Shown: positions 1 through 61,794 of the stretch, piece by piece
Layout of the letters: every line of letters starts with the position of its first letter
Position numbering within the stretch: the stretch's first letter is position 1
Assembly: GCA_017881685.1 (NCBI GenBank)
Contig: JADGQR010000121.1
Span: 1-61,794, forward strand
Length of the DNA: 61,794 nt
Direction: 5' to 3'
From: Gemmatimonadaceae bacterium
GTDB lineage: Bacteria > Gemmatimonadota > Gemmatimonadetes > Gemmatimonadales > Gemmatimonadaceae
Translations under genes and position numbers: made by a program
Notes under the pieces: model-generated
Database searches by the model: none
Seen by the model: the letters and a program-made list of their open reading frames with translations, nothing else
Told to the model about the DNA's origin: nothing

Positions 1-1
1 A

Positions 2-1297
2 ATCTTCGAGGGCCGGAACTGGCTCGGGCTCGACTGGCAGGAAGAGGTCGTCTATCAGGGCGCGAATCTCGAGCGCCACCAGCGCGATGCACAGCACATG
101 CTCGACACTGGAACGGCCTATCGCTGCTTCTGCACCCCAGCCGAGCTCGACGAGCGGCGCAAGGAAGCCGAGTCACGCAGGGAAAGCTTCAAGTACGATC
201 GCCGCTGCGACCGTCTCACAACGGAAGAAATCGAACGACGCGTCGCGTCAGGCGAGCCTTTCGTCGTCCGCTTTCGCATTCCCGAAGGCACCACATCGTG
301 GAACGATCTCGTTCACGACACGATCTCGTTCCCGAACCAGGATCTCGAAGACTTCGTCATCCTTCGCTCGAACGCGACGCCGATCTACAACCTCGCCGTC
401 GTCTCTGATGACATCGCGATGCGCATTACTGTCGTGATGCGTGGTGACGATCACATCTCGAACACACCGAAACAGATTCTTCTGTACCATGCGCTTGGCG
501 CAGCTCTGCCTGTCTTCGCCCACCTTCCGATGATTCACGGAATGGACGGGAAGAAGTTGAGCAAGCGACACGGTGCAACCGCTGTCGGAGATTACCAGCA
601 TCAGGGACTTCTCCCCGGAGCGATGCTGAACTTCCTTGCGCTCCTCGGCTGGTCGCCTGGCGAAGATCGCGAAGTGATGACAATCGACGAGATGATCGAG
701 CTGTTCACGCCTGACGGGTTGCAGCGCAAGGCCGCCATCTTCGATCCGAAAAAGCTCGAGTGGATGAACGGACAGCACCTGTCCCGCATTCCGTTGACGG
801 ATCTCGAGCCGACCGTCACTCCAATGATGATCACCGCTGGTTTGACCGACGAGAAGACGATCGCGGAGCGGCACGACTGGTACATGTCGCTTCTCGACCT
901 GCTTCGGGTCAGGGCAAGAACTACCGACGACATAGTTCGACAGGCTGGACCTTATTTCCCGGGCTCGATCGAGTACGACGAAGAGGCCGCAGCGAAAAAC
1001 TGGAAGGACCAGATCGCCGCAGCAGACATTCTCGAGGCGACGCTCAAGGCCCTCGGTGAAGTCGACAGCTGGACAGCCGAGGCCCTCGAAGCGTCGCTTA
1101 GAGCTCTCGCGGAGTCACGCGGTGTGGCAGCAGGCAAGATTTTTCAGCCGCTGCGGGTCGCGCTCACCGGGTTGTCTGTCAGTCCGGGAATATTCGACGT
1201 GCTGATCATGCAGGGCCGCGATCTCGCCAGTCGGCGAATAGCTGACGCTGCAGTGTGGCTGCGAAATAATTCAGAAATGAGTCAGGTTTTACCCTGA
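2..1297 (+). CDS. gltX: Glutamate--tRNA ligase, 5'-truncated by the window edge
   Basis: Frame is open from base 2 (IFEGRNWLGLDWQEE...). KLSKRHG is a KMSKS-type motif. Class I GluRS sequence throughout. Confidence 0.93.
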   Translation: MFEGRNWLGLDWQEEVVYQGANLERHQRDAQHMLDTGTAYRCFCTPAELDERRKEAESRRESFKYDRRCDRLTTEEIERRVASGEPFVVRFRIPEGTTSWNDLVHDTISFPNQDLEDFVILRSNATPIYNLAVVSDDIAMRITVVMRGDDHISNTPKQILLYHALGAALPVFAHLPMIHGMDGKKLSKRHGATAVGDYQHQGLLPGAMLNFLALLGWSPGEDREVMTIDEMIELFTPDGLQRKAAIFDPKKLEWMNGQHLSRIPLTDLEPTVTPMMITAGLTDEKTIAERHDWYMSLLDLLRVRARTTDDIVRQAGPYFPGSIEYDEEAAAKNWKDQIAAADILEATLKALGEVDSWTAEALEASLRALAESRGVAAGKIFQPLRVALTGLSVSPGIFDVLIMQGRDLASRRIADAAVWLRNNSEMSQVLP

Positions 1298-1348
1298 AAC
1301 AGTTGTTGACGAATGGGTGTCCCCTTCGACAGATTGTACGCGAACTTG

Positions 1349-1378
1349 AAGGCACATACTTGTTAGTGAACGTGCCTT
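1349..1378. promoter_or_regulatory. Candidate operator/hairpin upstream of lexA (AAGGCAC-N16-GTGCCTT; inner GTT-N4-AAC)
   Basis: Perfect 7-bp inverted repeat 1349-1355/1372-1378, with inner dyad GTTAGTGAAC at 1362-1371, directly upstream of lexA. Confidence 0.4.
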
Positions 1379-1396
1379 AACATATCTGGAGTGCAA

Positions 1397-2050
1397 ATGG
1401 CTGAGGCGCTAACCCCGCTCGAGGGATCGGTCTACAACTACCTTCTCGATTTCACGGCCGAGAATACTTATCAGCCGAGCATTCGGGATATCGGGAAGAG
1501 ATTCCAGATCAAGTCGACGAAGACAGTTTCTGACCTTCTTCAGTCACTCGCGCGGAAAGGATTTATCGAGCGCGATCCAGCCCGTTCACGCGGCGTCAAG
1601 CTCCTCGGATTTACGGGCGGTAACAAGACGAAGCCGGTTCCCTACTATGGAAAAATTCACGCTGGCGACCCGTCGATTCTTCCGGAAAACCGCGCCGGCT
1701 TCATCACGATGGACCGACGCTTCGTTCCCACTGAAGAGGTCTATTTCCTCAAGGTGAAGGGCGACAGCATGATCGGCCGTGCGATCAGCGACGGGGATTT
1801 CGTGATGGTGAACCCGGTCGCGAAGGCGAAAGAAAACGACATAATCGCCGCGAGAATTGGCGAAGAGGCCACTGTCAAAACCTTGACGCACCAGAACGGC
1901 ACGGTTGTCCTCGCGCCAGCGAATCCGGCAGACCGTGAAATCACGATCAAGGCGAGCGACGACTTCGGAATTCTTGGAGTTGTGTGTGGTGTCTTCCGGC
2001 CGTTCGTGACGATGGAAGAGCAAACCGCCCAGATTACGGCTTCTAACTAG
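1397..2050 (+). CDS. lexA: LexA-type repressor with S24 autopeptidase domain
   Basis: N-terminal winged HTH; HAGDP putative Ala-Gly cleavage site; VKGDSMIGRAISDGD (Ser) and EEATVKTL (Lys) catalytic motifs. ATG at 1397 preferred over GTG 1391 because CTGGAG sits just upstream. Confidence 0.9.
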   Translation: MAEALTPLEGSVYNYLLDFTAENTYQPSIRDIGKRFQIKSTKTVSDLLQSLARKGFIERDPARSRGVKLLGFTGGNKTKPVPYYGKIHAGDPSILPENRAGFITMDRRFVPTEEVYFLKVKGDSMIGRAISDGDFVMVNPVAKAKENDIIAARIGEEATVKTLTHQNGTVVLAPANPADREITIKASDDFGILGVVCGVFRPFVTMEEQTAQITASN

Positions 2051-2953
2051 CTAGTCGTGATCGGTTGGTGATTGCGCGGCGGGCTGATCAGCCTGCCGCG
2101 TTTTCTTTTCTGCCTGCTCTTTCTCGCGCTCCTTCCGCTCGCGAATGCTCTTCACCGCTTTCTTGAAATCGGCGTCGTTCATTCCGCGCTGAGCCTGCCA
2201 GAAGATGTCGGCGTGCAGCTGATTCGAGAGCTTATTGCGCTCGTACGATGTCGGATTCTGCTGCTGGTTGATCGGCAGCAACGCGAGCACAGCGGTCGGG
2301 ATCGAGAACTTGCCAAGGTGAATGTATTTGGAGTCGATTCCGTACTTCTTACCATCCTTGTCGAACGTCCAGTCACCCGGCTGTCGCTGGCCGGCCGCAG
2401 CAGCGATCGAATCAATGAATGGAGCGACGATCGAGACGATCGCGCTGTCGAGCCGCTCCTTGGAGCTCTTCGGTGCCGCAACGATGTCTCCTGGCGGAGT
2501 CCACAGCCTTGGGTCCGTATACGTCGGCCGAATTCCGCGCGTCGGTCCGCCGGATCCAACCAACGGGCCACTCCCTTCGCTCGGCGCAGGACTTGTCGTA
2601 GCAGGCAGTGGAGGAATCGTTGTGGGAATTACCGTCGGCGCGATCAGTCTGGTCGGCGCTGTCTTGCTGACCGGCGTGTTGTCGCCGCCGCTCTTTCCTG
2701 CAACTGGTGCTCCCGTCGCTTTGGGCAAACGCAGAAAGCCGATTCGTTCCGCCGGTATCTCCGCTGAGGTGTGACGACCGAGAATCATCGTGAACGCCGC
2801 AGGCGAGACGAGAAAACGAACCAGCGCAATCGCCAGAACTGCGTGGACGACGAGCGATACGACGAACGGCCTCGACGGTGCGCGCTTTCGCGGAGCATTG
2901 TTCTGCTCTGGATCTCTGGATCCGCGAAGCGTGTTCATCACCGGAGAAGACAA
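2051..2953 (-). CDS. Membrane-anchored hypothetical protein, TonB-like topology (N-terminal TM, Pro-rich linker)
   Basis: Single TM near N-terminus (FVVSLVVHAVLAIALVRFL), Pro/Thr-rich middle, charged C-terminus. Start could be 2938. Confidence 0.7.
   Translation of the reverse strand: MSSPVMNTLRGSRDPEQNNAPRKRAPSRPFVVSLVVHAVLAIALVRFLVSPAAFTMILGRHTSAEIPAERIGFLRLPKATGAPVAGKSGGDNTPVSKTAPTRLIAPTVIPTTIPPLPATTSPAPSEGSGPLVGSGGPTRGIRPTYTDPRLWTPPGDIVAAPKSSKERLDSAIVSIVAPFIDSIAAAAGQRQPGDWTFDKDGKKYGIDSKYIHLGKFSIPTAVLALLPINQQQNPTSYERNKLSNQLHADIFWQAQRGMNDADFKKAVKSIRERKEREKEQAEKKTRQADQPAAQSPTDHD
2075..2109 (+). terminator. Intrinsic terminator of lexA, inside the 3' end of the convergent CDS
   Basis: CGCGGCGGGCT-GATC-AGCCTGCCGCG (11-bp stem with one G-U) followed by TTTTCTTTT. 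Confidence 0.85.
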
Positions 2954-2959
2954 GCTCGC

Positions 2960-4141
2960 TCAGGCCCCGACGCTGAGACGGGCGAGCACGCGACCGGCGC
3001 GCGTCGCAGCTTCGCAAAGGCGCTCAGTCGACGTGATGAACGACACCCGGAAGAATCCTTCTCCACCTGCGCCAAACGATGAGCCCGGCAGTACGATCAC
3101 ACCTTCTTCCTCCATGAGTAGCTCAGCGAATTCTGCGCTCGGTATATGCTCCGGCAACGCGATCCACAAATACATGGTGGCTTTCGGCGACTCGCAATCG
3201 AAACCGTTGTCTCTGAATGCGCTTACAGCCGCGTCACGCCTTTCCTTGAACACCGCGATGTTCCGCGGAACGAACTCTTCCCAGTCATCCAGCGCTGACG
3301 CCGACGCGGCCTGAACTGCCATGAACGCACCCGTGTCGACGAACAGCTTCACCTTCGCGAGCGGACCAACCAGCTCCTTCGATCCAACAGCCCAGCCGCA
3401 GCGCCAGCCGGTCATGTTGTAGGTCTTGGACATCGAGTGAAACTCGATCGCCACATCGCGCGCGCCATCAACTTCGAAAATGCTCGGCGGCTTGTATCCG
3501 TCGAACGCCATCTCCGAGTAGGCGTTGTCATACACCAGAAGGATGTCGAGTTCCTTGCAGCGCTTCACGACCCGCTCGAGGTAATCCATCGGCGCGACCG
3601 CAGCCGTCGGATTATTGGGATAATTCAGATAGAGAATCTTCGTTCGGCTGAGCACGTCCGCCGGAATCTCATCGAGGTCCACGAGAAATCCGTTTTCAGG
3701 ACGCAGCGCGTACCGGTACGGCTCGCCCATCGCGAGCTGGGTTCCGCCAACGTAGGCCAGATATCCAGGCTCAGGAATTATCGTAACGTCTCCTTCTTCC
3801 GCATACGCGAGGGCGACGTGCGAGATGCCTTCCTTCGACCCGATCAACGGAACGATCTCGCTGAACGGATCGAACGTGAGGCCAAACCGCTTCGACATGA
3901 ACCTCGCGATCGCTTCCCGATACTCCACCAGACCGAGCCCGAAACCATATCGGCTCATATCAGGATTACGCGCAGCGGCAGCCAAACGCTCTACAGCGGC
4001 CGGTGGAGGCGCGAGATCGGCGTCGCCTGCACCCAGATCGATGACGTCGACGCCGCGCGCGATGAGCGCCCGCTTCTTTTCAGGAAACTTGCCGAGGGGA
4101 TACTCGGGCAGCGTCAGCAGACGATTGGCATAGCGCGGCAT
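2960..4141 (-). CDS. PLP-dependent aminotransferase class I/II (LL-diaminopimelate aminotransferase-like)
   Basis: LYLNYPNNPTAA and SMSKTYNMTGWRCGW (PLP lysine) motifs. Confidence 0.88.
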   Translation of the reverse strand: MPRYANRLLTLPEYPLGKFPEKKRALIARGVDVIDLGAGDADLAPPPAAVERLAAAARNPDMSRYGFGLGLVEYREAIARFMSKRFGLTFDPFSEIVPLIGSKEGISHVALAYAEEGDVTIIPEPGYLAYVGGTQLAMGEPYRYALRPENGFLVDLDEIPADVLSRTKILYLNYPNNPTAAVAPMDYLERVVKRCKELDILLVYDNAYSEMAFDGYKPPSIFEVDGARDVAIEFHSMSKTYNMTGWRCGWAVGSKELVGPLAKVKLFVDTGAFMAVQAASASALDDWEEFVPRNIAVFKERRDAAVSAFRDNGFDCESPKATMYLWIALPEHIPSAEFAELLMEEEGVIVLPGSSFGAGGEGFFRVSFITSTERLCEAATRAGRVLARLSVGA

Positions 4142-4824
4142 CAGGACTGACCAACCACCGGATTGCTTACGCGGCTCACGCCCTCAATCTCCACTTCAAC
4201 AACATCTCCGGACTTGAGCGGACCAACTCCGGCCGGAGTGCCAGTCGCTACAAGGTCTCCCGGCTCCAGCGTCATCACGTGCGATACATATGAAAGGAGC
4301 ATCGGAATCGAGAACACCATCTCGTTGGTATTCGCACGCTGGCGCTCTTCGCCATTCACACGCGTGATCACTACGAGATTCCCGAGATCGTGCGTTCCTT
4401 CAATGACTTCCCCAACAGGACAGAAAGTGTCGAAGCCTTTCGCGCGGGTCCACTGACTGTCCTTCCGCTGAAGATCGCGAGCCGTCACATCGTTCACCGC
4501 AACAATCCCGCTGACCGCCGCGATCGCATCGCTTTCCGAAGCGTTCTTCAACCGCGAGCCGATCACCACAGCAATCTCGCCCTCGAATTCCACGCGCTCC
4601 GATTGTGGCGGCAGCACGATCGCATCACCGTCGCGGATGATGCTCGTGCTCGGCTTCAGGAAAAACAGCGGCTCGGCTGGAACTTCGTTACCGAGCTCTT
4701 TCGCGTGCTCGCGGTAGTTGCGGCCAATGCAGACAATCTTGCCTGGCATGCGAAAGTTGTCGTGAACATTCGCGGGCGCGTCGCCGCCGCCCGTCAACGG
4801 ATCATCGAATCTGAGATCAGACAT
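4141..4824 (-). CDS. Fumarylacetoacetate hydrolase family protein
   Basis: KIVCIGRNYREHAKELGNE..., EGEIAVVIG, GVGPLKSGDVVEVEIEG. Start set to MSDLRF (4824) to avoid a long overlap with the next gene. Confidence 0.88.
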   Translation of the reverse strand: MSDLRFDDPLTGGGDAPANVHDNFRMPGKIVCIGRNYREHAKELGNEVPAEPLFFLKPSTSIIRDGDAIVLPPQSERVEFEGEIAVVIGSRLKNASESDAIAAVSGIVAVNDVTARDLQRKDSQWTRAKGFDTFCPVGEVIEGTHDLGNLVVITRVNGEERQRANTNEMVFSIPMLLSYVSHVMTLEPGDLVATGTPAGVGPLKSGDVVEVEIEGVSRVSNPVVGQS

Positions 4825-4852
4825 CAAGCCCTCTGTTTGTAACATGTCCACA

Positions 4853-7045
4853 TCACTCGGACACCGAATAGAAGTCCCGCAGTTGCCGCGAGATTTCATC
4901 CCATCCTAAAAGTATGCGTCTCGCAGGCGGAAGCGCGCGCATCAATGTCGCGCCATAGCCCTTTGTAACGACGCGCGGATCGGCGATCACTATCGCACCC
5001 CGGTCTGTCTTCGACCTGATGAGGCGACCAAACCCCTGTTTGAGACGCAATGCTGCGTGGGGAACCATGTATTCAGCGAACGGATCTCCACCTCGTTCCG
5101 CGATCGCCTCGCAGTGAGCTGCAGTCAACGGTTCCGTCGGAACGCGAAACGGAAGCCTCGCGATCAGCAGCCCTCTCAGCGCATTGCCGGCGACATCGAC
5201 TCCTTCCCAATACGAAGACGTTCCCAGGAGCACCGCGCGTCCGGATTCTCTGAATCGTGCGAGCAACGCATCGCGGGATTCCTCGCCGTGAACCAGCAAT
5301 GGACGGTCGTCCCCCATTCCGCGCGCACGTAGATCAGCCGCGGCCTGTCTCACGTCACGATGACTCGTGAACAGCACGAATATTCCGCCATCGGATGCTT
5401 CGGTAAACTCGCCGACCATCCGGATCACCGATTTGAAATGACCCGCGGGATCGACGTTCGGCGCGGGCACATCTGATGGCACGGCAAGAATCGCCTGGCG
5501 ATTGAAATCGAATGGCGACGGGAACGACGCCGCGACCGGTGGAATCTGAAGCTGGTCAACCCCAAGTCTTCCACTCAGAAATTCAAATCTGGAGTCAGTT
5601 GACAGAGTCGCGCTCGTGACAATCGTCGTTTTCAAACGACTGAACAGATCGTCTCGAAGAATCGGCGCAAGATCGAGCGGCACCCACGTAACGCCGATGT
5701 TCCCTTCGCGTCCGCGTGACTCGACCCAGCGCACTCGCTTGTGCGCGTCACTTCCCGACTCCAGCGCGCCGTGCAATGCCCCTGCGAGCGCCTCGAGTCT
5801 TCTGCCGACACCGCGAAGCTCACTGACGAGCGCCGCCGTCGGCTCGTCTGGCGAGGCCTCCATTTCGAGGCGGCTCCGGATCATCGCAATCGTATCGGCC
5901 AGAGTCGCAGCGCCTGTCAAAAGATCGGACAACGCATCGCCGAGTCCCGATTTCCAGACGTGATGCGTTTCGAAATCTTCGGTGAGTCTGACGACCTGCT
6001 GACCGCTCTCACGCAAATAGATCTCGAGCAGATCGAAGACGACTGCTCCCTTGTCACGGCACGCCTCGACCGCCGGGAGAATTTTATTGTCGAGCAATTC
6101 GAGACTCGCCTTGCTGAACATGTCGTTCGGTCGCGCGCGTAGTCGCTCCGACAACGCTGCGAGAATTCCGCGTCCGCTGCTTCGTCGTCCCGGATTTCGA
6201 GCAAGTCTCGACAGCAGACGCAGCATCCCGCGTCTCGACGCGGTCTCGCCGAGATGCGCCGCTGCCGCGTCCTCGAGATGATGCCCTTCGTCGACGACAA
6301 GTCGCGTATACGCGGGAATCACCGCTGCTTCATCCCAGTTCTGCTGCATCCTGCGCACTGCGACATCCGACATCAGCAGATGGTGATTCGCGACGACAAT
6401 CTGCGCCTGCGCGGCATCCTTGCGCGCCCGAAAGAAGAAGCATTTGTCGAAATGCGGGCACTTCGTCCGGGTGCAGAGATCCGGCTCCGCTGCAACTTCG
6501 TCCCAAACCTCGGGACTCGGCGCATAACCGAGATCGCTGATCGATCCGTCCTCTGTGACCTTCGCCCAGGAGGAAATCAGCTCGATGCCCGACGATCCGT
6601 CATCGAACAAGGCGGGGCCGATGATGTTCGCCTGCTCGAGTCGCAGCAGACAGAGATAATTTCTCCAGCCTTTCAGCAGGGCGAACCGAACGGGCTGCTC
6701 CGCCGACAATGCATGCTCCAGAAAAGGAAGATCCTTTCTGACGAGCTGCTCCTGAAGATTGATCGTGTTTGTCGAGACGACAGTTCGCTCGCCAGTCAGG
6801 TGGGCCCAGCGCAATGCCGGCAACAAGTAGCCGAGTGATTTTCCGACCCCCGTTCCAGCTTCGATCAGACCGACTCCGCCGTCGTTGTAGAGCTCGGCGA
6901 TCGCGGCAGCCATGTCGCGCTGGGCAGGTCTGTCCTCGTATTGCTCCATCGCGGCGGCAATCGCTCCATCAGGACCGAGATCAGTCGCGATTTCAACTGG
7001 ATCCAGCTGCGCGGTATCTGCCGCTACTTCAGGAAACGCAATCAC
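4853..7045 (-). CDS. ATP-dependent DNA helicase, DinG/XPD family
   Basis: Walker A GTGVGKS, DEGH box, Cys cluster CTRTKCPHFDKC, C-terminal QGFGRLIRS motif VI. Confidence 0.9.
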   Translation of the reverse strand: MIAFPEVAADTAQLDPVEIATDLGPDGAIAAAMEQYEDRPAQRDMAAAIAELYNDGGVGLIEAGTGVGKSLGYLLPALRWAHLTGERTVVSTNTINLQEQLVRKDLPFLEHALSAEQPVRFALLKGWRNYLCLLRLEQANIIGPALFDDGSSGIELISSWAKVTEDGSISDLGYAPSPEVWDEVAAEPDLCTRTKCPHFDKCFFFRARKDAAQAQIVVANHHLLMSDVAVRRMQQNWDEAAVIPAYTRLVVDEGHHLEDAAAAHLGETASRRGMLRLLSRLARNPGRRSSGRGILAALSERLRARPNDMFSKASLELLDNKILPAVEACRDKGAVVFDLLEIYLRESGQQVVRLTEDFETHHVWKSGLGDALSDLLTGAATLADTIAMIRSRLEMEASPDEPTAALVSELRGVGRRLEALAGALHGALESGSDAHKRVRWVESRGREGNIGVTWVPLDLAPILRDDLFSRLKTTIVTSATLSTDSRFEFLSGRLGVDQLQIPPVAASFPSPFDFNRQAILAVPSDVPAPNVDPAGHFKSVIRMVGEFTEASDGGIFVLFTSHRDVRQAAADLRARGMGDDRPLLVHGEESRDALLARFRESGRAVLLGTSSYWEGVDVAGNALRGLLIARLPFRVPTEPLTAAHCEAIAERGGDPFAEYMVPHAALRLKQGFGRLIRSKTDRGAIVIADPRVVTKGYGATLMRALPPARRILLGWDEISRQLRDFYSVSE

Positions 7046-7878
7046 TCTTCGTGCGCCAGCTTGTACGCGAGATTTCGCGGTGCCCCATAACGACTGATAA
7101 GCCGCTCGACTGTGTCCCGCGCACTCAACCCTGAGCCAAGCATTTCACGGGCAGCGGCGCGCATCGATTCTTCGTCGACTTTTTCTTCCGCAGCGCCGCC
7201 AATGAGGATCACAACCTCTCCTCGCGCCGGAACCTGCTCGAACTTCTCGGCGAGCTCGGCGACAGTTCCTCTGGAGAATTCCTCGAACTTCTTCGTCAGC
7301 TCACGCGCGACCACCGCGTTGCGCGCTCCGGCCCCGGATTCGGCAAGCTCCTTCAGAGTGTCGCACACTCGCAGCGGAGATTCGTAGATGATTGCGGTGT
7401 GTGACATGCGCATTATCTCAGTCAACACGCGAAGACGATCCTTACCCTTGCGCGGAAGGAATCCAAAAAACGTGAACTGATCGCCCGCGACACCAGAGCC
7501 AACGAGAGCCGCGAGCAATGCCGATGCGCCTGGAACTGGAATCACCGCAATCCCGGCCTCGATTGCGGCAGCAACGAGTCTTGCGCCAGGATCTGAGAGT
7601 AACGGAGTGCCGGCGTCGGTGATCAATGCCATCGACTCGCCTTCCTGAAGCCGCTTTACGAGACGGGGAGTCTCGCGCGCCTCATTATGCTCGTGATACG
7701 CGGAGAGACGAGTTGTGATCTGGTAGTGATCCAGAAGCCGCCGCGAATGACGCGTGTCCTCGGCAATGACGAGCGCGGCCGAGGAGAGAACCTCGACCGC
7801 GCGAAATGACATGTCTCCCATGTTGCCGATGGGAGTGCTGACGATGTAGAGAGCCCCTGCCACGCCTGGCGCGGTCAA
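7042..7878 (-). CDS. rsmI: 16S rRNA (cytidine(1402)-2'-O)-methyltransferase
   Basis: LYIVSTPIGNMGDMSFRAVEVL, EDTRHSRRLLDHY, SDAGTPLLSDPG. Confidence 0.92.
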   Translation of the reverse strand: MTAPGVAGALYIVSTPIGNMGDMSFRAVEVLSSAALVIAEDTRHSRRLLDHYQITTRLSAYHEHNEARETPRLVKRLQEGESMALITDAGTPLLSDPGARLVAAAIEAGIAVIPVPGASALLAALVGSGVAGDQFTFFGFLPRKGKDRLRVLTEIMRMSHTAIIYESPLRVCDTLKELAESGAGARNAVVARELTKKFEEFSRGTVAELAEKFEQVPARGEVVILIGGAAEEKVDEESMRAAAREMLGSGLSARDTVERLISRYGAPRNLAYKLAHEE

Positions 7879-7896
7879 TCGGCCCTCCCTTCTCTG

Positions 7897-8223
7897 TTAC
7901 GCAGCGTGCAGCTTGAACTTCGTCTCGAGCTGCGACTTCGGAACGGCTCCAATGATCTGATCCACGAGCTTTCCGTCCTTGAAGAACAGAATTGCCGGGA
8001 TGGAGCGAACCTGGAAGCGGGCGGGAGTGCGGATGTTGGTGTCGACGTCCAGCTTCGCGACCTTCGCCTTGCCTGCATATTCAATGGCAAGCTGGTCGAG
8101 AACCGGCGCAATCATGCGGCACGGACCGCACCAGGTAGCCCAGAAATCGACGACAGCCAGACCCTGGTGATTCTCGATCTCTGTCTCAAAATCGCTGTCC
8201 GTTACGTCAACCGCATTCGACAT
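7897..8223 (-). CDS. trxA: Thioredoxin
   Basis: ATWCGPCRMIAP active site; cis-Pro IPAILFFKDGK. Confidence 0.95.
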   Translation of the reverse strand: MSNAVDVTDSDFETEIENHQGLAVVDFWATWCGPCRMIAPVLDQLAIEYAGKAKVAKLDVDTNIRTPARFQVRSIPAILFFKDGKLVDQIIGAVPKSQLETKFKLHAA

Positions 8224-8299
8224 TCACAAACCTCTCTGACCGGATGTCCCGGCCTGCTCACTGGATTAATTTTTTGTTCCCTCTGCGTACTGAAATCTA

Positions 8300-8710
8300 A
8301 TGCAACAGGAAGCCCCCAAGGGCACCCGAATCGCGCACATTGGAATCGCCGTGAAATCGATCACGGCGAGTCTTCCCCTTCTTACCGGAATCCTGGGCCT
8401 CGAGAAGACAGAGATCTCCGATTCCGACGGCGCGCGCATCGCCGCCGTTGTCGCCGGCGACTCGCTAGTGGAGCTTCTGGAGCCCGCTCAGGACGATACT
8501 CCGATTGGAAAGTTCATCGCGAAGCGCGGCCCGGGCATCCACCACATCTGCTTCGCCGTCGACGACCTCGACGGAACACTCGAGAAATGCCGTCAGGCGG
8601 GAATTCGCGTCATCGATGAAGTTCCGCGGATTGGCGCCGAGGGAAAACGGATCGCCTTTCTTCACCCGAGCTCGACGGAAGGAATTCTCGTCGAGCTCTC
8701 AGAGCACTAG
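8300..8710 (+). CDS. mce: Methylmalonyl-CoA epimerase
   Basis: VOC fold; IAHIGIAVKS...GPGIHHICFAVDDL...FLHPSSTEGILVEL. Confidence 0.9.
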   Translation: MQQEAPKGTRIAHIGIAVKSITASLPLLTGILGLEKTEISDSDGARIAAVVAGDSLVELLEPAQDDTPIGKFIAKRGPGIHHICFAVDDLDGTLEKCRQAGIRVIDEVPRIGAEGKRIAFLHPSSTEGILVELSEH

Positions 8711-8718
8711 GAGTCGCT

Positions 8719-9216
8719 CTACTTGCGGCAGAAATCGCGCACGGCTGCGATTTCCATGTTGTCGACGTAGTAGCGGTTCGATGGGCCGCCGATTACGTAG
8801 AACTTGGGAGTGCGGGTGTTGCTGCCTCTTGTCAGCTCCGCCGTGACCACGCGGTGTCCACCTTCTCCCACTGTTTCGTCGAGAATGCGAAATTTGTCAT
8901 GGGTGAAGTAGCACTGGAGAATCACCAGACGCTTCTCCAGCTCGTCACGATCCATGTTGTCGCGGGAAGGGCCGCGGTTGGTTCCGAAAATCACCGACAT
9001 CGCCTGAATGTCCTCCGCCTTTACGGCATCGAGGAAAGCGGTGACGGCGGCCTTCGGCGTGGCAGCGCCGGTCAGACGATCGCCGGAGCGGACGGGTGCC
9101 GGTGCTGGTGCCGGAGTTTTCCCGGGGACTGGAGCGATTGGACCAGCCGCTGTCGTCGTTGTAGTCGCGTGAGTGCATGCTGTCAGAACACATAGCGCGA
9201 GCAGAAATTTCTTCAC
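8719..9216 (-). CDS. Hypothetical lipoprotein/secreted protein
   Basis: GTG start at 9216 gives the signal sequence VKKFLLALCVLTACTHA. Confidence 0.6.
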   Translation of the reverse strand: MKKFLLALCVLTACTHATTTTTAAGPIAPVPGKTPAPAPAPVRSGDRLTGAATPKAAVTAFLDAVKAEDIQAMSVIFGTNRGPSRDNMDRDELEKRLVILQCYFTHDKFRILDETVGEGGHRVVTAELTRGSNTRTPKFYVIGGPSNRYYVDNMEIAAVRDFCRK

Positions 9217-9260
9217 ACGATGCTCCACGAAAGTTGGTGCGAACGTAACAGGGAGAATAA

Positions 9261-10001
9261 ATGCCAGCAAGACATCTGCGCCTCTATGTGAACATAGATC
9301 ATGTTGCCACATTGAGGCAGGCGCGCGGCGGAATCGAGCCGAGTCCGCTCGAAGCCATGCAGATCTGCGAGGCAGCAGGCGCGGATGGAATCACCGTGCA
9401 CTTGCGCGAGGATCGCCGCCACATTCAGGACGCCGACGTGGAGAAGCTCGCAACGTCGATCACGACATTCTTCAACTTCGAGATGGCGTGCGTCGACGAG
9501 ATGATCGACCTCGCGCTCCGAATAAAACCATCGCAAGTCACGCTTGTTCCCGAGAAGCGTGAAGAGGTCACGACTGAAGGCGGGCTCGACGTCGTTCGCG
9601 AGAGTGCGCGCGTCGAGCGCGCGATCGCGCGACTGAAGAATGACGGGATCGAAGTGAGTCTCTTCATCGATCCAGATCCGGATGCGATCAAAATGGCGCG
9701 GAAGCTCGGGGCGCATGCGTTCGAGATGCACACCGGCGACTACGCCAATCACCCGAACGACAAGTCAACTCTCGGAGCACTGGTTGAAGGAGCGAAAATC
9801 GGCGCGGGCGAGGGACTGTCGGTCTACGCCGGGCACGGGCTTACGGTCGGAAACGTCGGTCCTGTCGCAGCGATTCCCGAAGTGACTGAGCTGAACATCG
9901 GGCACTCGATCGTGAGCCGGTCCATTTTCGTCGGACTGACGCAGGCGATCCACGAAATGCGAAAAGCAATGGACGCGGCGCGCCGATCTGTCGAGATTTG
10001 A
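9261..10001 (+). CDS. pdxJ: Pyridoxine 5'-phosphate synthase
   Basis: LYVNIDHVATLRQARGG, ADGITVHLREDRRHI, GHGLTVGNV, LNIGHSIV. Confidence 0.96.
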   Translation: MPARHLRLYVNIDHVATLRQARGGIEPSPLEAMQICEAAGADGITVHLREDRRHIQDADVEKLATSITTFFNFEMACVDEMIDLALRIKPSQVTLVPEKREEVTTEGGLDVVRESARVERAIARLKNDGIEVSLFIDPDPDAIKMARKLGAHAFEMHTGDYANHPNDKSTLGALVEGAKIGAGEGLSVYAGHGLTVGNVGPVAAIPEVTELNIGHSIVSRSIFVGLTQAIHEMRKAMDAARRSVEI

Positions 10002-10005
10002 AAGG

Positions 10006-10368
10006 ATGACCGCGTCCGACGACACTATTCCGATCTCCGCACTGTTCTTCGACGACGCGGGACCGCACGTCGTGCGAGCCGGCTATCCGCCCGCGAGCCG
10101 TACTGAGCCGCGCTACACACCTGCCCGCGGACACGAGCTCCAGGCTCTCCTGTCGACGAGCATCGCGCAGCTCGGAGGAGTGTCGAGAGAACGCTCACGA
10201 CGCACTCCAGTTCTTCCGCCGCCAGTCCCGATCGACACACTTCTCTATCGCGGCCGGGCGGCACTCGACCGTGCTCTCGAGATCCGCGCAAGCCTTGGCA
10301 CGGCGATGCCCAGTCGTGAGACAATCAACGAGCTGCTCGATCTCGTCGCGCTCGCAGCAACGGAATAA
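10006..10368 (+). CDS. Hypothetical protein
   Basis: Compact ORF packed between pdxJ and the next gene, with GGATG start context. Confidence 0.55.
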   Translation: MTASDDTIPISALFFDDAGPHVVRAGYPPASRTEPRYTPARGHELQALLSTSIAQLGGVSRERSRRTPVLPPPVPIDTLLYRGRAALDRALEIRASLGTAMPSRETINELLDLVALAATE

Positions 10369-10371
10369 CAG

Positions 10372-11382
10372 ATGAAATTCAGCTGGAAGAGCGCGATCGG
10401 AATCGCGCTCAGCGTCGTCCTCCTGTGGTGGACGCTGCGCGACGTATCGATGGGCGTCGTGTGGAGCGAGCTCTCGCATTCGAGCCTGCCGTTGTTCCTC
10501 GCATCTGCGTTCTGCGCGACGATCATCTTCCCGCTTCGCGCGCGCCGATGGCAGACGATTCTTCAGCCGGTGGCACCTGACACTCCGATGCGCCCGCTAT
10601 GGAGATCGACCGCGATCGGGATGATGGTGAACAATCTCGTTCCGGCGAGAGCGGGAGAGCTCGCACGAGCCTACGCGTTGACCAGACAGACGACGATTTC
10701 ATTGCCCACGTCTATAGCTTCGCTCGCAGTCGATCGTCTATTCGACATGCTCGTGCTTCTTCTTCTTGGAGCTTGTGCGTTTCTTGATCCCGCGTTCCCG
10801 AGTGGTGCAACGATCGCCGGACAGTCGATGGTCAATATCGCGCAGGGATCGCTCGCGCTCGTCGTCCTTCTCATTCTCGCGCTGTATTCGCTTGCCTTCT
10901 TCCCGACTCAGCTCGTCCGCGCGTATGAGCTGTTCGCTCGCCGCATTTCGCCGACGCTCGAGACGAAAGGCAAGGCAGTCCTGATCAATTTCAGCGAAGG
11001 CCTCAGCGTCCTGCGGAGTCCGCAGAGATTCCTCGCCGTGCTCGCGTGGACACTCCTGCACTGGCTCGTCAATGCTCTCGCCTTCTGGCTCGGCTTCAAG
11101 GCAGTCGGAATGAATCTGCCGTTTTCTGCGGCGCTTTTCCTTCAGACACTCATCGCTATCGGCGTCGCTCTTCCATCTGCGCCAGGATTCTTCGGCGTGT
11201 TTGAAAAGCTCGCCAATGTCGGACTCGCTGTTTACCGAGTCGGCCCTGACCAGGCGACCAGCTGGGCGATCGGCTACCACATCATGAGCTTCATTCCAAT
11301 CACCGTGATCGGAGTTTTCTACTTCGCCCGCCTTGGTCTGCACCTCAAGGAGATCGAAGTGGCGAGGGAATCGACGGCGTGA
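10372..11382 (+). CDS. Lysylphosphatidylglycerol synthase TM-region/UPF0104 family membrane protein
   Basis: Multiple TM helices; NNLVPARAGELARAYALTRQ motif typical of the family. Confidence 0.82.
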   Translation: MKFSWKSAIGIALSVVLLWWTLRDVSMGVVWSELSHSSLPLFLASAFCATIIFPLRARRWQTILQPVAPDTPMRPLWRSTAIGMMVNNLVPARAGELARAYALTRQTTISLPTSIASLAVDRLFDMLVLLLLGACAFLDPAFPSGATIAGQSMVNIAQGSLALVVLLILALYSLAFFPTQLVRAYELFARRISPTLETKGKAVLINFSEGLSVLRSPQRFLAVLAWTLLHWLVNALAFWLGFKAVGMNLPFSAALFLQTLIAIGVALPSAPGFFGVFEKLANVGLAVYRVGPDQATSWAIGYHIMSFIPITVIGVFYFARLGLHLKEIEVARESTA

Positions 11383-12299
11383 TTGGGCCAGCAGCGCGCG
11401 TCGCAGCGCAGGCGAAGCTCAACCTGCACCTTCGCGTTCTTGCCCGCGAAGACGATGGCTATCACTCGATCGAGACGGTGTTTCATCGCATCGACCTCGC
11501 CGATGAGATCCTCGTCGAAGCGCTCGACCGGGGCCGATCGATAGATGTGCAGGACGGCGATGTAGGACCAGCCGAAAAGAACCTCGCATTCAGAGCCGCC
11601 GCCGCATACTCGGCTCGCGCGGGATGGCCGAACGGATTTCGCATCGAGCTCACGAAGAAGATTCCTGTCGGTGCAGGGCTTGGGGGAGGCAGCTCTGATT
11701 CTGCAGCGGTACTTAGAACTCTGGATTCCCTGTCGCCACAGCCAATCGGCGCAACTGCACTTCTCGAAATTGCTGTGACACTCGGCGCTGACGTCCCTTT
11801 TCTCACGAGCAGCTCGGTAATGGCTCTCGCTTGGGGACACGGCGAGCGCATGATGAGCCTTCCGCCGTTGCCGAGCTATGACGTGCTGTTGATGACGCCG
11901 GTTTTCAGCGTTTCGACCGCTGACGCATATCGGTGGCTCGACGAAGATCATGCCGCCGCAAACGCACCGCTGGTCGAAGGCGGGACCGCGCTCGTGGGCT
12001 CGACGCCGGATCCTCTGAGCATCGATCCTTTGTCGCTGTCGACCTGGGCGGGCATCGCGGGATTCGCGCGCAATGACTTCGAGCCCGTCGTGGCCAGGCG
12101 TCACCCGAAGCTTGTTGGGTATCTCGAGCGGTTACGGCACTCGCGTGCGTTTTTCGCTCAGATGACGGGATCCGGCTCGACTATTTTCGGCGTTCTGAAT
12201 TCCCCGCCGAACTACTCGCGCGTACCCGAGGAACTTCGGGACCGCGTCACAACTACTAAGACATCGATCGACGTTGTTCAGCCAGTCAGGGTCGGCTAG
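11379..12299 (+). CDS. ispE: 4-diphosphocytidyl-2-C-methyl-D-erythritol kinase
   Basis: AQAKLNLHLRVLAREDDGYH, IPVGAGLGGGSSDSAA GHMP-kinase motif; GTGA overlap with the upstream gene. Confidence 0.93.
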   Translation: MIGPAARVAAQAKLNLHLRVLAREDDGYHSIETVFHRIDLADEILVEALDRGRSIDVQDGDVGPAEKNLAFRAAAAYSARAGWPNGFRIELTKKIPVGAGLGGGSSDSAAVLRTLDSLSPQPIGATALLEIAVTLGADVPFLTSSSVMALAWGHGERMMSLPPLPSYDVLLMTPVFSVSTADAYRWLDEDHAAANAPLVEGGTALVGSTPDPLSIDPLSLSTWAGIAGFARNDFEPVVARRHPKLVGYLERLRHSRAFFAQMTGSGSTIFGVLNSPPNYSRVPEELRDRVTTTKTSIDVVQPVRVG

Positions 12300-12311
12300 C
12301 TTTACGGCTTC

Positions 12312-12382
12312 TGCCCCCTCGTCCAATGGCAGGACATCGGTCTTTGGATCCGAGAATGGTGGTTCGAATCCACCGGGGGCAA
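12312..12382 (+). tRNA. tRNA-Gln(TTG)
   Basis: Cloverleaf: acceptor TGCCCCC/GGGGGCA, D arm GTCC..GGAC, anticodon loop CTTTGGA (anticodon TTG; T-T mismatch at 31/39), T arm GGTGG-TTCGAAT-CCACC. CCA not encoded. Confidence 0.9.
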
Positions 12383-12384
12383 TG

Positions 12385-13830
12385 ATGCGTCTTTTCATCT
12401 CGCTGGCCGCGGCAGCAATTCTCGCGAGCCCGGCAATTCTTTCGGCGCAGCAGCCAGGCGCACAATCGCACGCAACCATCACCGGAGTCGCTGTCGACAG
12501 CGTCCGGGGCGGCTATCTGCGTGGCGCGATCGTCTCAGTGAGCGGCACCGCGCTGTCCGGGATTACCGACTCGTCCGGGCGATTCAGAATCGACAGTGTT
12601 CCGCCCGGGACTCGGTATCTCGAGGTGATGCATCCACTCCTCGACTCCCTGAGTCTCATCGTCAGATCACCACAGCGGGAGATAGTCGCGGGCAGCAACA
12701 TGTCGTTCGTCTTGTCGGTTCCCTCGGCGAAGACAATCGTCGGCGCGAAGTGTGGTATCGCAGACCTGGCGCGCGGCCCCGCGGCGCTGTTCGGAACGGT
12801 TCAGGATGCCGACACGGAAACCCCCGCCAACGGAGCAACCGTTTCGGTCGAGTGGACCGACTATCAGCTCAGCAAGACCAAGATCGCACGCATGCCGCAG
12901 CGACGGCTCGGAACAGTGAGGCCCGACGGCACATATCGCGTTTGCGGAATTCCTTCCGATCTCGTTACCGGAGTCGTCGCCTATCGTGGCGCGGACAGCA
13001 CGTCGGCCGTGCCGGTGAACTTTTCAAATGGAATTGGCGTCGTCTCGTTCCATTTGCCAACCGGAGATGCAGCCGCAGCGACCAGGCCCGCGGTCGTCGC
13101 AGCGGTGCCGGGCGCAAAACAACCCGCCGCATTGCCTGCTCCACGAGGCAAGGCCGTGCTTAACGGAAAAGTCGTCGATGCCGGCGCCAGACCTCTTGCA
13201 GGAGCGAGAGTGGCACTCGAGGCGGATGATGCCGCGACGACAACCGATAATGCTGGAAAGTTTTCGTTGTCCGGACTCAGATCCGGAACGCGCTCGCTGA
13301 GCGTCCGCCGCCTGGGATTCGAAGCGGTAGAAGTTCCCGTCGATCTCAGCTCCGTCTCGCCGCGCGATGTGACAGTAACGATGTCAAAGTTCGTCCCCGT
13401 ACTCGACGCCGTTCGCATCACGGCTGTCCGCGAGCTCGGCCTTTCGCGCGTCGGGTTTACCGCGCGACAAGCCGCCGGTAACGGAAAGTTCTACGGACCA
13501 GACGACATCGCTACACGCAATCCGCAGAAGCTGAACTCACTTCTCGAGACTGCGCCGTATCTGCGAATGGGCACCGACGCGGACGGCCATCGTTACGTAA
13601 CCGGCCGGCTCAACGGCTGCGTCAAGTACTACGTCGACGGCCACCCCTGGTACACTGGCCAGGGCAACGACTGGCAGATGTCGCCGGACAATTTCCTCTC
13701 CGGTGGCGAGCTGGCCGGGGTCGAGATCTACGACGAGCTCTCAGCGCCATCCGAGTTCCAGAACTTCTCGAGCGCCGGGGCCAATTGCGCGGTCGTAGTC
13801 ATCTGGACCAAGCAGAAACTCGGGTTCTAG
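12385..13830 (+). CDS. Secreted carboxypeptidase-regulatory-like/TonB plug-like domain protein
   Basis: Signal peptide MRLFISLAAAAILASPAILSAQQ, then repeated CarboxypepD_reg-like domains (GAIVSVSGTALSGITDSSGRFRIDSVPPG; GARVALEADDAATTTDNAGKFSLSGL) and a plug-like C-terminus. The track ORF starts upstream, inside the tRNA region. Confidence 0.8.
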   Translation: MRLFISLAAAAILASPAILSAQQPGAQSHATITGVAVDSVRGGYLRGAIVSVSGTALSGITDSSGRFRIDSVPPGTRYLEVMHPLLDSLSLIVRSPQREIVAGSNMSFVLSVPSAKTIVGAKCGIADLARGPAALFGTVQDADTETPANGATVSVEWTDYQLSKTKIARMPQRRLGTVRPDGTYRVCGIPSDLVTGVVAYRGADSTSAVPVNFSNGIGVVSFHLPTGDAAAATRPAVVAAVPGAKQPAALPAPRGKAVLNGKVVDAGARPLAGARVALEADDAATTTDNAGKFSLSGLRSGTRSLSVRRLGFEAVEVPVDLSSVSPRDVTVTMSKFVPVLDAVRITAVRELGLSRVGFTARQAAGNGKFYGPDDIATRNPQKLNSLLETAPYLRMGTDADGHRYVTGRLNGCVKYYVDGHPWYTGQGNDWQMSPDNFLSGGELAGVEIYDELSAPSEFQNFSSAGANCAVVVIWTKQKLGF

Positions 13831-13887
13831 CGTTTCGCAGGGTTTTGTGCCTCGACAGGCGTCGTCGCCGGGCTTGTAAAAAGCAGA

Positions 13888-14171
13888 TTTTCGCCGCGAG
13901 GGTCGCCCCGGTTCACTGGCACTCGTCTGTCTCGAAGATCTCTCGCCTCGATGGGCATGCTCAGAGAAAGAAGAGAAATACGGTACAATTAAGGGAACCA
14001 CGGAAAAATCGGTGTGGACCAACCGGCCGAAGCGGGAAGCACGCACGGTTAAGAGGGTTGTTAACCCCCAATCAGTCGCCGTTCTCTTTTTCCTCTGAGC
14101 ATGCCCATCGAGGCGGGAAATCTTCGAGACAGACGAGTGTCCGTGAGCCGGGACGACCCTCGCGGCGAAAA
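13888..14171. repeat. Large imperfect palindrome (arms ~90 nt, ~90% complementary, ~103-nt spacer); possible structured ncRNA or MITE-like element
   Basis: TTTTCGCCGCGAGGGTCG...CGATGGGCATGCTCAGAG at 13888-13977 is inverted at 14081-14171. Confidence 0.85.
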
Positions 14172-14314
14172 AAACCGATAGCCAAGAGAAAACGCAACGA
14201 AGCCCGACTGCCGTGATTATTCCAGCAGGGTTACATTCCGGGACTCCGGAGAACTCCCTCCCCGGGCAATTGATCTAAGCTCAGCGTCTACTTAACTTTA
14301 AAGGCTATCGCGGC

Positions 14315-15271
14315 ATGGACGGACTATCCGTACCGAGTCACGGCTTAAAACTCCTGGTTGGATCCGGAAACCCGGCACTTTCTCAGGAAATTGCAAGCAG
14401 TCTCGGAGTCGACCAGGCCAAGGCGACGATCAGCCGGTTCGCTGACGGCGAGATCTTCGTTCGGATAGACGAAAACGTTCGCGGCAATGACGTTTTCATC
14501 CTGCAGCCGACAAACCCGCCGGCCGAAAACATCATGGAGCTTCTGCTCCTGATCGACGCGGCAAAACGGGCGTCGGCTGCTCGCATCACGTGCGTCATGC
14601 CGTACTACGGCTACTCGAGACAGGACCGCAAGGACCAGCCGCGAGTCGCCATCGGCGCAAAGCTCGTGGCGAACATGATCGTCACGGCCGGAGCGCACCG
14701 GGTGCTAGGACTCGATTTCCACCAGCATCAGCTACAGGGATTCTTCGACGTTCCAGTCGATCATCTCTACGCAGCACCAGTGTTCGTGTCGCATTACAGA
14801 AAGAAGCAGCTGCATGACCTTGTCGTCGTCGCACCCGATGTCGGCTCGGCAAAAATGGCGAGAGGTTTCGCGAAGCGGTTGAATGGCTCACTCGCCATCA
14901 TCGACAAGCGGCGCCCCAAGCCGAATCAAAGTGAAGTTGTGAACGTCGTCGGAGAAGTCGAAGGAAGAGATTGTCTTCTCACCGATGACATGATCGATAC
15001 CGCGGGGACCGTTTCCGAAGCCGCGCGGGCGCTGAAGGATCTTGGCGCAAAAGATGTGTACGTGTGCGCAACGCACGCGCTGCTCTCCGGCCCCGCCGTG
15101 AAGCGGCTCAGCGAAGCGCCAATCAAGGAAGTGACGGTCACCGACACCGTCTCTATTCCTGACGAGAAGCGGTTTCCGCAGCTCACAGTTTTGTCCGTCG
15201 GCGAATTGTTGGCCAAGGCAATCAGGTACATTCACAGCGAGCAGTCTGTCAGCTCGCTTTTCGAGCAATAG
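14315..15271 (+). CDS. prs: Ribose-phosphate pyrophosphokinase
   Basis: FADGEIFVRIDENVRGNDVFILQ, LTDDMIDTAGT PRPP loop. Confidence 0.96.
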   Translation: MDGLSVPSHGLKLLVGSGNPALSQEIASSLGVDQAKATISRFADGEIFVRIDENVRGNDVFILQPTNPPAENIMELLLLIDAAKRASAARITCVMPYYGYSRQDRKDQPRVAIGAKLVANMIVTAGAHRVLGLDFHQHQLQGFFDVPVDHLYAAPVFVSHYRKKQLHDLVVVAPDVGSAKMARGFAKRLNGSLAIIDKRRPKPNQSEVVNVVGEVEGRDCLLTDDMIDTAGTVSEAARALKDLGAKDVYVCATHALLSGPAVKRLSEAPIKEVTVTDTVSIPDEKRFPQLTVLSVGELLAKAIRYIHSEQSVSSLFEQ

Positions 15272-15287
15272 GTCAGGGGGTCCAGTT

Positions 15288-15944
15288 ATGGCGTCAGCAA
15301 ATCTTTCGGTCAGCACGCGTGAGAACGGCGGCAAGGGTGTCGCTCGCTCACTTCGTCGCGACGGCCGCGTTCCCGCAGTCATTTACGGTCATGGCCGCGA
15401 GCCGCAGCTGCTCTCGATCAACACGCGTGATCTCGAAAAGCTCCTCGAGCACATCTCGGCCGAGAACACCGTCATCGATCTCGACGTCGACGGAACCAGC
15501 TCGCGCACACTGATCCGCGAGATTCAGCGGCATCCGTTCAAGCGCCAGATCCTTCATGTCGATTTCCAGGAGCTGGTCGCCGGTGAGAAGGTCATCGTCC
15601 GACTCCCCGTCATCCTCGTCGGAGTTCCCGACGGCGTTCGCATGGACGGCGGCATCCTCGATCAGACGATGCGCGAGCTCGAAGTCGAAGTCGATCCTTC
15701 CAACATCCCGAACCACGTCGAAGTCGACGTGACGAAGATGGTCATCGGAAGCTCGCTGCACGTCAGCGACATCAAGCTCCCCGAAGGCGTGCAGGTTGTC
15801 GGCGACAAGGAAGCATCGGTCGCGGTCGTCTCCGCTCCGCGTGCTGCTGTCGAAGCAGTCGCGACTGAAGAAGCCGCAGTCGGCGCCGAGCCCGAAGTCA
15901 TCCGCGCCAAGAAGCCGGACGAGGAAGAGACACCGAGCAAGTAA
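15288..15944 (+). CDS. rplY: 50S ribosomal protein L25/general stress protein Ctc
   Basis: RDGRVPAVIYGHG..., HVDFQELVAGEKV..., long C-terminal TL5/CTC domain. Confidence 0.93.
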   Translation: MASANLSVSTRENGGKGVARSLRRDGRVPAVIYGHGREPQLLSINTRDLEKLLEHISAENTVIDLDVDGTSSRTLIREIQRHPFKRQILHVDFQELVAGEKVIVRLPVILVGVPDGVRMDGGILDQTMRELEVEVDPSNIPNHVEVDVTKMVIGSSLHVSDIKLPEGVQVVGDKEASVAVVSAPRAAVEAVATEEAAVGAEPEVIRAKKPDEEETPSK

Positions 15945-15958
15945 ACCGGGAGTAGCCT

Positions 15959-16564
15959 GTGAAGGTTATTCTCGGCCTCGGCAACCCGGGGCGGCAGTAC
16001 GAGGCAACACGGCACAACGTCGGCTGGTGGGTACTCGACCACCTCGCCGACGTTTGGCATTTCAACGGGTGGAAGCGCGACGGCGAGGCGATGGTGTCGA
16101 CGGCAACCGTTGCCGGCACGAAAGTGCGCCTCATCAAGCCGACCACGTACATGAACCTGAGCGGCGCCGTTCTGAAGAATTATCTGCGTCGGCCGTTCTG
16201 GGCTGCACAGAAGGATCTGCTCGTGATCGTCGACGAAGTTCAGCTGCCCGTTGGAAAGTTTCGACTTCGCGCCCGCGGAAGCGCAGGCGGTCACAACGGA
16301 CTACGAAGCGTCGAAGCGGCGATAGGAAACCAGGAATACCCCCGGCTTCGAATTGGAGTTGGTCCGAGTGAAGAAAGGAAGAACGTCTACAAGGATCTGG
16401 CCGACTTCGTTCTCGCGCCATTCGCGAAAGACGAACGTGAAGACATCATCAGTCTGATGCCGCGACTCGACATGGCCATTGAAACCTGGCTGCGCGAAGG
16501 AATCGAGCGCGCAATGAACGCACACAACCGCGACGGCGACGGCGACGGCGCGATCAATCCATAG
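15959..16564 (+). CDS. pth: Peptidyl-tRNA hydrolase
   Basis: LGLGNPGRQYEATRHNVGWWVLD, PTTYMNLSG, GGHNGLRS. Confidence 0.95.
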   Translation: MKVILGLGNPGRQYEATRHNVGWWVLDHLADVWHFNGWKRDGEAMVSTATVAGTKVRLIKPTTYMNLSGAVLKNYLRRPFWAAQKDLLVIVDEVQLPVGKFRLRARGSAGGHNGLRSVEAAIGNQEYPRLRIGVGPSEERKNVYKDLADFVLAPFAKDEREDIISLMPRLDMAIETWLREGIERAMNAHNRDGDGDGAINP

Positions 16565-16567
16565 AAG

Positions 16568-17668
16568 ATGCTGAAGCTCGGAATCGTAGGACTTCCAAAC
16601 GTCGGTAAGTCGACACTGTTCAACGCGCTCACCGCGGCGAAAGCCGAAGCGGCGAATTATCCGTTCTGCACGGTCGAGCCGAACGTCGGCATGGTCGAAG
16701 TTCCCGACAAGCGGCTCGAGAAGCTCACGGAAATCGTGCAGCCGAAACGCACTGTTCCCGCCGTCGTTCAGTTCGTCGACATCGCCGGACTCGTCAAAGG
16801 CGCCGCTGAAGGCGAAGGACTCGGCAACAAGTTTCTTGCGAACATTCGCGAGACCGACGCGATCGTGCACGTCGTCCGTTGCTTCGAGGACGAAGACGTC
16901 ACGCACGTGATGGGAGCCGTCGATCCCGTGCGCGACCGCGAAGTCATCGAGTTCGAGCTCGCATTATCGGACCTTGGCGGAGTTGAAAAACGACTCGACA
17001 AGATGCGTCGTGCCTCGCGCACCGGTGACAAGGAAGCTCTCGCGGAGCTTCCAGCACTCGAGCGCGCTTATGAATTTCTGAAAGAAGGTCGCGGACTGTG
17101 GGAAGCGCATCTCACTGATGACGAGAAGGCCGCTCTATCCCCCTTGTCGCTGCTGACGAGCAAACCCGTTCTCTACGCAGCAAATGTCAGCGACAGCGAG
17201 CTGCACGGAGATGAAGGTCCTCATCTCAAGGCATTGCGCGAAGCAGTAAGAGCGAGCGGTGAGCATGCGGAGATAGTTCCATTCTCCGCGAAGATCGAAG
17301 CGGAGCTGGCTGAGCTTCCGCCGGACGATCGCGCGGAGTTCCTGTCGTCACTGGGACTCGAGTCAGCCGGCCTCGACCGGCTCATTCACGCCGGCTATCA
17401 CTTGCTCGGCCTCCAGACTTATTTCACGGCCGGCGAGCCAGAAGTGCGCGCGTGGACCATTCACCGCGGTGACACTGCGCCCAAGGCCGCGGCTGTGATT
17501 CACACCGATTTCGAAAAGGGATTCATCCGCGCCGAGACTATCGCGTACGATGACTTCGTCGCCAACTCCGGATGGAAAGGAGCGCGCGAAAAAGGTGTTG
17601 TGCGATCGGAAGGAAAGGAGTACGTCGTCGCTGACGGTGACGTGCTGCTGTTCCGCTTCAACGTGTAA
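16568..17668 (+). CDS. ychF: Ribosome-binding ATPase YchF (OBG family)
   Basis: [46 protein letters not shown]-terminal TGS-like domain. Confidence 0.96.
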
Positions 17669-17677
17669 CGGGAAGAG

Positions 17678-18490
17678 CTACCTCACCTCGAAGGTCAGCG
17701 TCGCCCACTTCGACTCGTAGTCGATTTTTTCAGCACCAGCGTACGGCACCATGTGAATGAACTTCACGTACCATTGGCCGCGCTTGGTAAGAGGAATTCT
17801 CGCAACGCCCGACGCGTCTGAACGGACGCGCCGCTCGGGAAACCGGCCGCCAGCCGGCGTTCGTCCGCCTGATACAACGAGCTGATTCGCCGCAGGTTTT
17901 CCGTCGACCATCGTCCGAACTCGAATCGATCCACCCACACGTGTCGAGTACGGATTGTCGAGCGGAATGATCTCAGCCGGATAGCCGAGTACGGCTGAGT
18001 AGGCACCGTCGCGCTTGTTGCCGACCTGAAGCAATGCCTTGATGTGTTTCGAGTATCGCTCGGTCGCATCCTTGCCCGTCTCGCCTTTCTTTTTGCGGAG
18101 AGCGAGGATGTCGGGAATGCCGTCGTCGGCCAGGTACTTGTTGAAGTCCGGCGACTTGAGTGTGATCTCGCGCGGCTTCAGCGACGCGCCGACAAGGTAC
18201 GTGCCTTGCGCGCCGACTTTCGTAGTCAGGACGCTCGTGTCTCCGGTTGTCGACCACGATGCGGTGTCCGGATGATCATGTCCTCCTGGCCCGACCACGC
18301 TCAGATCGCGCAGACGATCTCGCGTGATGGAGTTTTCGCTTTTGCTGAACGTTCCGTTGAGCGCCCTGATGTGAACCGTAGCGCCGGGCGAAACGAAGAA
18401 GCTGTTCGCGCGAAAGAAGAAATCGTGCGCGTGGAGCACGGTGGCGGTGCCCGCGACTGCAGTTACAGCGACAAGATACCGCCACTTCAT
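17678..18490 (-). CDS. DUF4198-type periplasmic protein
   Basis: Signal peptide, then HDFFFRANSFFVSPGATVHIRALNG; C-terminal WATLTFEVR. Confidence 0.7.
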   Translation of the reverse strand: MKWRYLVAVTAVAGTATVLHAHDFFFRANSFFVSPGATVHIRALNGTFSKSENSITRDRLRDLSVVGPGGHDHPDTASWSTTGDTSVLTTKVGAQGTYLVGASLKPREITLKSPDFNKYLADDGIPDILALRKKKGETGKDATERYSKHIKALLQVGNKRDGAYSAVLGYPAEIIPLDNPYSTRVGGSIRVRTMVDGKPAANQLVVSGGRTPAGGRFPERRVRSDASGVARIPLTKRGQWYVKFIHMVPYAGAEKIDYESKWATLTFEVR

Positions 18491-18523
18491 GAGTGCTCCG
18501 GGAAAGTTGTGTCTCGTCGAGAC

Positions 18524-19000
18524 CTACTTCAGCTGTCCTCTGATCTCCCCGCTCGGATTCGCGGTGGTGTGGACGTTGACGTAGGCGTTGCCGCTGGCGA
18601 GCAGCGTTTTCAGCGACGCCAGTGTAACGCCTGCGGGCAGATTCGTCGAGTTGAGCGAGCCCGAAACGAACACGCCATTGACTGGCCCCGACTCCACGGG
18701 CGGGTTGTAAAGAGTCACGATGATCGGGCCGGCAACGCCGACGGCACCGCTATGAATGTGTGCCATTATGATCCCGGTGATGTTCGTTCCAGTCAGCTGA
18801 AAATCGATCCTGTCCGAGTAGACGACGACGTCAGCCGAGCCGGAGGCGATGGTAGGCTTCGGTGTCGGAACCTCATTCGCCGGGAGCAGCGCGACCGAAA
18901 ACTGTTGTTCGACATCCAGCCCGCCCGTTGAGCCGCCACTGGTGCATCCAGCGACGACGACCGATGCCGCCGCAATGTACGCAAGGCCTTTGAACTGCAT
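18524..19000 (-). CDS. CHRD-domain lipoprotein
   Basis: Lipobox VVAGC; MAHIHSGAVGVAGPIIVTLYNPP...YVNVHTTANPSGEIRGQL typical of CHRD. Confidence 0.85.
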   Translation of the reverse strand: MQFKGLAYIAAASVVVAGCTSGGSTGGLDVEQQFSVALLPANEVPTPKPTIASGSADVVVYSDRIDFQLTGTNITGIIMAHIHSGAVGVAGPIIVTLYNPPVESGPVNGVFVSGSLNSTNLPAGVTLASLKTLLASGNAYVNVHTTANPSGEIRGQLK

Positions 19001-19116
19001 GTGCATCTCCGTTGGTGATAACAGGTTGGTTCAATGCAAAAACTACCCCGTCACGCTCGGCGATGTACGACAGTCCGTTGCCCGGATGATGCCTGCTGGG
19101 TATCTTTCGTGTTCCG

Positions 19117-19140
19117 AAAAAAACGGCTGCCAAAGCAGCC
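19117..19140 (-). terminator. Intrinsic-terminator-like hairpin reading on the - strand
   Basis: - strand GGCTGC-TTTG-GCAGCC followed by GTTTTTTT. Confidence 0.6.
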
Positions 19141-19142
19141 TT

Positions 19143-19190
19143 CACACCTTCCCCCCTCTCCGGCAACCAGCGGGGGGCGGTTTCAGACCA
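19143..19190 (+). promoter_or_regulatory. Candidate ribosomal S6:S18 autoregulatory leader
   Basis: CACACCTTCCCCCCTCTCCGGCAACCAGCGGGGGGCGGTTT: CCCCCC/GGGGGG stem with CCG in the apical region, flanked by ACC/GGT, directly upstream of rpsF-rpsR. Confidence 0.5.
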
Positions 19191-19209
19191 CAAGGAGGAT
19201 TGCCTACCG

Positions 19210-19575
19210 ATGTCTCGGAACTACGAGGCGGTGTATATCTTCGACTCAACACTCGAAGACGCCGCAATCAACGAAAAGCTGGCCCGTTTTCACGGCCTGC
19301 TTGGAACCACTGACCAGCCCGAAACGAACCATTGGGGCCGCCGTCAGCTCGCCTACTCGATCGGACCCCGCGAGAACGGCTACTACGTCGTGTCCAGGTT
19401 CGCCGCCGATCCCACCGTGCTCCCCGAGTACGAGCGCGCCCTCAAGCTCGACGATGGCATCATCCGCTATCTGATCACGCTCCACGAGCATGAAGTCGGT
19501 GCACCGGAGATGAGTGAAGAGGAGCTCGCTGCCCAGGCAGCGCGCCGTGACGATGACGACGACGACGAGGACTAG
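19210..19575 (+). CDS. rpsF: 30S ribosomal protein S6 with poly-Asp C-terminus
   Basis: NYEAVYIFDSTLED..., followed by rpsR; ends RRDDDDDDED. Confidence 0.92.
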   Translation: MSRNYEAVYIFDSTLEDAAINEKLARFHGLLGTTDQPETNHWGRRQLAYSIGPRENGYYVVSRFAADPTVLPEYERALKLDDGIIRYLITLHEHEVGAPEMSEEELAAQAARRDDDDDDED

Positions 19576-19581
19576 CCAACC

Positions 19582-19803
19582 ATGAGAAGACCACAGAAAA
19601 GCTGCCCGTTCTGCGAAGGACGCGTGCGTTGGATCGATTACAAGGACGATCGCACCCTCGGCCGTTTCATCACGGACCAGGGCAAGATTCTGCCGAGCCG
19701 CCTGAGCGGAACCTGCGCGCGCCATCAGCGCCAGCTATCCACCGCAATCAAGCGCGCGCGGTACCTCGCGATCATCCCGTACCTCAAGGGACACACCGCG
19801 TAG
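19582..19803 (+). CDS. rpsR: 30S ribosomal protein S18
   Basis: [50 protein letters not shown]. Confidence 0.96.
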
Positions 19804-19804
19804 C

Positions 19805-20824
19805 ATGGCAGCCACCGCCGCGCCGGTGAAAAGCCGGAGATCGTGGCGGCTCCTGGCGGTCGGGCTGAGCGCATTTCTGCTCGCCCCGGTCGTTCCGGCG
19901 TTCCGTGCGATTCTGCCGATCGAACAGACTCCTCTGTTGCTGATCGCAGTCATAGCATCATGCTCGGTCATCGGCTGGATCAAGGGAGGAAGAATCGGTC
20001 TTCCCCTGATCTGGCTTGTCCTTGCCGGAGTGCTCCTGGCCTCGAGCGCAGGACCACCGAACGGAGCCTACAACTGGATGGCGCGCGGCTGGATCTTGCT
20101 GCTCGCAGCCAGTTTCGGACTCGTCAGCCTCGTTGTGGCGGCAGAAGCTTTTTTCCCCAGAGCTCTCTCCGCACTCGCCGTGTCGATGGCGCTGGGATTC
20201 GGAATCGTACTCGTTTCGCAGGGTGGGACGACTCGACTCGGATCGACGATGTCGGTGGAGCTCAACCGCAGAATCGATGAGTCGACCGCTTCACTGCGCG
20301 ATGCGGCGAGCCAGCCCGAATGGAAAGCAATGCTGAGCAAGTCGCCGGGCCTTCAACAGTTAACGAATGACAGCGAAGCTCAGCTCGCCGCCATTCCGAA
20401 ATGGTCGTCGATGCTGGTGCCCGCGCTGCTTGCTCTCGAATCACTCGCTGCTCTTGCGCTTGCCTGGTCGTTTTATCACAGGATGAGCGATGTCGCGATT
20501 GGTCCGGCGCTTGGCAAGCTGAAGGATTTCAGGTTCAACGATCAGCTGGTATGGGGCGTCGCGGTTGGCGCGTCGATCTTTCTGCTCAAGGCGTTTGCGG
20601 AAGGAAAGAACGCCGGTCTCAATCTGCTCGTGTTTTTCGGATCTCTTTACGTTCTGCGCGGCATGGGCATTCTGGCCTGGATGACGCGGGGCACTGCAAT
20701 GAAGTTCATGCTGATCATCGCGGCGATATTCGCGTGGCCAGTCATGGCTACGATGGCATTCGTCATCGGACTCGGCGATACGTGGCTCGACTGGCGCGCA
20801 CGCGCCCAGGCGAAGGCACTGTAG
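19805..20824 (+). CDS. DUF2232-type multi-pass membrane protein
   Basis: Polytopic; located between rpsR and rplI, as is common for DUF2232 proteins. Confidence 0.65.
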   Translation: MAATAAPVKSRRSWRLLAVGLSAFLLAPVVPAFRAILPIEQTPLLLIAVIASCSVIGWIKGGRIGLPLIWLVLAGVLLASSAGPPNGAYNWMARGWILLLAASFGLVSLVVAAEAFFPRALSALAVSMALGFGIVLVSQGGTTRLGSTMSVELNRRIDESTASLRDAASQPEWKAMLSKSPGLQQLTNDSEAQLAAIPKWSSMLVPALLALESLAALALAWSFYHRMSDVAIGPALGKLKDFRFNDQLVWGVAVGASIFLLKAFAEGKNAGLNLLVFFGSLYVLRGMGILAWMTRGTAMKFMLIIAAIFAWPVMATMAFVIGLGDTWLDWRARAQAKAL

Positions 20825-20888
20825 CAATTAAGTAGATTATTTCGCGGCGGGGTGATCGCCGCGGTTCACTTTCAACAGGATTCGCACC

Positions 20889-21332
20889 ATGGAAGTAATT
20901 CTTCGACAGGCAGTAGAGAAGCTCGGTCACCCGGGCGACATCGTCAAAGTCTCTCCAGGCTACGCACGCAACTTTCTTCTTCCGCGCGGCTTTGCCTACG
21001 AAGCGACCGCGGGCAATCGCAAGCGCATCGAGCAGGAAAAGCAGCGTCTCGACGCCGCTGAGGAAGCTCGTCGCACTTCAGCTCAGGAATACGCCGGCAA
21101 GATCGAGCAGGTCTCGCTGACTTTCTCCGCCCGCGTCGGCGAAGAGGGCAAGCTGTTCGGATCGGTGACGTCGGCCGACATCGCGCAGCAGCTTGCTGAG
21201 CAGGGCTTCGAAATCGAGAAGCGTCAGATCGAGCTCAAGGAGCCGATCAAGGCACTTGGCGTCTACCGCGTTCCGATTCGCCTGCATGCCGATGTTCACC
21301 CGGAGATCAAAGTCTGGGTCATCAAGCAGTAA
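20889..21332 (+). CDS. rplI: 50S ribosomal protein L9
   Basis: MEVILRQAVEKLGHPGDIVKVSPGYARNFLLPRGFA. Confidence 0.96.
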   Translation: MEVILRQAVEKLGHPGDIVKVSPGYARNFLLPRGFAYEATAGNRKRIEQEKQRLDAAEEARRTSAQEYAGKIEQVSLTFSARVGEEGKLFGSVTSADIAQQLAEQGFEIEKRQIELKEPIKALGVYRVPIRLHADVHPEIKVWVIKQ

Positions 21333-21337
21333 AAAAC

Positions 21338-21475
21338 TGCGGACTCAGGACAAAAAGCCATCGACGATCGACGACTAATTGAGGGCTGAGGACCGAAACG
21401 GCAGTAACAGGTCCTCAGTGTCCGCAATTCTCAATCAGTCGTCGATCGTCGATGGCCGTTAGTCCTGAGTCCGCA
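21338..21475. repeat. Intergenic palindrome of two inverted copies of repeat family R1
   Basis: Arms 21338-21383 and 21430-21475 (42/46 complementary by eye) plus inner hairpin CTGAGGACC/GGTCCTCAG (21386-21394/21410-21418). Confidence 0.9.
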
Positions 21476-21601
21476 ATGCGGTGCACGGCCCGCGCCGGGC
21501 ACCCGATATGCATTTCGATTTAGCTAACGGAACTTTGTGCTCATCCGTATGATATTGTAGGAAGCGGGAGCCAAACCCCGTTCAAATTTTTCCGGAGCCG
21601 A

Positions 21602-21976
21602 ATGGCAACGTCAGTTTCTCCAGCCTCACCCGCGCGCGAACCAGCGAATCCCGCAAAGCGCGCCGCTCAACTGGCGCAGGACATGAAAGCCAATGACGTC
21701 GTACTGCTGAATCTGCAGGGCGTCACCGACATGACCGACTACTTCGTCATCGCCAGTGGGACGTCAGATACCCACGTCCGGTCGATCGGCGAGCATATCG
21801 TCTCCGAGATGAAAAAAGAGGGCGTAAGGGTACACCATGTTGAGGGTGTTCAACAGGGAAGATGGGTCTTGCTGGACTTTGTGGATTTCGTCGTGCACAT
21901 CTTCCATCCGACACTCCGGAACTTCTACCAGATCGAGCGGTTATGGAGTGACGCGGAAGTGGTGCCAACCGTATAA
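21602..21976 (+). CDS. rsfS: Ribosome silencing factor
   Basis: DVVLLNLQGVTDMTDYFVIASGTSDTHVRSI...WVLLDFVDFVVHIFHPTLRNFYQIERLW. Confidence 0.94.
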   Translation: MATSVSPASPAREPANPAKRAAQLAQDMKANDVVLLNLQGVTDMTDYFVIASGTSDTHVRSIGEHIVSEMKKEGVRVHHVEGVQQGRWVLLDFVDFVVHIFHPTLRNFYQIERLWSDAEVVPTV

Positions 21977-21989
21977 ACGGAGCGGGATA

Positions 21990-24900
21990 ATGAAAGCGGT
22001 ACGGGCGTTGTTGGTCGCGATGGCACTCCTCTGTGCGTCCCGGCTCGAAGCTCAGCAGTACTTCGGGCAGAACCAGGTGCAGTACAAGCACTTCAAGTGG
22101 CGTGTGCTCGAGACGGAGCACTTCCTCGTGCACTACTATCCCGAAGAGAAGCAGGCCGTCACGGCCGCTGCCCGCATGGCAGAGCGCTCGTACGCCCGCC
22201 TGTCGAAGATTCTCGGCCACCAGTTCCGCGAGAAGAAGCCCATCATCCTCTTCGCTTCCCGCGCCGACTTCGGACAGAACAACGTCACCGGTGATCTCGG
22301 CGAAGGTGTCGGCGGTGTAACCGAGGCAGCCCGCCACCGCCTCATCCTGCCGCTCACCGGCGACCTCGGAAGCTTCGAGCAGGTTCTCGCACACGAAATG
22401 GTGCACGAGTTCCAGTATGATATCTTCGCGCGCGGACGCGCCGGCGCGAACCAGCAGAACTTGGAGCGCATCAATCCTCCGGACTGGTTCATGGAAGGCA
22501 TGGCCGAGTATCTGTCGATCGGACCGAGCCACCCGTTGACAGCCGGCTGGATGCGCGATGCAGCGGTTTCGGGAAATATCCCGACCATCGAACAGATGAC
22601 CCAGCGCCCGGACAAGTACTTCCCGTACCGCTACGGTGAATCGTTCTGGCAGTACGTCGGCGAGCGTTGGGGCGATGCAGCGATCGGCGAAATCCTCCGT
22701 AATACGCCCGCGGTTGGCGTCGAGCGCGCATTTTTCCGCGAGCTCGGAATGTCGCTCACCGACGTTGGATCAGCGTGGCGCGAAGCCGTCCAGTCGCAGT
22801 ACCTGCCCGCGGCCTCGGTCTACGAGCGCCCGAGGGCGTTCGCCGAGCCGCTGCTGACGAAGAAGAAATCGGGCGGCGAGATCTTCCTCGCGCCGACTCT
22901 TTCAAACGATGGCAACTACATCGCGTTCCTTTCCAACGGCAACCAGAAGAAAGGCGAGCTTTTCATCGACCTGTGGCTCGGCAACGCGCGCACAGGCGAG
23001 CGCGTCAAGCGCCTGGTGAAGAGCACGCTCGATCCGAACTTCGAGGAGCTTCGACTGCTTTATTCGCAGAGTGCTTTCTCCAACGATGGAAAGACGCTCG
23101 CGTTCACAGCGCAACGCGAAGGCAAGGACGTCCTTTATCTGCTCGACATTCCCAGCCGCGAGGTCAGAAAACGGCTCGACCTGAATGTCGATGCCGTCAC
23201 CGGTCCGGCTTATTCACCTGACGACAAGAAGATCGTCTTCAGCGGTACCGTCGGCGGGATCACCGATTTGTACGTAGTCGACGCAGACGGCAAGAATCTC
23301 ACGAAGCTCACCAACGACATTTACGGTGACCTGCAGCCAAGCTGGTCCCCCGATGGAAAGAAGATCGCGTTCGCGACCGACCGTGCTCCGCCGACCGATC
23401 TGGCTCGACTGAGTTTTGCGAAATGGCAGATCGCGCTGATCGATGTCGACACCAGGGCGATCGAGATCATTCCAGGACAGGCCGGACACAATCTGAACCC
23501 TGTGTGGGCTCCGGATGGCCAGTCGATCGCATTCATCAGCGAGCGCACCGGCATCGCCAACATTTTCCTTTACGACTTCAACGATCACCAGCACTACCAG
23601 CTGACGAACGTTCTGGGCGGCGTGACGGCGATCACCGAGTACAGCCCGGCTCTTACGTGGGCGAAGGGCGCCGATCGCATGGCGTTCACGTACTACGAAA
23701 ACGGCGATTACACCGTGTGGGCGATGGATAACCCGCGCAAACTGAAGAAGCTCGCGTTCAAGCAGGGGCCGGCCGCGACCACGGGTCTCGTCATGAACGT
23801 TCCGACGATTCCGACGGCAGGAATGGTCTCGACTACCGTGTTGACCGATACGACAAAGATCGCCCCCGGCTCAGGGTCGCAGGCGTCGATCTATCGCGCG
23901 CCCGCCGGATCGAGACCGTCGGGACAGCTGTCGGAGGGAGAGGCTCAGTCGAACGAAGTTCAGGGAACGAGCGTCGCACTTCTGAATGCGAATCCGGACT
24001 TTGCGCTGCCCGACACGACACGGTTCCGTGATTATCCATACTCGGTCGGCTTCAAGCCGGATTACATCGCGCAGCCTGAAGTCGGCTACGCTACAGGAAA
24101 TCAATACGGGTTGAGCGGGTTCAGCGGCGGCACGACGATCGTGCTCAGTGATCTTCTCGGCAACGATCAGATCGCGCTCTCGGCGTCGGTCTACGGTCAG
24201 CTCCGCGACGCGAGTCTGTTCGCCGCCTACGCGAATCTCAGTCACCGGTGGCAGTACACAGTCGGAGCTTATCAACAGCCGGTATTCCTTCCGCAAAGCG
24301 GCGGAACCGTCACGCCGAGCCCGGACAACACGTTTGCCACTTACTCCACGCTCTATGTGCGCTACGTGCTGAGAAATGCGTTCCTGACGACGCAGTATCC
24401 TCTGAACCGGTTCACTCGCATCGAAGCCGGAATGCAGTTCAACAGCATCGGCAGATCGATTGTTGCCTTGTCACAGGACTGCTATTTCAACGGCTGCACG
24501 GCTCCGCAGATCAACGACGTATCCAACGCGCCGGCGTACAATTTCTTCCAGCCGTCGCTTGCCTACGTCTCCGACAACACGCTGTTCGGGCTGACGGCGC
24601 CAGTGATCGGCAGGCGCATGCGCTTCTCGGTCTCTCCGGCTGTCGGTAATCTCCGCTGGGTAGAGTACCTTGCCGACTATCGCCGCTACGATCCGATCAT
24701 TTTCAACACGATCACGATCGCGAGCCGATTCCTCACCAGCGCGTCAGTTGGACGCGATGAGAGCGCATTCCCGAAATACATCGGAAGACCTGAATACGTC
24801 CGCGGCTATGACGGCGCGAACTTCACGGGATACGAGTGCACTTCGTTCATCGGCGGCGGCGCGTCATGCAACACGGAGCAGCTGGTTGGCAGCCGCGTGG

Positions 24901-25214
24901 CAGTTGCAAACCTCGAAGTGCGGTTCCCGATCATTCGACGATTCGATCTTGGAGCGCTGCCAGTCGGACTTCCGCCGGTCGAAGGACTGTTCTTTTACGA
25001 TGCTGGATTGGCCTGGACGAGCGGCCAGACGGTTTCGCTGGCGAAGCCGGCGAATTATGATTTCAATCTCCAGCGTTATCCGCTTCGCAGCTATGGTTTC
25101 GGACTGCGCGTAAATCTGTTCAACCTCGCGATTCTCAAGTGGGATTACGCGAAACCGCTCGATAAACCTGGAAGCAAACCGAACTGGACATTCTCGCTGG
25201 GACCAAGTTTCTAG
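21990..25214 (+). CDS. Outer-membrane fusion: peptidase-MA-like metalloprotease domain, TolB/PD40 propeller, Omp85-like C-terminal barrel
   Basis: Signal peptide MKAVRALLVAMALLCASRLEAQQ; HEMVHEFQYD (HExxH) with downstream WFMEGMAEY; repeats YSPDDKKIVFSG, WSPDGKKIAFATD, WAPDGQSIAFISE; C-terminus ends in Phe (NWTFSLGPSF). Confidence 0.85.
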   Translation: MKAVRALLVAMALLCASRLEAQQYFGQNQVQYKHFKWRVLETEHFLVHYYPEEKQAVTAAARMAERSYARLSKILGHQFREKKPIILFASRADFGQNNVTGDLGEGVGGVTEAARHRLILPLTGDLGSFEQVLAHEMVHEFQYDIFARGRAGANQQNLERINPPDWFMEGMAEYLSIGPSHPLTAGWMRDAAVSGNIPTIEQMTQRPDKYFPYRYGESFWQYVGERWGDAAIGEILRNTPAVGVERAFFRELGMSLTDVGSAWREAVQSQYLPAASVYERPRAFAEPLLTKKKSGGEIFLAPTLSNDGNYIAFLSNGNQKKGELFIDLWLGNARTGERVKRLVKSTLDPNFEELRLLYSQSAFSNDGKTLAFTAQREGKDVLYLLDIPSREVRKRLDLNVDAVTGPAYSPDDKKIVFSGTVGGITDLYVVDADGKNLTKLTNDIYGDLQPSWSPDGKKIAFATDRAPPTDLARLSFAKWQIALIDVDTRAIEIIPGQAGHNLNPVWAPDGQSIAFISERTGIANIFLYDFNDHQHYQLTNVLGGVTAITEYSPALTWAKGADRMAFTYYENGDYTVWAMDNPRKLKKLAFKQGPAATTGLVMNVPTIPTAGMVSTTVLTDTTKIAPGSGSQASIYRAPAGSRPSGQLSEGEAQSNEVQGTSVALLNANPDFALPDTTRFRDYPYSVGFKPDYIAQPEVGYATGNQYGLSGFSGGTTIVLSDLLGNDQIALSASVYGQLRDASLFAAYANLSHRWQYTVGAYQQPVFLPQSGGTVTPSPDNTFATYSTLYVRYVLRNAFLTTQYPLNRFTRIEAGMQFNSIGRSIVALSQDCYFNGCTAPQINDVSNAPAYNFFQPSLAYVSDNTLFGLTAPVIGRRMRFSVSPAVGNLRWVEYLADYRRYDPIIFNTITIASRFLTSASVGRDESAFPKYIGRPEYVRGYDGANFTGYECTSFIGGGASCNTEQLVGSRVAVANLEVRFPIIRRFDLGALPVGLPPVEGLFFYDAGLAWTSGQTVSLAKPANYDFNLQRYPLRSYGFGLRVNLFNLAILKWDYAKPLDKPGSKPNWTFSLGPSF

Positions 25215-25365
25215 AGCTTCGACTTGGGCTTTAGCGCTGACGCTTGCCGTCGCCTGTAAGGGCGACCGGCAAGCGTCGCGTGGTGTTCCCACCTCCGCCG
25301 CTGCTCGCGGACCCGACCAGATAGCTCTCCGCGTTCCGCTCAAGGGCGGCACCGCGCACGCGTAC

Positions 25366-26688
25366 TTGAGTCCGCGGTTCGATTCCGCCATTTGGACTCT
25401 CCAGGGAGTTCCCGCGATCGACCGCGTCCTCGGGTTCGATACCGATGGCGGCGTCGTAGCGTTCGTCGATCAGAAAGGACTTCCCCGACGGCTCGATCTC
25501 AGGGCGGGCGAGGTCAGAACCGCATCGAAGGAAAAATTGTCCGGTCTCGCCTCAGCGAATGGTGTCGATCTGTTCGGCATCACGGTCAAGGGCGACGTGT
25601 TGCGGCTGTCACCAAGCGGCGACTGGACCTTCAAACCGCCTTCTGCGGCACGATGGGTTTTTCCGCAGCCGAACGGATCGGCTGTCGTTGCAGGGAACCA
25701 GGGATCGAGCACAAAGCTGTGGCTGATTCATCCCACTGACGATCAGATTCTTCAGACAGCTTCGGTGCCGCTGGCTTCACGGGGGGTCAGGACACAGATC
25801 GGCGACCGGCTTTACTTCACGGTTGATGCCGGCCTCACCGGTGTGAAGACGCGCGATCTGTCGCCACTGAAGGACGTGCGATTGAAAGAATCCGTCATCG
25901 CAATCGTTCCAACGCCGAGCGGTGACCGACTTTTCATAGCGCTCAAGGGATCGAACAGCCTGACCATAATAGACCGTTACACCGATGCGATCGCGGGTAC
26001 AGTCGATCTTCCCGGAAAGCCTTCCGAGATCCGCATGGATCCTCTCGGTCAGGCCATCCTCGTTCGTCCGGCGTCTGGCGGAGATTCCGCCTGGATAGTG
26101 GGAGTCGGCAGCGACCGTGTCGACGGCACGCTTCGAACCGCATGGCGCGAAGATCTGCCGGCGTTCGTGCCGGGTTCAGTCATCGCCGCCGTGCGCGGAC
26201 CCGACGTAACAATGGTCGATGCTGCTAATCTTCAGGACATGAACACCATCAAGGGTGGCGCAGCCGATTTCTGGTATTTCTTCACATGGAACGGCTTCCG
26301 TCCACGATCGGCTGATCTCGACCGGCCAGTGACGTTCGGTTCGTCCGAGAGCGCCGCCGCATCCAACTCAGCGGCGCCGAGAACCGACAGCTTCCCTCCG
26401 CCGCCGATTCGCGACACCGCGCCATCGATGGTCGTTCCACCTCCATCGCTGACACCGCCGCAAGCGGGTTACCTGGTATCCTTCGCTGCCGTGCTCACTT
26501 CACAGAAAGCGACTGAGGTGGCGGCAGCGATAACCATCGACGGCGCTCACCCGCGAGTTGCGCCCACCGAGGCCGGCGGGACGACTATTTATCGTGTAGT
26601 GCTCGGGCCCTACCCGACCCGTGAAGAGGCAGAAAAAGTGGGAAGAGATTCAAAGCGACAATACTGGGTTTACGAGGCATCGAAGTGA
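25366..26688 (+). CDS. Beta-propeller/SPOR-domain protein, probably a lipoprotein (true N-terminus likely upstream)
   Basis: YVTN-like repeats (NSLTIIDRYTDAIAGTVDLPGKPSEIRMDPLG); C-terminal SPOR-like YLVSFAAVLTSQKA...YRVVLGPYPTREEAEKVG. Confidence 0.7.
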   Translation: MSPRFDSAIWTLQGVPAIDRVLGFDTDGGVVAFVDQKGLPRRLDLRAGEVRTASKEKLSGLASANGVDLFGITVKGDVLRLSPSGDWTFKPPSAARWVFPQPNGSAVVAGNQGSSTKLWLIHPTDDQILQTASVPLASRGVRTQIGDRLYFTVDAGLTGVKTRDLSPLKDVRLKESVIAIVPTPSGDRLFIALKGSNSLTIIDRYTDAIAGTVDLPGKPSEIRMDPLGQAILVRPASGGDSAWIVGVGSDRVDGTLRTAWREDLPAFVPGSVIAAVRGPDVTMVDAANLQDMNTIKGGAADFWYFFTWNGFRPRSADLDRPVTFGSSESAAASNSAAPRTDSFPPPPIRDTAPSMVVPPPSLTPPQAGYLVSFAAVLTSQKATEVAAAITIDGAHPRVAPTEAGGTTIYRVVLGPYPTREEAEKVGRDSKRQYWVYEASK

Positions 26689-27971
26689 CGGCTCCGATGG
26701 GCCGCGCGCCTGGCGGCGCATACGAGGGAGCCGGGCGCCAGACAGCCGTTGCGGTTCGCGGATGTTCATCGGTACTCGTCACTTCTGACGATCTGGTCGC
26801 CGCCGCGCATGTTGCAATCGGTATCGGACTGGCCGAAAGCGCACACCGTCTGGTGATGATCGGCGACCTGGGAGGAGAAGTTCCTCCGCTCCAGGCACTC
26901 GTCGGCGATGAAGACTCTCACGGCATCTACGACAGCTTCGAATTCGGAACGTCGTTCGGAAGAATCGCGCGCGAGGTGAACGGCGCGCCGAATCTTTTCA
27001 TTATGCCGGGCGGCACCGAATCGCCGGCGACGGAAGCCATTCTCTCGAGCGGGCGCTGGCAGGAATTCGCGTCGGAGTTTGCGAAAGCCGACGAGCTGCT
27101 TCTTCTCGTCGTTGCATCGACAGCGCCTGGACTCGCGAAGCTTGCTGCTCAGGTCGACGGCGTTGTGCTCGTCGGAATCCAGAAACTGGACGCTGCTCCG
27201 GACGCCACCGTGCTCGCCAGGGTTCCTCATCCGAGCGTAGTACCGCCACCGCGAATCGTCATGCGGCCGGCACCGGAGCCGTTGTCCCCGCTGAAGATCG
27301 GTATCATCGCGGCGATCGTTCTTGCTGCGGGAATTGCTGGCGGCGCGTACTATGCGCGATCCAGAACGCCGGCGAAGCCAGCCCCAGTTGCTGCTGCGCC
27401 CGTCGATTCCGCCAAGGCGGATTCGGCCGCGGCTCCGCGCGCCATGGCGGTCGCGCCCGTGAACCCGGGCGACTCGGCAAATGCAACGCCATTTTCTGTA
27501 GAAATTCTCGCCGCAAACACGGCTGAGGGTGCTAACTTTGAGTTGAAGCGCCATGGCGCGGTGATGCCGTCGGCCACTATCTCGCTCGTCCCGATTGGAG
27601 ATACTGAAGCCACGTGGTACAAGGTGTACGCCGGCGTATTTCCGGATTCACTTGGGGCTGAACGGTTGCTCGGATCGCTGCGCCGTCGAAGGGTGGTGGC
27701 TGATTCCGCGGGATCGGTTGTTCGCGTGCCGCTGGCGTTGCTTGTCGACAGCGTGCCCGCGGCAGGGGGAGCAGATGCCCTCTTTCGGGACAAGGTTCAG
27801 AATTATGCGGGGCGCGGCATTCCGGTTTACGGGCTGACGCAGCGCGATGGCAGCATCAAGCTGTACACGGGCGCATTCGAGCGTCCTGAACAGTCTTCGC
27901 TGGCAGTCTCCGCATTGCGAGTCGCCGGGCTCACACCAGTGCTGGCATACAGAACAGGGAGAATTCCGTAG
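26685..27971 (+). CDS. ParA/CpsD-like fold without recognisable Walker A, TM segment and SPOR-like C-terminus
   Basis: N-terminal GCSSVLVTSDDLVAAAHVAIGIGLAESAHRLVMIGDLGG; TM IGIIAAIVLAAGIAGGAYYA; SPOR-like WYKVYAGVFPDSLGAERLLGSLRRR. GTGA overlap with upstream gene. Confidence 0.65.
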   Translation: MTAPMGRAPGGAYEGAGRQTAVAVRGCSSVLVTSDDLVAAAHVAIGIGLAESAHRLVMIGDLGGEVPPLQALVGDEDSHGIYDSFEFGTSFGRIAREVNGAPNLFIMPGGTESPATEAILSSGRWQEFASEFAKADELLLLVVASTAPGLAKLAAQVDGVVLVGIQKLDAAPDATVLARVPHPSVVPPPRIVMRPAPEPLSPLKIGIIAAIVLAAGIAGGAYYARSRTPAKPAPVAAAPVDSAKADSAAAPRAMAVAPVNPGDSANATPFSVEILAANTAEGANFELKRHGAVMPSATISLVPIGDTEATWYKVYAGVFPDSLGAERLLGSLRRRRVVADSAGSVVRVPLALLVDSVPAAGGADALFRDKVQNYAGRGIPVYGLTQRDGSIKLYTGAFERPEQSSLAVSALRVAGLTPVLAYRTGRIP

Positions 27972-30900
27972 TGCGTCTGACGAAGCTCGAGCTGCAAGGA
28001 TTCAAATCATTCGCCGACGAAACCGAGCTCGTTTTCGAGCCCGGCATAACGGCGATCGTCGGACCAAACGGCTGCGGCAAATCCAACGTCTCCGACGCGG
28101 TTCGCTGGGTGCTCGGCGAACAGCGCGCGCGTGCGTTGCGTGGCGCGAAGATGGAAGAGGTGATCTTCCAGGGATCGTCTGCACGACGACCCGTGAACAT
28201 CGCCGAAGTCTCGCTCCACTTCGAGAACGACGACGGCGCACTCGGCGTTCCATTCCGCGAAGTCGTCATCACGCGCAGACTGAGCCGATCGGGCGAGAGC
28301 GACTATCTGCTCAACAACGCTCCGTGCCGCCTTCGCGACATTCACGACATGGTTCGCGGAACCGGCCTCGGTGCAGACTCCGGCGTCGTGATCGAAGCCA
28401 AGATGATCGACGCCCTTCTTTCCGACCGGCCTGACGAGCGACGCGAGCTTTTTGAAGAGGCCGCCGGCGTCGGTTTGTACCGCGACCGAAAGAGATCGTC
28501 AGAGCGTCGTCTTGAAGAGACAGGCGTGGATCTCGGTCGGCTCGACGATCTGATCTCCGAGGTCCAGACTCAGGTCAGATCACTGGCCCGCCAGCGTCGC
28601 CGCGCGGAAAAGCATGTCGACATAATGTCGCGACGCTACACGGTGGAGATTGCGCTTGCCGCTCGCGAGATGGACGCGTGGAAGGAAGAGCTTGCGCACC
28701 TCGAGGCGAGAGTCGCCGAGCTTCGCAGCGAAGTGCCTGCGTCTGAAGAGAGCGTCGCTGCGGCTGAAGCCGCACGCGATGCGGCACACGGTACACGCGC
28801 AGCAGCCGAAGCGCGTCGCGGTGAGCTCGCACGACTCGTTGCCGAGCAGCGCGAGAGCACTCTGGGCCTTCGTTCGGAGATTGCCGTCGCAGAGGAGAGA
28901 CAGCGCAATGCGCTCGCGCGTCGAGAGCGCGCGGAACAGGAGCGCCAGGAAGGTGGCTCGACCGTCGAGCGCGTCAGCGATGAGCTCGAGACCGCGGTCG
29001 TCCATCGCAGTCAGCTCGAAGCCGAGCTCGCACTGGCCAACGCTGCCCTCGCCGGTCATGCATCAGAAGAAGAAGCTGTTCGCACCGCACTCGCATCGGC
29101 GCGCGCCGCTGTCGAGACGGCCGAGCGAGCCGTTCGCGAGATGCGCGAGGCCGCCCATCGTCATGCGCTCGACCGGCAGGGTGCGGAACGCGAGCTTCAG
29201 GACCTCGCCGCAAGACGCGAGACTCTGCTCGAGGAACAGTCCCAGCTTTCAGATAACGAAGCTGCGATCCGTCGCGAGCTGACGGAGATCGAGGAATCGC
29301 TGCAGTCCGCGCGCGCGAAAAGCGGTGCGATGACCGCGGAGCATCAGAGCGCACAGATGGCTGTTCGCGCCGCTCGTGAAGCTGATTCGGCAGCGCGATC
29401 TGCTGTGCTTCGGGCCGAGGAGGCACACACCGCGCTTGCGAGCAAGCTGAACGCACTTGAAGGTCTCGAGAGAGAGCGTGTTGGACTCGCACCAGCAGCC
29501 GCCAGGCTTCTCAAGGACAAGTCGCAGTTCAGCGAGGGCAGCGTAATCGGTCCGTTGAGCGATTACATCAGCACGGACGCAGCATCGGCTTCGCTCGTCG
29601 AGCGCTTCCTTGGTGCGACCATACACGCGGTGCTGGTGAAGGACAGAGAGACGGCAGATGCGATTCGAGCCTGGCATGCGGCGACGAATCCGGGGCCGCT
29701 GCTTCTCCTGCCTGTCGATTCGATCAATGCGTCGCACACTGACGGTGATGGTTCACTCGAAGAGCTGTCGCGCCTCGTAAAGTCGGAGTCACCTGCCGCT
29801 CACTGGGTGAGGGCGCTGCTCGGTCGCGTGACACCCATCGAGAATGGAACTGGTTTCGTCGATTCACGCGGTGCGATCTGGCTTCCGGCAAATGTTGCGG
29901 GCCCCGGTCCGCTTCGACGTCGCGCAGAAATCAGCGAGTCGAGACGTGATCTTTCAGAGGCAGACAGAACGCGCGCATCGGCTGCTGAAAACGCCACGTC
30001 GGTACGAGCCACGCTCGAAGCAGCCGATCGCGCTGCGGCAGCTGCTCAGGACAACTCGGTTGCCGCATCGCGTGCCGCTTCCGAAGCCGAAGATCAGTTC
30101 ACCGCCGTTACGCGCCGCCATCACCGCGCGCTCAAGGAAGTCGGCGACGCCTCTGCACTTCTCGAGCGTCTCGCGTCGCGCGAGCTGACGCTCACGGAGA
30201 CAGTCGAGCACATTGCCGCGGCGATCGTCGAAAAGGAAACGGGAATTGCGCAGCAGGAGCAGATTGTCGCCGACGCTCGACACTTACTCGCCAAAACCGA
30301 AGCACAGCAGGATGAAGCAAGAGATCGCAGAACGAACAGTCAGATTGCGAGCGCACAGGCTCAGGCGCGGCTCCAGGTGGCTAGCGATCGCGAGCGTCAC
30401 CTGCGGGAAGAGTTCACGTCAGCCAACGCGCGACTCGAGTCGCTCCAGTCGGAGCTCAGCACTCTTTCCGCCGCTGACGGCGAGCTTGCGCAACAGCTAT
30501 CGAGCTGGCAGCTCGACCTCGAGGCGCGGCAGGCAACGCTCGAAGATGCGGAGACGCGTCTGGCAAATGCCGAGCTTGCCGTCAAGACAACCGACGAGCG
30601 TCTCGAGAATGCGGAGCATGAGCTGACGGACATACGTCATCGCTCGGCGGCGCTCGTCGAGGAGCTGCATCACTCCGAGCTTCGTCTGACCGAGCTGTCG
30701 GGTCGTCGTGCGGCAATCCGCGAGCGCCTCGAGACGGAATGGAGAAAGCCCCTCGAAGAGCTGATGCAAAACCTGTCGCCACTGGATACCGGCGACGACG
30801 AGCTTCGCGCAGAAGCCACGCACCTTCGCGAACAGCTCGAGGCGCTGGGGCCGGTTAACCCGCTCGCGATCGAGGAGCATGAAGAAGAGCAGAAACGACT

Positions 30901-31507
30901 CGAGCTACTGATGTCGCAGCGCGCCGATCTCCAGGCTGCGAAGCTTTCGCTTCAGCAGGCTATCAGGGAGATCGACACCACCGCCCGCGAACTCTTCCTC
31001 ACGACGTTCGTGCAGGTTCGTGAAAACTTCCGCAAGATTTTCATGACGCTATTCGGAGGCGGCGAGTGCGATCTTCGGCTCGAGAATCCCGAATCACCTC
31101 TCGACGGCGACATCGAAATCCATGCTGCTCCGCGCGGAAAGCGCACTCAGCGAATTCATCTTCTTTCAAGCGGCGAGCGCGCTCTTGTGGCTCTCTCGCT
31201 TCTGTTCGGCATCTTCCTCACGAAGCCGAGCCCGTTCTGCCTCATGGATGAGGTGGACGCTCCTCTCGACGACGCCAACATTGGACGGTTCGTGCGAATG
31301 CTGAACGAGTTCAAGGCTAATACACAGTTTATCGTGATCACGCACAATCCACGCACGACCACCGAGGCCGCCGATGCGGTTTACGGCGTAACGATGCAGG
31401 AGCCTGGAGTTTCGTCGCTTGTCAGCGTGCACATGAAGGGTGCAGCTGTCGAGGATGCGATCGCTGGCAATCTGTCAGCGGCCGAGCCTGCCGCACTGAG
31501 CGCCTGA
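27971..31507 (+). CDS. smc: Chromosome segregation protein SMC
   Basis: LELQGFKSFADETEL..GPNGCGKSNVSDAVRWVLGEQ; coiled coils; hinge; C-terminal LLSSGERALVALSLLFGIF...CLMDEVDAPLDDAN. Confidence 0.97.
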   Translation: MRLTKLELQGFKSFADETELVFEPGITAIVGPNGCGKSNVSDAVRWVLGEQRARALRGAKMEEVIFQGSSARRPVNIAEVSLHFENDDGALGVPFREVVITRRLSRSGESDYLLNNAPCRLRDIHDMVRGTGLGADSGVVIEAKMIDALLSDRPDERRELFEEAAGVGLYRDRKRSSERRLEETGVDLGRLDDLISEVQTQVRSLARQRRRAEKHVDIMSRRYTVEIALAAREMDAWKEELAHLEARVAELRSEVPASEESVAAAEAARDAAHGTRAAAEARRGELARLVAEQRESTLGLRSEIAVAEERQRNALARRERAEQERQEGGSTVERVSDELETAVVHRSQLEAELALANAALAGHASEEEAVRTALASARAAVETAERAVREMREAAHRHALDRQGAERELQDLAARRETLLEEQSQLSDNEAAIRRELTEIEESLQSARAKSGAMTAEHQSAQMAVRAAREADSAARSAVLRAEEAHTALASKLNALEGLERERVGLAPAAARLLKDKSQFSEGSVIGPLSDYISTDAASASLVERFLGATIHAVLVKDRETADAIRAWHAATNPGPLLLLPVDSINASHTDGDGSLEELSRLVKSESPAAHWVRALLGRVTPIENGTGFVDSRGAIWLPANVAGPGPLRRRAEISESRRDLSEADRTRASAAENATSVRATLEAADRAAAAAQDNSVAASRAASEAEDQFTAVTRRHHRALKEVGDASALLERLASRELTLTETVEHIAAAIVEKETGIAQQEQIVADARHLLAKTEAQQDEARDRRTNSQIASAQAQARLQVASDRERHLREEFTSANARLESLQSELSTLSAADGELAQQLSSWQLDLEARQATLEDAETRLANAELAVKTTDERLENAEHELTDIRHRSAALVEELHHSELRLTELSGRRAAIRERLETEWRKPLEELMQNLSPLDTGDDELRAEATHLREQLEALGPVNPLAIEEHEEEQKRLELLMSQRADLQAAKLSLQQAIREIDTTARELFLTTFVQVRENFRKIFMTLFGGGECDLRLENPESPLDGDIEIHAAPRGKRTQRIHLLSSGERALVALSLLFGIFLTKPSPFCLMDEVDAPLDDANIGRFVRMLNEFKANTQFIVITHNPRTTTEAADAVYGVTMQEPGVSSLVSVHMKGAAVEDAIAGNLSAAEPAALSA

Positions 31508-31508
31508 C

Positions 31509-32543
31509 ATGCTGGTAGTCATGCAGCACGGCGCGGCCTCGGCTGAGGTCGATAGGGTGGTCTCGGTCATCAAGGAGATGGGCTATGACGCTCGTCCAAT
31601 GCCGGGGGCCCAGCGCACCGCGATCGGGGTTGTCGGTAACGATGGGCGAGTGAACGCATCGCGTCTCGCGGCACTGCCTGGTGTGCAAGAGATCATCCAT
31701 GTCACCAAGCCGTACAAGCAGGTGTCGCGTGAGTGGAAACCCGAGAGCACGATAGTGACGATCGCCCCGGGTGTTTCATTCGGCGGCACTGACATTCCGA
31801 TAATCTCAGGTCCCTGCTCCGTCGAATCGGAGGAGCAGATTCTCGAAGCAGCGCATGCAGTTGTTGCAGCGGGTGGAACGGCACTCCGTGGAGGCGCGTT
31901 CAAACCACGCAGCTCGCCGTATTCGTTTCAGGGTCTTGGAAAGAAAGGCCTCGAGCTGCTCGCTCTTGCGCGTCGAGAAACCGGATTGCCGATCGTGACC
32001 GAAGCGATGGATGATGAAGGCGCACACATCGTTGCCGAAATCGCCGACTGCATTCAGGTCGGCGCGCGCAACATGCAGAACTATTCGCTGCTCAAGTCGG
32101 TCGGAAGAATTGGGAAGCCAGTGTTGCTGAAACGTGGCATGGCAGCGACGATTGCCGATCTTCTTCTCAGCGCGGAATACATCCTGTCGGAAGGGAACTC
32201 TCAGGTGATACTCTGTGAGCGCGGCGTGAGAAGCTTCGATCCGTCATCGCGGAACATGTTCGATCTCACAGCGATACCGACCGTTCACAAGCTCTCGCAT
32301 CTTCCGATTGTCGGAGATCCGAGCCATGGCACCGGCATTCGTGACAAGGTTACGCCGATGGCGCGTGCGGCTCTCGCCGCAGGCGCGGATGGAATAATCG
32401 TCGAGATGCATCCGCATCCCGACAACGCGCTTTCGGATGGTGCTCAGTCGCTGTTCCCCGATCAGCTCGCGACACTCGTCGAAGAGCTTCGCGCAGTTGC
32501 CGCCGCTATTGGACGTCGTGTAACTCCATCACCTGCTGCATAA
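31509..32543 (+). CDS. 3-deoxy-7-phosphoheptulonate synthase, type I-beta with N-terminal ferredoxin-like regulatory domain
   Basis: SGPCSVESEEQILEAA..RGGAFKPRSSPYSFQGLG; VLLKRGMAATI; GDPSHGTGIRD. Confidence 0.93.
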   Translation: MLVVMQHGAASAEVDRVVSVIKEMGYDARPMPGAQRTAIGVVGNDGRVNASRLAALPGVQEIIHVTKPYKQVSREWKPESTIVTIAPGVSFGGTDIPIISGPCSVESEEQILEAAHAVVAAGGTALRGGAFKPRSSPYSFQGLGKKGLELLALARRETGLPIVTEAMDDEGAHIVAEIADCIQVGARNMQNYSLLKSVGRIGKPVLLKRGMAATIADLLLSAEYILSEGNSQVILCERGVRSFDPSSRNMFDLTAIPTVHKLSHLPIVGDPSHGTGIRDKVTPMARAALAAGADGIIVEMHPHPDNALSDGAQSLFPDQLATLVEELRAVAAAIGRRVTPSPAA

Positions 32544-32588
32544 GCGCTCCGCAGGAACGGTTGTTGCCCAAACGGGTACATGACTTAC

Positions 32589-33254
32589 ATGAAAATACTT
32601 GCAACGATAATCGCAATCGGCGCAGCCGTCAGCGTTCAGGCTCAGACTCCCGACGCAGTCATGAAGCGGGCGGCGAGCGCATATACCGAGATGAAGACCA
32701 TCCGGGCCGAGTTCGAGCAGACGATCACCAATCCGCTCACCGGTACGAATGCGACTTCGCGTGGCGTGATGTTTCGCCAGTCGCCGAATCTTCTGTCAGT
32801 GAACTTCACGTCGCCGAAGGGCGATCGCGTTGTCGCAGACGGAACGTCGCTCTGGGTTTATCTGCCCAGCACCGCACCGGGACAGGTCATTCGCCTCCCC
32901 GCGAATGGAAAGAGCGCGATTGCTCTCGTCGAGCCGGGGGAGCTCTTTCTCAATTCTCCCTCATCGCGCTACGACATGGCTTCGGGCGGTTCAGCGACGG
33001 TCTCCGGGAGAAGGGCAAACATCGTCACGCTCGTTCCGAAGAAGGCGAACAATGTCTTCACTCGCGCGAAAGTATGGGTCGACGCGCAGGATGCGAGCAT
33101 TCGGCAGTTCGAGGTTGTTGACGTCAACGGGCTGACGCGAGTGGTGACGATCACCCGGCTCCAGATGAACGTTGGAGTTCCTGCGTCTGAGTTTCATTTC
33201 ACGCCGCCCAGGAACGTGCGAGTTCTGGATTCCGCCGCGATGTCGGGCAACTAG
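32589..33254 (+). CDS. Outer-membrane lipoprotein carrier LolA family protein
   Basis: Signal peptide MKILATIIAIGAAVSVQAQ; IRAEFEQTITNPLTG...VADGTSLWVYLPS. Confidence 0.8.
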   Translation: MKILATIIAIGAAVSVQAQTPDAVMKRAASAYTEMKTIRAEFEQTITNPLTGTNATSRGVMFRQSPNLLSVNFTSPKGDRVVADGTSLWVYLPSTAPGQVIRLPANGKSAIALVEPGELFLNSPSSRYDMASGGSATVSGRRANIVTLVPKKANNVFTRAKVWVDAQDASIRQFEVVDVNGLTRVVTITRLQMNVGVPASEFHFTPPRNVRVLDSAAMSGN

Positions 33255-33346
33255 CTGACCGCCGACTGCTGACTGCCTTAACGACAAAGAACCGTTCGGC
33301 GATTTACCCGTTTCTGGCAGTCAGCCATTAGCGGTTAGCCGTCAGC
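33254..33346. repeat. Palindromic element at a convergent gene junction
   Basis: GCTGACCGCCGACTGCTGACTGCC...GGCAGTCAGCCATTAGCGGTTAGCCGTCAGC; perfect GCTGACTGCC/GGCAGTCAGC core. Confidence 0.75.
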
Positions 33347-33349
33347 GCT

Positions 33350-34210
33350 TTACCTAAGTAGCAGTATCTTCCTCATCTCTTCAATCCGCTCGGGGTCTGT
33401 CCCCCCTCTCGCCGCAATCTCGAGCGCAGCAAGCGACATCCGCTTGTACACCGCACGAGCCTCAGGATCGCTCCTGATAGCTTCCAGGTGGCGCATGATG
33501 GTATCGGTCTCTCCGCGCATGACGGGACCCGTGAGCGCCTCCTCAGCCGGCGTGTCGGAGATGTTCGACACCGCGCCTTCCATGAGACTGTGCACAGCCT
33601 GCTGCGCGCTGCGCTCCGGAATTCCGAGACCAGTCAGCATCTGAGTGGCAACAGCGGCGAGCACGATTGGAAAGTTGGAGCTCATCACCGCAGCAGCGTG
33701 ATAGACTCCCTTTGCGCCTGCGGGAATATCCAATGTCCTCGCGCCGACATGACCCGCGAGACGGCGCGAGGTGGCCCTCGCCTGATCGTCGCCGTCGATT
33801 CCAATCCACGCGCGCCGCAGAAGCTCAGGCGCGCGATCCGGGTTCGCGAACGGTACGAGCGGATGAAAAGTCCCGCCGCTCAATCCAACTTCGGCGAGAT
33901 GAAGCATCAGCCCGGGCTCAGCTCCACCCGATGTGTGGACGACCACCGTGCCTGAAGCAAGACGTCCACGACCACCCTTCCCTCGCTCGGCGATCAGCTC
34001 CTCGAGAGCGTCATCGATCTGATCGTCACGGACCGCCACGATGACAGCGTTTGCATTCGCAATCGCAATCGGCAATGGTCCCGTCGAAGTAGTCCACGCC
34101 GAGGGCCGGTGACCGTGCAGGCCCAGAACATCGAGTCCTGCTGCGCGAAAGGCGCGGAACAAACCGCGCCCGACCTGACCCGCACCGATGATGAAGACTC
34201 GTTCCGTCAC
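33350..34210 (-). CDS. Rossmann-like/DUF2520 domain protein
   Basis: RVFIIGAGQVGRGLFRAFRAAG; VVVHTSGG; GTFHPLVPF. Confidence 0.8.
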   Translation of the reverse strand: MTERVFIIGAGQVGRGLFRAFRAAGLDVLGLHGHRPSAWTTSTGPLPIAIANANAVIVAVRDDQIDDALEELIAERGKGGRGRLASGTVVVHTSGGAEPGLMLHLAEVGLSGGTFHPLVPFANPDRAPELLRRAWIGIDGDDQARATSRRLAGHVGARTLDIPAGAKGVYHAAAVMSSNFPIVLAAVATQMLTGLGIPERSAQQAVHSLMEGAVSNISDTPAEEALTGPVMRGETDTIMRHLEAIRSDPEARAVYKRMSLAALEIAARGGTDPERIEEMRKILLLR

Positions 34211-35829
34211 TCCTGACCCAGTGCGCGGCGCTGCTGCTTCTGTCGGTTCATTGCTCTGTCGAGAAGGGCCCGCTGCGTCGTCGCGCCGGTCGCAAGCTGA
34301 AGCGCACTTGCAATAGCGTGATCGTTGTCGACACGACGGCGGAATTCTGCATCGGGACCAAAGACGTATCGCGCAATATCGTACGAAAGAAGGGGCTTCA
34401 CCACCGAAGCCGACTCGTCGTACACGCCCTTATCGATCACCACGCCGCGCGCGACCATTCTCTTCCAGACCTCATCGAGCATCTGCGGTGTCACGTCGAA
34501 CTGCGGCGATGCAACAGTCTTGCTGACCTTGAGACTCAGCGCGTAATCGGTGAGCGCGTCGCGGAAGACACCAACTTTTCTTCCGAGCGCGGCCTGAAGC
34601 ATGTGCGCTGTCGCCGTGTAGGTGCTGTCGCTCTCGAGAACGTCGGGAGTGATGCCGCCGCCATCGTACACCGTGCGGCCGGCATCCGTCTTGTACTTCT
34701 TCTTCGAATCATCGGGCGGCTCGGTGTCGCTGTCGTCGCGAGTCATCCGTCTGCTGATCGAGCGACCCGACGGCGTGAACCACCGCGAAGTCGTGATCTT
34801 GAGCCCACCCGCATCGCCGAGCGGAATGATTGTCTGCGCGCTCCCCTTCCCGTACGTAGGCTCGCCGACGATTACCGCTCGATCGTGATCCTGAAGTGCC
34901 CCCGCGACAATCTCTGCCGCGCTCGCGCTTCGATCGTCGACGAGAATCGCCAGCGGAAGCGTGGGCCACTTCTGTGCGGTGCTGTCCGTGTAGTCACGAT
35001 TCGCTTCTGGCGTGCGGCCCCGCAGACTCACGATTTTCTGATTCTTGTCGAGAAAAAGATCCGCGACACGGGTACCCTGATCGAGAAGTCCGCCCGGATT
35101 CGATCGCAGGTCGAGAATCACCGACTTCGCTCCTTGCGCAACGAGAGCGCTTACTGCTCTGGTCACCTCGCGGTCGGTCGAATCGCTGAACGCGTTCAGG
35201 TCGATGTAGCCGACTGCATTGGCCAACATCGCGATGCGGCGCACTGCACTCTGGTGCAGCGGCTCGCGCATAAGAGTGAGAGGAATCGGCGCAAGAACCC
35301 CCGGCCGCTCGATGCGCAATGCGACCGAAGTTCCAGCATTTCCGCGGAACGACGTCATCGCTTCTTCGAGCGTCCAGTCCTTGGCCGACTTGCCGTCGAT
35401 CGCCACGATTCTGTCACCCGGCTGCACGCCGGCGCGCTCAGCCGGTCCGCCCGTCGCCGGAGCGATCACGACAATCCAGCCGTCGCGAACGTCGACCTGG
35501 ACGCCAATTCCGGCGTAGTCACCGCTCGTCGCTTCGGTCAGCCGGCCAAACTTGTCGGGTCCAAGCAGCGATGTGTAGGGATCTTCGAGCTCGTACAGCA
35601 TGCCGTCCACCGCTTTTCGGTAGATCGCCGCTGTGTCAATCGAGTCAACGTAGTTGCGCGAGATCTTCGTGAACACGTCATCGAACAGCCTTGCCGCCCC
35701 AGCCGGAGTCGATACAGGACCGGCGCGCGTTCCACGCTCGATGAGCCATCCGCCTGTAATGACGGACAGCACCAGCATCGCTCCAACAATGAGCGTTCTC
35801 GAGCGAGTTCCCGGATTGATGCCTGACAT
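34207..35829 (-). CDS. S41 family C-terminal processing peptidase with PDZ domain
   Basis: YAGIGVQVDVRDGWIVVIAPATGGPAERAGVQPGDRIVAIDG; VILDLRSNPGG; VDDRSASAAEIVAGALQDHDRAVIVGEPTYGKGSAQ. Confidence 0.92.
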   Translation of the reverse strand: MSGINPGTRSRTLIVGAMLVLSVITGGWLIERGTRAGPVSTPAGAARLFDDVFTKISRNYVDSIDTAAIYRKAVDGMLYELEDPYTSLLGPDKFGRLTEATSGDYAGIGVQVDVRDGWIVVIAPATGGPAERAGVQPGDRIVAIDGKSAKDWTLEEAMTSFRGNAGTSVALRIERPGVLAPIPLTLMREPLHQSAVRRIAMLANAVGYIDLNAFSDSTDREVTRAVSALVAQGAKSVILDLRSNPGGLLDQGTRVADLFLDKNQKIVSLRGRTPEANRDYTDSTAQKWPTLPLAILVDDRSASAAEIVAGALQDHDRAVIVGEPTYGKGSAQTIIPLGDAGGLKITTSRWFTPSGRSISRRMTRDDSDTEPPDDSKKKYKTDAGRTVYDGGGITPDVLESDSTYTATAHMLQAALGRKVGVFRDALTDYALSLKVSKTVASPQFDVTPQMLDEVWKRMVARGVVIDKGVYDESASVVKPLLSYDIARYVFGPDAEFRRRVDNDHAIASALQLATGATTQRALLDRAMNRQKQQRRALGQE

Positions 35830-36506
35830 TACTTTACGTGCGCGTCTGCGAGCATACCGAACTCCGTCGGCAATTTTTGAGCGAGCGCCCCGGCAATTCT
35901 TGCCTGGACCTCGGGAGGAGCACCAGCTCCGTCAACCTTTACGATTGGACCGCACTCCGGGTGCTTGCGTTGCCAGTCATCCGTGGCGAACAACGAGAAC
36001 GCCGCAGAAACCCTCGAATGAAAATCATCACCCGAGCGCTCCATTCTGTCCGGACCTCTCCGAGCCGTCGCACGCGCCAGACCATCGGACGGTGGCACAT
36101 CGATAACGATCGTCAAATCCGGAATAAGCCCGCCAGTCGCAATCGCGTTCGCCTGACGAATCTGATTCTCGTCGAGGCCGCGGCCGGCGATCTGATAAGC
36201 GTACGTCGAAAGGAAGAAGCGGTCCATCAATACGATTACCCCGTCAACGAGCGCAGGGTCAACTTTCAGCCGAACTATTTCCGCCCTTGAGGCCATGAAA
36301 AGCAACGCTTCGGCCTCCGGAGTCATCTCATGAACGGTGTCGAGTAAAAGAGCCCTGATCGAGTCGCCGAGGGGCGTGCCGCCCGGCTCGCGAAGCGTGA
36401 TCACGCGCCGCCCGGCTCTTTCGAGGGCGGACGCAAGAAGACGCAGCTGCGTCGTCTTTCCGGCGCCCTCGGGTCCTTCGAAAACGATCAGCCGGCCGGC
36501 TTGCAT
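35829..36506 (-). CDS. tmk: Thymidylate kinase
   Basis: IVFEGPEGAGKTTQLRLL; LREPGGTPLGDSIRALLLD. Confidence 0.94.
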   Translation of the reverse strand: MQAGRLIVFEGPEGAGKTTQLRLLASALERAGRRVITLREPGGTPLGDSIRALLLDTVHEMTPEAEALLFMASRAEIVRLKVDPALVDGVIVLMDRFFLSTYAYQIAGRGLDENQIRQANAIATGGLIPDLTIVIDVPPSDGLARATARRGPDRMERSGDDFHSRVSAAFSLFATDDWQRKHPECGPIVKVDGAGAPPEVQARIAGALAQKLPTEFGMLADAHVK

Positions 36507-36513
36507 CAGGCAG

Positions 36514-36867
36514 TCAGGAAAGCGTGATGATCGAGCTGGTCGCGCCCTTCTTCATGCCGTCCATGATCCAGTTGTTGATCTGATACATCACCTTATCGAA
36601 GTTCTCCTGCGCGGAGATGGCCTTCTGGTAGACAGCGTTCGTCTGCACCTGTGAGAGCAGGTCGTCCAGCTGCTGCTCCATTTCCTGCGTTGGCTGTTCG
36701 CCACGCTGAATCATCTGCTGCGCATCCATCCGGATCTTTTCCATCTGCTGGAGCACGATCACGGCTTCACGGTCGCTGTTGAGTGCTTCACTCGAGCGCT
36801 TTACCGCCTGATATTCAGGGCTCTGCCCGATTATCCGTCCGAGCTCCCTGGCTTTTTCTTCCAACAT
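36514..36867 (-). CDS. YlbF/YmcA-family regulator-like protein
   Basis: MLEEKARELGRIIGQSPEYQAVKRSSEALNSDREA...; start moved to 36867 to limit overlap with prmC. Confidence 0.75.
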   Translation of the reverse strand: MLEEKARELGRIIGQSPEYQAVKRSSEALNSDREAVIVLQQMEKIRMDAQQMIQRGEQPTQEMEQQLDDLLSQVQTNAVYQKAISAQENFDKVMYQINNWIMDGMKKGATSSIITLS

Positions 36868-36889
36868 CAAGTCTCCGTGTTCTTCAGTT

Positions 36890-37831
36890 TCAGGTTCTGG
36901 ACGCGAACACAAAACGCTCGCGTCCGGCAAGGTCGAGTCTGACTCCAACGTCGGTGTAGTCTGCCTGTCGCATCACCATGTCGGCGACGAGCGACACGCG
37001 AGTTTCCGCAACTTCGAGAGCAAGGATTCCACCGCGGGCGAGAATGCGGGCGCCTTCAGCGACGATCTTCGCCGTTGCCGCCATTCCATCGTGCCCGCTG
37101 ATGAGAGCGAGTGGCGGCTCCCAGTCGCGGACCGAGCGCGGCAACGTATCGAGCTCCGAGAATGCGATGTACGGGGGATTCGACACAAGCACCGTTGCTT
37201 TGACATCGCGCACCGGCGCGAGGAACGATCCCCGGCGAAACTCGACGTCGCATCTAAGCGCTGCCGCGGAACGAGTGGCGTTCGATCGCGCGACATCGAG
37301 AGCGTCGAGCGATACGTCCGTCGCGATCACCTTCTCGAAGTGTCCCTCACTGGCAAGAGAAAGCGCAATCGCGCCTGATCCGGTTCCGATGTCGAGAGCA
37401 GTCCCCCACTCCTCGCCGGACTTGAAGCGTGCGTCCATCCGCTCGAGGACTTCTCCGACGAGAACCTCGGTTTCCGGTCGCGGTATGAGGACACGGGAAT
37501 CGACGATCAGGTTCAGGTAGCGGAATTGCGCGGAGCCGATCGCATAAGCGAACGGCGCGCCGGCGGCGAGGCGCCTTGCAGCCTCGCGAGCGGCTTTGAG
37601 AATCTGACCGTCGACGGAAGTCTCTCGATTCATCGTCGGCCACGACCGCGGCACATCGAGCAGGCCGGCGAGGATGTCAGTCGAGACACGGCGTGGATCC
37701 GGCAGACCCGCATAACGAAGCGCAGTCGTCAGCTCTTCCACAATGCTGAGCACGCTCGCGTCGGCAGTGTAAGTCGCTGTCGTCTGCCTGCTCACCCTAC
37801 TCACCGAGGCGATCCTCGACATCAGCTCCAC
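36890..37831 (-). CDS. prmC: Release factor glutamine methyltransferase
   Basis: [37 protein letters not shown]. Confidence 0.94.
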
Positions 37832-38765
37832 GCAGCGCTTCGATCACTGGATCAATTTCTCCATCGAGAACTTTCGTCAGCTCGTGCATGGTGAATCCAA
37901 TGCGGTGATCCGTCACGCGATTCTGCGGGAAATTATAGGTCCGAATCTTCGCCGATCGGTCACCTGTTCCGACCTGCGTCTTTCGCATGCGCGACCGCTC
38001 CGCTTCCTGCTCGGCGATTCGCGCATCGAGGAGTCGCGAGCGAAGTACTTCCATTCCCTTGAGCTTGTTCTGGAGCTGCGATTTCTGATCCTGCTGGCTG
38101 ACGACGATGCCGGATGGAATATGCGTGATGCGCACGGCGGAGTCAGTCGTATTCACGCTCTGCCCGCCGGGACCGGATGATCTGAACACGTCGATTCGAA
38201 GATCCTTGTCCTCGATCTTCATGTCGATCTCTTCGGCTTCCGGAAGCACGGCAACTGTTGCAGCAGATGTGTGAATCCTGCCCTGGTTCTCGGTGACGGG
38301 CACACGCTGAACGCGATGCACGCCGGATTCCCATCGCATCGTTCCAAAGACGCCTTCGCCTTTCACCTTGAACACGGCTTCCTTGACGCCACCCAGTGTT
38401 CCCTCCGAATAGGAAATCATCTCGATCCGCCATCCGCGCTTTTCGGCGAATCGGGTGTACATCCGGTAAAGATCAGCCGCAAAGATAGCGGCTTCGTCGC
38501 CGCCTGTTCCGGCTCTGATTTCGACGATTGCCGGCCGATCGTCGAGCGGATCGTGAGGAATGAGGGCGGGCTTGATGCGCTCTTCGAGCTCGGCAATCGC
38601 CGAGCGGAGGCGACCCTCTTCGGCGCGCGCTTCGGCGGCCATTTCAGGATCGTCTACAAGAACGAGCTCGCGGACCTCGGCGAGCTCGTTTTCGCACTTC
38701 TCGAGGAGTGCAGCCATCTCGACCAGTGGAGCCAGGTGGCGGTGCTCGCGGCCCAGCGCAGTCAT
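37797..38765 (-). CDS. prfA: Peptide chain release factor 1
   Basis: [68 protein letters not shown]-type anticodon motif not checked in detail. Confidence 0.95.
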
Positions 38766-38857
38766 CCGCTGGGCGTCCTTTACCGTCCTTGGGTCGGAAA
38801 GCTGACGCTCGACCTCGCCGGCGCGGTTAAGCGCGTCGGCGAGGCGATCCCGGAGAC

Positions 38858-39094
38858 TCAGCCTTCAGTCGTCGCCGCGGGAGCGGCAGCGGGCGTCTTC
38901 GTGGCGTACTTCTGACGGAAGCGCTCCACACGACCAGCGGTGTCGACGAGCTTCTGCTTACCCGTGAAGAACGGATGGCACTGGGCGCAGATGTCAGTGT
39001 GAATCTCGGCCTGCGTGGAACGGGTCTGGTAGGTGTTGCCGCAGGCGCATTTTACGGTCGCCGTGGCGTACACCGGATGGATTTCTGACTTCAT
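38858..39094 (-). CDS. rpmE: 50S ribosomal protein L31 (zinc-binding type)
   Basis: [59 protein letters not shown]. Confidence 0.95.
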
Positions 39095-39177
39095 GGATTG
39101 CTCACTTTTTTGACTTTTGGGACAGCCTATAAATATCACCAGACCGGGCATCGTTTACAATGGAGCCTCCTTCTTAT

Positions 39178-39220
39178 GATTGCGGCCTCAGGACTAACCG
39201 CCATCTACGATCGAGGACTG
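39178..39220 (-). repeat. Intergenic repeat R1 copy
   Basis: Reverse complement CAGTCCTCGATCGTAGATGGCGGTTAGTCCTGAGGCCGCAATC matches the copy at 40077-40119 in 39/43 positions by eye. Confidence 0.85.
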
Positions 39221-39245
39221 ACTGCGGATTGAGGACGACCTTCGG

Positions 39246-40021
39246 CTACTGGCGCAAAACCAGCCCTGAAAGGCCGATTTGCAGCTCCCTAAGGCCGTCA
39301 ACCGCGAGGCCGGCCATGATTTTGGCTCCCTTTGGGTTGAAGTGGGTGTTGTCCTCGATGCCCTTCGGATAATTGGGATTCTCGCCAGGCTTGAGCTGAT
39401 TGAACAGTGTCCGGGATGAGTCGGGACCGTACGCCTTGAGGACCGCCTCGCTTCGCCGATGCATATCGATCAGCGGGACTTTTTCTGCCGCCGCGACGGA
39501 TCGGACTATGTCGGGATACTCGCCGTGTGTGTCAACGAACGTTGAATCCTTGAACTTCCGGCCATGAGAGGCGTGAGCAGCACCGGATGCACGCCTTCTC
39601 TTCGTGCTCGCTCGACCATCCAGATGAGGTTCGCGCGATAGTCCGCCGGGGACGCGTATCGCTCGCCTTTTTCCTTCGATTCGTCGTTGTGGCCAAACTG
39701 AATGAAGACGTAATCCCCCGGCCGGGCGCGCTGCATGATGTCCTGCCAGAGGCCTTCGGTGATGAAGGTCCGGGTGCTCCGGCCATTCTTCGCGTGATTC
39801 TCGATCCTGACCTTGCTCGGGTCGAATGCGGCCTGAAGAAACTCGCCCCAGCCCGTTTCCGGCCGCTTCTCGGGAAGTTTCTCCGCCATGGTCGAATCGC
39901 CGGCGAGAAAAACTGTGATCGGCCGCGCAGAGATGGCTGCGACAGAAACCGCCGCGATCAAAATAGGAACAAGTGGTCGAACGATTCTGCGCATCCCCGA
40001 GGATGGTCGAAGCAACTTCAT
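39246..40021 (-). pseudogene. SGNH/GDSL hydrolase, rhamnogalacturonan acetylesterase-like, disrupted by a -1 nt frameshift
   Basis: N-terminal half (ITVFLAGDSTMAEK...FIQFGHNDESKEKGERY) in frame of ORF 39506..40075; C-terminal half (KFKDSTFVDTHGEYPDIVRS...DNTHFNPKGAKIMAGLAVDGL) in frame of ORF 39246..40049. Join at ~39558-39563. Confidence 0.85.
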
Positions 40022-40073
40022 AGTGCAAGCACTCCCCCAGCGGAGCCACGCTGTTTTTTCAGTCCAGGTTCTC

Positions 40074-40147
40074 ACTCAGTCGTCGATCGTCGATGGCTGT
40101 TAGTCCTGAGGCCGCAGTCCATGGCGTTGGTCCTGAGGCCGCAATCC
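40074..40147 (+). repeat. Intergenic repeat R1 copy plus tandem partial copy
   Basis: ACTCAGTCGTCGATCGTCGATGGCTGTTAGTCCTGAGGCCGCAGTCC then TGGCGTTGGTCCTGAGGCCGCAATCC. Confidence 0.85.
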
Positions 40148-40230
40148 GAGACTGTCGATCTGACCAACTGCCTTTGTCGAGATGACAGTGACCCGCGAAA
40201 AAATCAGCCGACTCGGCAGAAACGGAATGG

Positions 40231-40259
40231 AACGCCGGTTGCCGTTTTTTTCCGGCGTT
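40231..40259 (+). promoter_or_regulatory. Hairpin in the hsp20 5' leader (possible thermosensor)
   Basis: AACGCCGG-N13-CCGGCGTT with a U7 run; downstream GGAGG Shine-Dalgarno at 40281-40285. Confidence 0.35.
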
Positions 40260-40290
40260 GATCCAACACCAACCACCACAGGAGGAAATG

Positions 40291-40833
40291 ATGATTTACA
40301 GAACTGCCCTTTCCGCCCCGGTGTTCGGTCTTCGCAGGGAGATCGACCGCCTTTTCGAGGACACGTTTTCGCGGGGGGATGGAGTCAACGCCTGGAGCCC
40401 CGCCGTCGACGTTGCTGAGACGGACAAGGAGCTGCAGCTCGACCTCGAGCTTCCGGGAATCAATCCCGATGACGTCGAGATCACGGCCGAGAATGGCGTT
40501 CTGACCGTGCGCGGCCAGAAGCACAGCGAGCGAAAGGAAGGTGACGAGCAGAGCCGCTATCACCTCGTCGAGAGAAGCTATGGCTCGTTCAGCCGTTCGT
40601 TCCAGCTTCCGCAGGGTCTCGATGATTCTAAGATCGAAGCGAACTGCGAGAACGGAATTCTTTCGATCCGCATTCCGAAGGCCGCGCTGCCGCAACCACG
40701 CCGCATCCAGATCGGAAAGCAGGTGAGCGGCAAGGGCACGAACGACGTGTCGGTGCAGAAGCCGAAACCGAATGGCAACAGCGTTTCGCAGAACGCAGTC
40801 AAGGCGCAGGCGGCGGCGAAGCAGCCAGCCTGA
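40291..40833 (+). CDS. Hsp20/alpha-crystallin family small heat-shock protein
   Basis: WSPAVDVAETDKELQLDLELPGINPDDVEITAENGVLTVRGQK...GSFSRSFQLPQGLDDSKIEANCENGILSIRIPK. Confidence 0.95.
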   Translation: MIYRTALSAPVFGLRREIDRLFEDTFSRGDGVNAWSPAVDVAETDKELQLDLELPGINPDDVEITAENGVLTVRGQKHSERKEGDEQSRYHLVERSYGSFSRSFQLPQGLDDSKIEANCENGILSIRIPKAALPQPRRIQIGKQVSGKGTNDVSVQKPKPNGNSVSQNAVKAQAAAKQPA

Positions 40834-40874
40834 CGCGAGTGGACCGGATGCCCGGCCTCGGTGGTCCGCAGTCC

Positions 40875-40922
40875 TGACTCAGTCCGCGATTGCCGATGCA
40901 GTTGGTCCGGGATACGCAATCC
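40875..40922 (+). repeat. Degenerate intergenic repeat R1 copy
   Basis: TGACTCAGTCCGCGATTGCCGATGCAGTTGGTCCGGGATACGCAATCC aligns to the R1 consensus with several mismatches and a 1-nt gap. Confidence 0.6.
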
Positions 40923-40928
40923 GGAAAA

Positions 40929-40958
40929 GAAAAGACCCACCGTCTGCTGGGTCTTTTC
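40929..40958. terminator. Bidirectional intrinsic terminator between convergent hsp20 and M16 genes
   Basis: GAAAAGACCCA-N8-TGGGTCTTTTC. Confidence 0.85.
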
Positions 40959-40976
40959 CTTGCGGAATCCTGACTC

Positions 40977-43928
40977 TTACTTCGCGAAGACCTGATCGAC
41001 CGGAGTGATCTTCACTCGATCCGGCGTAAGGTTGAGCTTTCGCGCGCCGATCACTTTGTCCTCATCGAGAAGCGACTGCGGCTTCTGTCCGTCATACCTG
41101 ATTGGAGAGAACAAATCGGCGAGAAGCGAATCACGAAGTCCTGCCGCGTCCTTGGTAATGATCACGACCGACATGTTCGTCGCCGAGAGATGCTTCTTGA
41201 GCGCGCGATTTACGTCGTCACGCGTCAGCTTCTGGAGCTGCGAGCGCATGTATGACGTGTACTCGGGCATGCCATACCATTTCGAGTCGAGAGCGTAGCC
41301 GATCTGCTGATCCTGTGTCTGCGTCATCACATACACGTTCTTCATCAGGTACTGGCGAGTCGACTGGAAGTCTTCTTCCGACATTCCATTGTCGATGAGG
41401 TTCTGGAGCTCGTTCGTGGCGATGCGAAGGGCCATCTGGGCATTCTCGGGCACCACCGGCCGAATCCAGATTTCGAAGATCTGCGCTCTCCGCGCGATGT
41501 TCGCATCGGGGAAGAACTGGAACATTCCCCGCGGGAACGCTTCCATGTATGCGTAGTCGCCGTAGTTCATTCCACGAACTTCGCGAATTCGCTGGAACAG
41601 ATGCGACTGTGACATGCGGTGCTCGCCGAGCCAGGCACGCGCCACGTTCAACGCGGCAAAGTCCGGATGAGTGCGCGTCACCTCGATCGGAAGCCCGAGC
41701 GAGATTGCGGTTGCGCGAGTGTCTTTCTGAATGATCTCGACGTCGAGGCCGTTCGGACGCGCTCCGACGATCGCCGTGCGTGGACCGGGCGCCGAGCCGG
41801 CCGGCAACACTGCCAGCGCGCCTTCGAGCTGAGCGACCATCGCGTCTGAAATGTCACCGTTGACGCCGATGACGAGATTGCCGCGCGTGTATTCGTTCTT
41901 CACGAAATTCTTCACGTCGTCTGGCGTGATCGACTGAATTCCGGCGACCGTTCCGAGAGCCGGATGAGCATACGGCGTCCCGTTGAAGATGTTCGTCTGG
42001 AGACGCTCCTTGCCCAGCTCTTCGTCATTGTTCGAGCGAAGGTCCTGAGTAAGCGAGTTGAGAAGACCATCCCTGTTGCGACGGAAGTCTTCTTCACGGA
42101 ATCCAGGATCGACAAGCATCGGCAGTGCGACAGAGATGAAGCGCGCCCAGTTGTCCTTGTGAATTCCGCCGGAGAACGTGGTCATTTCCTTATCTACCTG
42201 TCCGCCGAACCCGCCAGCGACCGGATAGAGCGCCTTGCTGATCTGGTCCAATGTCATCGCGCGCGAGCCGGCGGCGGAGATCATTCGAGCCGACAGCGCA
42301 GCGAGTCCTTCCTTCCCAGCCGGATCATTCGCTGAGCCGACGTTGAAGAGAAGCTTCACGCGGATCTGCTGAAGCGGGGTCTTCTGAACGATCAGATTGC
42401 CCGGTGCAATCACGCCCGATCCCGCGGCGGCGAGCTTGCTGGCATCGACCATCCATGGAGCGGTGTCGTTCGGCTTTGACGGTGGCGTCATCACCTTCTT
42501 CGAGACTGCCGGTGCTTCAAACGAGCTGATCTTCGGCATCGCGCTGACCGCCGCCGGCAGCGACGAGCTCGAGAGCGTCGCGACGATCATTTCGTTGTCC
42601 GTGAAATACTTCTGCGCCGCGCGCCGCATGTCGGCGGGAGTAACAGCGTCGTAGAGCGCGTAGGCACGGTTCAGAGTGTTGTACGAGCGGCTGTAGCGAA
42701 CGTATCGCGCGAGCGTTGATGCGATGCGATCGGTGTTGTCGAGAGTCCGGATGAATGAGTATCGCTCGTTGGACTTCGAGTCTGCCAGTTCCTGCGCTGA
42801 AACAAGAGTCGTTCGTGCCTGTGCGATCGTCTTCAGTATCTCGTCGCGCACGTATACAACGTCCTCCGGTTTCTTGACGCGAGTGAACACGCTGAAGAGC
42901 TCGGGATCCGCATTGCTCGTGTTCGACGCGCTCAGGTAATCCACCTTCTGCTCGCGCTGAACGAGCTTCTTGAAGATCTCCGAAGTCGGACCGAACCAGA
43001 GATTCGCAACGAAATCGAGAGCGGCATTGTCTATGTTGGTTTCAGAGAACGCAGGGTTATGAAACGACACCGCGAGGATCGGTAGAGTCGGACTCGACCA
43101 ATCCACGTGCGCGTACTTGGGCGCTTTCGACGGCGGCTCGACTGGTATCACTGCCTTGTACGATCCCCGCTTCCAGTTGCCGTAGTACTTCTGCACGAGC
43201 GGCATCACTTCGGCCGGGGTTACGTCGCCGGCAACGATGACTGTCGCGTTCTCGGGCCGGTACCAGCGATCGAAGAACTGCTTCGAGTATGCGTACTGGT
43301 TCGGCATGTCCTCGATGTCCTTGATGAAGCCCATCGTGGTGTGCTTATACGTGTGCTTCGTGAACGCCGTGTCTCGAATCGCCTCGAAGAGTTTCTGCGA
43401 CGGATCTGCCGAGTTCTTGTTGTATTCGCCGAGGATCGCGCGCGATTCCGTTTTGAATGCGGCTTCGTCGTACTGGAGGTTCTGGAAGCGGTCTGCCTGA
43501 AGGGCGAGCATCGCTTCGAGGTCTTCCTTGGCGAAGGTCGCGTAATAGTTGGTGTAATCGTCTGTCGTGTAGGCGTTCTCGCGAGCGCCGGCGCGAGTGA
43601 TGATCTCATTCATCTGCTCGGGCGTTCTCGTCTTCGTCCCGCGAGACATGATGTGCTCGAAGAAATGCGCGAAGCCCGACTTGCCCGGCTCGAATTCGTT
43701 GCGGGATCCGGTCATTACAGGAACCTGGATCGACACGATATTCGGAAATCCTGTCGGCACGATGATGACTTTCAGGCCATTCGAGAGAGTTCTCTCTGTC
43801 GCCTTGAATGGAAGAATGTCGTGCGACGCCGCCCGGGTCTGCGCGAATGAAGGTGCCGGCAGGACAGCGGTCGCCGCCAACAATGCCGCGGCGCCTATGG
43901 CGGCCGCATGGATACGTTGGTGAATCAT
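40977..43928 (-). CDS. M16 family zinc metallopeptidase (double-length)
   Basis: Signal peptide; SGFAHFFEHIMSRGTKTRT (HxxEH); second peptidase_M16-like half. Confidence 0.93.
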   Translation of the reverse strand: MIHQRIHAAAIGAAALLAATAVLPAPSFAQTRAASHDILPFKATERTLSNGLKVIIVPTGFPNIVSIQVPVMTGSRNEFEPGKSGFAHFFEHIMSRGTKTRTPEQMNEIITRAGARENAYTTDDYTNYYATFAKEDLEAMLALQADRFQNLQYDEAAFKTESRAILGEYNKNSADPSQKLFEAIRDTAFTKHTYKHTTMGFIKDIEDMPNQYAYSKQFFDRWYRPENATVIVAGDVTPAEVMPLVQKYYGNWKRGSYKAVIPVEPPSKAPKYAHVDWSSPTLPILAVSFHNPAFSETNIDNAALDFVANLWFGPTSEIFKKLVQREQKVDYLSASNTSNADPELFSVFTRVKKPEDVVYVRDEILKTIAQARTTLVSAQELADSKSNERYSFIRTLDNTDRIASTLARYVRYSRSYNTLNRAYALYDAVTPADMRRAAQKYFTDNEMIVATLSSSSLPAAVSAMPKISSFEAPAVSKKVMTPPSKPNDTAPWMVDASKLAAAGSGVIAPGNLIVQKTPLQQIRVKLLFNVGSANDPAGKEGLAALSARMISAAGSRAMTLDQISKALYPVAGGFGGQVDKEMTTFSGGIHKDNWARFISVALPMLVDPGFREEDFRRNRDGLLNSLTQDLRSNNDEELGKERLQTNIFNGTPYAHPALGTVAGIQSITPDDVKNFVKNEYTRGNLVIGVNGDISDAMVAQLEGALAVLPAGSAPGPRTAIVGARPNGLDVEIIQKDTRATAISLGLPIEVTRTHPDFAALNVARAWLGEHRMSQSHLFQRIREVRGMNYGDYAYMEAFPRGMFQFFPDANIARRAQIFEIWIRPVVPENAQMALRIATNELQNLIDNGMSEEDFQSTRQYLMKNVYVMTQTQDQQIGYALDSKWYGMPEYTSYMRSQLQKLTRDDVNRALKKHLSATNMSVVIITKDAAGLRDSLLADLFSPIRYDGQKPQSLLDEDKVIGARKLNLTPDRVKITPVDQVFAK

Positions 43929-45631
43929 TAGTGATTCCCTGATTTGTTTGAGTTGTCGTAAACCACACGTCCGCCGACGATCGTCATCGTGACTTTGGCG
44001 TCGGCGATTGTTGCTGGCGCGACTCGTGTGATGTCGCGGTCGATCATTACGATATCAGCAAGCTTGCCGCGCTCGATAGACCCTTTGACAGAGTCTTGAA
44101 AAGAAGCATACGCGCCGTTGACGGTATACGCCTTCAACGCGTCTTCGACGGTGATCTTCTGCTCCGGAATCCAGCCTTCCGGATTCTTTCCGTCGAGCGT
44201 GCGTCTCGTCACCGCCGCATAGATACCGAGCAGAGGCGTCGGGGGCGCCACAAACCAGTCGCTCCCGAACGCCAGGCGAGCACCGGCATCCCACAACGAT
44301 TTGAACGCATATGTCAGCTTTGCCCGATCGGGTCCAATTACACGCTCCGCCCACCTGCCATCGTCGATTGCATGATATGGCTGCATGCTGGGAATGACGC
44401 CGAGCTTCGCGAAGCGCGGCACGTCGCCGGCAGACAGGTGCTGAGCGTGCTCGATTCTGAATCTTCGGTCGCGCGGTCCGTTCTCATCTGCGACGCGCTC
44501 GAAGATGTTGAGCTGAGTGTTGATCGCCCGGTCGCCAATTGCGTGGACGATTACCTGTAGTCCGGCCTTGTCGCCGGCCGACGTCCAGTCGTAGAGATCC
44601 TTCTCAGTCTCGACGAGGAATCCGGAATCCTTCGGACTGTCGGTGAACGGAGCGAACATCGCCGCCGTATGCGAGCCAAGCGATCCGTCGACGAATCCCT
44701 TCAGTCCACCGATTCTGAGCCACTCGTCGCCCTTCCCTCTCGCCGCTACGGTGTCGCGAAGCCGCTCCCATTCCGCGATCGGAGTCACCGCGTAAACGCG
44801 GGTGATCATCGTGCCGGCGCGGTGCGCACGCTCGAACGTCGCGAGATCCTTGAACGTCCCCATGTTCACGACCGACGTTACACCGCGCTCAGCGACGTAA
44901 CGCATCGCGGCCTCGAGCCCGCGATCGAGCATCTCATCCGAATAGGGAGCACGAGCGTTATCGACATACGACTGGGCATTGTCCTTGAAGATTCCCGTGG
45001 GATCGCCGCCTGCGCTGCGAACGATCGTCCCACCGGCGATGTCGGGCGTTGTCTTCGAGACGTTGCCGGCCGCCATTGCAAGCTTATTCGCGAGAGCCAT
45101 GTGACCATCGAGCCGCTGGACCCACACCGGATTTTTCGGCGTTACCGAATCGATCCACTCGTGACGTGGAAGCTCGCCACCCCAGAGCGTGTGATCCCAG
45201 TCGCCACCGGTAATCCAGGCGCCTGGCGGGATTGTCGCGGCGTATTCCCTGATCCGGCGCGTGAATTCCTGCGGCGTCGATGCGTCGCGCAGCTGAACCG
45301 AGGCGAGACCAACTCCGGCGGTGACGAAGTGCACGTGCGAGTCGATGAACCCAGGCGTGACGAGCGCCCCACCTGCGTCGATCAGTCGTGCCAAAGGTGC
45401 CGCCGCTGCAAGCTTGGCGACTTCCGCGCTCGATCCGACCAGCGTAATCCGGTCGCCCGAGACTGCGATTCCCGAAGCCCACGGTTGTCGAGGATTGGCC
45501 GTCCATACTTTCGCGTTGACGATCGCAAGCGTCACGCCTTTCTCTTGACTCATCGTTGTTGCACACCCCTGGAAGGTGGCTGCAATCATTGCCCACGCCG
45601 CGATGTGTATCGCCAGCGGGCGTCGGTTCAG
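43928..45631 (-). CDS. Amidohydrolase family protein (YtcJ-like), putative lipoprotein; proposed CTG start
   Basis: DAGGALVTPGFIDSHVHF, WITGGDWDHTLWGG, FGSDWFVAPPTPLLGIYAAVTR. CTG at 45631 overlaps the upstream stop as CTGA and yields MNRRPLAIHIAAWAMIAATFQGC; the first in-frame ATG is 45589. Confidence 0.8.
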   Translation of the reverse strand: MNRRPLAIHIAAWAMIAATFQGCATTMSQEKGVTLAIVNAKVWTANPRQPWASGIAVSGDRITLVGSSAEVAKLAAAAPLARLIDAGGALVTPGFIDSHVHFVTAGVGLASVQLRDASTPQEFTRRIREYAATIPPGAWITGGDWDHTLWGGELPRHEWIDSVTPKNPVWVQRLDGHMALANKLAMAAGNVSKTTPDIAGGTIVRSAGGDPTGIFKDNAQSYVDNARAPYSDEMLDRGLEAAMRYVAERGVTSVVNMGTFKDLATFERAHRAGTMITRVYAVTPIAEWERLRDTVAARGKGDEWLRIGGLKGFVDGSLGSHTAAMFAPFTDSPKDSGFLVETEKDLYDWTSAGDKAGLQVIVHAIGDRAINTQLNIFERVADENGPRDRRFRIEHAQHLSAGDVPRFAKLGVIPSMQPYHAIDDGRWAERVIGPDRAKLTYAFKSLWDAGARLAFGSDWFVAPPTPLLGIYAAVTRRTLDGKNPEGWIPEQKITVEDALKAYTVNGAYASFQDSVKGSIERGKLADIVMIDRDITRVAPATIADAKVTMTIVGGRVVYDNSNKSGNH

Positions 45632-46941
45632 GCGACTGTGGGTGTTTCCGAAAGGCCGCGGCGCGCAAGAATCATCAGCAACCATGCGACGCCGAGATGC
45701 AGTGGCATGACGAGAGCAATGATGTCTCCGTTCACCTGGTTGAACCACGGTAGAACCTGAAGAACGAACCCTGCGACCGACACTCCTGCGACGATGACCG
45801 CCCACCGATAAGCAGATCGGACACGTCCGAGCATCTCGTCGCGGCTTTTCCTGCGGCTCCAGATGACGCGCAGAAGAAGAACCATCACGATCAGCGACAA
45901 CGGATTCAGCTGAAAGAGATTTTCGTTTCTGTAACTGAAGATGTGATCGGTGAAAGCCCACAGTCCAGCCAGCGCTACACCGCCGAATCCTGCGACGAGA
46001 CTCCATACAACCGCAAGCGAAAGCGCCGCCGTCGGTATGGTTGCACCCTGAAGGAGGAGCAGACCGGCACCGACTATCAGAATGATCGCCGCGATCAGAA
46101 TGTACCCTCCCATTCCGCGTTCCACTGCCACCGGCTCGGGCGGACGCGTTGCCTGGAACAGGATGCGCTCACTCTTGACGAGCGGGACGGAAACGCCATT
46201 CGACAGGACATGCATCGTCCGCAGGTGGTCTTTCACCTTCACCGGCAGAAACATTTCTTCGTAAGCCGAGATGGGACGATCGGTGGGCTCGCCGAGCCCC
46301 GCCATCGTTCCAGTGAAGATCGGCCAGTCGTCCTGGGTCAATCTTTCGGTGTGAAAACGAAACGTCGTCCCCGTCGGCACGTTCACGAACGCCTTCCTGA
46401 TCACGCCACCGAGTGCACCGTCGAGTGCGTCCCGGACTCGCGTCGAACAGTTGTCGCGGTAGTAATCGTATCGGTAGTAGCGATTCTCCGGACGCACGTT
46501 CCAGTAGACGAACTGTGCAAGGCTGTATTTCTGGGCAGGCGTGAGATTCAGCTCCTGCGCCCAGACTGTTCTGTTCGACTGCCGATAGAATTCGAGAGTC
46601 TCGTTGAAGTCGAATGCGCCCATCATGTAGCGCATCTTTCCGCGAATGAAGTTCGGGTAGAAGTCCTTGTCGTTGAAGTCGAACACGCCCCAGTTGTACG
46701 CGATGTCGGAGCCGTTCGCCGCATCGTGAATCCAGATGGCGTTGTGTCCGAATTTCTCCCAGACCTGATCGCCGGGTCCCATCGTCATCAGATAGACGGT
46801 GAGCTCAGATCCGGGCTCTGTCGCACTCGCGGCCGCTGAAGGCGCGGGCACCGCCCGATCCTTGTTCTTCCATGTCTGAGCATTCAGGCTCGCGGCGCAC
46901 AGCAGGGCACCGGCGAACACACCAAAGTGCCTGAACTTCAC
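45628..46941 (-). CDS. DUF4105 (Lnb_N-like) protein with C-terminal TM helices
   Basis: LMTMGPGDQVWEKFGHNAIWIHDAANGSDIAYNWGVFDFNDKDFYPNFIRGKMRYMMG...NRYYRYDYYRDNCSTRVRDALD. Confidence 0.85.
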   Translation of the reverse strand: MKFRHFGVFAGALLCAASLNAQTWKNKDRAVPAPSAAASATEPGSELTVYLMTMGPGDQVWEKFGHNAIWIHDAANGSDIAYNWGVFDFNDKDFYPNFIRGKMRYMMGAFDFNETLEFYRQSNRTVWAQELNLTPAQKYSLAQFVYWNVRPENRYYRYDYYRDNCSTRVRDALDGALGGVIRKAFVNVPTGTTFRFHTERLTQDDWPIFTGTMAGLGEPTDRPISAYEEMFLPVKVKDHLRTMHVLSNGVSVPLVKSERILFQATRPPEPVAVERGMGGYILIAAIILIVGAGLLLLQGATIPTAALSLAVVWSLVAGFGGVALAGLWAFTDHIFSYRNENLFQLNPLSLIVMVLLLRVIWSRRKSRDEMLGRVRSAYRWAVIVAGVSVAGFVLQVLPWFNQVNGDIIALVMPLHLGVAWLLMILARRGLSETPTVA

Positions 46942-47939
46942 AGTCTGATCTCGCGCCCTTCTTCCGCGGACTGGTAGACCGCGTCTATCACGCGCATCAC
47001 CTTGAGCTGATCAGTCGGAGGCTCGTACGGCGACTCATCCTTCAGCATCGACACGAAATGCGTCAGCTCGGCTCGATACGATTGGAGGAAAACGCTCTCG
47101 CGCGCGGCAGCACCGGTCGGCGACACATTCGTCGGCCGCCCGTTGAGCTCTTTCACGACTCTCAGTGGCGATAGGCGAGCACTGCCACGGGTCGATATGA
47201 CCTCGAACCAGAGACGCTCTTCCTGCCCGACGTATGACCATGAGACATCGAAGCTGTAGCTGATCCCGTTCACGCATTCCAGGTGCACGAGCATCGCGTC
47301 CTCGACGCCGGCACTCTTCGCGCGATCCATGTGTGCAGTGAGGCGCACCGGCTCCGGAAAATCGGTGAGCCACAATGCCAGGTCGACGAGCGGATACCCG
47401 TATTCCAGGAATGCTCCCCCGCCTGCTTCGGCCTTGCTGTTACGCCAACCCTGCTGCGCCGACCGAAACTGATATTGGCCAGCGCGCATTCCCGTAACGC
47501 GACCGAGCTCTCCACCTTCAAGGAAACGGCGCAGCTGCTGGACGTCGCTCCGGAAGCGATGGTTGTTTCCGACCACGACTTTTCTGTCGGTCGCTTCAGC
47601 GGCCGCGAGAATTCGGTTCACACCACCAGTCGTGAGCGACAGCGGCCGCTCACAAAGGACATGCACCTTTGCCTTGAGCGCCCGAAGCACATGCGGCTCG
47701 TGCAGGTGATTTGGCGTCGCGATTATGACCGCGTCGAGCTCATCGGAATCGAGCAGCTCGTCGATATCCGTGAAAATATCGGGAACGCCGAGGCGCTGAG
47801 CGAGCGCGCCAGCTTTCGGGCCGTCGTTGTCACATATCGCGACAAGTTTCGCCCCTCTGATTTTCGACAAAACCGGCAGATGCGCGAGCTGGGCTATCGC
47901 ACCGGCGCCAACCAGTCCAAGACGAATATCAGAGCTCAT
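46938..47939 (-). CDS. Gfo/Idh/MocA family oxidoreductase
   Basis: IRLGLVGAGAIAQLAHLPVL...VIIATPNHLHEPHVLRALKAKVHVLCERPL. Confidence 0.93.
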   Translation of the reverse strand: MSSDIRLGLVGAGAIAQLAHLPVLSKIRGAKLVAICDNDGPKAGALAQRLGVPDIFTDIDELLDSDELDAVIIATPNHLHEPHVLRALKAKVHVLCERPLSLTTGGVNRILAAAEATDRKVVVGNNHRFRSDVQQLRRFLEGGELGRVTGMRAGQYQFRSAQQGWRNSKAEAGGGAFLEYGYPLVDLALWLTDFPEPVRLTAHMDRAKSAGVEDAMLVHLECVNGISYSFDVSWSYVGQEERLWFEVISTRGSARLSPLRVVKELNGRPTNVSPTGAAARESVFLQSYRAELTHFVSMLKDESPYEPPTDQLKVMRVIDAVYQSAEEGREIRL

Positions 47940-49234
47940 TCAGCAATGCGTCCCACAGTCGTTCCCGGATAATAGGTCGTGAGAATCGTCCGATAATCCT
48001 GCCCCGCCCGCGCCCGTCCGATGGCGCCCCACTGGCACATCCCGATTCCGTGTCCGTTTCCGCCGCCATGAACGGTCAGATTGGAAATTTCTCCGGATTC
48101 ATCAGTCGTTGTTTCGGTCGTAAAATATGTGCTGCCCAGCAAACCCCCGCTCGGCGTTCTAAGAACGAAGCGAACGTCATTTCCGCGAACGATGTAATTC
48201 CCCCGCGCGGTCTGAATTGAAATCGACGCAACGCGGTCTGATGCAGTGCGTCCATTTACTCTGACGCTCTGAATCGCGCCGAGTGACATCGGCCGGGCGG
48301 AGGCGGAGCTGGGAGACAGCGGCGGTTCGGAGCCCTGGGTTACGGATCCCAGATATTTCTCGAGCGTCGCCCGAAGCTCGTCCTTGTTGAAGGTTGCGGT
48401 CCACTTGAAGCGCGGGGATGGATCGCAGTAGTACGAATCGGTCCCCGGGATGCGGTCGCTCACCGGGCGCAGATACGGCTGGTCGGGCTGGCGCCACCAG
48501 ACCTCCGACGTTGCCGCAGTGCTTCCGCCGCAGGTCGAGAAATACGGTGTGTTGATGATTTTTCCGGCGTAGCGCACGACCATTCCATTTGTCGTGCTCA
48601 CCGCTGCATCGGATATCGGCTTCTCCGCATCGACGCCGCCGTAAACCTGATCCTGTACCGATCCGTACATGTCGAAGCCGCGATCCCCAGCCTCGGCCAT
48701 ATGGATGTAGGTGTAGCTGCGAGCAGCTACCGCCTGTGCCTGTACGGCAGCCTCTTCGCCAGCCTTTCGATCGCCGATCTCAAGTGGAACGACACCACGC
48801 AGGTAGGATTCTACTCCAAGGCGATTCACGACGAGGAGTCCGTTGTCGCCAGGTCTGATAATCAGCTCGCCGCGATAGGGCTTCCCTTCGTAAGTAACGA
48901 ACGTGCCTGGCGTCGACGCTCTGACGAGAAGCGGACCCGCGTAGTGTGATGTGGTCGAACCGTCGGGCTTTACGACGACGAGCTGACCGCCTCGTGCCTG
49001 CACCCGCATTGCATCACCGGCATCGCCGCGAGCGACGAAATTCGCACTGTTCTTGTTGTAAATGCGCCATGTGCCGGTGCCGCCAACGCGAACGTTTTCT
49101 CCGGACGTCGCCAGAGCGATTCTGACCGGCTGATCGCCCTCGTCGATTACGGGAGCGTCGACCGGTTTCGGCATCACCGACGCGCAGGCAACGGCGCCGA
49201 GCATTCCGACGAAAAACATTTTACGCATGGGCAT
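47936..49234 (-). CDS. SpoIID/LytB domain protein
   Basis: YLRGVVPLEIG..EEAAVQAQAVAARSYTY; FSTCGGSTA; GHGIGMCQWGAIGRARAGQDYRTILTTYYPGT. Confidence 0.92.
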   Translation of the reverse strand: MPMRKMFFVGMLGAVACASVMPKPVDAPVIDEGDQPVRIALATSGENVRVGGTGTWRIYNKNSANFVARGDAGDAMRVQARGGQLVVVKPDGSTTSHYAGPLLVRASTPGTFVTYEGKPYRGELIIRPGDNGLLVVNRLGVESYLRGVVPLEIGDRKAGEEAAVQAQAVAARSYTYIHMAEAGDRGFDMYGSVQDQVYGGVDAEKPISDAAVSTTNGMVVRYAGKIINTPYFSTCGGSTAATSEVWWRQPDQPYLRPVSDRIPGTDSYYCDPSPRFKWTATFNKDELRATLEKYLGSVTQGSEPPLSPSSASARPMSLGAIQSVRVNGRTASDRVASISIQTARGNYIVRGNDVRFVLRTPSGGLLGSTYFTTETTTDESGEISNLTVHGGGNGHGIGMCQWGAIGRARAGQDYRTILTTYYPGTTVGRIAE

Positions 49235-50513
49235 ATTTCATCGCATCCTCCAGACGACTCAACGTCTCGTCCACTTCTGCATCTCCATGTGCTGCCGACA
49301 TGAATGCAGCCTCGAAGGCTGACGGGGCCAGATAGACTCCGCGATCGAGCGCAGCATGGAAGAATCTCCTGAACATCTCGACATCACTCCGCTTCGCGGA
49401 TTCGAAATCGACGACGGGACCTTCGTGGAAGAAGTAGCCCCACATCGATCCCGCCGAGCCGGCAGTGAATGGAACGCCCAGTCGTGACGCGGTCTGCGTG
49501 AGTCCTTCCACGAGTCTTGCGGTTCGGCGCTCGATAATCGTGTGCAGCTCCGGAGTCAAAGCGGTGAGTGTCGCCTTGCCTGCAGCCATCGCAAGCGGAT
49601 TGCCAGACAGCGTTCCAGCCTGATAAACGGGCCCGGTTGGCGCTATTTGCCGCATTATCTCGCGGCGGCCGCCATAAGCGGCGGCAGGCAGTCCTCCGCC
49701 AATGACTTTGCCAAGGGTGGTGAGATCCGCGCGAACATCGAATCGCTCGAATGCTCCAGCGTAGGCGATGCGAAAACCGGTCATGACTTCGTCGAAGATC
49801 AGAAGCGCGCCCGATTCGTCGGCGATTTCTCGTAATCCCGCAAGGAACTCGGGAAGCGGTTGAATGAATCCGGCGTTGCCGACAATCGGCTCGACGATTA
49901 TCGCGGCCACGCCATTCTTCGCGCCACGAATCAGCGATCGAGTGACTTCGAGATTGTTGAAAGGCGCAGTGAGCGTCAGCTCCGCAAGCGCGGCCGGTAC
50001 TCCCGGCGAATTTGGCAAACCGAGCGTTGCAACGCCGGACCCCGCTTTGACGAGAAATGAATCAGCGTGACCGTGATAACATCCTTCGAATTTCAGAATC
50101 GCGTCTCGGCCGGTGAACGCACGCGCGAGACGAATGGCACTCATCGTCGCTTCGGTTCCGCTCGAGACGAATCGCATCATTTCCACATGCGGCATTCGCT
50201 TGACGATCAGTTCACCAAGCGACACCTCGAGCTCGGTGGGCATTCCAAAACTCGTTCCATCACGCGCAGCCTGCTCAAGGGCGTCGAGCACCATCGGATG
50301 CGCATGTCCAAGAACGAGTGGCCCCCATGACAGCACGTAGTCGATGTATTCGTTTCCGTCCGCGTCCCAGATTCTTGCGCCCTGCCCTCTGCTCGCAACT
50401 ATCGGAGTTCCGCCAACTCCTCCGAACGCGCGAACCGGAGAATTCACTCCGCCCGGAAAGAGCTGGGCGGAGCGCCGCATTATCTCGGCGGATCTATCGC
50501 CCATAGCTGCCAA
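49221..50513 (-). CDS. hemL: Glutamate-1-semialdehyde 2,1-aminomutase
   Basis: FPGGVNSPVRAFGGVGGTP; SSGTEATMSAIRLARAFTGRD; TTLGKVIGGGLPAAAYGGR. Confidence 0.96.
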   Translation of the reverse strand: MAAMGDRSAEIMRRSAQLFPGGVNSPVRAFGGVGGTPIVASRGQGARIWDADGNEYIDYVLSWGPLVLGHAHPMVLDALEQAARDGTSFGMPTELEVSLGELIVKRMPHVEMMRFVSSGTEATMSAIRLARAFTGRDAILKFEGCYHGHADSFLVKAGSGVATLGLPNSPGVPAALAELTLTAPFNNLEVTRSLIRGAKNGVAAIIVEPIVGNAGFIQPLPEFLAGLREIADESGALLIFDEVMTGFRIAYAGAFERFDVRADLTTLGKVIGGGLPAAAYGGRREIMRQIAPTGPVYQAGTLSGNPLAMAAGKATLTALTPELHTIIERRTARLVEGLTQTASRLGVPFTAGSAGSMWGYFFHEGPVVDFESAKRSDVEMFRRFFHAALDRGVYLAPSAFEAAFMSAAHGDAEVDETLSRLEDAMKYAHA

Positions 50514-51879
50514 CGGTGATTGAAGCGATCGGCAAAGTTCTCCTCCGCGCAGCGGTAACGGGTTTCACAATCGGAGAGATCACTCCCACGACAGACGCAT
50601 TGAAATCGTAATCGTCAACGACTTCCTCGACGGCGACGTCGAGAAGAGTCCCCGGAGCGTGCCCTTCGTCGAGATAGGTGATTCCGTCAACATCGTCGGC
50701 CTGCCACGGAAGGCGACCAACCGCAACGCCGTCGTTTACGCGGTCGACGATCAGCTGAGTACGCGTCCCGATTCGAGACTCGTATTTTTCAGCAGTGATC
50801 GAGCGCTGAAGCTCCGTGAGGCGCTCGAGTCGCTCGCGCTTGACGGGATCGGGAACGTCGTCTTCCATCTCGGCCGCGCGCGTGCCTTCCTGCGGCGAGT
50901 AAGTGAAGGCGCCGACGCGGTCAAATTGCGTTTCCTCGAGGAACTCCATCAGCTCGTCGAAATCACTTTCGGTCTCTCCCGGGAAGCCGACGATGCACGT
51001 CGTGCGGATCGCTACGCCGGGAACAGCTTCACGGAAGCGAGCGACCCGATCGCGGATCGTGCGCTTTCTCTCCGGACGACGCATGCGCGCGAGCACGGCG
51101 TCGGACGCGTGCTGCATCGGCATGTCGAGGTACGGAAGGATGCGACTCTCGCGGGCAACAACCTCGAGGAGACGCGGCGTGATTCCCGTCGAATACAGAT
51201 AGAGCATGCGAATCCACGGCACCGATGTCTCTGCGACGAGGGATTCGAGCAGCTCCGGGAGACGAACACCGTCGCGGATGTCGCGTCCATAATGGGCGAG
51301 ATCCTGAGCGACGAGATTGATCTCCTTCGCGCCCTGAAGCTCGAGAAGCTGTGCTTCACGAATCACTTCATCGCGGGCGAAGGAGCGATGCTTGCCGCGC
51401 ATGAGTGGAATCGCGCAGAATGCGCACCCGTGATCGCAGCCTTCGCTGATCTTGAGATAGCGAACATGCGGAAGGTCGCCGGTGTACATGCGAACTCCCG
51501 GATGCAGCGCGACCGGATCGCCGCCGAGTATCCCCCGATCGCCAAGCTCCTGAGCGAGGCGTCCAGTTTCAGACGCGCCGAGGAAGAGGTCGACTTCGGG
51601 GAGCGCTTCGATAAGCTCTGCCTTGTGACGCTCGACCATGCAGCCAACTCCGATCACGGCCTGACATGATCCGTCCGTCTTGTAGCGCGCGGCTTCTATC
51701 ATCGCGTCGATCGATTCCTTCTTCGCGGCATCGATGAAACCGCATGTGTTGACGATGATCACATCGGCCTGATCGAGCGACGCGGTGTACTCGCCGCCGT
51801 ACTCCGACAGCTCGCCAAGGTAACGCTCGGTATCGACAGTATTCTTGTCGCAGCCGAGGGTGATGAAGCCGACCTTCAC
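50494..51879 (-). CDS. rimO: Ribosomal protein S12 methylthiotransferase
   Basis: TLGCDKNTVDTE; radical SAM CDHGCAFCAIP; C-terminal TRAM-like region. Confidence 0.94.
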   Translation of the reverse strand: MKVGFITLGCDKNTVDTERYLGELSEYGGEYTASLDQADVIIVNTCGFIDAAKKESIDAMIEAARYKTDGSCQAVIGVGCMVERHKAELIEALPEVDLFLGASETGRLAQELGDRGILGGDPVALHPGVRMYTGDLPHVRYLKISEGCDHGCAFCAIPLMRGKHRSFARDEVIREAQLLELQGAKEINLVAQDLAHYGRDIRDGVRLPELLESLVAETSVPWIRMLYLYSTGITPRLLEVVARESRILPYLDMPMQHASDAVLARMRRPERKRTIRDRVARFREAVPGVAIRTTCIVGFPGETESDFDELMEFLEETQFDRVGAFTYSPQEGTRAAEMEDDVPDPVKRERLERLTELQRSITAEKYESRIGTRTQLIVDRVNDGVAVGRLPWQADDVDGITYLDEGHAPGTLLDVAVEEVVDDYDFNASVVGVISPIVKPVTAARRRTLPIASITVGSYGR

Positions 51880-51880
51880 T

Positions 51881-52381
51881 CTAGCGGTAGTTGCCGAACT
51901 TGAGCTCGACGCCGAAGTCCCTGCCGCGAAGGAGCGTCATCGCTTCCTGGAGATCGTCTTTCGAGGGGGATGATACGCGAACCTGATCTCCCTGAATCGC
52001 AGCCTGAACCTTCTTGAGCTTTGCATCCTTGATCGCGGCCGCGACTTTCTTCGCGGTATCACCGTCGAGCGCCATCTTGAGCTTGATGAGTCGCGTGACC
52101 TTGTCCCCGCCGGCGGGCTTGATCTCGCCAACGTCGAGATTCTTCACCGGCACGCCGCGCTTGATGAGCTTGGACTGGAGCGCATCGAACAGCGCTTCCA
52201 TCCGGTATTCGCTTTCAGCGGTGAGGTTGAGAGTTCCTTCCGCGCGGCTGAAGTCGATCTCCGCGATCGATCCCTTGAAATCGTATCGCTGCGAGATCTC
52301 CTTCTGGGCCTGATTTACGGCGTTGTCTACTTCCTGGAGGTCGACGCTGGTAGTGACGTCGAATGAGGATTGGGATGCCAT
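51881..52381 (-). CDS. yajQ: YajQ-family nucleotide-binding protein
   Basis: SSFDVTTSVDLQEVDNAVNQAQKEISQRYDFKGS. Confidence 0.95.
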   Translation of the reverse strand: MASQSSFDVTTSVDLQEVDNAVNQAQKEISQRYDFKGSIAEIDFSRAEGTLNLTAESEYRMEALFDALQSKLIKRGVPVKNLDVGEIKPAGGDKVTRLIKLKMALDGDTAKKVAAAIKDAKLKKVQAAIQGDQVRVSSPSKDDLQEAMTLLRGRDFGVELKFGNYR

Positions 52382-52427
52382 GGTTCCAATCTAGTCGATA
52401 GATCTTTCCCCTCACAAACTGCTCTTT

Positions 52428-52669
52428 GACACAGAGACCACGGAGACCACAGAGCAGGCGGGATCGGTAGGCATTCGGACGGGAAATGCACCTCGATTCC
52501 TCGGATCTATGGATTTGGGGTTAAACGACAGAAGGGCGGCCGGTTGTCGGGAGGCTCTCGACATGGTTTTCCGTAGTGCAACCCCAAAAAGGAAAAGCCT
52601 GGGAAGGAGAGAATCTCTCGTTTCCCAGGCTTCTTTCGTCTTTTCTGTGGTCTCTGTGGTCTCTGTGTC
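52428..52669. repeat. ~242-bp element bounded by 26-bp inverted repeats
   Basis: GACACAGAGACCACGGAGACCACAGA (52428-52453) inverted at 52644-52669 with one mismatch. Confidence 0.85.
52595..52632 (-). terminator. Intrinsic terminator downstream of the sigma factor gene
   Basis: AAGCCTGGGAA...GAGAG-AAT-CTCTC...TTCCCAGGCTT; - strand continues TTCCTTTTT. Confidence 0.85.
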
Positions 52670-52695
52670 GACTAGCAGTTGGAGAGCAGAATCCT

Positions 52696-53553
52696 CTAGC
52701 CGAGAAATGATTCGAGGGCTCGGCGTCGAGAATTATGCCGGAGCTTCAACAGGGCCTTCTCCTTGATCTGCCGAACTCTCTCGCGAGTGATGCCGAGGAG
52801 TGTTCCGATATCCTCGAGAGTCATCGGATCTTCACCATCGAGCCCAAAGTAGAGACGAAGAATTTTCGACTCCCTCTCTTTCAGTCCCGACAGAGACTCC
52901 TCGATCGCCTCGGTCAGAGCCTTCTCGAAAGTCTGCTCGTCCGGCGTGCGGTTCGTCGTGTCAGGGAGATAGTCGAGAAGCCGATTGTCCTCGCCGGGTG
53001 TCATGGGCGCGTCGAGCGACAGATGCACCTGCGAGATCAGCATCGTCTTCGCGACTTCTTCCTCGGTGATGTCGAGGCCTTCCGCTATCTCGAGATGTGT
53101 CGGCTGGCGGCCGAGCTCCTGAAGCAGAGTGCTCGCGCGCTTGCCGATCCTGTGAAGCGCCCCGGCGCGATTCAACGGAACGCGAACAATCCTCGACTGC
53201 TCGGCCAATGCCTGGAGGATGCTCTGACGGATCCACCACACCGCGTACGAGATGAACTTGATGCCCTTTGTCTCGTCGAATTTGTGGGCCGCGCGAATGA
53301 GTCCGAGGTTTCCCTCGTTGATCAGATCCGAGAGAGATACTCCCTGGTTCTGATATTTCTTCGCGACAGACACGACGAACCGCAGGTTCGAGCGCACGAG
53401 TTTATCGAGCGCTTCCTGGTCGTTCTTGCGGATCCGTTGCGCGAGAGTGACTTCCTCCTCGCGGGTTATCAGCGGATAGATGCTGATATCACGAAGGTAT
53501 TGATCCAGCGAACCTTCGTCGTACTGATTCTTCCGGTTTACCGAGACCGCCAT
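52696..53553 (-). CDS. rpoD: Primary-type sigma-70 factor lacking region 1.1 (285 aa)
   Basis: DQYLRDISIYPLITREEEVTLAQRI (1.2), LRFVVSVAKKYQNQGVSLSDLINEGNLGLIRAAHKFDETKGIKFISYAVWWIRQSI (2), ITRERVRQIKEKALLKLR (4.2). Confidence 0.93.
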   Translation of the reverse strand: MAVSVNRKNQYDEGSLDQYLRDISIYPLITREEEVTLAQRIRKNDQEALDKLVRSNLRFVVSVAKKYQNQGVSLSDLINEGNLGLIRAAHKFDETKGIKFISYAVWWIRQSILQALAEQSRIVRVPLNRAGALHRIGKRASTLLQELGRQPTHLEIAEGLDITEEEVAKTMLISQVHLSLDAPMTPGEDNRLLDYLPDTTNRTPDEQTFEKALTEAIEESLSGLKERESKILRLYFGLDGEDPMTLEDIGTLLGITRERVRQIKEKALLKLRHNSRRRALESFLG

Positions 53554-53623
53554 ACCAGATGCTGCTCCTCGCTACGACCACGGTATATGCCTGACCGCCA
53601 CCGATTTGGCGAGCCGGGAACTT

Positions 53624-54415
53624 TCACTGAATCATCTCGCCAAAACGTTTCCACCGAACACGAGTGAGCCAGTCCAGTTTCACGGCGCCGTCAGGATCGT
53701 AACTATAATAGACAACGAGGGGTTGTCCGCGCACAAGTGAGTCGGCAACGAATCCCCAGTATCTCGAGTCGAGCGAGTTGTCCCTGTTGTCGCCAAGAAC
53801 GAAGTAGTTACCCGTTGGGACGACCAGTGGACCCCAGTTGTTTCGCGACGGATGGTAGCCGGGACTGGCTTCCAGCGTTGCCACCGCAATCGGCGATCGC
53901 GGCGGCTCGTTCACCGGATGCTGCGCGCCGAGGAGGTACGCGAGCTGCCAGTTGAATTCGTCGTCGGACACGTCGGAACCGGGCGCGGTATGTGATACGT
54001 AGTCTTCCCGCTGGACTTTTCCGTTCCGCACGAGAGTCCCCTGACGCATCTCCAGAGTATCACCGGGCATCCCGACGATTCGCTTCACAAAATTCTTCGT
54101 GCGATCCACGGGCCACTGGAAGACGATCACGTCACCGCGCTTTGGTGCGCGAATCGCCGGAAGCTTGACCTTCGTAAACGGAACTTCGGCTCCGTATACG
54201 AGCTTGTTCACGAGGAGGAAATCACCGACGAGCAGGGTTCCTTCCATGCTTCCCGTCGGAATCTTGAAGGCTTCTATGAAGAACGACCTCACGACAAAGA
54301 ACAGTGCGAGAGCGATGACGACAGACCGGAACCACTCCCACAAAAATAAGAGTGTTCCGTTCCGACGCCCGTTGGCTTTCTCTAGTGCGGCTGATCGCCG
54401 CTCTTCGTTCACCAT
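53624..54415 (-). CDS. lepB: Signal peptidase I
   Basis: FKIPTGSMEGTLLVGDFLLVNK (Ser), KRGDVIVFQWPVDRTKNFVKRIVGMPGD (Lys), GDNRDNSLDSRYWGFV. Confidence 0.95.
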   Translation of the reverse strand: MVNEERRSAALEKANGRRNGTLLFLWEWFRSVVIALALFFVVRSFFIEAFKIPTGSMEGTLLVGDFLLVNKLVYGAEVPFTKVKLPAIRAPKRGDVIVFQWPVDRTKNFVKRIVGMPGDTLEMRQGTLVRNGKVQREDYVSHTAPGSDVSDDEFNWQLAYLLGAQHPVNEPPRSPIAVATLEASPGYHPSRNNWGPLVVPTGNYFVLGDNRDNSLDSRYWGFVADSLVRGQPLVVYYSYDPDGAVKLDWLTRVRWKRFGEMIQ

Positions 54416-54439
54416 CGTCAGCTGCCCTTTCTCCAGTTC

Positions 54440-55939
54440 CTAGTCAGGACTTCCAAGATAATTGTCGATCTGGGCGCGCTGAAGAGTTCCAGAGAAGTCA
54501 GCGTACCCGACCTTCGTCTCGGAGTAGAACTCATACACCTGCCACCCGCCTTCCCTGTGCCCATTGCCCGTCTGCTTTACACCGCCGAAGGGCAAGTGTG
54601 CCTCGGCCCCAATGGTTGGAGCGTTCACGTATGTAATACCGTTGTCGAGCTCATTCAAAGCACGGAAGGCAACGTTCACGTTGGACGTATATATGGAAGA
54701 CGACAGTCCGTACTTCACGTCATTATTGACGGCGAACGCTTCATCCGCGGTCGACACACGAATCACCGACAGAACCGGTCCGAAAATCTCTTCCTGCTCG
54801 AGACGGTTTCCGGCTTCCACACGCGCAAAGATCGTCGGCTCGAAGAAGTCTCCATTGTCGAGACCGTCTCCAGTCGCCCGACGACCGCCGCAGAGAAGAT
54901 CACCGCCTTCGGACTGACCGATGTCGATGTACCTCTCGACTTTGGCCAGGGCTGCCTCATGAATCATGGGGCCGACGTCGGTTCCCGACTTGCGGCCATC
55001 GCCCAGCTTGAGCGCCTTCGCCTTGTCGACGAGCATTCCGAGGAAGTTGTCGTGAATCCCCTTCTGAAGAATGAGCCTGCTCGTCGCTGTGCACCGCTGC
55101 CCGGTCGTTCCGAATGCTCCCCACAACGCACCTTCGAGCGCGAGGTCGAGATCAGCATCGTCCATGACGATCTGCGCGTTCTTTCCACCCATCTCCAGCG
55201 ACAGACGCTTGTGCATCCGTCCGCACGTAGCGCCGACGAGACTTCCTGTCTCCGTCGATCCCGTGAACGAGATGAGGGGAATATCGGGATGCTCGACAAT
55301 CACCGATCCAGCTTCTTCGCCTGTTCCGTGAACGAGCTGGACGACTTCCGGCGGCAGGCCCGCCTCCAGAAGAATCTCCACGAGCAGCGTTCCCGTGTGC
55401 GGGACGTCCTCTGCCGGCTTGAAGATCACCGAGTTTCCGCACACGAGCGCGGGAAACATTTTCCAGGTTGGAATCGCGAGCGGAAAATTGAACGGGCAAA
55501 TCAGCCCTGCAACTCCGATCGGCCGGCGATAGCTCATCGCCCACTTGTTGCGCAGCTCGCTCGGAACCGTGTGTCCGAATAGCCGACGGCCTTCGCTCGC
55601 CGCGTAGTACGCAGTGTCGATTCCTTCCTGCACATCGCCACGGGTTTCGGTGAGAGGCTTGCCCATCTCGCGTGTCATTGCGTCGGCGATCTCTTCCTTG
55701 CGCTGTGTCAGCAAATCGCCGACAACGCGGAGAACATCGCCGCGAGCAGGTGCCGGCGTTGCGCGCCACCTGGCGAATCCGCGCTTCGCGCTCTCGACTG
55801 CGCGATTGACATCCGACGCTCCTGATCGCGGGAAGGTTCCGATCAGATCATTGCGATCGGCGGGATTGCGATTCTCGAAATATTCGCCGGAGTCGGGCGG
55901 AACCCACGCACCGGCAATGAAGTTCTTGAACTGTTTCAT
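54440..55939 (-). CDS. Aldehyde dehydrogenase family protein
   Basis: ICPFNFPLAIPTWKMFPALVCGN, SLEMGGKNAQIV, GTTGQRCTATSR. Confidence 0.93.
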   Translation of the reverse strand: MKQFKNFIAGAWVPPDSGEYFENRNPADRNDLIGTFPRSGASDVNRAVESAKRGFARWRATPAPARGDVLRVVGDLLTQRKEEIADAMTREMGKPLTETRGDVQEGIDTAYYAASEGRRLFGHTVPSELRNKWAMSYRRPIGVAGLICPFNFPLAIPTWKMFPALVCGNSVIFKPAEDVPHTGTLLVEILLEAGLPPEVVQLVHGTGEEAGSVIVEHPDIPLISFTGSTETGSLVGATCGRMHKRLSLEMGGKNAQIVMDDADLDLALEGALWGAFGTTGQRCTATSRLILQKGIHDNFLGMLVDKAKALKLGDGRKSGTDVGPMIHEAALAKVERYIDIGQSEGGDLLCGGRRATGDGLDNGDFFEPTIFARVEAGNRLEQEEIFGPVLSVIRVSTADEAFAVNNDVKYGLSSSIYTSNVNVAFRALNELDNGITYVNAPTIGAEAHLPFGGVKQTGNGHREGGWQVYEFYSETKVGYADFSGTLQRAQIDNYLGSPD

Positions 55940-55954
55940 GTTCCTTTCAATTCG

Positions 55955-57322
55955 TTATGAGTGTTCGCGCGTCAGCGCGTAACGCTCGATTTTCTTGTAG
56001 AGATTGGACCGCGGCATTTCGACTGCGCGAGCTGTTTCCGAGACATTCCAGTCGAACTCACGCAGCTTGCTTAGAAGGTAAGCACGCTCGGCCGCTTCCT
56101 TGAACTCCTCGAAGGTCTTGAGCGAAGTCAGACCGCCGAGTCCGGCGTCGTCAGCGACGCGTCCGCCTGCGAGACGATCGACATCCTTCGCGGTCAGCTC
56201 CGGCCCTGTCGCAAGAATCAGCATTCGTTCGACTGTATTCCGCAACTCTCGAACGTTGCCCGGCCAGTCGAGCGACATCAAGCGCTCCATTGCCGACGCG
56301 CCCATGCGCCGCGGGATAAATCCCTCTCGCTCGGACAGGATCGACAGAAAATGCTCGACGAGCGCCGGGATGTCGTCGCGGTGCTCACGAAGCGGCGGAA
56401 CGTGAATCGGAATGACGTTCAATCGATAGTAGAGATCCTCGCGGAATCTTCCCGCCGCGATCTCCTGCTCCAGACTCTTGTTGGTCGCGGCAATGACGCG
56501 AACGTCAACCGAGATCGGCTTCTGTCCGCCGATTCGCGTAATCACGTTGTCTTGAAGAACACGCAGCACCTTCGCCTGCGCATTCATGCTCATGTCGCCG
56601 ATCTCGTCGAGAAACAGCGTTCCCTTGTTCGCCTGCTCGAACTTTCCGGCGCGATCCGCGATCGCGCCTGTGAACGATCCCTTCATGTGTCCGAACAGCT
56701 CGCTCTCGATCAGCTCGCCCGGGATCGCTGCGCAGTTTACTTCGACAAACGGTTTGCCCTCGCGCGACGAATGCCGGTGAATCGCGCGAGCGACAAGCTC
56801 CTTGCCGGTGCCGTTCTCACCGGTAATGAGAACACGCGCCGGAGTTGATCCAACCTTCTCGATCTTTTCCTTCAGCGCGCGCATCACCGCCGAATCACCG
56901 ACTATCTCGTAGGGAGAGCCAGTGTAATTCCGCAGCCGCGAATTCTCTTCCCGGAGATTGATGTGGTCGAAGACATTTCGCAGCATCACGAGAATTCGGT
57001 CGGTGTCGAGCGGCTTCTCGAGAATCTCGTAAGCGCCAAGCTGGGTCGCTTCGACCGCAGTGCGAATCGTCGCGTGGCCACTGATCATCACGACCGTAGC
57101 GACGGGATCGATCTCGCGAATCTTCTTCAGCGCCTCCATCCCGTCCATGCCGGCCATCTTCACATCCATGAAGACCAGATTCGGCCGCCACTTCTGATAC
57201 TCGGAGATTCCGTCCGCTGCGTTCGAGGCCGAATGAACCTCATAACCCTCGTACTCGAGAAGCTGACCGAGCGCAGCGCGTATGCCCTGCTCGTCGTCGA
57301 CTACGAGGATGCGTCGGTTCAT
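55955..57322 (-). CDS. Sigma-54-dependent response regulator (NtrC family)
   Basis: REC domain MDVKMAGMDGMEALKKI; AAA+ ITGENGTGKELVARAIH, GSFTGA; C-terminal Fis-type HTH NVSETARAVEMPRSNLYKKI. Confidence 0.94.
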   Translation of the reverse strand: MNRRILVVDDEQGIRAALGQLLEYEGYEVHSASNAADGISEYQKWRPNLVFMDVKMAGMDGMEALKKIREIDPVATVVMISGHATIRTAVEATQLGAYEILEKPLDTDRILVMLRNVFDHINLREENSRLRNYTGSPYEIVGDSAVMRALKEKIEKVGSTPARVLITGENGTGKELVARAIHRHSSREGKPFVEVNCAAIPGELIESELFGHMKGSFTGAIADRAGKFEQANKGTLFLDEIGDMSMNAQAKVLRVLQDNVITRIGGQKPISVDVRVIAATNKSLEQEIAAGRFREDLYYRLNVIPIHVPPLREHRDDIPALVEHFLSILSEREGFIPRRMGASAMERLMSLDWPGNVRELRNTVERMLILATGPELTAKDVDRLAGGRVADDAGLGGLTSLKTFEEFKEAAERAYLLSKLREFDWNVSETARAVEMPRSNLYKKIERYALTREHS

Positions 57323-57993
57323 GGAAGATTCTTGTAGACGATGATGCGGCCGTTGGCGATGCGAATGTCGCCGATGTAGAGAGGCAGCTTCATCGGGAGA
57401 GCATCCGAAGCGAGGCCAGCAGGCATCGTTCCCTTCCGCATGCGCTTGATGAGCTTCGGTATCAGCGGTGAAGGGATCGGGAACGATCCGATGCGCACGT
57501 TCTTCGCTTCGAACTCTCCGACACCGGGACGAAGGACGTGAATAGTCCCGCCGAGCTGCACAGTGTCTCGCGTGCCGAGCATCCCCGCGAGGGGACCAAG
57601 AACCGCAGCTCCGCCGAAATCCTTCAAATCGACATTCGCGCGCACGTTGAGGCGATCGTCTTTCACGGATGCCTGGATGTCCTGCGATGACGTCGGAAGT
57701 TGTTTGGCGACTTCGAGGAAAATGTAGGACGCTGCTTCGCCGGGAGTCAGGTTCGCGAAGACGGGGCCTGTTTTGCTCGAGAGCGCCTCGACCTGCATTT
57801 TCCCGCGCGTGGCTTTATCGCCGGTCAGCGATTCCCACCCTCCGGCGGCGTCTGCGGAGCCGGACGATGTCGAAATGCGGTCACCGGCGTAACGACGATA
57901 TATCTCTTCGAGCCTGCCCCGATTGAACCAGGCAAGAACACCGATGATTAGCAGAAAAACGAGACAGCCAAGCCGGCGAAAGCAGCCAAACAT
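57319..57993 (-). CDS. Hypothetical membrane-anchored protein
   Basis: N-terminal TM CLVFLLIIGVLAWF; ATGA overlap with the regulator gene. Confidence 0.7.
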   Translation of the reverse strand: MFGCFRRLGCLVFLLIIGVLAWFNRGRLEEIYRRYAGDRISTSSGSADAAGGWESLTGDKATRGKMQVEALSSKTGPVFANLTPGEAASYIFLEVAKQLPTSSQDIQASVKDDRLNVRANVDLKDFGGAAVLGPLAGMLGTRDTVQLGGTIHVLRPGVGEFEAKNVRIGSFPIPSPLIPKLIKRMRKGTMPAGLASDALPMKLPLYIGDIRIANGRIIVYKNLP

Positions 57994-58009
57994 ATTTGAT
58001 CCGAGTATC

Positions 58010-58086
58010 GAGGTTTACGAACGGGGAATATCCCCTATCGTCAGGCCGGTGCAAAGCCCACCGGCTTGTCATGACGGGCAAACCTC
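58010..58086 (-). ncRNA. Candidate cis-regulatory structured RNA (three-helix fold) in the leader of 57319..57993; strand inferred
   Basis: P1 GAGGTTT/AAACCTC (58010-58016/58080-58086); P2 GGGGA/TCCCC (58023-58027/58031-58035); P3 CGTCA/TGACG (58039-58043/58072-58076) enclosing GCCGGTG/CACCGGC (58045-58051/58059-58065). Confidence 0.5.
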
Positions 58087-58094
58087 GCGCCGGA

Positions 58095-61000
58095 TCAGCC
58101 CCCTGGCGGTCCGAATCTCCCTTCGCCGCCGCCGTTCTGCGGACGCTGGAACGGATCTTTCACGTCCTTCGGTATCTTCGCCCATTGCTCAGGTGTCAGA
58201 ACACCCTGCGCATCCTTGATCGCCTTCTGCGCGAGCGTCCTGCCTTCCTGAATCTTTCCGCGCATCTTTATTCCCAGCTGCATCGGGTCTGCGTTCTTCG
58301 CGTCCGTTCCACCGAGAGTGTTCGCAAGTGATCCGATGATCGTATCGGCCTGCGCCTGAAGACTGTCACCGAGCACTGCGAGCTTACCCTTCTGCTCCGC
58401 GGTCAGCTCGAGCTTCAGTGAATCGTTCAGATCGAGGATCTGCGTGAAGACGTTTGGAACGGCACGCGCGAGACGCTGGCGGAAGTCGTCAGCAGTCATA
58501 CGCTGCCCGCCGCGGCCGCCGCCAAACACGCCCTGCATCTGCTGTCGCGCAGGATCGACGCCGAGCGTTAGGCGACCCTGAACCGAGATCTGGAACGGAA
58601 CCCTGAACGCATTACGACTTCCGGCCGCTGCGCCGAAGTGTTCGTTCACCTGATAGAGGAAGCGCTGATTCACCGGATCGAATCCGCGAACGTAAAGCAG
58701 CGTGCGGTCCGGGAATACGGGCTGGCCCCAGCCGTGAAGATTGTCGCTTCCGTGCAGAAGCCTGTCGATACCCGCGAGCGTGTTGAGACCGACGACCGAG
58801 ATCGTGAGCCTGCGATTCAATCCAAAGCTCGACGGCTTGATGTTCGCCTGGAGGTCGAACGATGTCGACCATGGAACCGAGCAGCTGTTGCGGGCTGCAA
58901 CGGTACCGGTCTGGCTCAAGATGCAGCTCTTCGCCCGATCGGGCGCCGACGCAAGCAGCCGGGACATGCCATTCGAGATCGCAGTGTCCGGGGCAGTCAG
59001 CGGATCGAAGATGAATGGCCGGTCGTTCCTCAAGCCGTCGCCGTTCACGTCGCCACCCACAAGCGGTGTGAAGAATCCACCCGAAGTCAGGCGCGCGATT
59101 GCCGTCAGCTCGATGAATGGCTTGATCGGCCACGTCACGGTTCCGATTATCGCATGACGACGCTCCTGATCACTCGTCCCGCGCTCGGCCAGGTTTGGAT
59201 TTCCCGCCGTTGACGCACCGGAGCCCCCGCCGCCAAACCCGCCGCCTCCAAAGCCACCGAACGTCGAGATTCCCTGCGACTGGTCGGTCGATCGTGTGAA
59301 CGTGTATGAGGCGTTGAAGAGAATCGCCTTTGTCGTGATTCCCTGGAAACTCGCAGTGAGCTGTTTCGAGTTGGACCTGAGATCCGAGTTCACTTCACTG
59401 ACCACGCCGAACCGCGGCTGGATTCTCGATCCCGTGAGTGATACCGCGCCTGTCTGAGGAACGATGGACGTAACTGGTGCGAACACCGGTCGTCCGCCTT
59501 CGCTGGCAAGCGTGAACTTTGGTGCCGTGTCGAGATTGAGATCTCGCGCACTTGTCTGGGCAACACCGTTTGCGAACGATCCGTCGAGCGAGAATGTGTA
59601 TCGCTCGACGAAGCGACGGGTGAATCCAAGCGATCCTCTCCATGCGCGGGGCGCTGCGAAGTCGCTGCTGAAGACGCTCACATTGCGCCGAGTGTTCGCA
59701 AACTGCTGGCTGGCACCGTTGCAGGTAGTCGGCACTGTGGACGGATCGGAGAGATACGACTGCCAGTCGGGAATCGGAACGCTCCCTCCAACGCACACGA
59801 TTTGCGACTGCGCGTTCACGAGTCCGTTCGCATCGGCCGCTGCCGCGAACAATTGCGACGGCGCCTTCCCTCTGAATTCGCCGATTCCGCCGCGAATGCT
59901 TCCGGCGGCAGGTCCCATCTGCGAAAGACCATACGTATATGTGAAACCGACGCGCGGACTGATGTGAGTCTCGGTCGGGAATGCGTCGGTTCTGAACCCA
60001 AACAGCGAATCGATTGCCGGATTGTATTTTGGTGCGTCAGGATAGCTCGAGTGTTCGAATCTCGCACCGTAGGTCAGCTGGAGCTTCGCCGACTGGCGCC
60101 ACGCGTCACCAAGGTAGAGTGCGCTGTTCAATCCTCGCGCATTTCTGACGTTGCTCGACAGCGTGCGCGTAAACGAGGCCGGGTGCCCGGCAGCGAAATC
60201 CGAAAGTGAGTTGAACGTGAACGTGCCGAGCGCGTTCGAGAAAGTCCCGTTCTCGCTGTCGTCTATATCGAGAAGTCCGCCGAGCTTGACTCGGTGGGCT
60301 CCGGTGCGGGAGACCCGGGAGACCTCGTCGCTGAACTCGGTAAGCTGAGTATGCGTCTCCTGGGGAAGCGAGGGGTTCACACCAAACTGAAGAGTCGACA
60401 CTCCGAGCGATCCGTCCGCAAGATTGGATGCTACTACAACGCGTCCCGATGGAATGTCGATGTAAGGGTCGGTCGTCCTCTTGTCGATCGAGCGATATCC
60501 GCGCAGCTCGTTGATGAAGCTCGCCCAATGCGAAGTGAGCGTCACCATCCCTCCGCCGCCTGAACCCTTGGCATTCCCACCGCTATGCGGAACCGCAAAA
60601 GCCGAGATTCGGCTCGCGTCCTGAACTGAGCCGCGCCAATCGCCGCGAAGCATCAGCGTGTTCGCTTCACCGAGATTGTAGTCGACGCGAACGAGAGCGG
60701 ATGCATTGTCGTTCAGGCGCTCCTCGGGAATCTGCGCCGACGTTGGCTGCAAGCCGTACTGGCCGAGCAGCGACAGGAAGTGCGCGACCGAGTCGCTGTT
60801 GGTTCCAAGCCGCTGGAATGCGAGAGGATCCGCCGCGAGAAGTGATTGGAGCGGATCTGTTCGTCGCGTGAGCGTAAGCGCGCCAAACGTGAACAGCTTG
60901 TTCTTGATGATCGGCCCGCCGAATCCGCCGCTAATCTGGTTCTGTGTATACTTCTGGGAGAACGCATTTTCGCCATCATCGACGAACTCGAGCGACGGAT

Positions 61001-61763
61001 CGCGCAGTGAATAACCGAGCGCTCCCTGGAATACGTTGGTTCCGCCGCGAGTGGTGCTTGCGACCTGTCCGCCGGTGAATTGTCCGCGAGCAACGTCGTA
61101 TGTGCTTGTGATAACTCTGGTGTTGCGAACGGCTTCCTGCGGAACGCTTCCGGAGCCGAACGAAAGTCCGTCGAGCGTGAGGCTGTTCTGATTCGCCGGC
61201 TGGCCCGCGACTGAAAACGATGCAGGTGTCGAGTCAGTGCCGGCGACGCCGATCACGCCTGGCGCGAGTGTCGCAAGCGCATTCAGATCGCCCGCGTCGA
61301 TCGGCAGGCGATTGATCAGTCCCGGCGGAAGGCCGCGTTCTGTAGATCCAGCCTCGGGGCGATCGGTATTTCGATTGCGATTTGGCGAGGCCCGAACCTG
61401 GACGCTTTGAAGCACCGTCGCATTGCGGCCCATGACGACATCATGAACGAGACGGTCTTCGTCGTTGTTGCGGACAAGCGCGAACCGCTGCGGCGCGTAC
61501 CCAATCGATATCACCTGGACGCTGTAGGCGCCGCCCCCGTCAGGGAACAGTATTGAATAGCGGCCATCGGCGTCCGTCACCTTCGTTCGCGCGATCTGCG
61601 TTTCAGTGGACGTCACCTCGACTTTGGCGCCAGCGATTGGCTTGCCGTCGGGTGACGTGACGCGACCCATGATGATGTCGGTGGTCGAGCCAACTTGCGC
61701 GGAAGCAGCCCCCGGAAGAAGAAGCAATGCCGCCGCGAGACTGATGAGTGAAGACAACTTCAT
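58095..61763 (-). CDS. TonB-dependent receptor/CarboxypepD_reg-like outer-membrane protein with C-terminal LTxxQ-type extension
   Basis: Signal peptide; CarboxypepD_reg domain (GRVTSPDGKPIAGAKVEVTSTET); plug (SFSVAGQPANQNSLTLDGLSFGSGSVPQEAVRNTRVITSTYDVARGQFTGGQVASTTRGGTN); long barrel; C-terminal LTAEQKGKLAVLGDSL...LTPEQWAKIP. Confidence 0.9.
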   Translation of the reverse strand: MKLSSLISLAAALLLLPGAASAQVGSTTDIIMGRVTSPDGKPIAGAKVEVTSTETQIARTKVTDADGRYSILFPDGGGAYSVQVISIGYAPQRFALVRNNDEDRLVHDVVMGRNATVLQSVQVRASPNRNRNTDRPEAGSTERGLPPGLINRLPIDAGDLNALATLAPGVIGVAGTDSTPASFSVAGQPANQNSLTLDGLSFGSGSVPQEAVRNTRVITSTYDVARGQFTGGQVASTTRGGTNVFQGALGYSLRDPSLEFVDDGENAFSQKYTQNQISGGFGGPIIKNKLFTFGALTLTRRTDPLQSLLAADPLAFQRLGTNSDSVAHFLSLLGQYGLQPTSAQIPEERLNDNASALVRVDYNLGEANTLMLRGDWRGSVQDASRISAFAVPHSGGNAKGSGGGGMVTLTSHWASFINELRGYRSIDKRTTDPYIDIPSGRVVVASNLADGSLGVSTLQFGVNPSLPQETHTQLTEFSDEVSRVSRTGAHRVKLGGLLDIDDSENGTFSNALGTFTFNSLSDFAAGHPASFTRTLSSNVRNARGLNSALYLGDAWRQSAKLQLTYGARFEHSSYPDAPKYNPAIDSLFGFRTDAFPTETHISPRVGFTYTYGLSQMGPAAGSIRGGIGEFRGKAPSQLFAAAADANGLVNAQSQIVCVGGSVPIPDWQSYLSDPSTVPTTCNGASQQFANTRRNVSVFSSDFAAPRAWRGSLGFTRRFVERYTFSLDGSFANGVAQTSARDLNLDTAPKFTLASEGGRPVFAPVTSIVPQTGAVSLTGSRIQPRFGVVSEVNSDLRSNSKQLTASFQGITTKAILFNASYTFTRSTDQSQGISTFGGFGGGGFGGGGSGASTAGNPNLAERGTSDQERRHAIIGTVTWPIKPFIELTAIARLTSGGFFTPLVGGDVNGDGLRNDRPFIFDPLTAPDTAISNGMSRLLASAPDRAKSCILSQTGTVAARNSCSVPWSTSFDLQANIKPSSFGLNRRLTISVVGLNTLAGIDRLLHGSDNLHGWGQPVFPDRTLLYVRGFDPVNQRFLYQVNEHFGAAAGSRNAFRVPFQISVQGRLTLGVDPARQQMQGVFGGGRGGQRMTADDFRQRLARAVPNVFTQILDLNDSLKLELTAEQKGKLAVLGDSLQAQADTIIGSLANTLGGTDAKNADPMQLGIKMRGKIQEGRTLAQKAIKDAQGVLTPEQWAKIPKDVKDPFQRPQNGGGEGRFGPPGG

Positions 61764-61794
61764 GGTTTGCTTTGATTTTCTCGTTAGCGCCGTC

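Follow-up and report, generated by a model that had tools for sequence, protein, structure and literature searches.

What is a long, near-perfect palindrome doing directly upstream of prs? It might be an RNA that belongs to this gene, a mobile sequence that happened to settle beside it, or an error of assembly. An earlier note, made from the letters of the window (the whole stretch of 61,794 nucleotides analysed here), offered among its options a giant hairpin RNA or leader controlling prs and a MITE, and it named a palindromic chimera as the outcome that would overturn the observation. Here, we examine the structure of the palindrome, its distribution in the host genome and its relatives, and the manner in which its two arms have changed, and we consider which kind of sequence could have such a history.

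Structure and Position of the Palindrome

A repeat search of the window recovered two arms of 90 nt each, 91% complementary to one another and separated by a gap of 104 nt (table 1); no longer close inverted repeat is present anywhere in the window. The complementarity of about 90% that had been estimated by eye was thus borne out, as was the position of the left arm, but the right arm starts at 14082 and not at 14081. The closing sequences TTTTCGCCGCGAGGG/CCCTCGCGGCGAAAA are present as described, and the judgement that the locus holds no plausible reading frame stands, the only ORFs that overlap the palindrome being mechanical ones. On one side, a CarboxypepD_reg-like gene ends with its stop codon at 13830; on the other, prs starts at 14315. 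In most relatives, a tRNA-Gln(TTG) gene directly precedes prs, whereas here (12312-13830) and in the genomes G006 and G012 a CarboxypepD_reg-like gene stands between the two.

Folded as RNA, the palindrome reaches -198.5 kcal/mol on the + strand and -198.9 on the - strand. Shuffled versions of the sequence fold at about -98.5 and -101.4, respectively, with a standard deviation of about 5.2, which corresponds to a z of about -19 on either strand, and none of 200 shuffles folded equally well. Neither a sigma-70-type promoter nor an intrinsic terminator was predicted for the palindrome, and a role as either was consequently dropped. No Rfam family matched it, either at the gathering threshold or at E = 1. 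Integron sites of the attC type were also considered and set aside on their properties: such sites are shorter, and it is their structure that is conserved instead of the sequence of their arms.

Table 1. Parts of the prs-upstream palindrome (window coordinates) and its further copies in the host genome (contig coordinates)
Feature	Position	Strand	Basis or context
Left arm of fold-back element	13888-13977	+	Repeat search; profile match 13887-13983, 90.3 bits
Terminal 12-mer GCCGCGAGGGTC, left end	13893-13904	+	Identical across 12 arms, 6 full copies
Spacer	13978-14081		Sequence varies among copies
Right arm, outer-to-inner on - strand	14082-14171	-	Repeat search; profile match 14077-14173, 85.2 bits
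Terminal 12-mer GCCGCGAGGGTC, right end	14155-14166	-	Identical across 12 arms
Whole element, approximate extent	13884-14175		AT-rich outer ends, weakly conserved; termini approximate
Copy	C218:3218-3520		Between cutA-like (-) and uvrA (+)
Copy	C303:15423-15740		Between Ser/Thr dehydratase-like gene (-) and deoxyhypusine-synthase-like gene (+)
Copy	C211:9163-9456		Adjoins start of P450 gene (-)
Copy	C65:4738-5023		Upstream of M13-peptidase-like gene (-)

Copies in the Host Genome and in Related Genomes

The earlier note had proposed a search of the host genome and its relatives for further copies, and the palindrome does prove to be multi-copy. The window's own genome (G000; 3.37 Mb in 341 contigs, an 84%-complete draft) contains four further palindromic copies, 72-81% identical, which together with the prs copy makes at least five. 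All five are intergenic, and the four further ones lie upstream of genes, whose names were read from their translations. An alignment of the full copies reveals a common architecture of a 12-bp end, a stem of 90-95 nt and a centre without conservation. The 12-mer GCCGCGAGGGTC is unchanged at both ends of six full copies (12 of 12 arms), the sixth being that of a relative described below, and its outer-to-outer distance is 274-279 nt in five of these six and 301 in C303. The hairpin GGGTTGTTAACCC and the TACAAT box to which attention had been drawn are both present in the window, but neither is common to the other copies. An arm-profile search found no single-arm copies in G000. No target-site duplication was detected; the words shared by the flanks are at most 4-5 nt long, as in shuffles, and the exact termini are uncertain. 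Copies have diverged by 20-28%, so the fold-back family may be old and inactive.

The same-genus genome G012 carries one full copy (C53:26712-27010), which directly precedes a cysteine-desulfurase-like gene; single arms alone occur at two further places, C21:915 and C140:60833. The remaining genomes of the genus and 180 genomes of the family were searched with the arm profile as well, and none yielded another convincing copy. The paired end motif occurs in G000 and G012 only, besides one match in G191 that has just a 10-base end in common with the element and looks like chance. Phage and plasmid collections yielded no match (blastn, distant mode), and a scan of GTDB r220 with a conserved 22-mer gave three single matches, one arm each in unrelated organisms, which we take as chance; so too a 15-mer match in G012 C22, which has no more likeness to the arms. 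Weak profile matches in G015 C58, G003, G001, G002 and G010 were inspected and are not palindromes of this type. The same G015 contig carries a related-looking motif, CGCGAGGGTCCGTCGGTTCA, in another arrangement; three occurrences of a motif of related appearance, CGCGAGGGTCCGTCGGTTCAGTGA, surround two small genes at L129 on this contig (600-630 and 1465-1530), again differently arranged.

Empty Sites

Among the 19 genomes of the genus, 17 have prs, G000 included, and we compared the upstream regions of this gene in 15 same-genus relatives; the palindrome is present in none of them. The junctions of the empty sites are approximate, the intergenic DNA being too diverged for base-level placement. 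In G006, where the CarboxypepD_reg gene is also present, the CarboxypepD_reg and prs homologies lie about 125 bp apart, compared with about 435 bp in the window, and in G018, G006 and G015, where the cutA-uvrA synteny is kept and the uvrA copy is absent, the gap between the conserved blocks is about 20-70 bp versus about 390-400 bp in G000. The relatives checked thus have an empty site at prs as well as at uvrA, and the element has therefore been inserted at these loci.

Concerted Change of the Two Arms

Within the five G000 copies, the arms of the same copy are 73-87% identical over about 94 aligned positions, and arms of different copies have a mean identity of about 72-74%. The true left-right pairing is the best of 945 for the ten G000 arms and the best of 10,395 when all twelve arms are used, statistics that come from a small sample of six full copies. 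In the stem, 84.3% of cells are paired. Double-sided change has occurred in 37 of the 95 stem pairs; shuffles give 21.7 such pairs and slid partners 8-16. The covariation score is 0.298, whereas shuffles reach 0.159 and slid partners no more than 0.105.

Such covariation could be read as the signature of a selected transcript, and the earlier note had observed that about half of the arm differences in the prs copy are G-U compatible on the + transcript. Indeed 5 of 12 are, but so are 4 of 12 on the - transcript, which makes the observation uninformative about RNA. Over the six copies, G-U differences number 36 on the + and 31 on the - transcript. Furthermore, 34 of the 50 double Watson-Crick changes are of the transversion type, for which there is no path through a G-U intermediate, and within copies the double changes show mild clustering (P about 0.03). 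Because the G-U differences are balanced between strands and the double changes are mostly transversions, the data favour a stem whose pairing is kept at the DNA level more than by selection on RNA. Copying of one arm from the other as template would account directly for double changes that are both rich in transversions and clustered. Template switching is a published route by which hairpin stems are created and maintained (PMC8794818), and compensatory changes have been reported in the mobile REPINs (PMC3116915). The covariation of this element does not, by itself, show RNA. We put forward tentatively, as an idea more doubtful than probable, that this is an unusually long fold-back family whose arms are actively homogenised at the DNA level by template-switch copying, and which thereby acquires compensatory changes without RNA selection.

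Comparison with Known Repeat Families

The element resembles the families ERIC/RU-1, Correia/NEMIS, RUP and Yersinia YPAL/RU-2 (PMC2229807) in being non-coding, intergenic and multi-copy, with terminal inverted repeats; as with those MITE-like families, its transcript would fold as one long stem-loop. The descriptions of ERIC, NEMIS, RUP and YPAL nonetheless set it apart, since it is about 290 bp long where they are under 200, has near-complete 90-nt fold-back arms, lacks a target-site duplication and consistent TA ends, and exists in few, strongly diverged copies. REPINs, pairs of inverted REP sequences that RAYT transposases mobilise (PMC3116915), share with it inverted, invariant end motifs, a less conserved stem and an extragenic position, and between its ends the element has the hairpin spacer with compensatory changes by which a REPIN is recognised. 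There is also a RAYT-like gene in the same genome, below the family cut-off: a Y1 transposase gene on C196 (L193 2218-3132), open at the contig end, that scores 70.1 bits against NCBIfam NF047646, for which the cut-off is 80. Contig C196 holds no copy of the prs-palindrome family, and the element-bearing G012 has no Y1_Tnp match. Unlike REPINs, the element has neither a REP core hairpin nor a GTAG/CGTC-type tag in the arm alignments that we inspected, and it is longer and present in few copies.

The MITE option of the earlier note is the best architectural fit: the copies are several and dispersed between genes, relatives show empty sites, and the element has terminal inverted repeats and no coding capacity. 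What the comparison with MITEs lacks is a target-site duplication and a parent transposon; neither the genome (84% complete, 341 contigs) nor the genus yielded a transposase gene or a longer element whose ends match those of the palindrome. In view of the missing duplication, autonomous partner and convincing REP/RAYT link, we file the element under neither heading: it works like MITEs and REPINs and is not a member of either.

G000 is home to at least two more fold-back families, TGCGGACTCAGGAC... and ACAGAGACCACGGAGACCACAGAG..., both richer in copies. Like the prs palindrome, both have paired inverted arms and variable spacers and are scattered between contigs; their arms are unrelated to its own, with only a vague inner-arm likeness in the case of the ACAGAGACCACGGAGACCACAGAG family. 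Within-copy arm matching is weaker in the TGCGGACTCAGGAC family (P about 0.01-0.03). Members of this TGCGGACTCAGGAC...GCCATCGACGATCGACGACTAATTG family lie in the window at 21338-21475 and at 39178-39236 with 40069-40119, their outer ends being 138 bp and about 936 bp apart, respectively, and 17 more two-armed copies, 148-403 bp in total length, lie elsewhere in the genome. The ACAGAGACCACGGAGACCACAGAG-armed family is represented at 52399-52698; its copies on C202 and C44 are about 90% identical over 245 bp, and there are further arm matches on other contigs.

Alternative Explanations

That the palindrome is a cis-acting leader RNA, or a small RNA, specific to prs is suggested by its place, with the prs start codon about 144 bp further downstream. 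The same sequence is missing from all 15 of the same-genus prs loci compared, its other copies precede unrelated genes, Rfam offers no relative even at E = 1 and the arm differences show no strand bias; a prs-specific function is already refuted by the non-syntenic copies, and we regard this explanation as highly improbable. The test that the earlier note had laid down for a non-coding RNA (single copy and syntenic, with covariation) gave covariation, but neither single copy nor synteny. A dispersed element acting at the RNA level is easier to entertain. Read-through from neighbouring promoters would then yield a long double-stranded hairpin whose cleavage by RNase III tunes the adjacent mRNAs, as has been proposed for the NEMIS repeats of Neisseria (PMC2229807). 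The very stable fold on both strands, the placement of copies upstream of genes and the covariation of the stem would agree with this; the lack of bias of G-U versus A-C differences to either strand, the predominance of transversions among the double changes and the negative promoter and terminator predictions argue against it. We consider it unlikely as the explanation of the element, although an RNase III role could coexist with mobility.

Two further explanations concern the origin of the palindromes themselves. Each might have been made in place by inverted duplication, through template switching or fold-back synthesis, of a dispersed single-arm repeat; the single-arm copies of G012 and the fact that the arms within each copy are the closest pair speak for such a process. 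Independent events would, however, vary in their extent, and five of the six full copies are of near-equal length (274-279 nt); moreover, the same 12-mer stands on both ends and G000 has no single arms, so this origin also seems improbable to us. As for an assembly chimera, false palindromes can arise in short-read drafts, but here the two arms show differences of about 9%, their spacer is unique sequence, and diverged, independent copies lie on five contigs and in the genome of another species. The artefact is effectively refuted, and we give it almost no weight.

A Probable Mobile Fold-Back Element

The palindrome is multi-copy and non-syntenic, relatives lack it at prs and at uvrA, and it is bounded by invariant 12-bp inverted ends and built of arms that change together. 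It probably represents a lineage-restricted, non-autonomous, non-coding fold-back repeat of about 290 bp, MITE- or REPIN-like, whose insertions lie between genes and mostly upstream of them. Next to prs, it has the look of a small mobile element, passive in itself, and not of an RNA or a switch that prs owns. Its movement would depend on an enzyme supplied in trans that recognises either the inverted ends or the hairpin once extruded. The complementarity of the arms would be kept by DNA-level processes and not by selection on the transcript, possibly by template-switch copying between the arms during replication or, alternatively, by selection for an extrudable DNA hairpin. If prs is affected at all, this would be a by-product of the altered DNA upstream of it.

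As a kind, such an element is ordinary; the presumed homogenisation of its arms is the interesting part. What it adds is a family of interspersed palindromes that is restricted to its lineage and apparently undescribed. The element shows strong arm covariation and yet is almost certainly no syntenic RNA gene, and this bears on the reading of such evidence for long hairpins in draft genomes. If homogenisation at the DNA level is indeed the cause of the covariation, the family would be a natural warning case against the view that covariation proves an RNA to be functional.

Follow-up and report, generated by a model that had tools for sequence, protein, structure and literature searches.

Several kinds of described control region resemble the DNA analysed here. 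The riboswitch and ribosomal-protein leaders of Rfam are, like it, compact folds of several helices that precede a start codon. Intercistronic mRNA stem-loops, protective or attenuating, share a stable structure, which here begins at the stop codon of the upstream gene and ends shortly ahead of the downstream ATG. The likeness to a sigma-70-type promoter lies in two conserved blocks, spaced by about 17–18 nt and placed 30–46 nt before the ATG irrespective of the upstream gene. In the open literature on promoters, riboswitches, and structured RNAs of Gemmatimonas and its phylum, no specific study was found. The region is real and non-random, occupies one locus in five related genomes, and is most likely an ordinary promoter together with a clade-specific inverted repeat.

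The window, i.e., the whole stretch of 61,794 nt that was analysed, is contig C288 of a metagenome-assembled genome of a Gemmatimonadaceae bacterium, and it provides the "own" sequence in the comparisons. The feature occupies most of an intergenic gap of 101 nt between two minus-strand genes. The downstream gene overlaps the gene of an NtrC/NtrX-type regulator, and the genes of an aldehyde dehydrogenase and a signal peptidase follow, all on one strand:

58095–61763, minus strand: upstream gene, outer-membrane protein of 1222 aa (CarboxypepD_reg, OMP_b-brl_4, C-terminal LTXXQ)
57319–57993, minus strand: downstream gene, 224-aa protein with an N-terminal membrane segment
55955–57322, minus strand: NtrC/NtrX-type sigma-54 response regulator, likely in an operon with the 224-aa gene
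54440–55939, minus strand: aldehyde dehydrogenase, likely in the same operon
53624–54415, minus strand: signal peptidase, likely in the same operon

The 224-aa gene is likely the first of this operon, and no Pfam or NCBIfam family was matched by its product. Orthologs of the protein occur in 126 of the 148 sampled genomes of the family, nearly always as a single copy. In the other genera whose flanks were read, the gene directly follows another conserved gene, almost without a gap; an upstream region of its own is found within the genus. The outer-membrane gene with the C-terminal LTXXQ is mobile within the genus: it adjoins the 224-aa gene in most genomes and sits away from it in G007 and G011 (loci L147 and L149). 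In G015 the order is a yifB-like gene, two others, the outer-membrane gene, and then the 224-aa gene, which indicates that the upstream neighbourhood of the latter is variable.

Folded as minus-strand RNA, positions 58010–58086 have a minimum free energy of −35.9 kcal/mol, with a z score of −3.94 and none of 200 dinucleotide shuffles as stable. The plus-strand fold has a similar z score (−3.71) because the helices are near-perfect Watson-Crick. The elements of the fold are the following:

58078–58087, minus strand: left arm CGAGGTTTGC of the closing helix P1, which doubles as the TTTGC half of a GG-N10-GC site resembling that of sigma-54 (58076–58093)
58009–58018, minus strand: right arm GTAAACCTCG of P1, pairing with 58078–58087
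57997–58003, minus strand: right arm CGGATCA of the outer helix, containing a Shine-Dalgarno-like GGA
58045–58065, minus strand: apical hairpin GCCGGTG-GGCTTTG-CACCGGC, pair probabilities near 1
58023–58035, minus strand: hairpin or dyad GGGGA-TAT-TCCCC, pair probabilities near 1, and 0.75 at the tip

An earlier note on this DNA had described a compact structured RNA here, and every helix that it named is present on the minus strand where it had been placed. Its closing helix GAGGTTT/AAACCTC is real, the length of 7 bp being corrected to 10 bp with one G-U; the pair probabilities of this P1 helix in the window are 0.94–1.0. The note had missed an outer helix P0, TGATCCG/CGGATCA, of 7 bp (58091–58097 with 57997–58003, pair probabilities of 0.81–1.0), which links the stop codon of the outer-membrane gene (TGA, 58095–58097) to the bases just before the downstream ATG. 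The CGTCA/TGACG pairing exists in the sequence, but it is the weakest helix (pair probabilities of 0.41–0.82) and is unconserved in homologues. The separation between position 58010 and the ATG is 16 nt, not 17, and where no clear Shine-Dalgarno had been seen there is a weak GGA at 58000–58002, of which the GG is kept in the aligned relatives.

The earlier note could not match the element to a known class, and the Rfam check likewise gives no match at the gathering threshold. At permissive E-values the best score, 12.4 bits, falls short of the cut-off of 45, and nothing is found in four relatives. No intrinsic terminator is called at the element, and on the coding strand no T run follows any of the hairpins. 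The element is single-copy, the other matches in the genome being fragments of 16–39 nt. Neither a terminator nor a repeat family, a hit to which would have counted against the note's reading, was found. An apparent likeness of the plus-strand sequences GCAAAGCC and GGGCAAACC to c-di-GMP-I (GEMM) was also rejected, since they stand in the wrong order and Rfam gives no hit.

Other repeats do occur in the window. One of them is dispersed over several intergenic gaps, partly as inverted pairs:

21338–21475, 39181–39219, and 40078–40143: TCGTCGATCGTCGATGGC with TTAGTCCTGAGKCCGCA

This repeat is REP-like or MITE-like. The own genome holds 18 exact copies of it; G007, G012, and G015 have a single one each, and 17 other relatives have none. 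At 52382–52734, in a divergent gap, an inverted pair of GACACAGAGACCACAGAGACCACAGA-type repeats surrounds a AAGCCTGGGAAACGAGAGA..TCTCTCCTTCCCAGGCTT stem that is strong and has a T-rich tail.

The fold was aligned among the five closest genomes (own, G012, G013, G007, and G015); in the four nearest relatives retaining it, the downstream protein is 59–72% identical. In the RNAalifold consensus of these five genomes, an outer helix, P1, and the two hairpins are all present. On the coding strand the intergenic part has a consensus energy of −18.96, whereas column shuffles average −7.84 (z = −4.25, none of 1000 as low), and the opposite-strand consensus fold of the same genomes has a z score of −3.47. 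In G013 and G015, one pair of P1 is changed on both sides, from A-U to G-C. Its other departures, in a count made post hoc over the five genomes, are G-U on the coding strand and not A-C, with the exception of two C-C breaks. These features favour an RNA on the coding strand, although five sequences and one double-changed pair make a thin basis.

The individual helices differ in their conservation. In an alignment of seven sequences, compensatory counts are barely above those of shuffles. Within the GGGGA/TCCCC dyad, GGA/TCC is invariant in seven relatives, and the next pair is G-C in three, C-G in two, and broken in two. Only the window has the full outer helix, of which the consensus fold contains four pairs. 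The stem letters of the apical hairpin differ in every relative, and several relatives have some stem around the same TTTGC; taken singly, it is significant only in the L072/L076/L078 group (shuffle p of 0.002) and, weakly, in the window (0.038). The covariation that the earlier note proposed to look for in homologues is weak: one P1 pair has the double change in two of seven sequences, one GGGGA/TCCCC pair is changed in two, and P2 fails. The structured intercistronic region of the note is supported by structure beyond chance in the window and in the five-genome alignment and by the compensatory change in P1; of the helices that it named, CGTCA/TGACG fails in homologues.

Beyond these five genomes the fold is absent. 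The orthologous region of G014 gives a weak match to the five-sequence covariance model (E = 0.04). Among 179 genomes of the family, the model recovers those five, all at one locus, and no other credible copy: there is a tail of matches at E-values of 0.01–1 per genome, approximately what chance gives over 179 genomes. Matches in other genera are at chance level and were discarded, the best two of those inspected lying in coding sequence. Such a distribution is unlike that of a riboswitch class.

Another pattern of conservation emerges from the comparison of 16 orthologous upstream regions of the 224-aa gene within the genus. All 16 contain GGATATTC or GGGTATTC at 30–46 nt before the ATG, whatever the upstream gene. 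A TTTGC-like block (TTTGC, TTTGT, TATGC, or GTTGC) lies 24–26 nt before TATTC in 11 of them; the block is missing from four orthologs and lies 34 nt away in G015. The letters between the two blocks differ widely among orthologs. The most conserved letters (TTTGC and GGATATTC) persist in relatives that have lost the fold. Judging from this geometry, the conserved blocks are probably the −35 and −10 elements of a promoter:

58050–58055, minus strand: TTTGCA, probable −35 hexamer, 17 nt from GATATT
58027–58032, minus strand: GATATT, probable −10 hexamer, inside the dyad GGGGATATTCCCC (58023–58035)
58025–58030, minus strand: TATTCC, alternative −10 hexamer, inside the same dyad

The alternative pair of hexamers is TTGCAC and TATTCC, 18 nt apart. 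TTTGCA and GATATT match the consensus at 4/6 positions each, which is why a consensus promoter scan with a cut-off of 9/12 calls nothing at the element. Genome-wide, TTTGC-N-TATTCY has eight sites against one in the control, and the promoter motif is not a genome-wide repeat. The GGGATATTCC and GGGTATTCTCC patterns are far above their reversed controls. They were rejected as the mark of a regulon, the non-ortholog sites inspected being mostly coding-like and without the TTTGC block.

The explanation that we favour, at about even chances, is a sigma-70-type promoter of the operon of the 224-aa and NtrC/NtrX-type genes, lying inside a clade-specific inverted repeat that would fold the read-through mRNA. 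The promoter geometry and the conservation of P1 come from the comparison of genomes; the start site, the read-through, and the masking of translation are inferred. Taken alone, the promoter half, which rests on the conserved geometry, is fairly well supported and somewhat more likely than not. Transcription from the promoter would start about 20–25 nt before the ATG, a start being expected within about 15 nt downstream of GATATTCC. As this start is inside the element, the mRNA made from it would not contain the 5′ half of the structure and, free of the left arms, could be translated. An RNA reading through from the outer-membrane gene would instead close a three-way structure of P1 and two hairpins. 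In the window, the outer helix would also cover the GGA before the ATG, so that ribosomes would be kept off the next gene. This masking of read-through RNA is a tentative suggestion and somewhat doubtful. Because the best-conserved parts are promoter-like, the region would serve local control and would not represent a riboswitch of a new class.

The element might have a role of its own in RNA. The reading of the earlier note, a riboswitch or protein-binding leader of the downstream operon, has in its favour the significant five-genome consensus fold, the compensatory change in P1, and the compact multi-helix shape. Nevertheless, we regard it as very unlikely, the riboswitch-like leader being unsupported. 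Even permissive thresholds give no Rfam match, and a single locus in 5 of the 179 family genomes carries the element, the remaining matches being at chance level. Furthermore, its invariant letters are promoter hexamers that persist where the fold is absent, and the promoter would start the RNA downstream of the left arms. An equally long shot is an RNA that acts in cis in this clade and responds to read-through of the outer-membrane gene or to the end of its translation, with the internal promoter as a bypass. A ribosome terminating at the stop codon, which lies in the outer helix, would open the structure and thereby link the synthesis of the outer-membrane protein to the operon. The hairpin could also belong to the 3′ end of the outer-membrane gene, ending or protecting that transcript, with the promoter of the next gene overlapping it. 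This is consistent with the folding z scores, which in a split by upstream gene made post hoc are −1.7 to −3.4 in several loci that have the outer-membrane gene as upstream neighbour, and near zero (0.3 to −0.9) where it is not the neighbour. It is also consistent with the sequence-variable hairpins that follow the outer-membrane stop in the L072 group (shuffle p of 0.002) and in the relocated copy of G007. Yet L070, L071, L074, and L077 have the outer-membrane gene upstream and no folding excess, there is no U-tract or terminator call, and the relocated outer-membrane gene of G011 is without the element. In G007, where the outer-membrane gene is elsewhere with a different 3′ flank, an 8-bp P1 and the promoter blocks stay by the 224-aa gene. 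The arrangements of G007 and G011 thus imply that the arms go with the downstream gene, and a 3′ hairpin is improbable as an explanation.

Alternatively, the arms could act as DNA. A regulator bridging GAGGTTTGC and GCAAACCTC, which lie near −62 and +6 relative to the predicted start, would loop the promoter and leave the RNA fold as a by-product. These arms are conserved in G007 despite the different position of the outer-membrane gene, and their spacing differs by about one helical turn between four genomes (66–68 nt) and G015 (56 nt). Relatives that lack the left arm still have a right-arm-like AACCCTCG. However, neither arm is itself a dyad, the genome has no other copies of them, and for a DNA site the preference of the P1 departures for coding-strand G-U would be unexplained; we consider such an operator pair unlikely. 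The distal block CCGGCGCGAGGTTTGCCC (58076–58093) might in turn be a sigma-54 (−24/−12) promoter, in which case there would be two promoters and the sigma-54 transcript would have the hairpin leader. The genome has rpoN, the operon encodes a sigma-54 activator, and GG-N10-GC with TTTGC, to be compared with TGGCAC-N5-TTGC for a sigma-54 promoter, is found in the own genome, G012, G013, G015, G014, L069, and the L072 group. The spacing is nevertheless N11 in G007 and N8 in L068, four orthologs have no site, and GC-rich DNA has many GG and GC dinucleotides, which makes this second promoter quite unlikely.

A small hairpin of the TGCAC..GTGCA type is found directly after the outer-membrane stop in relatives with a gap of 57–59 nt:

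L070, 2779–2835: gap with the TGCAC..GTGCA-type hairpin
L071, 3081–3137: the same
L074, 4444–4500: the same
L077, 4442–4500: the same

In a comparison by eye its departures are G-U pairs of the coding strand, apart from a single broken pair in L156.

In conclusion, the probable sigma-70-type promoter within an inverted repeat illustrates that a fold conspicuous to the eye may overlap with a conserved promoter and owe part of its existence to it. Should the RNA role be real, the repeat would be a small gene-specific device for insulation or coupling. The comparison with described systems follows the same lines. Rfam riboswitch and ribosomal-protein leaders differ from the present region, which matches no family, is found at one locus, and has no conserved unpaired core apart from the promoter-like blocks. 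Unlike the intercistronic stem-loops of mRNAs, it has no U-tract, its P1 goes with the downstream gene in G007, and its transcript is a predicted one. With respect to a sigma-70-type promoter, the differences are that the hexamers match at 4/6, that the −10 element lies in a GC-rich dyad, and that in this clade an inverted repeat encloses the entire promoter.
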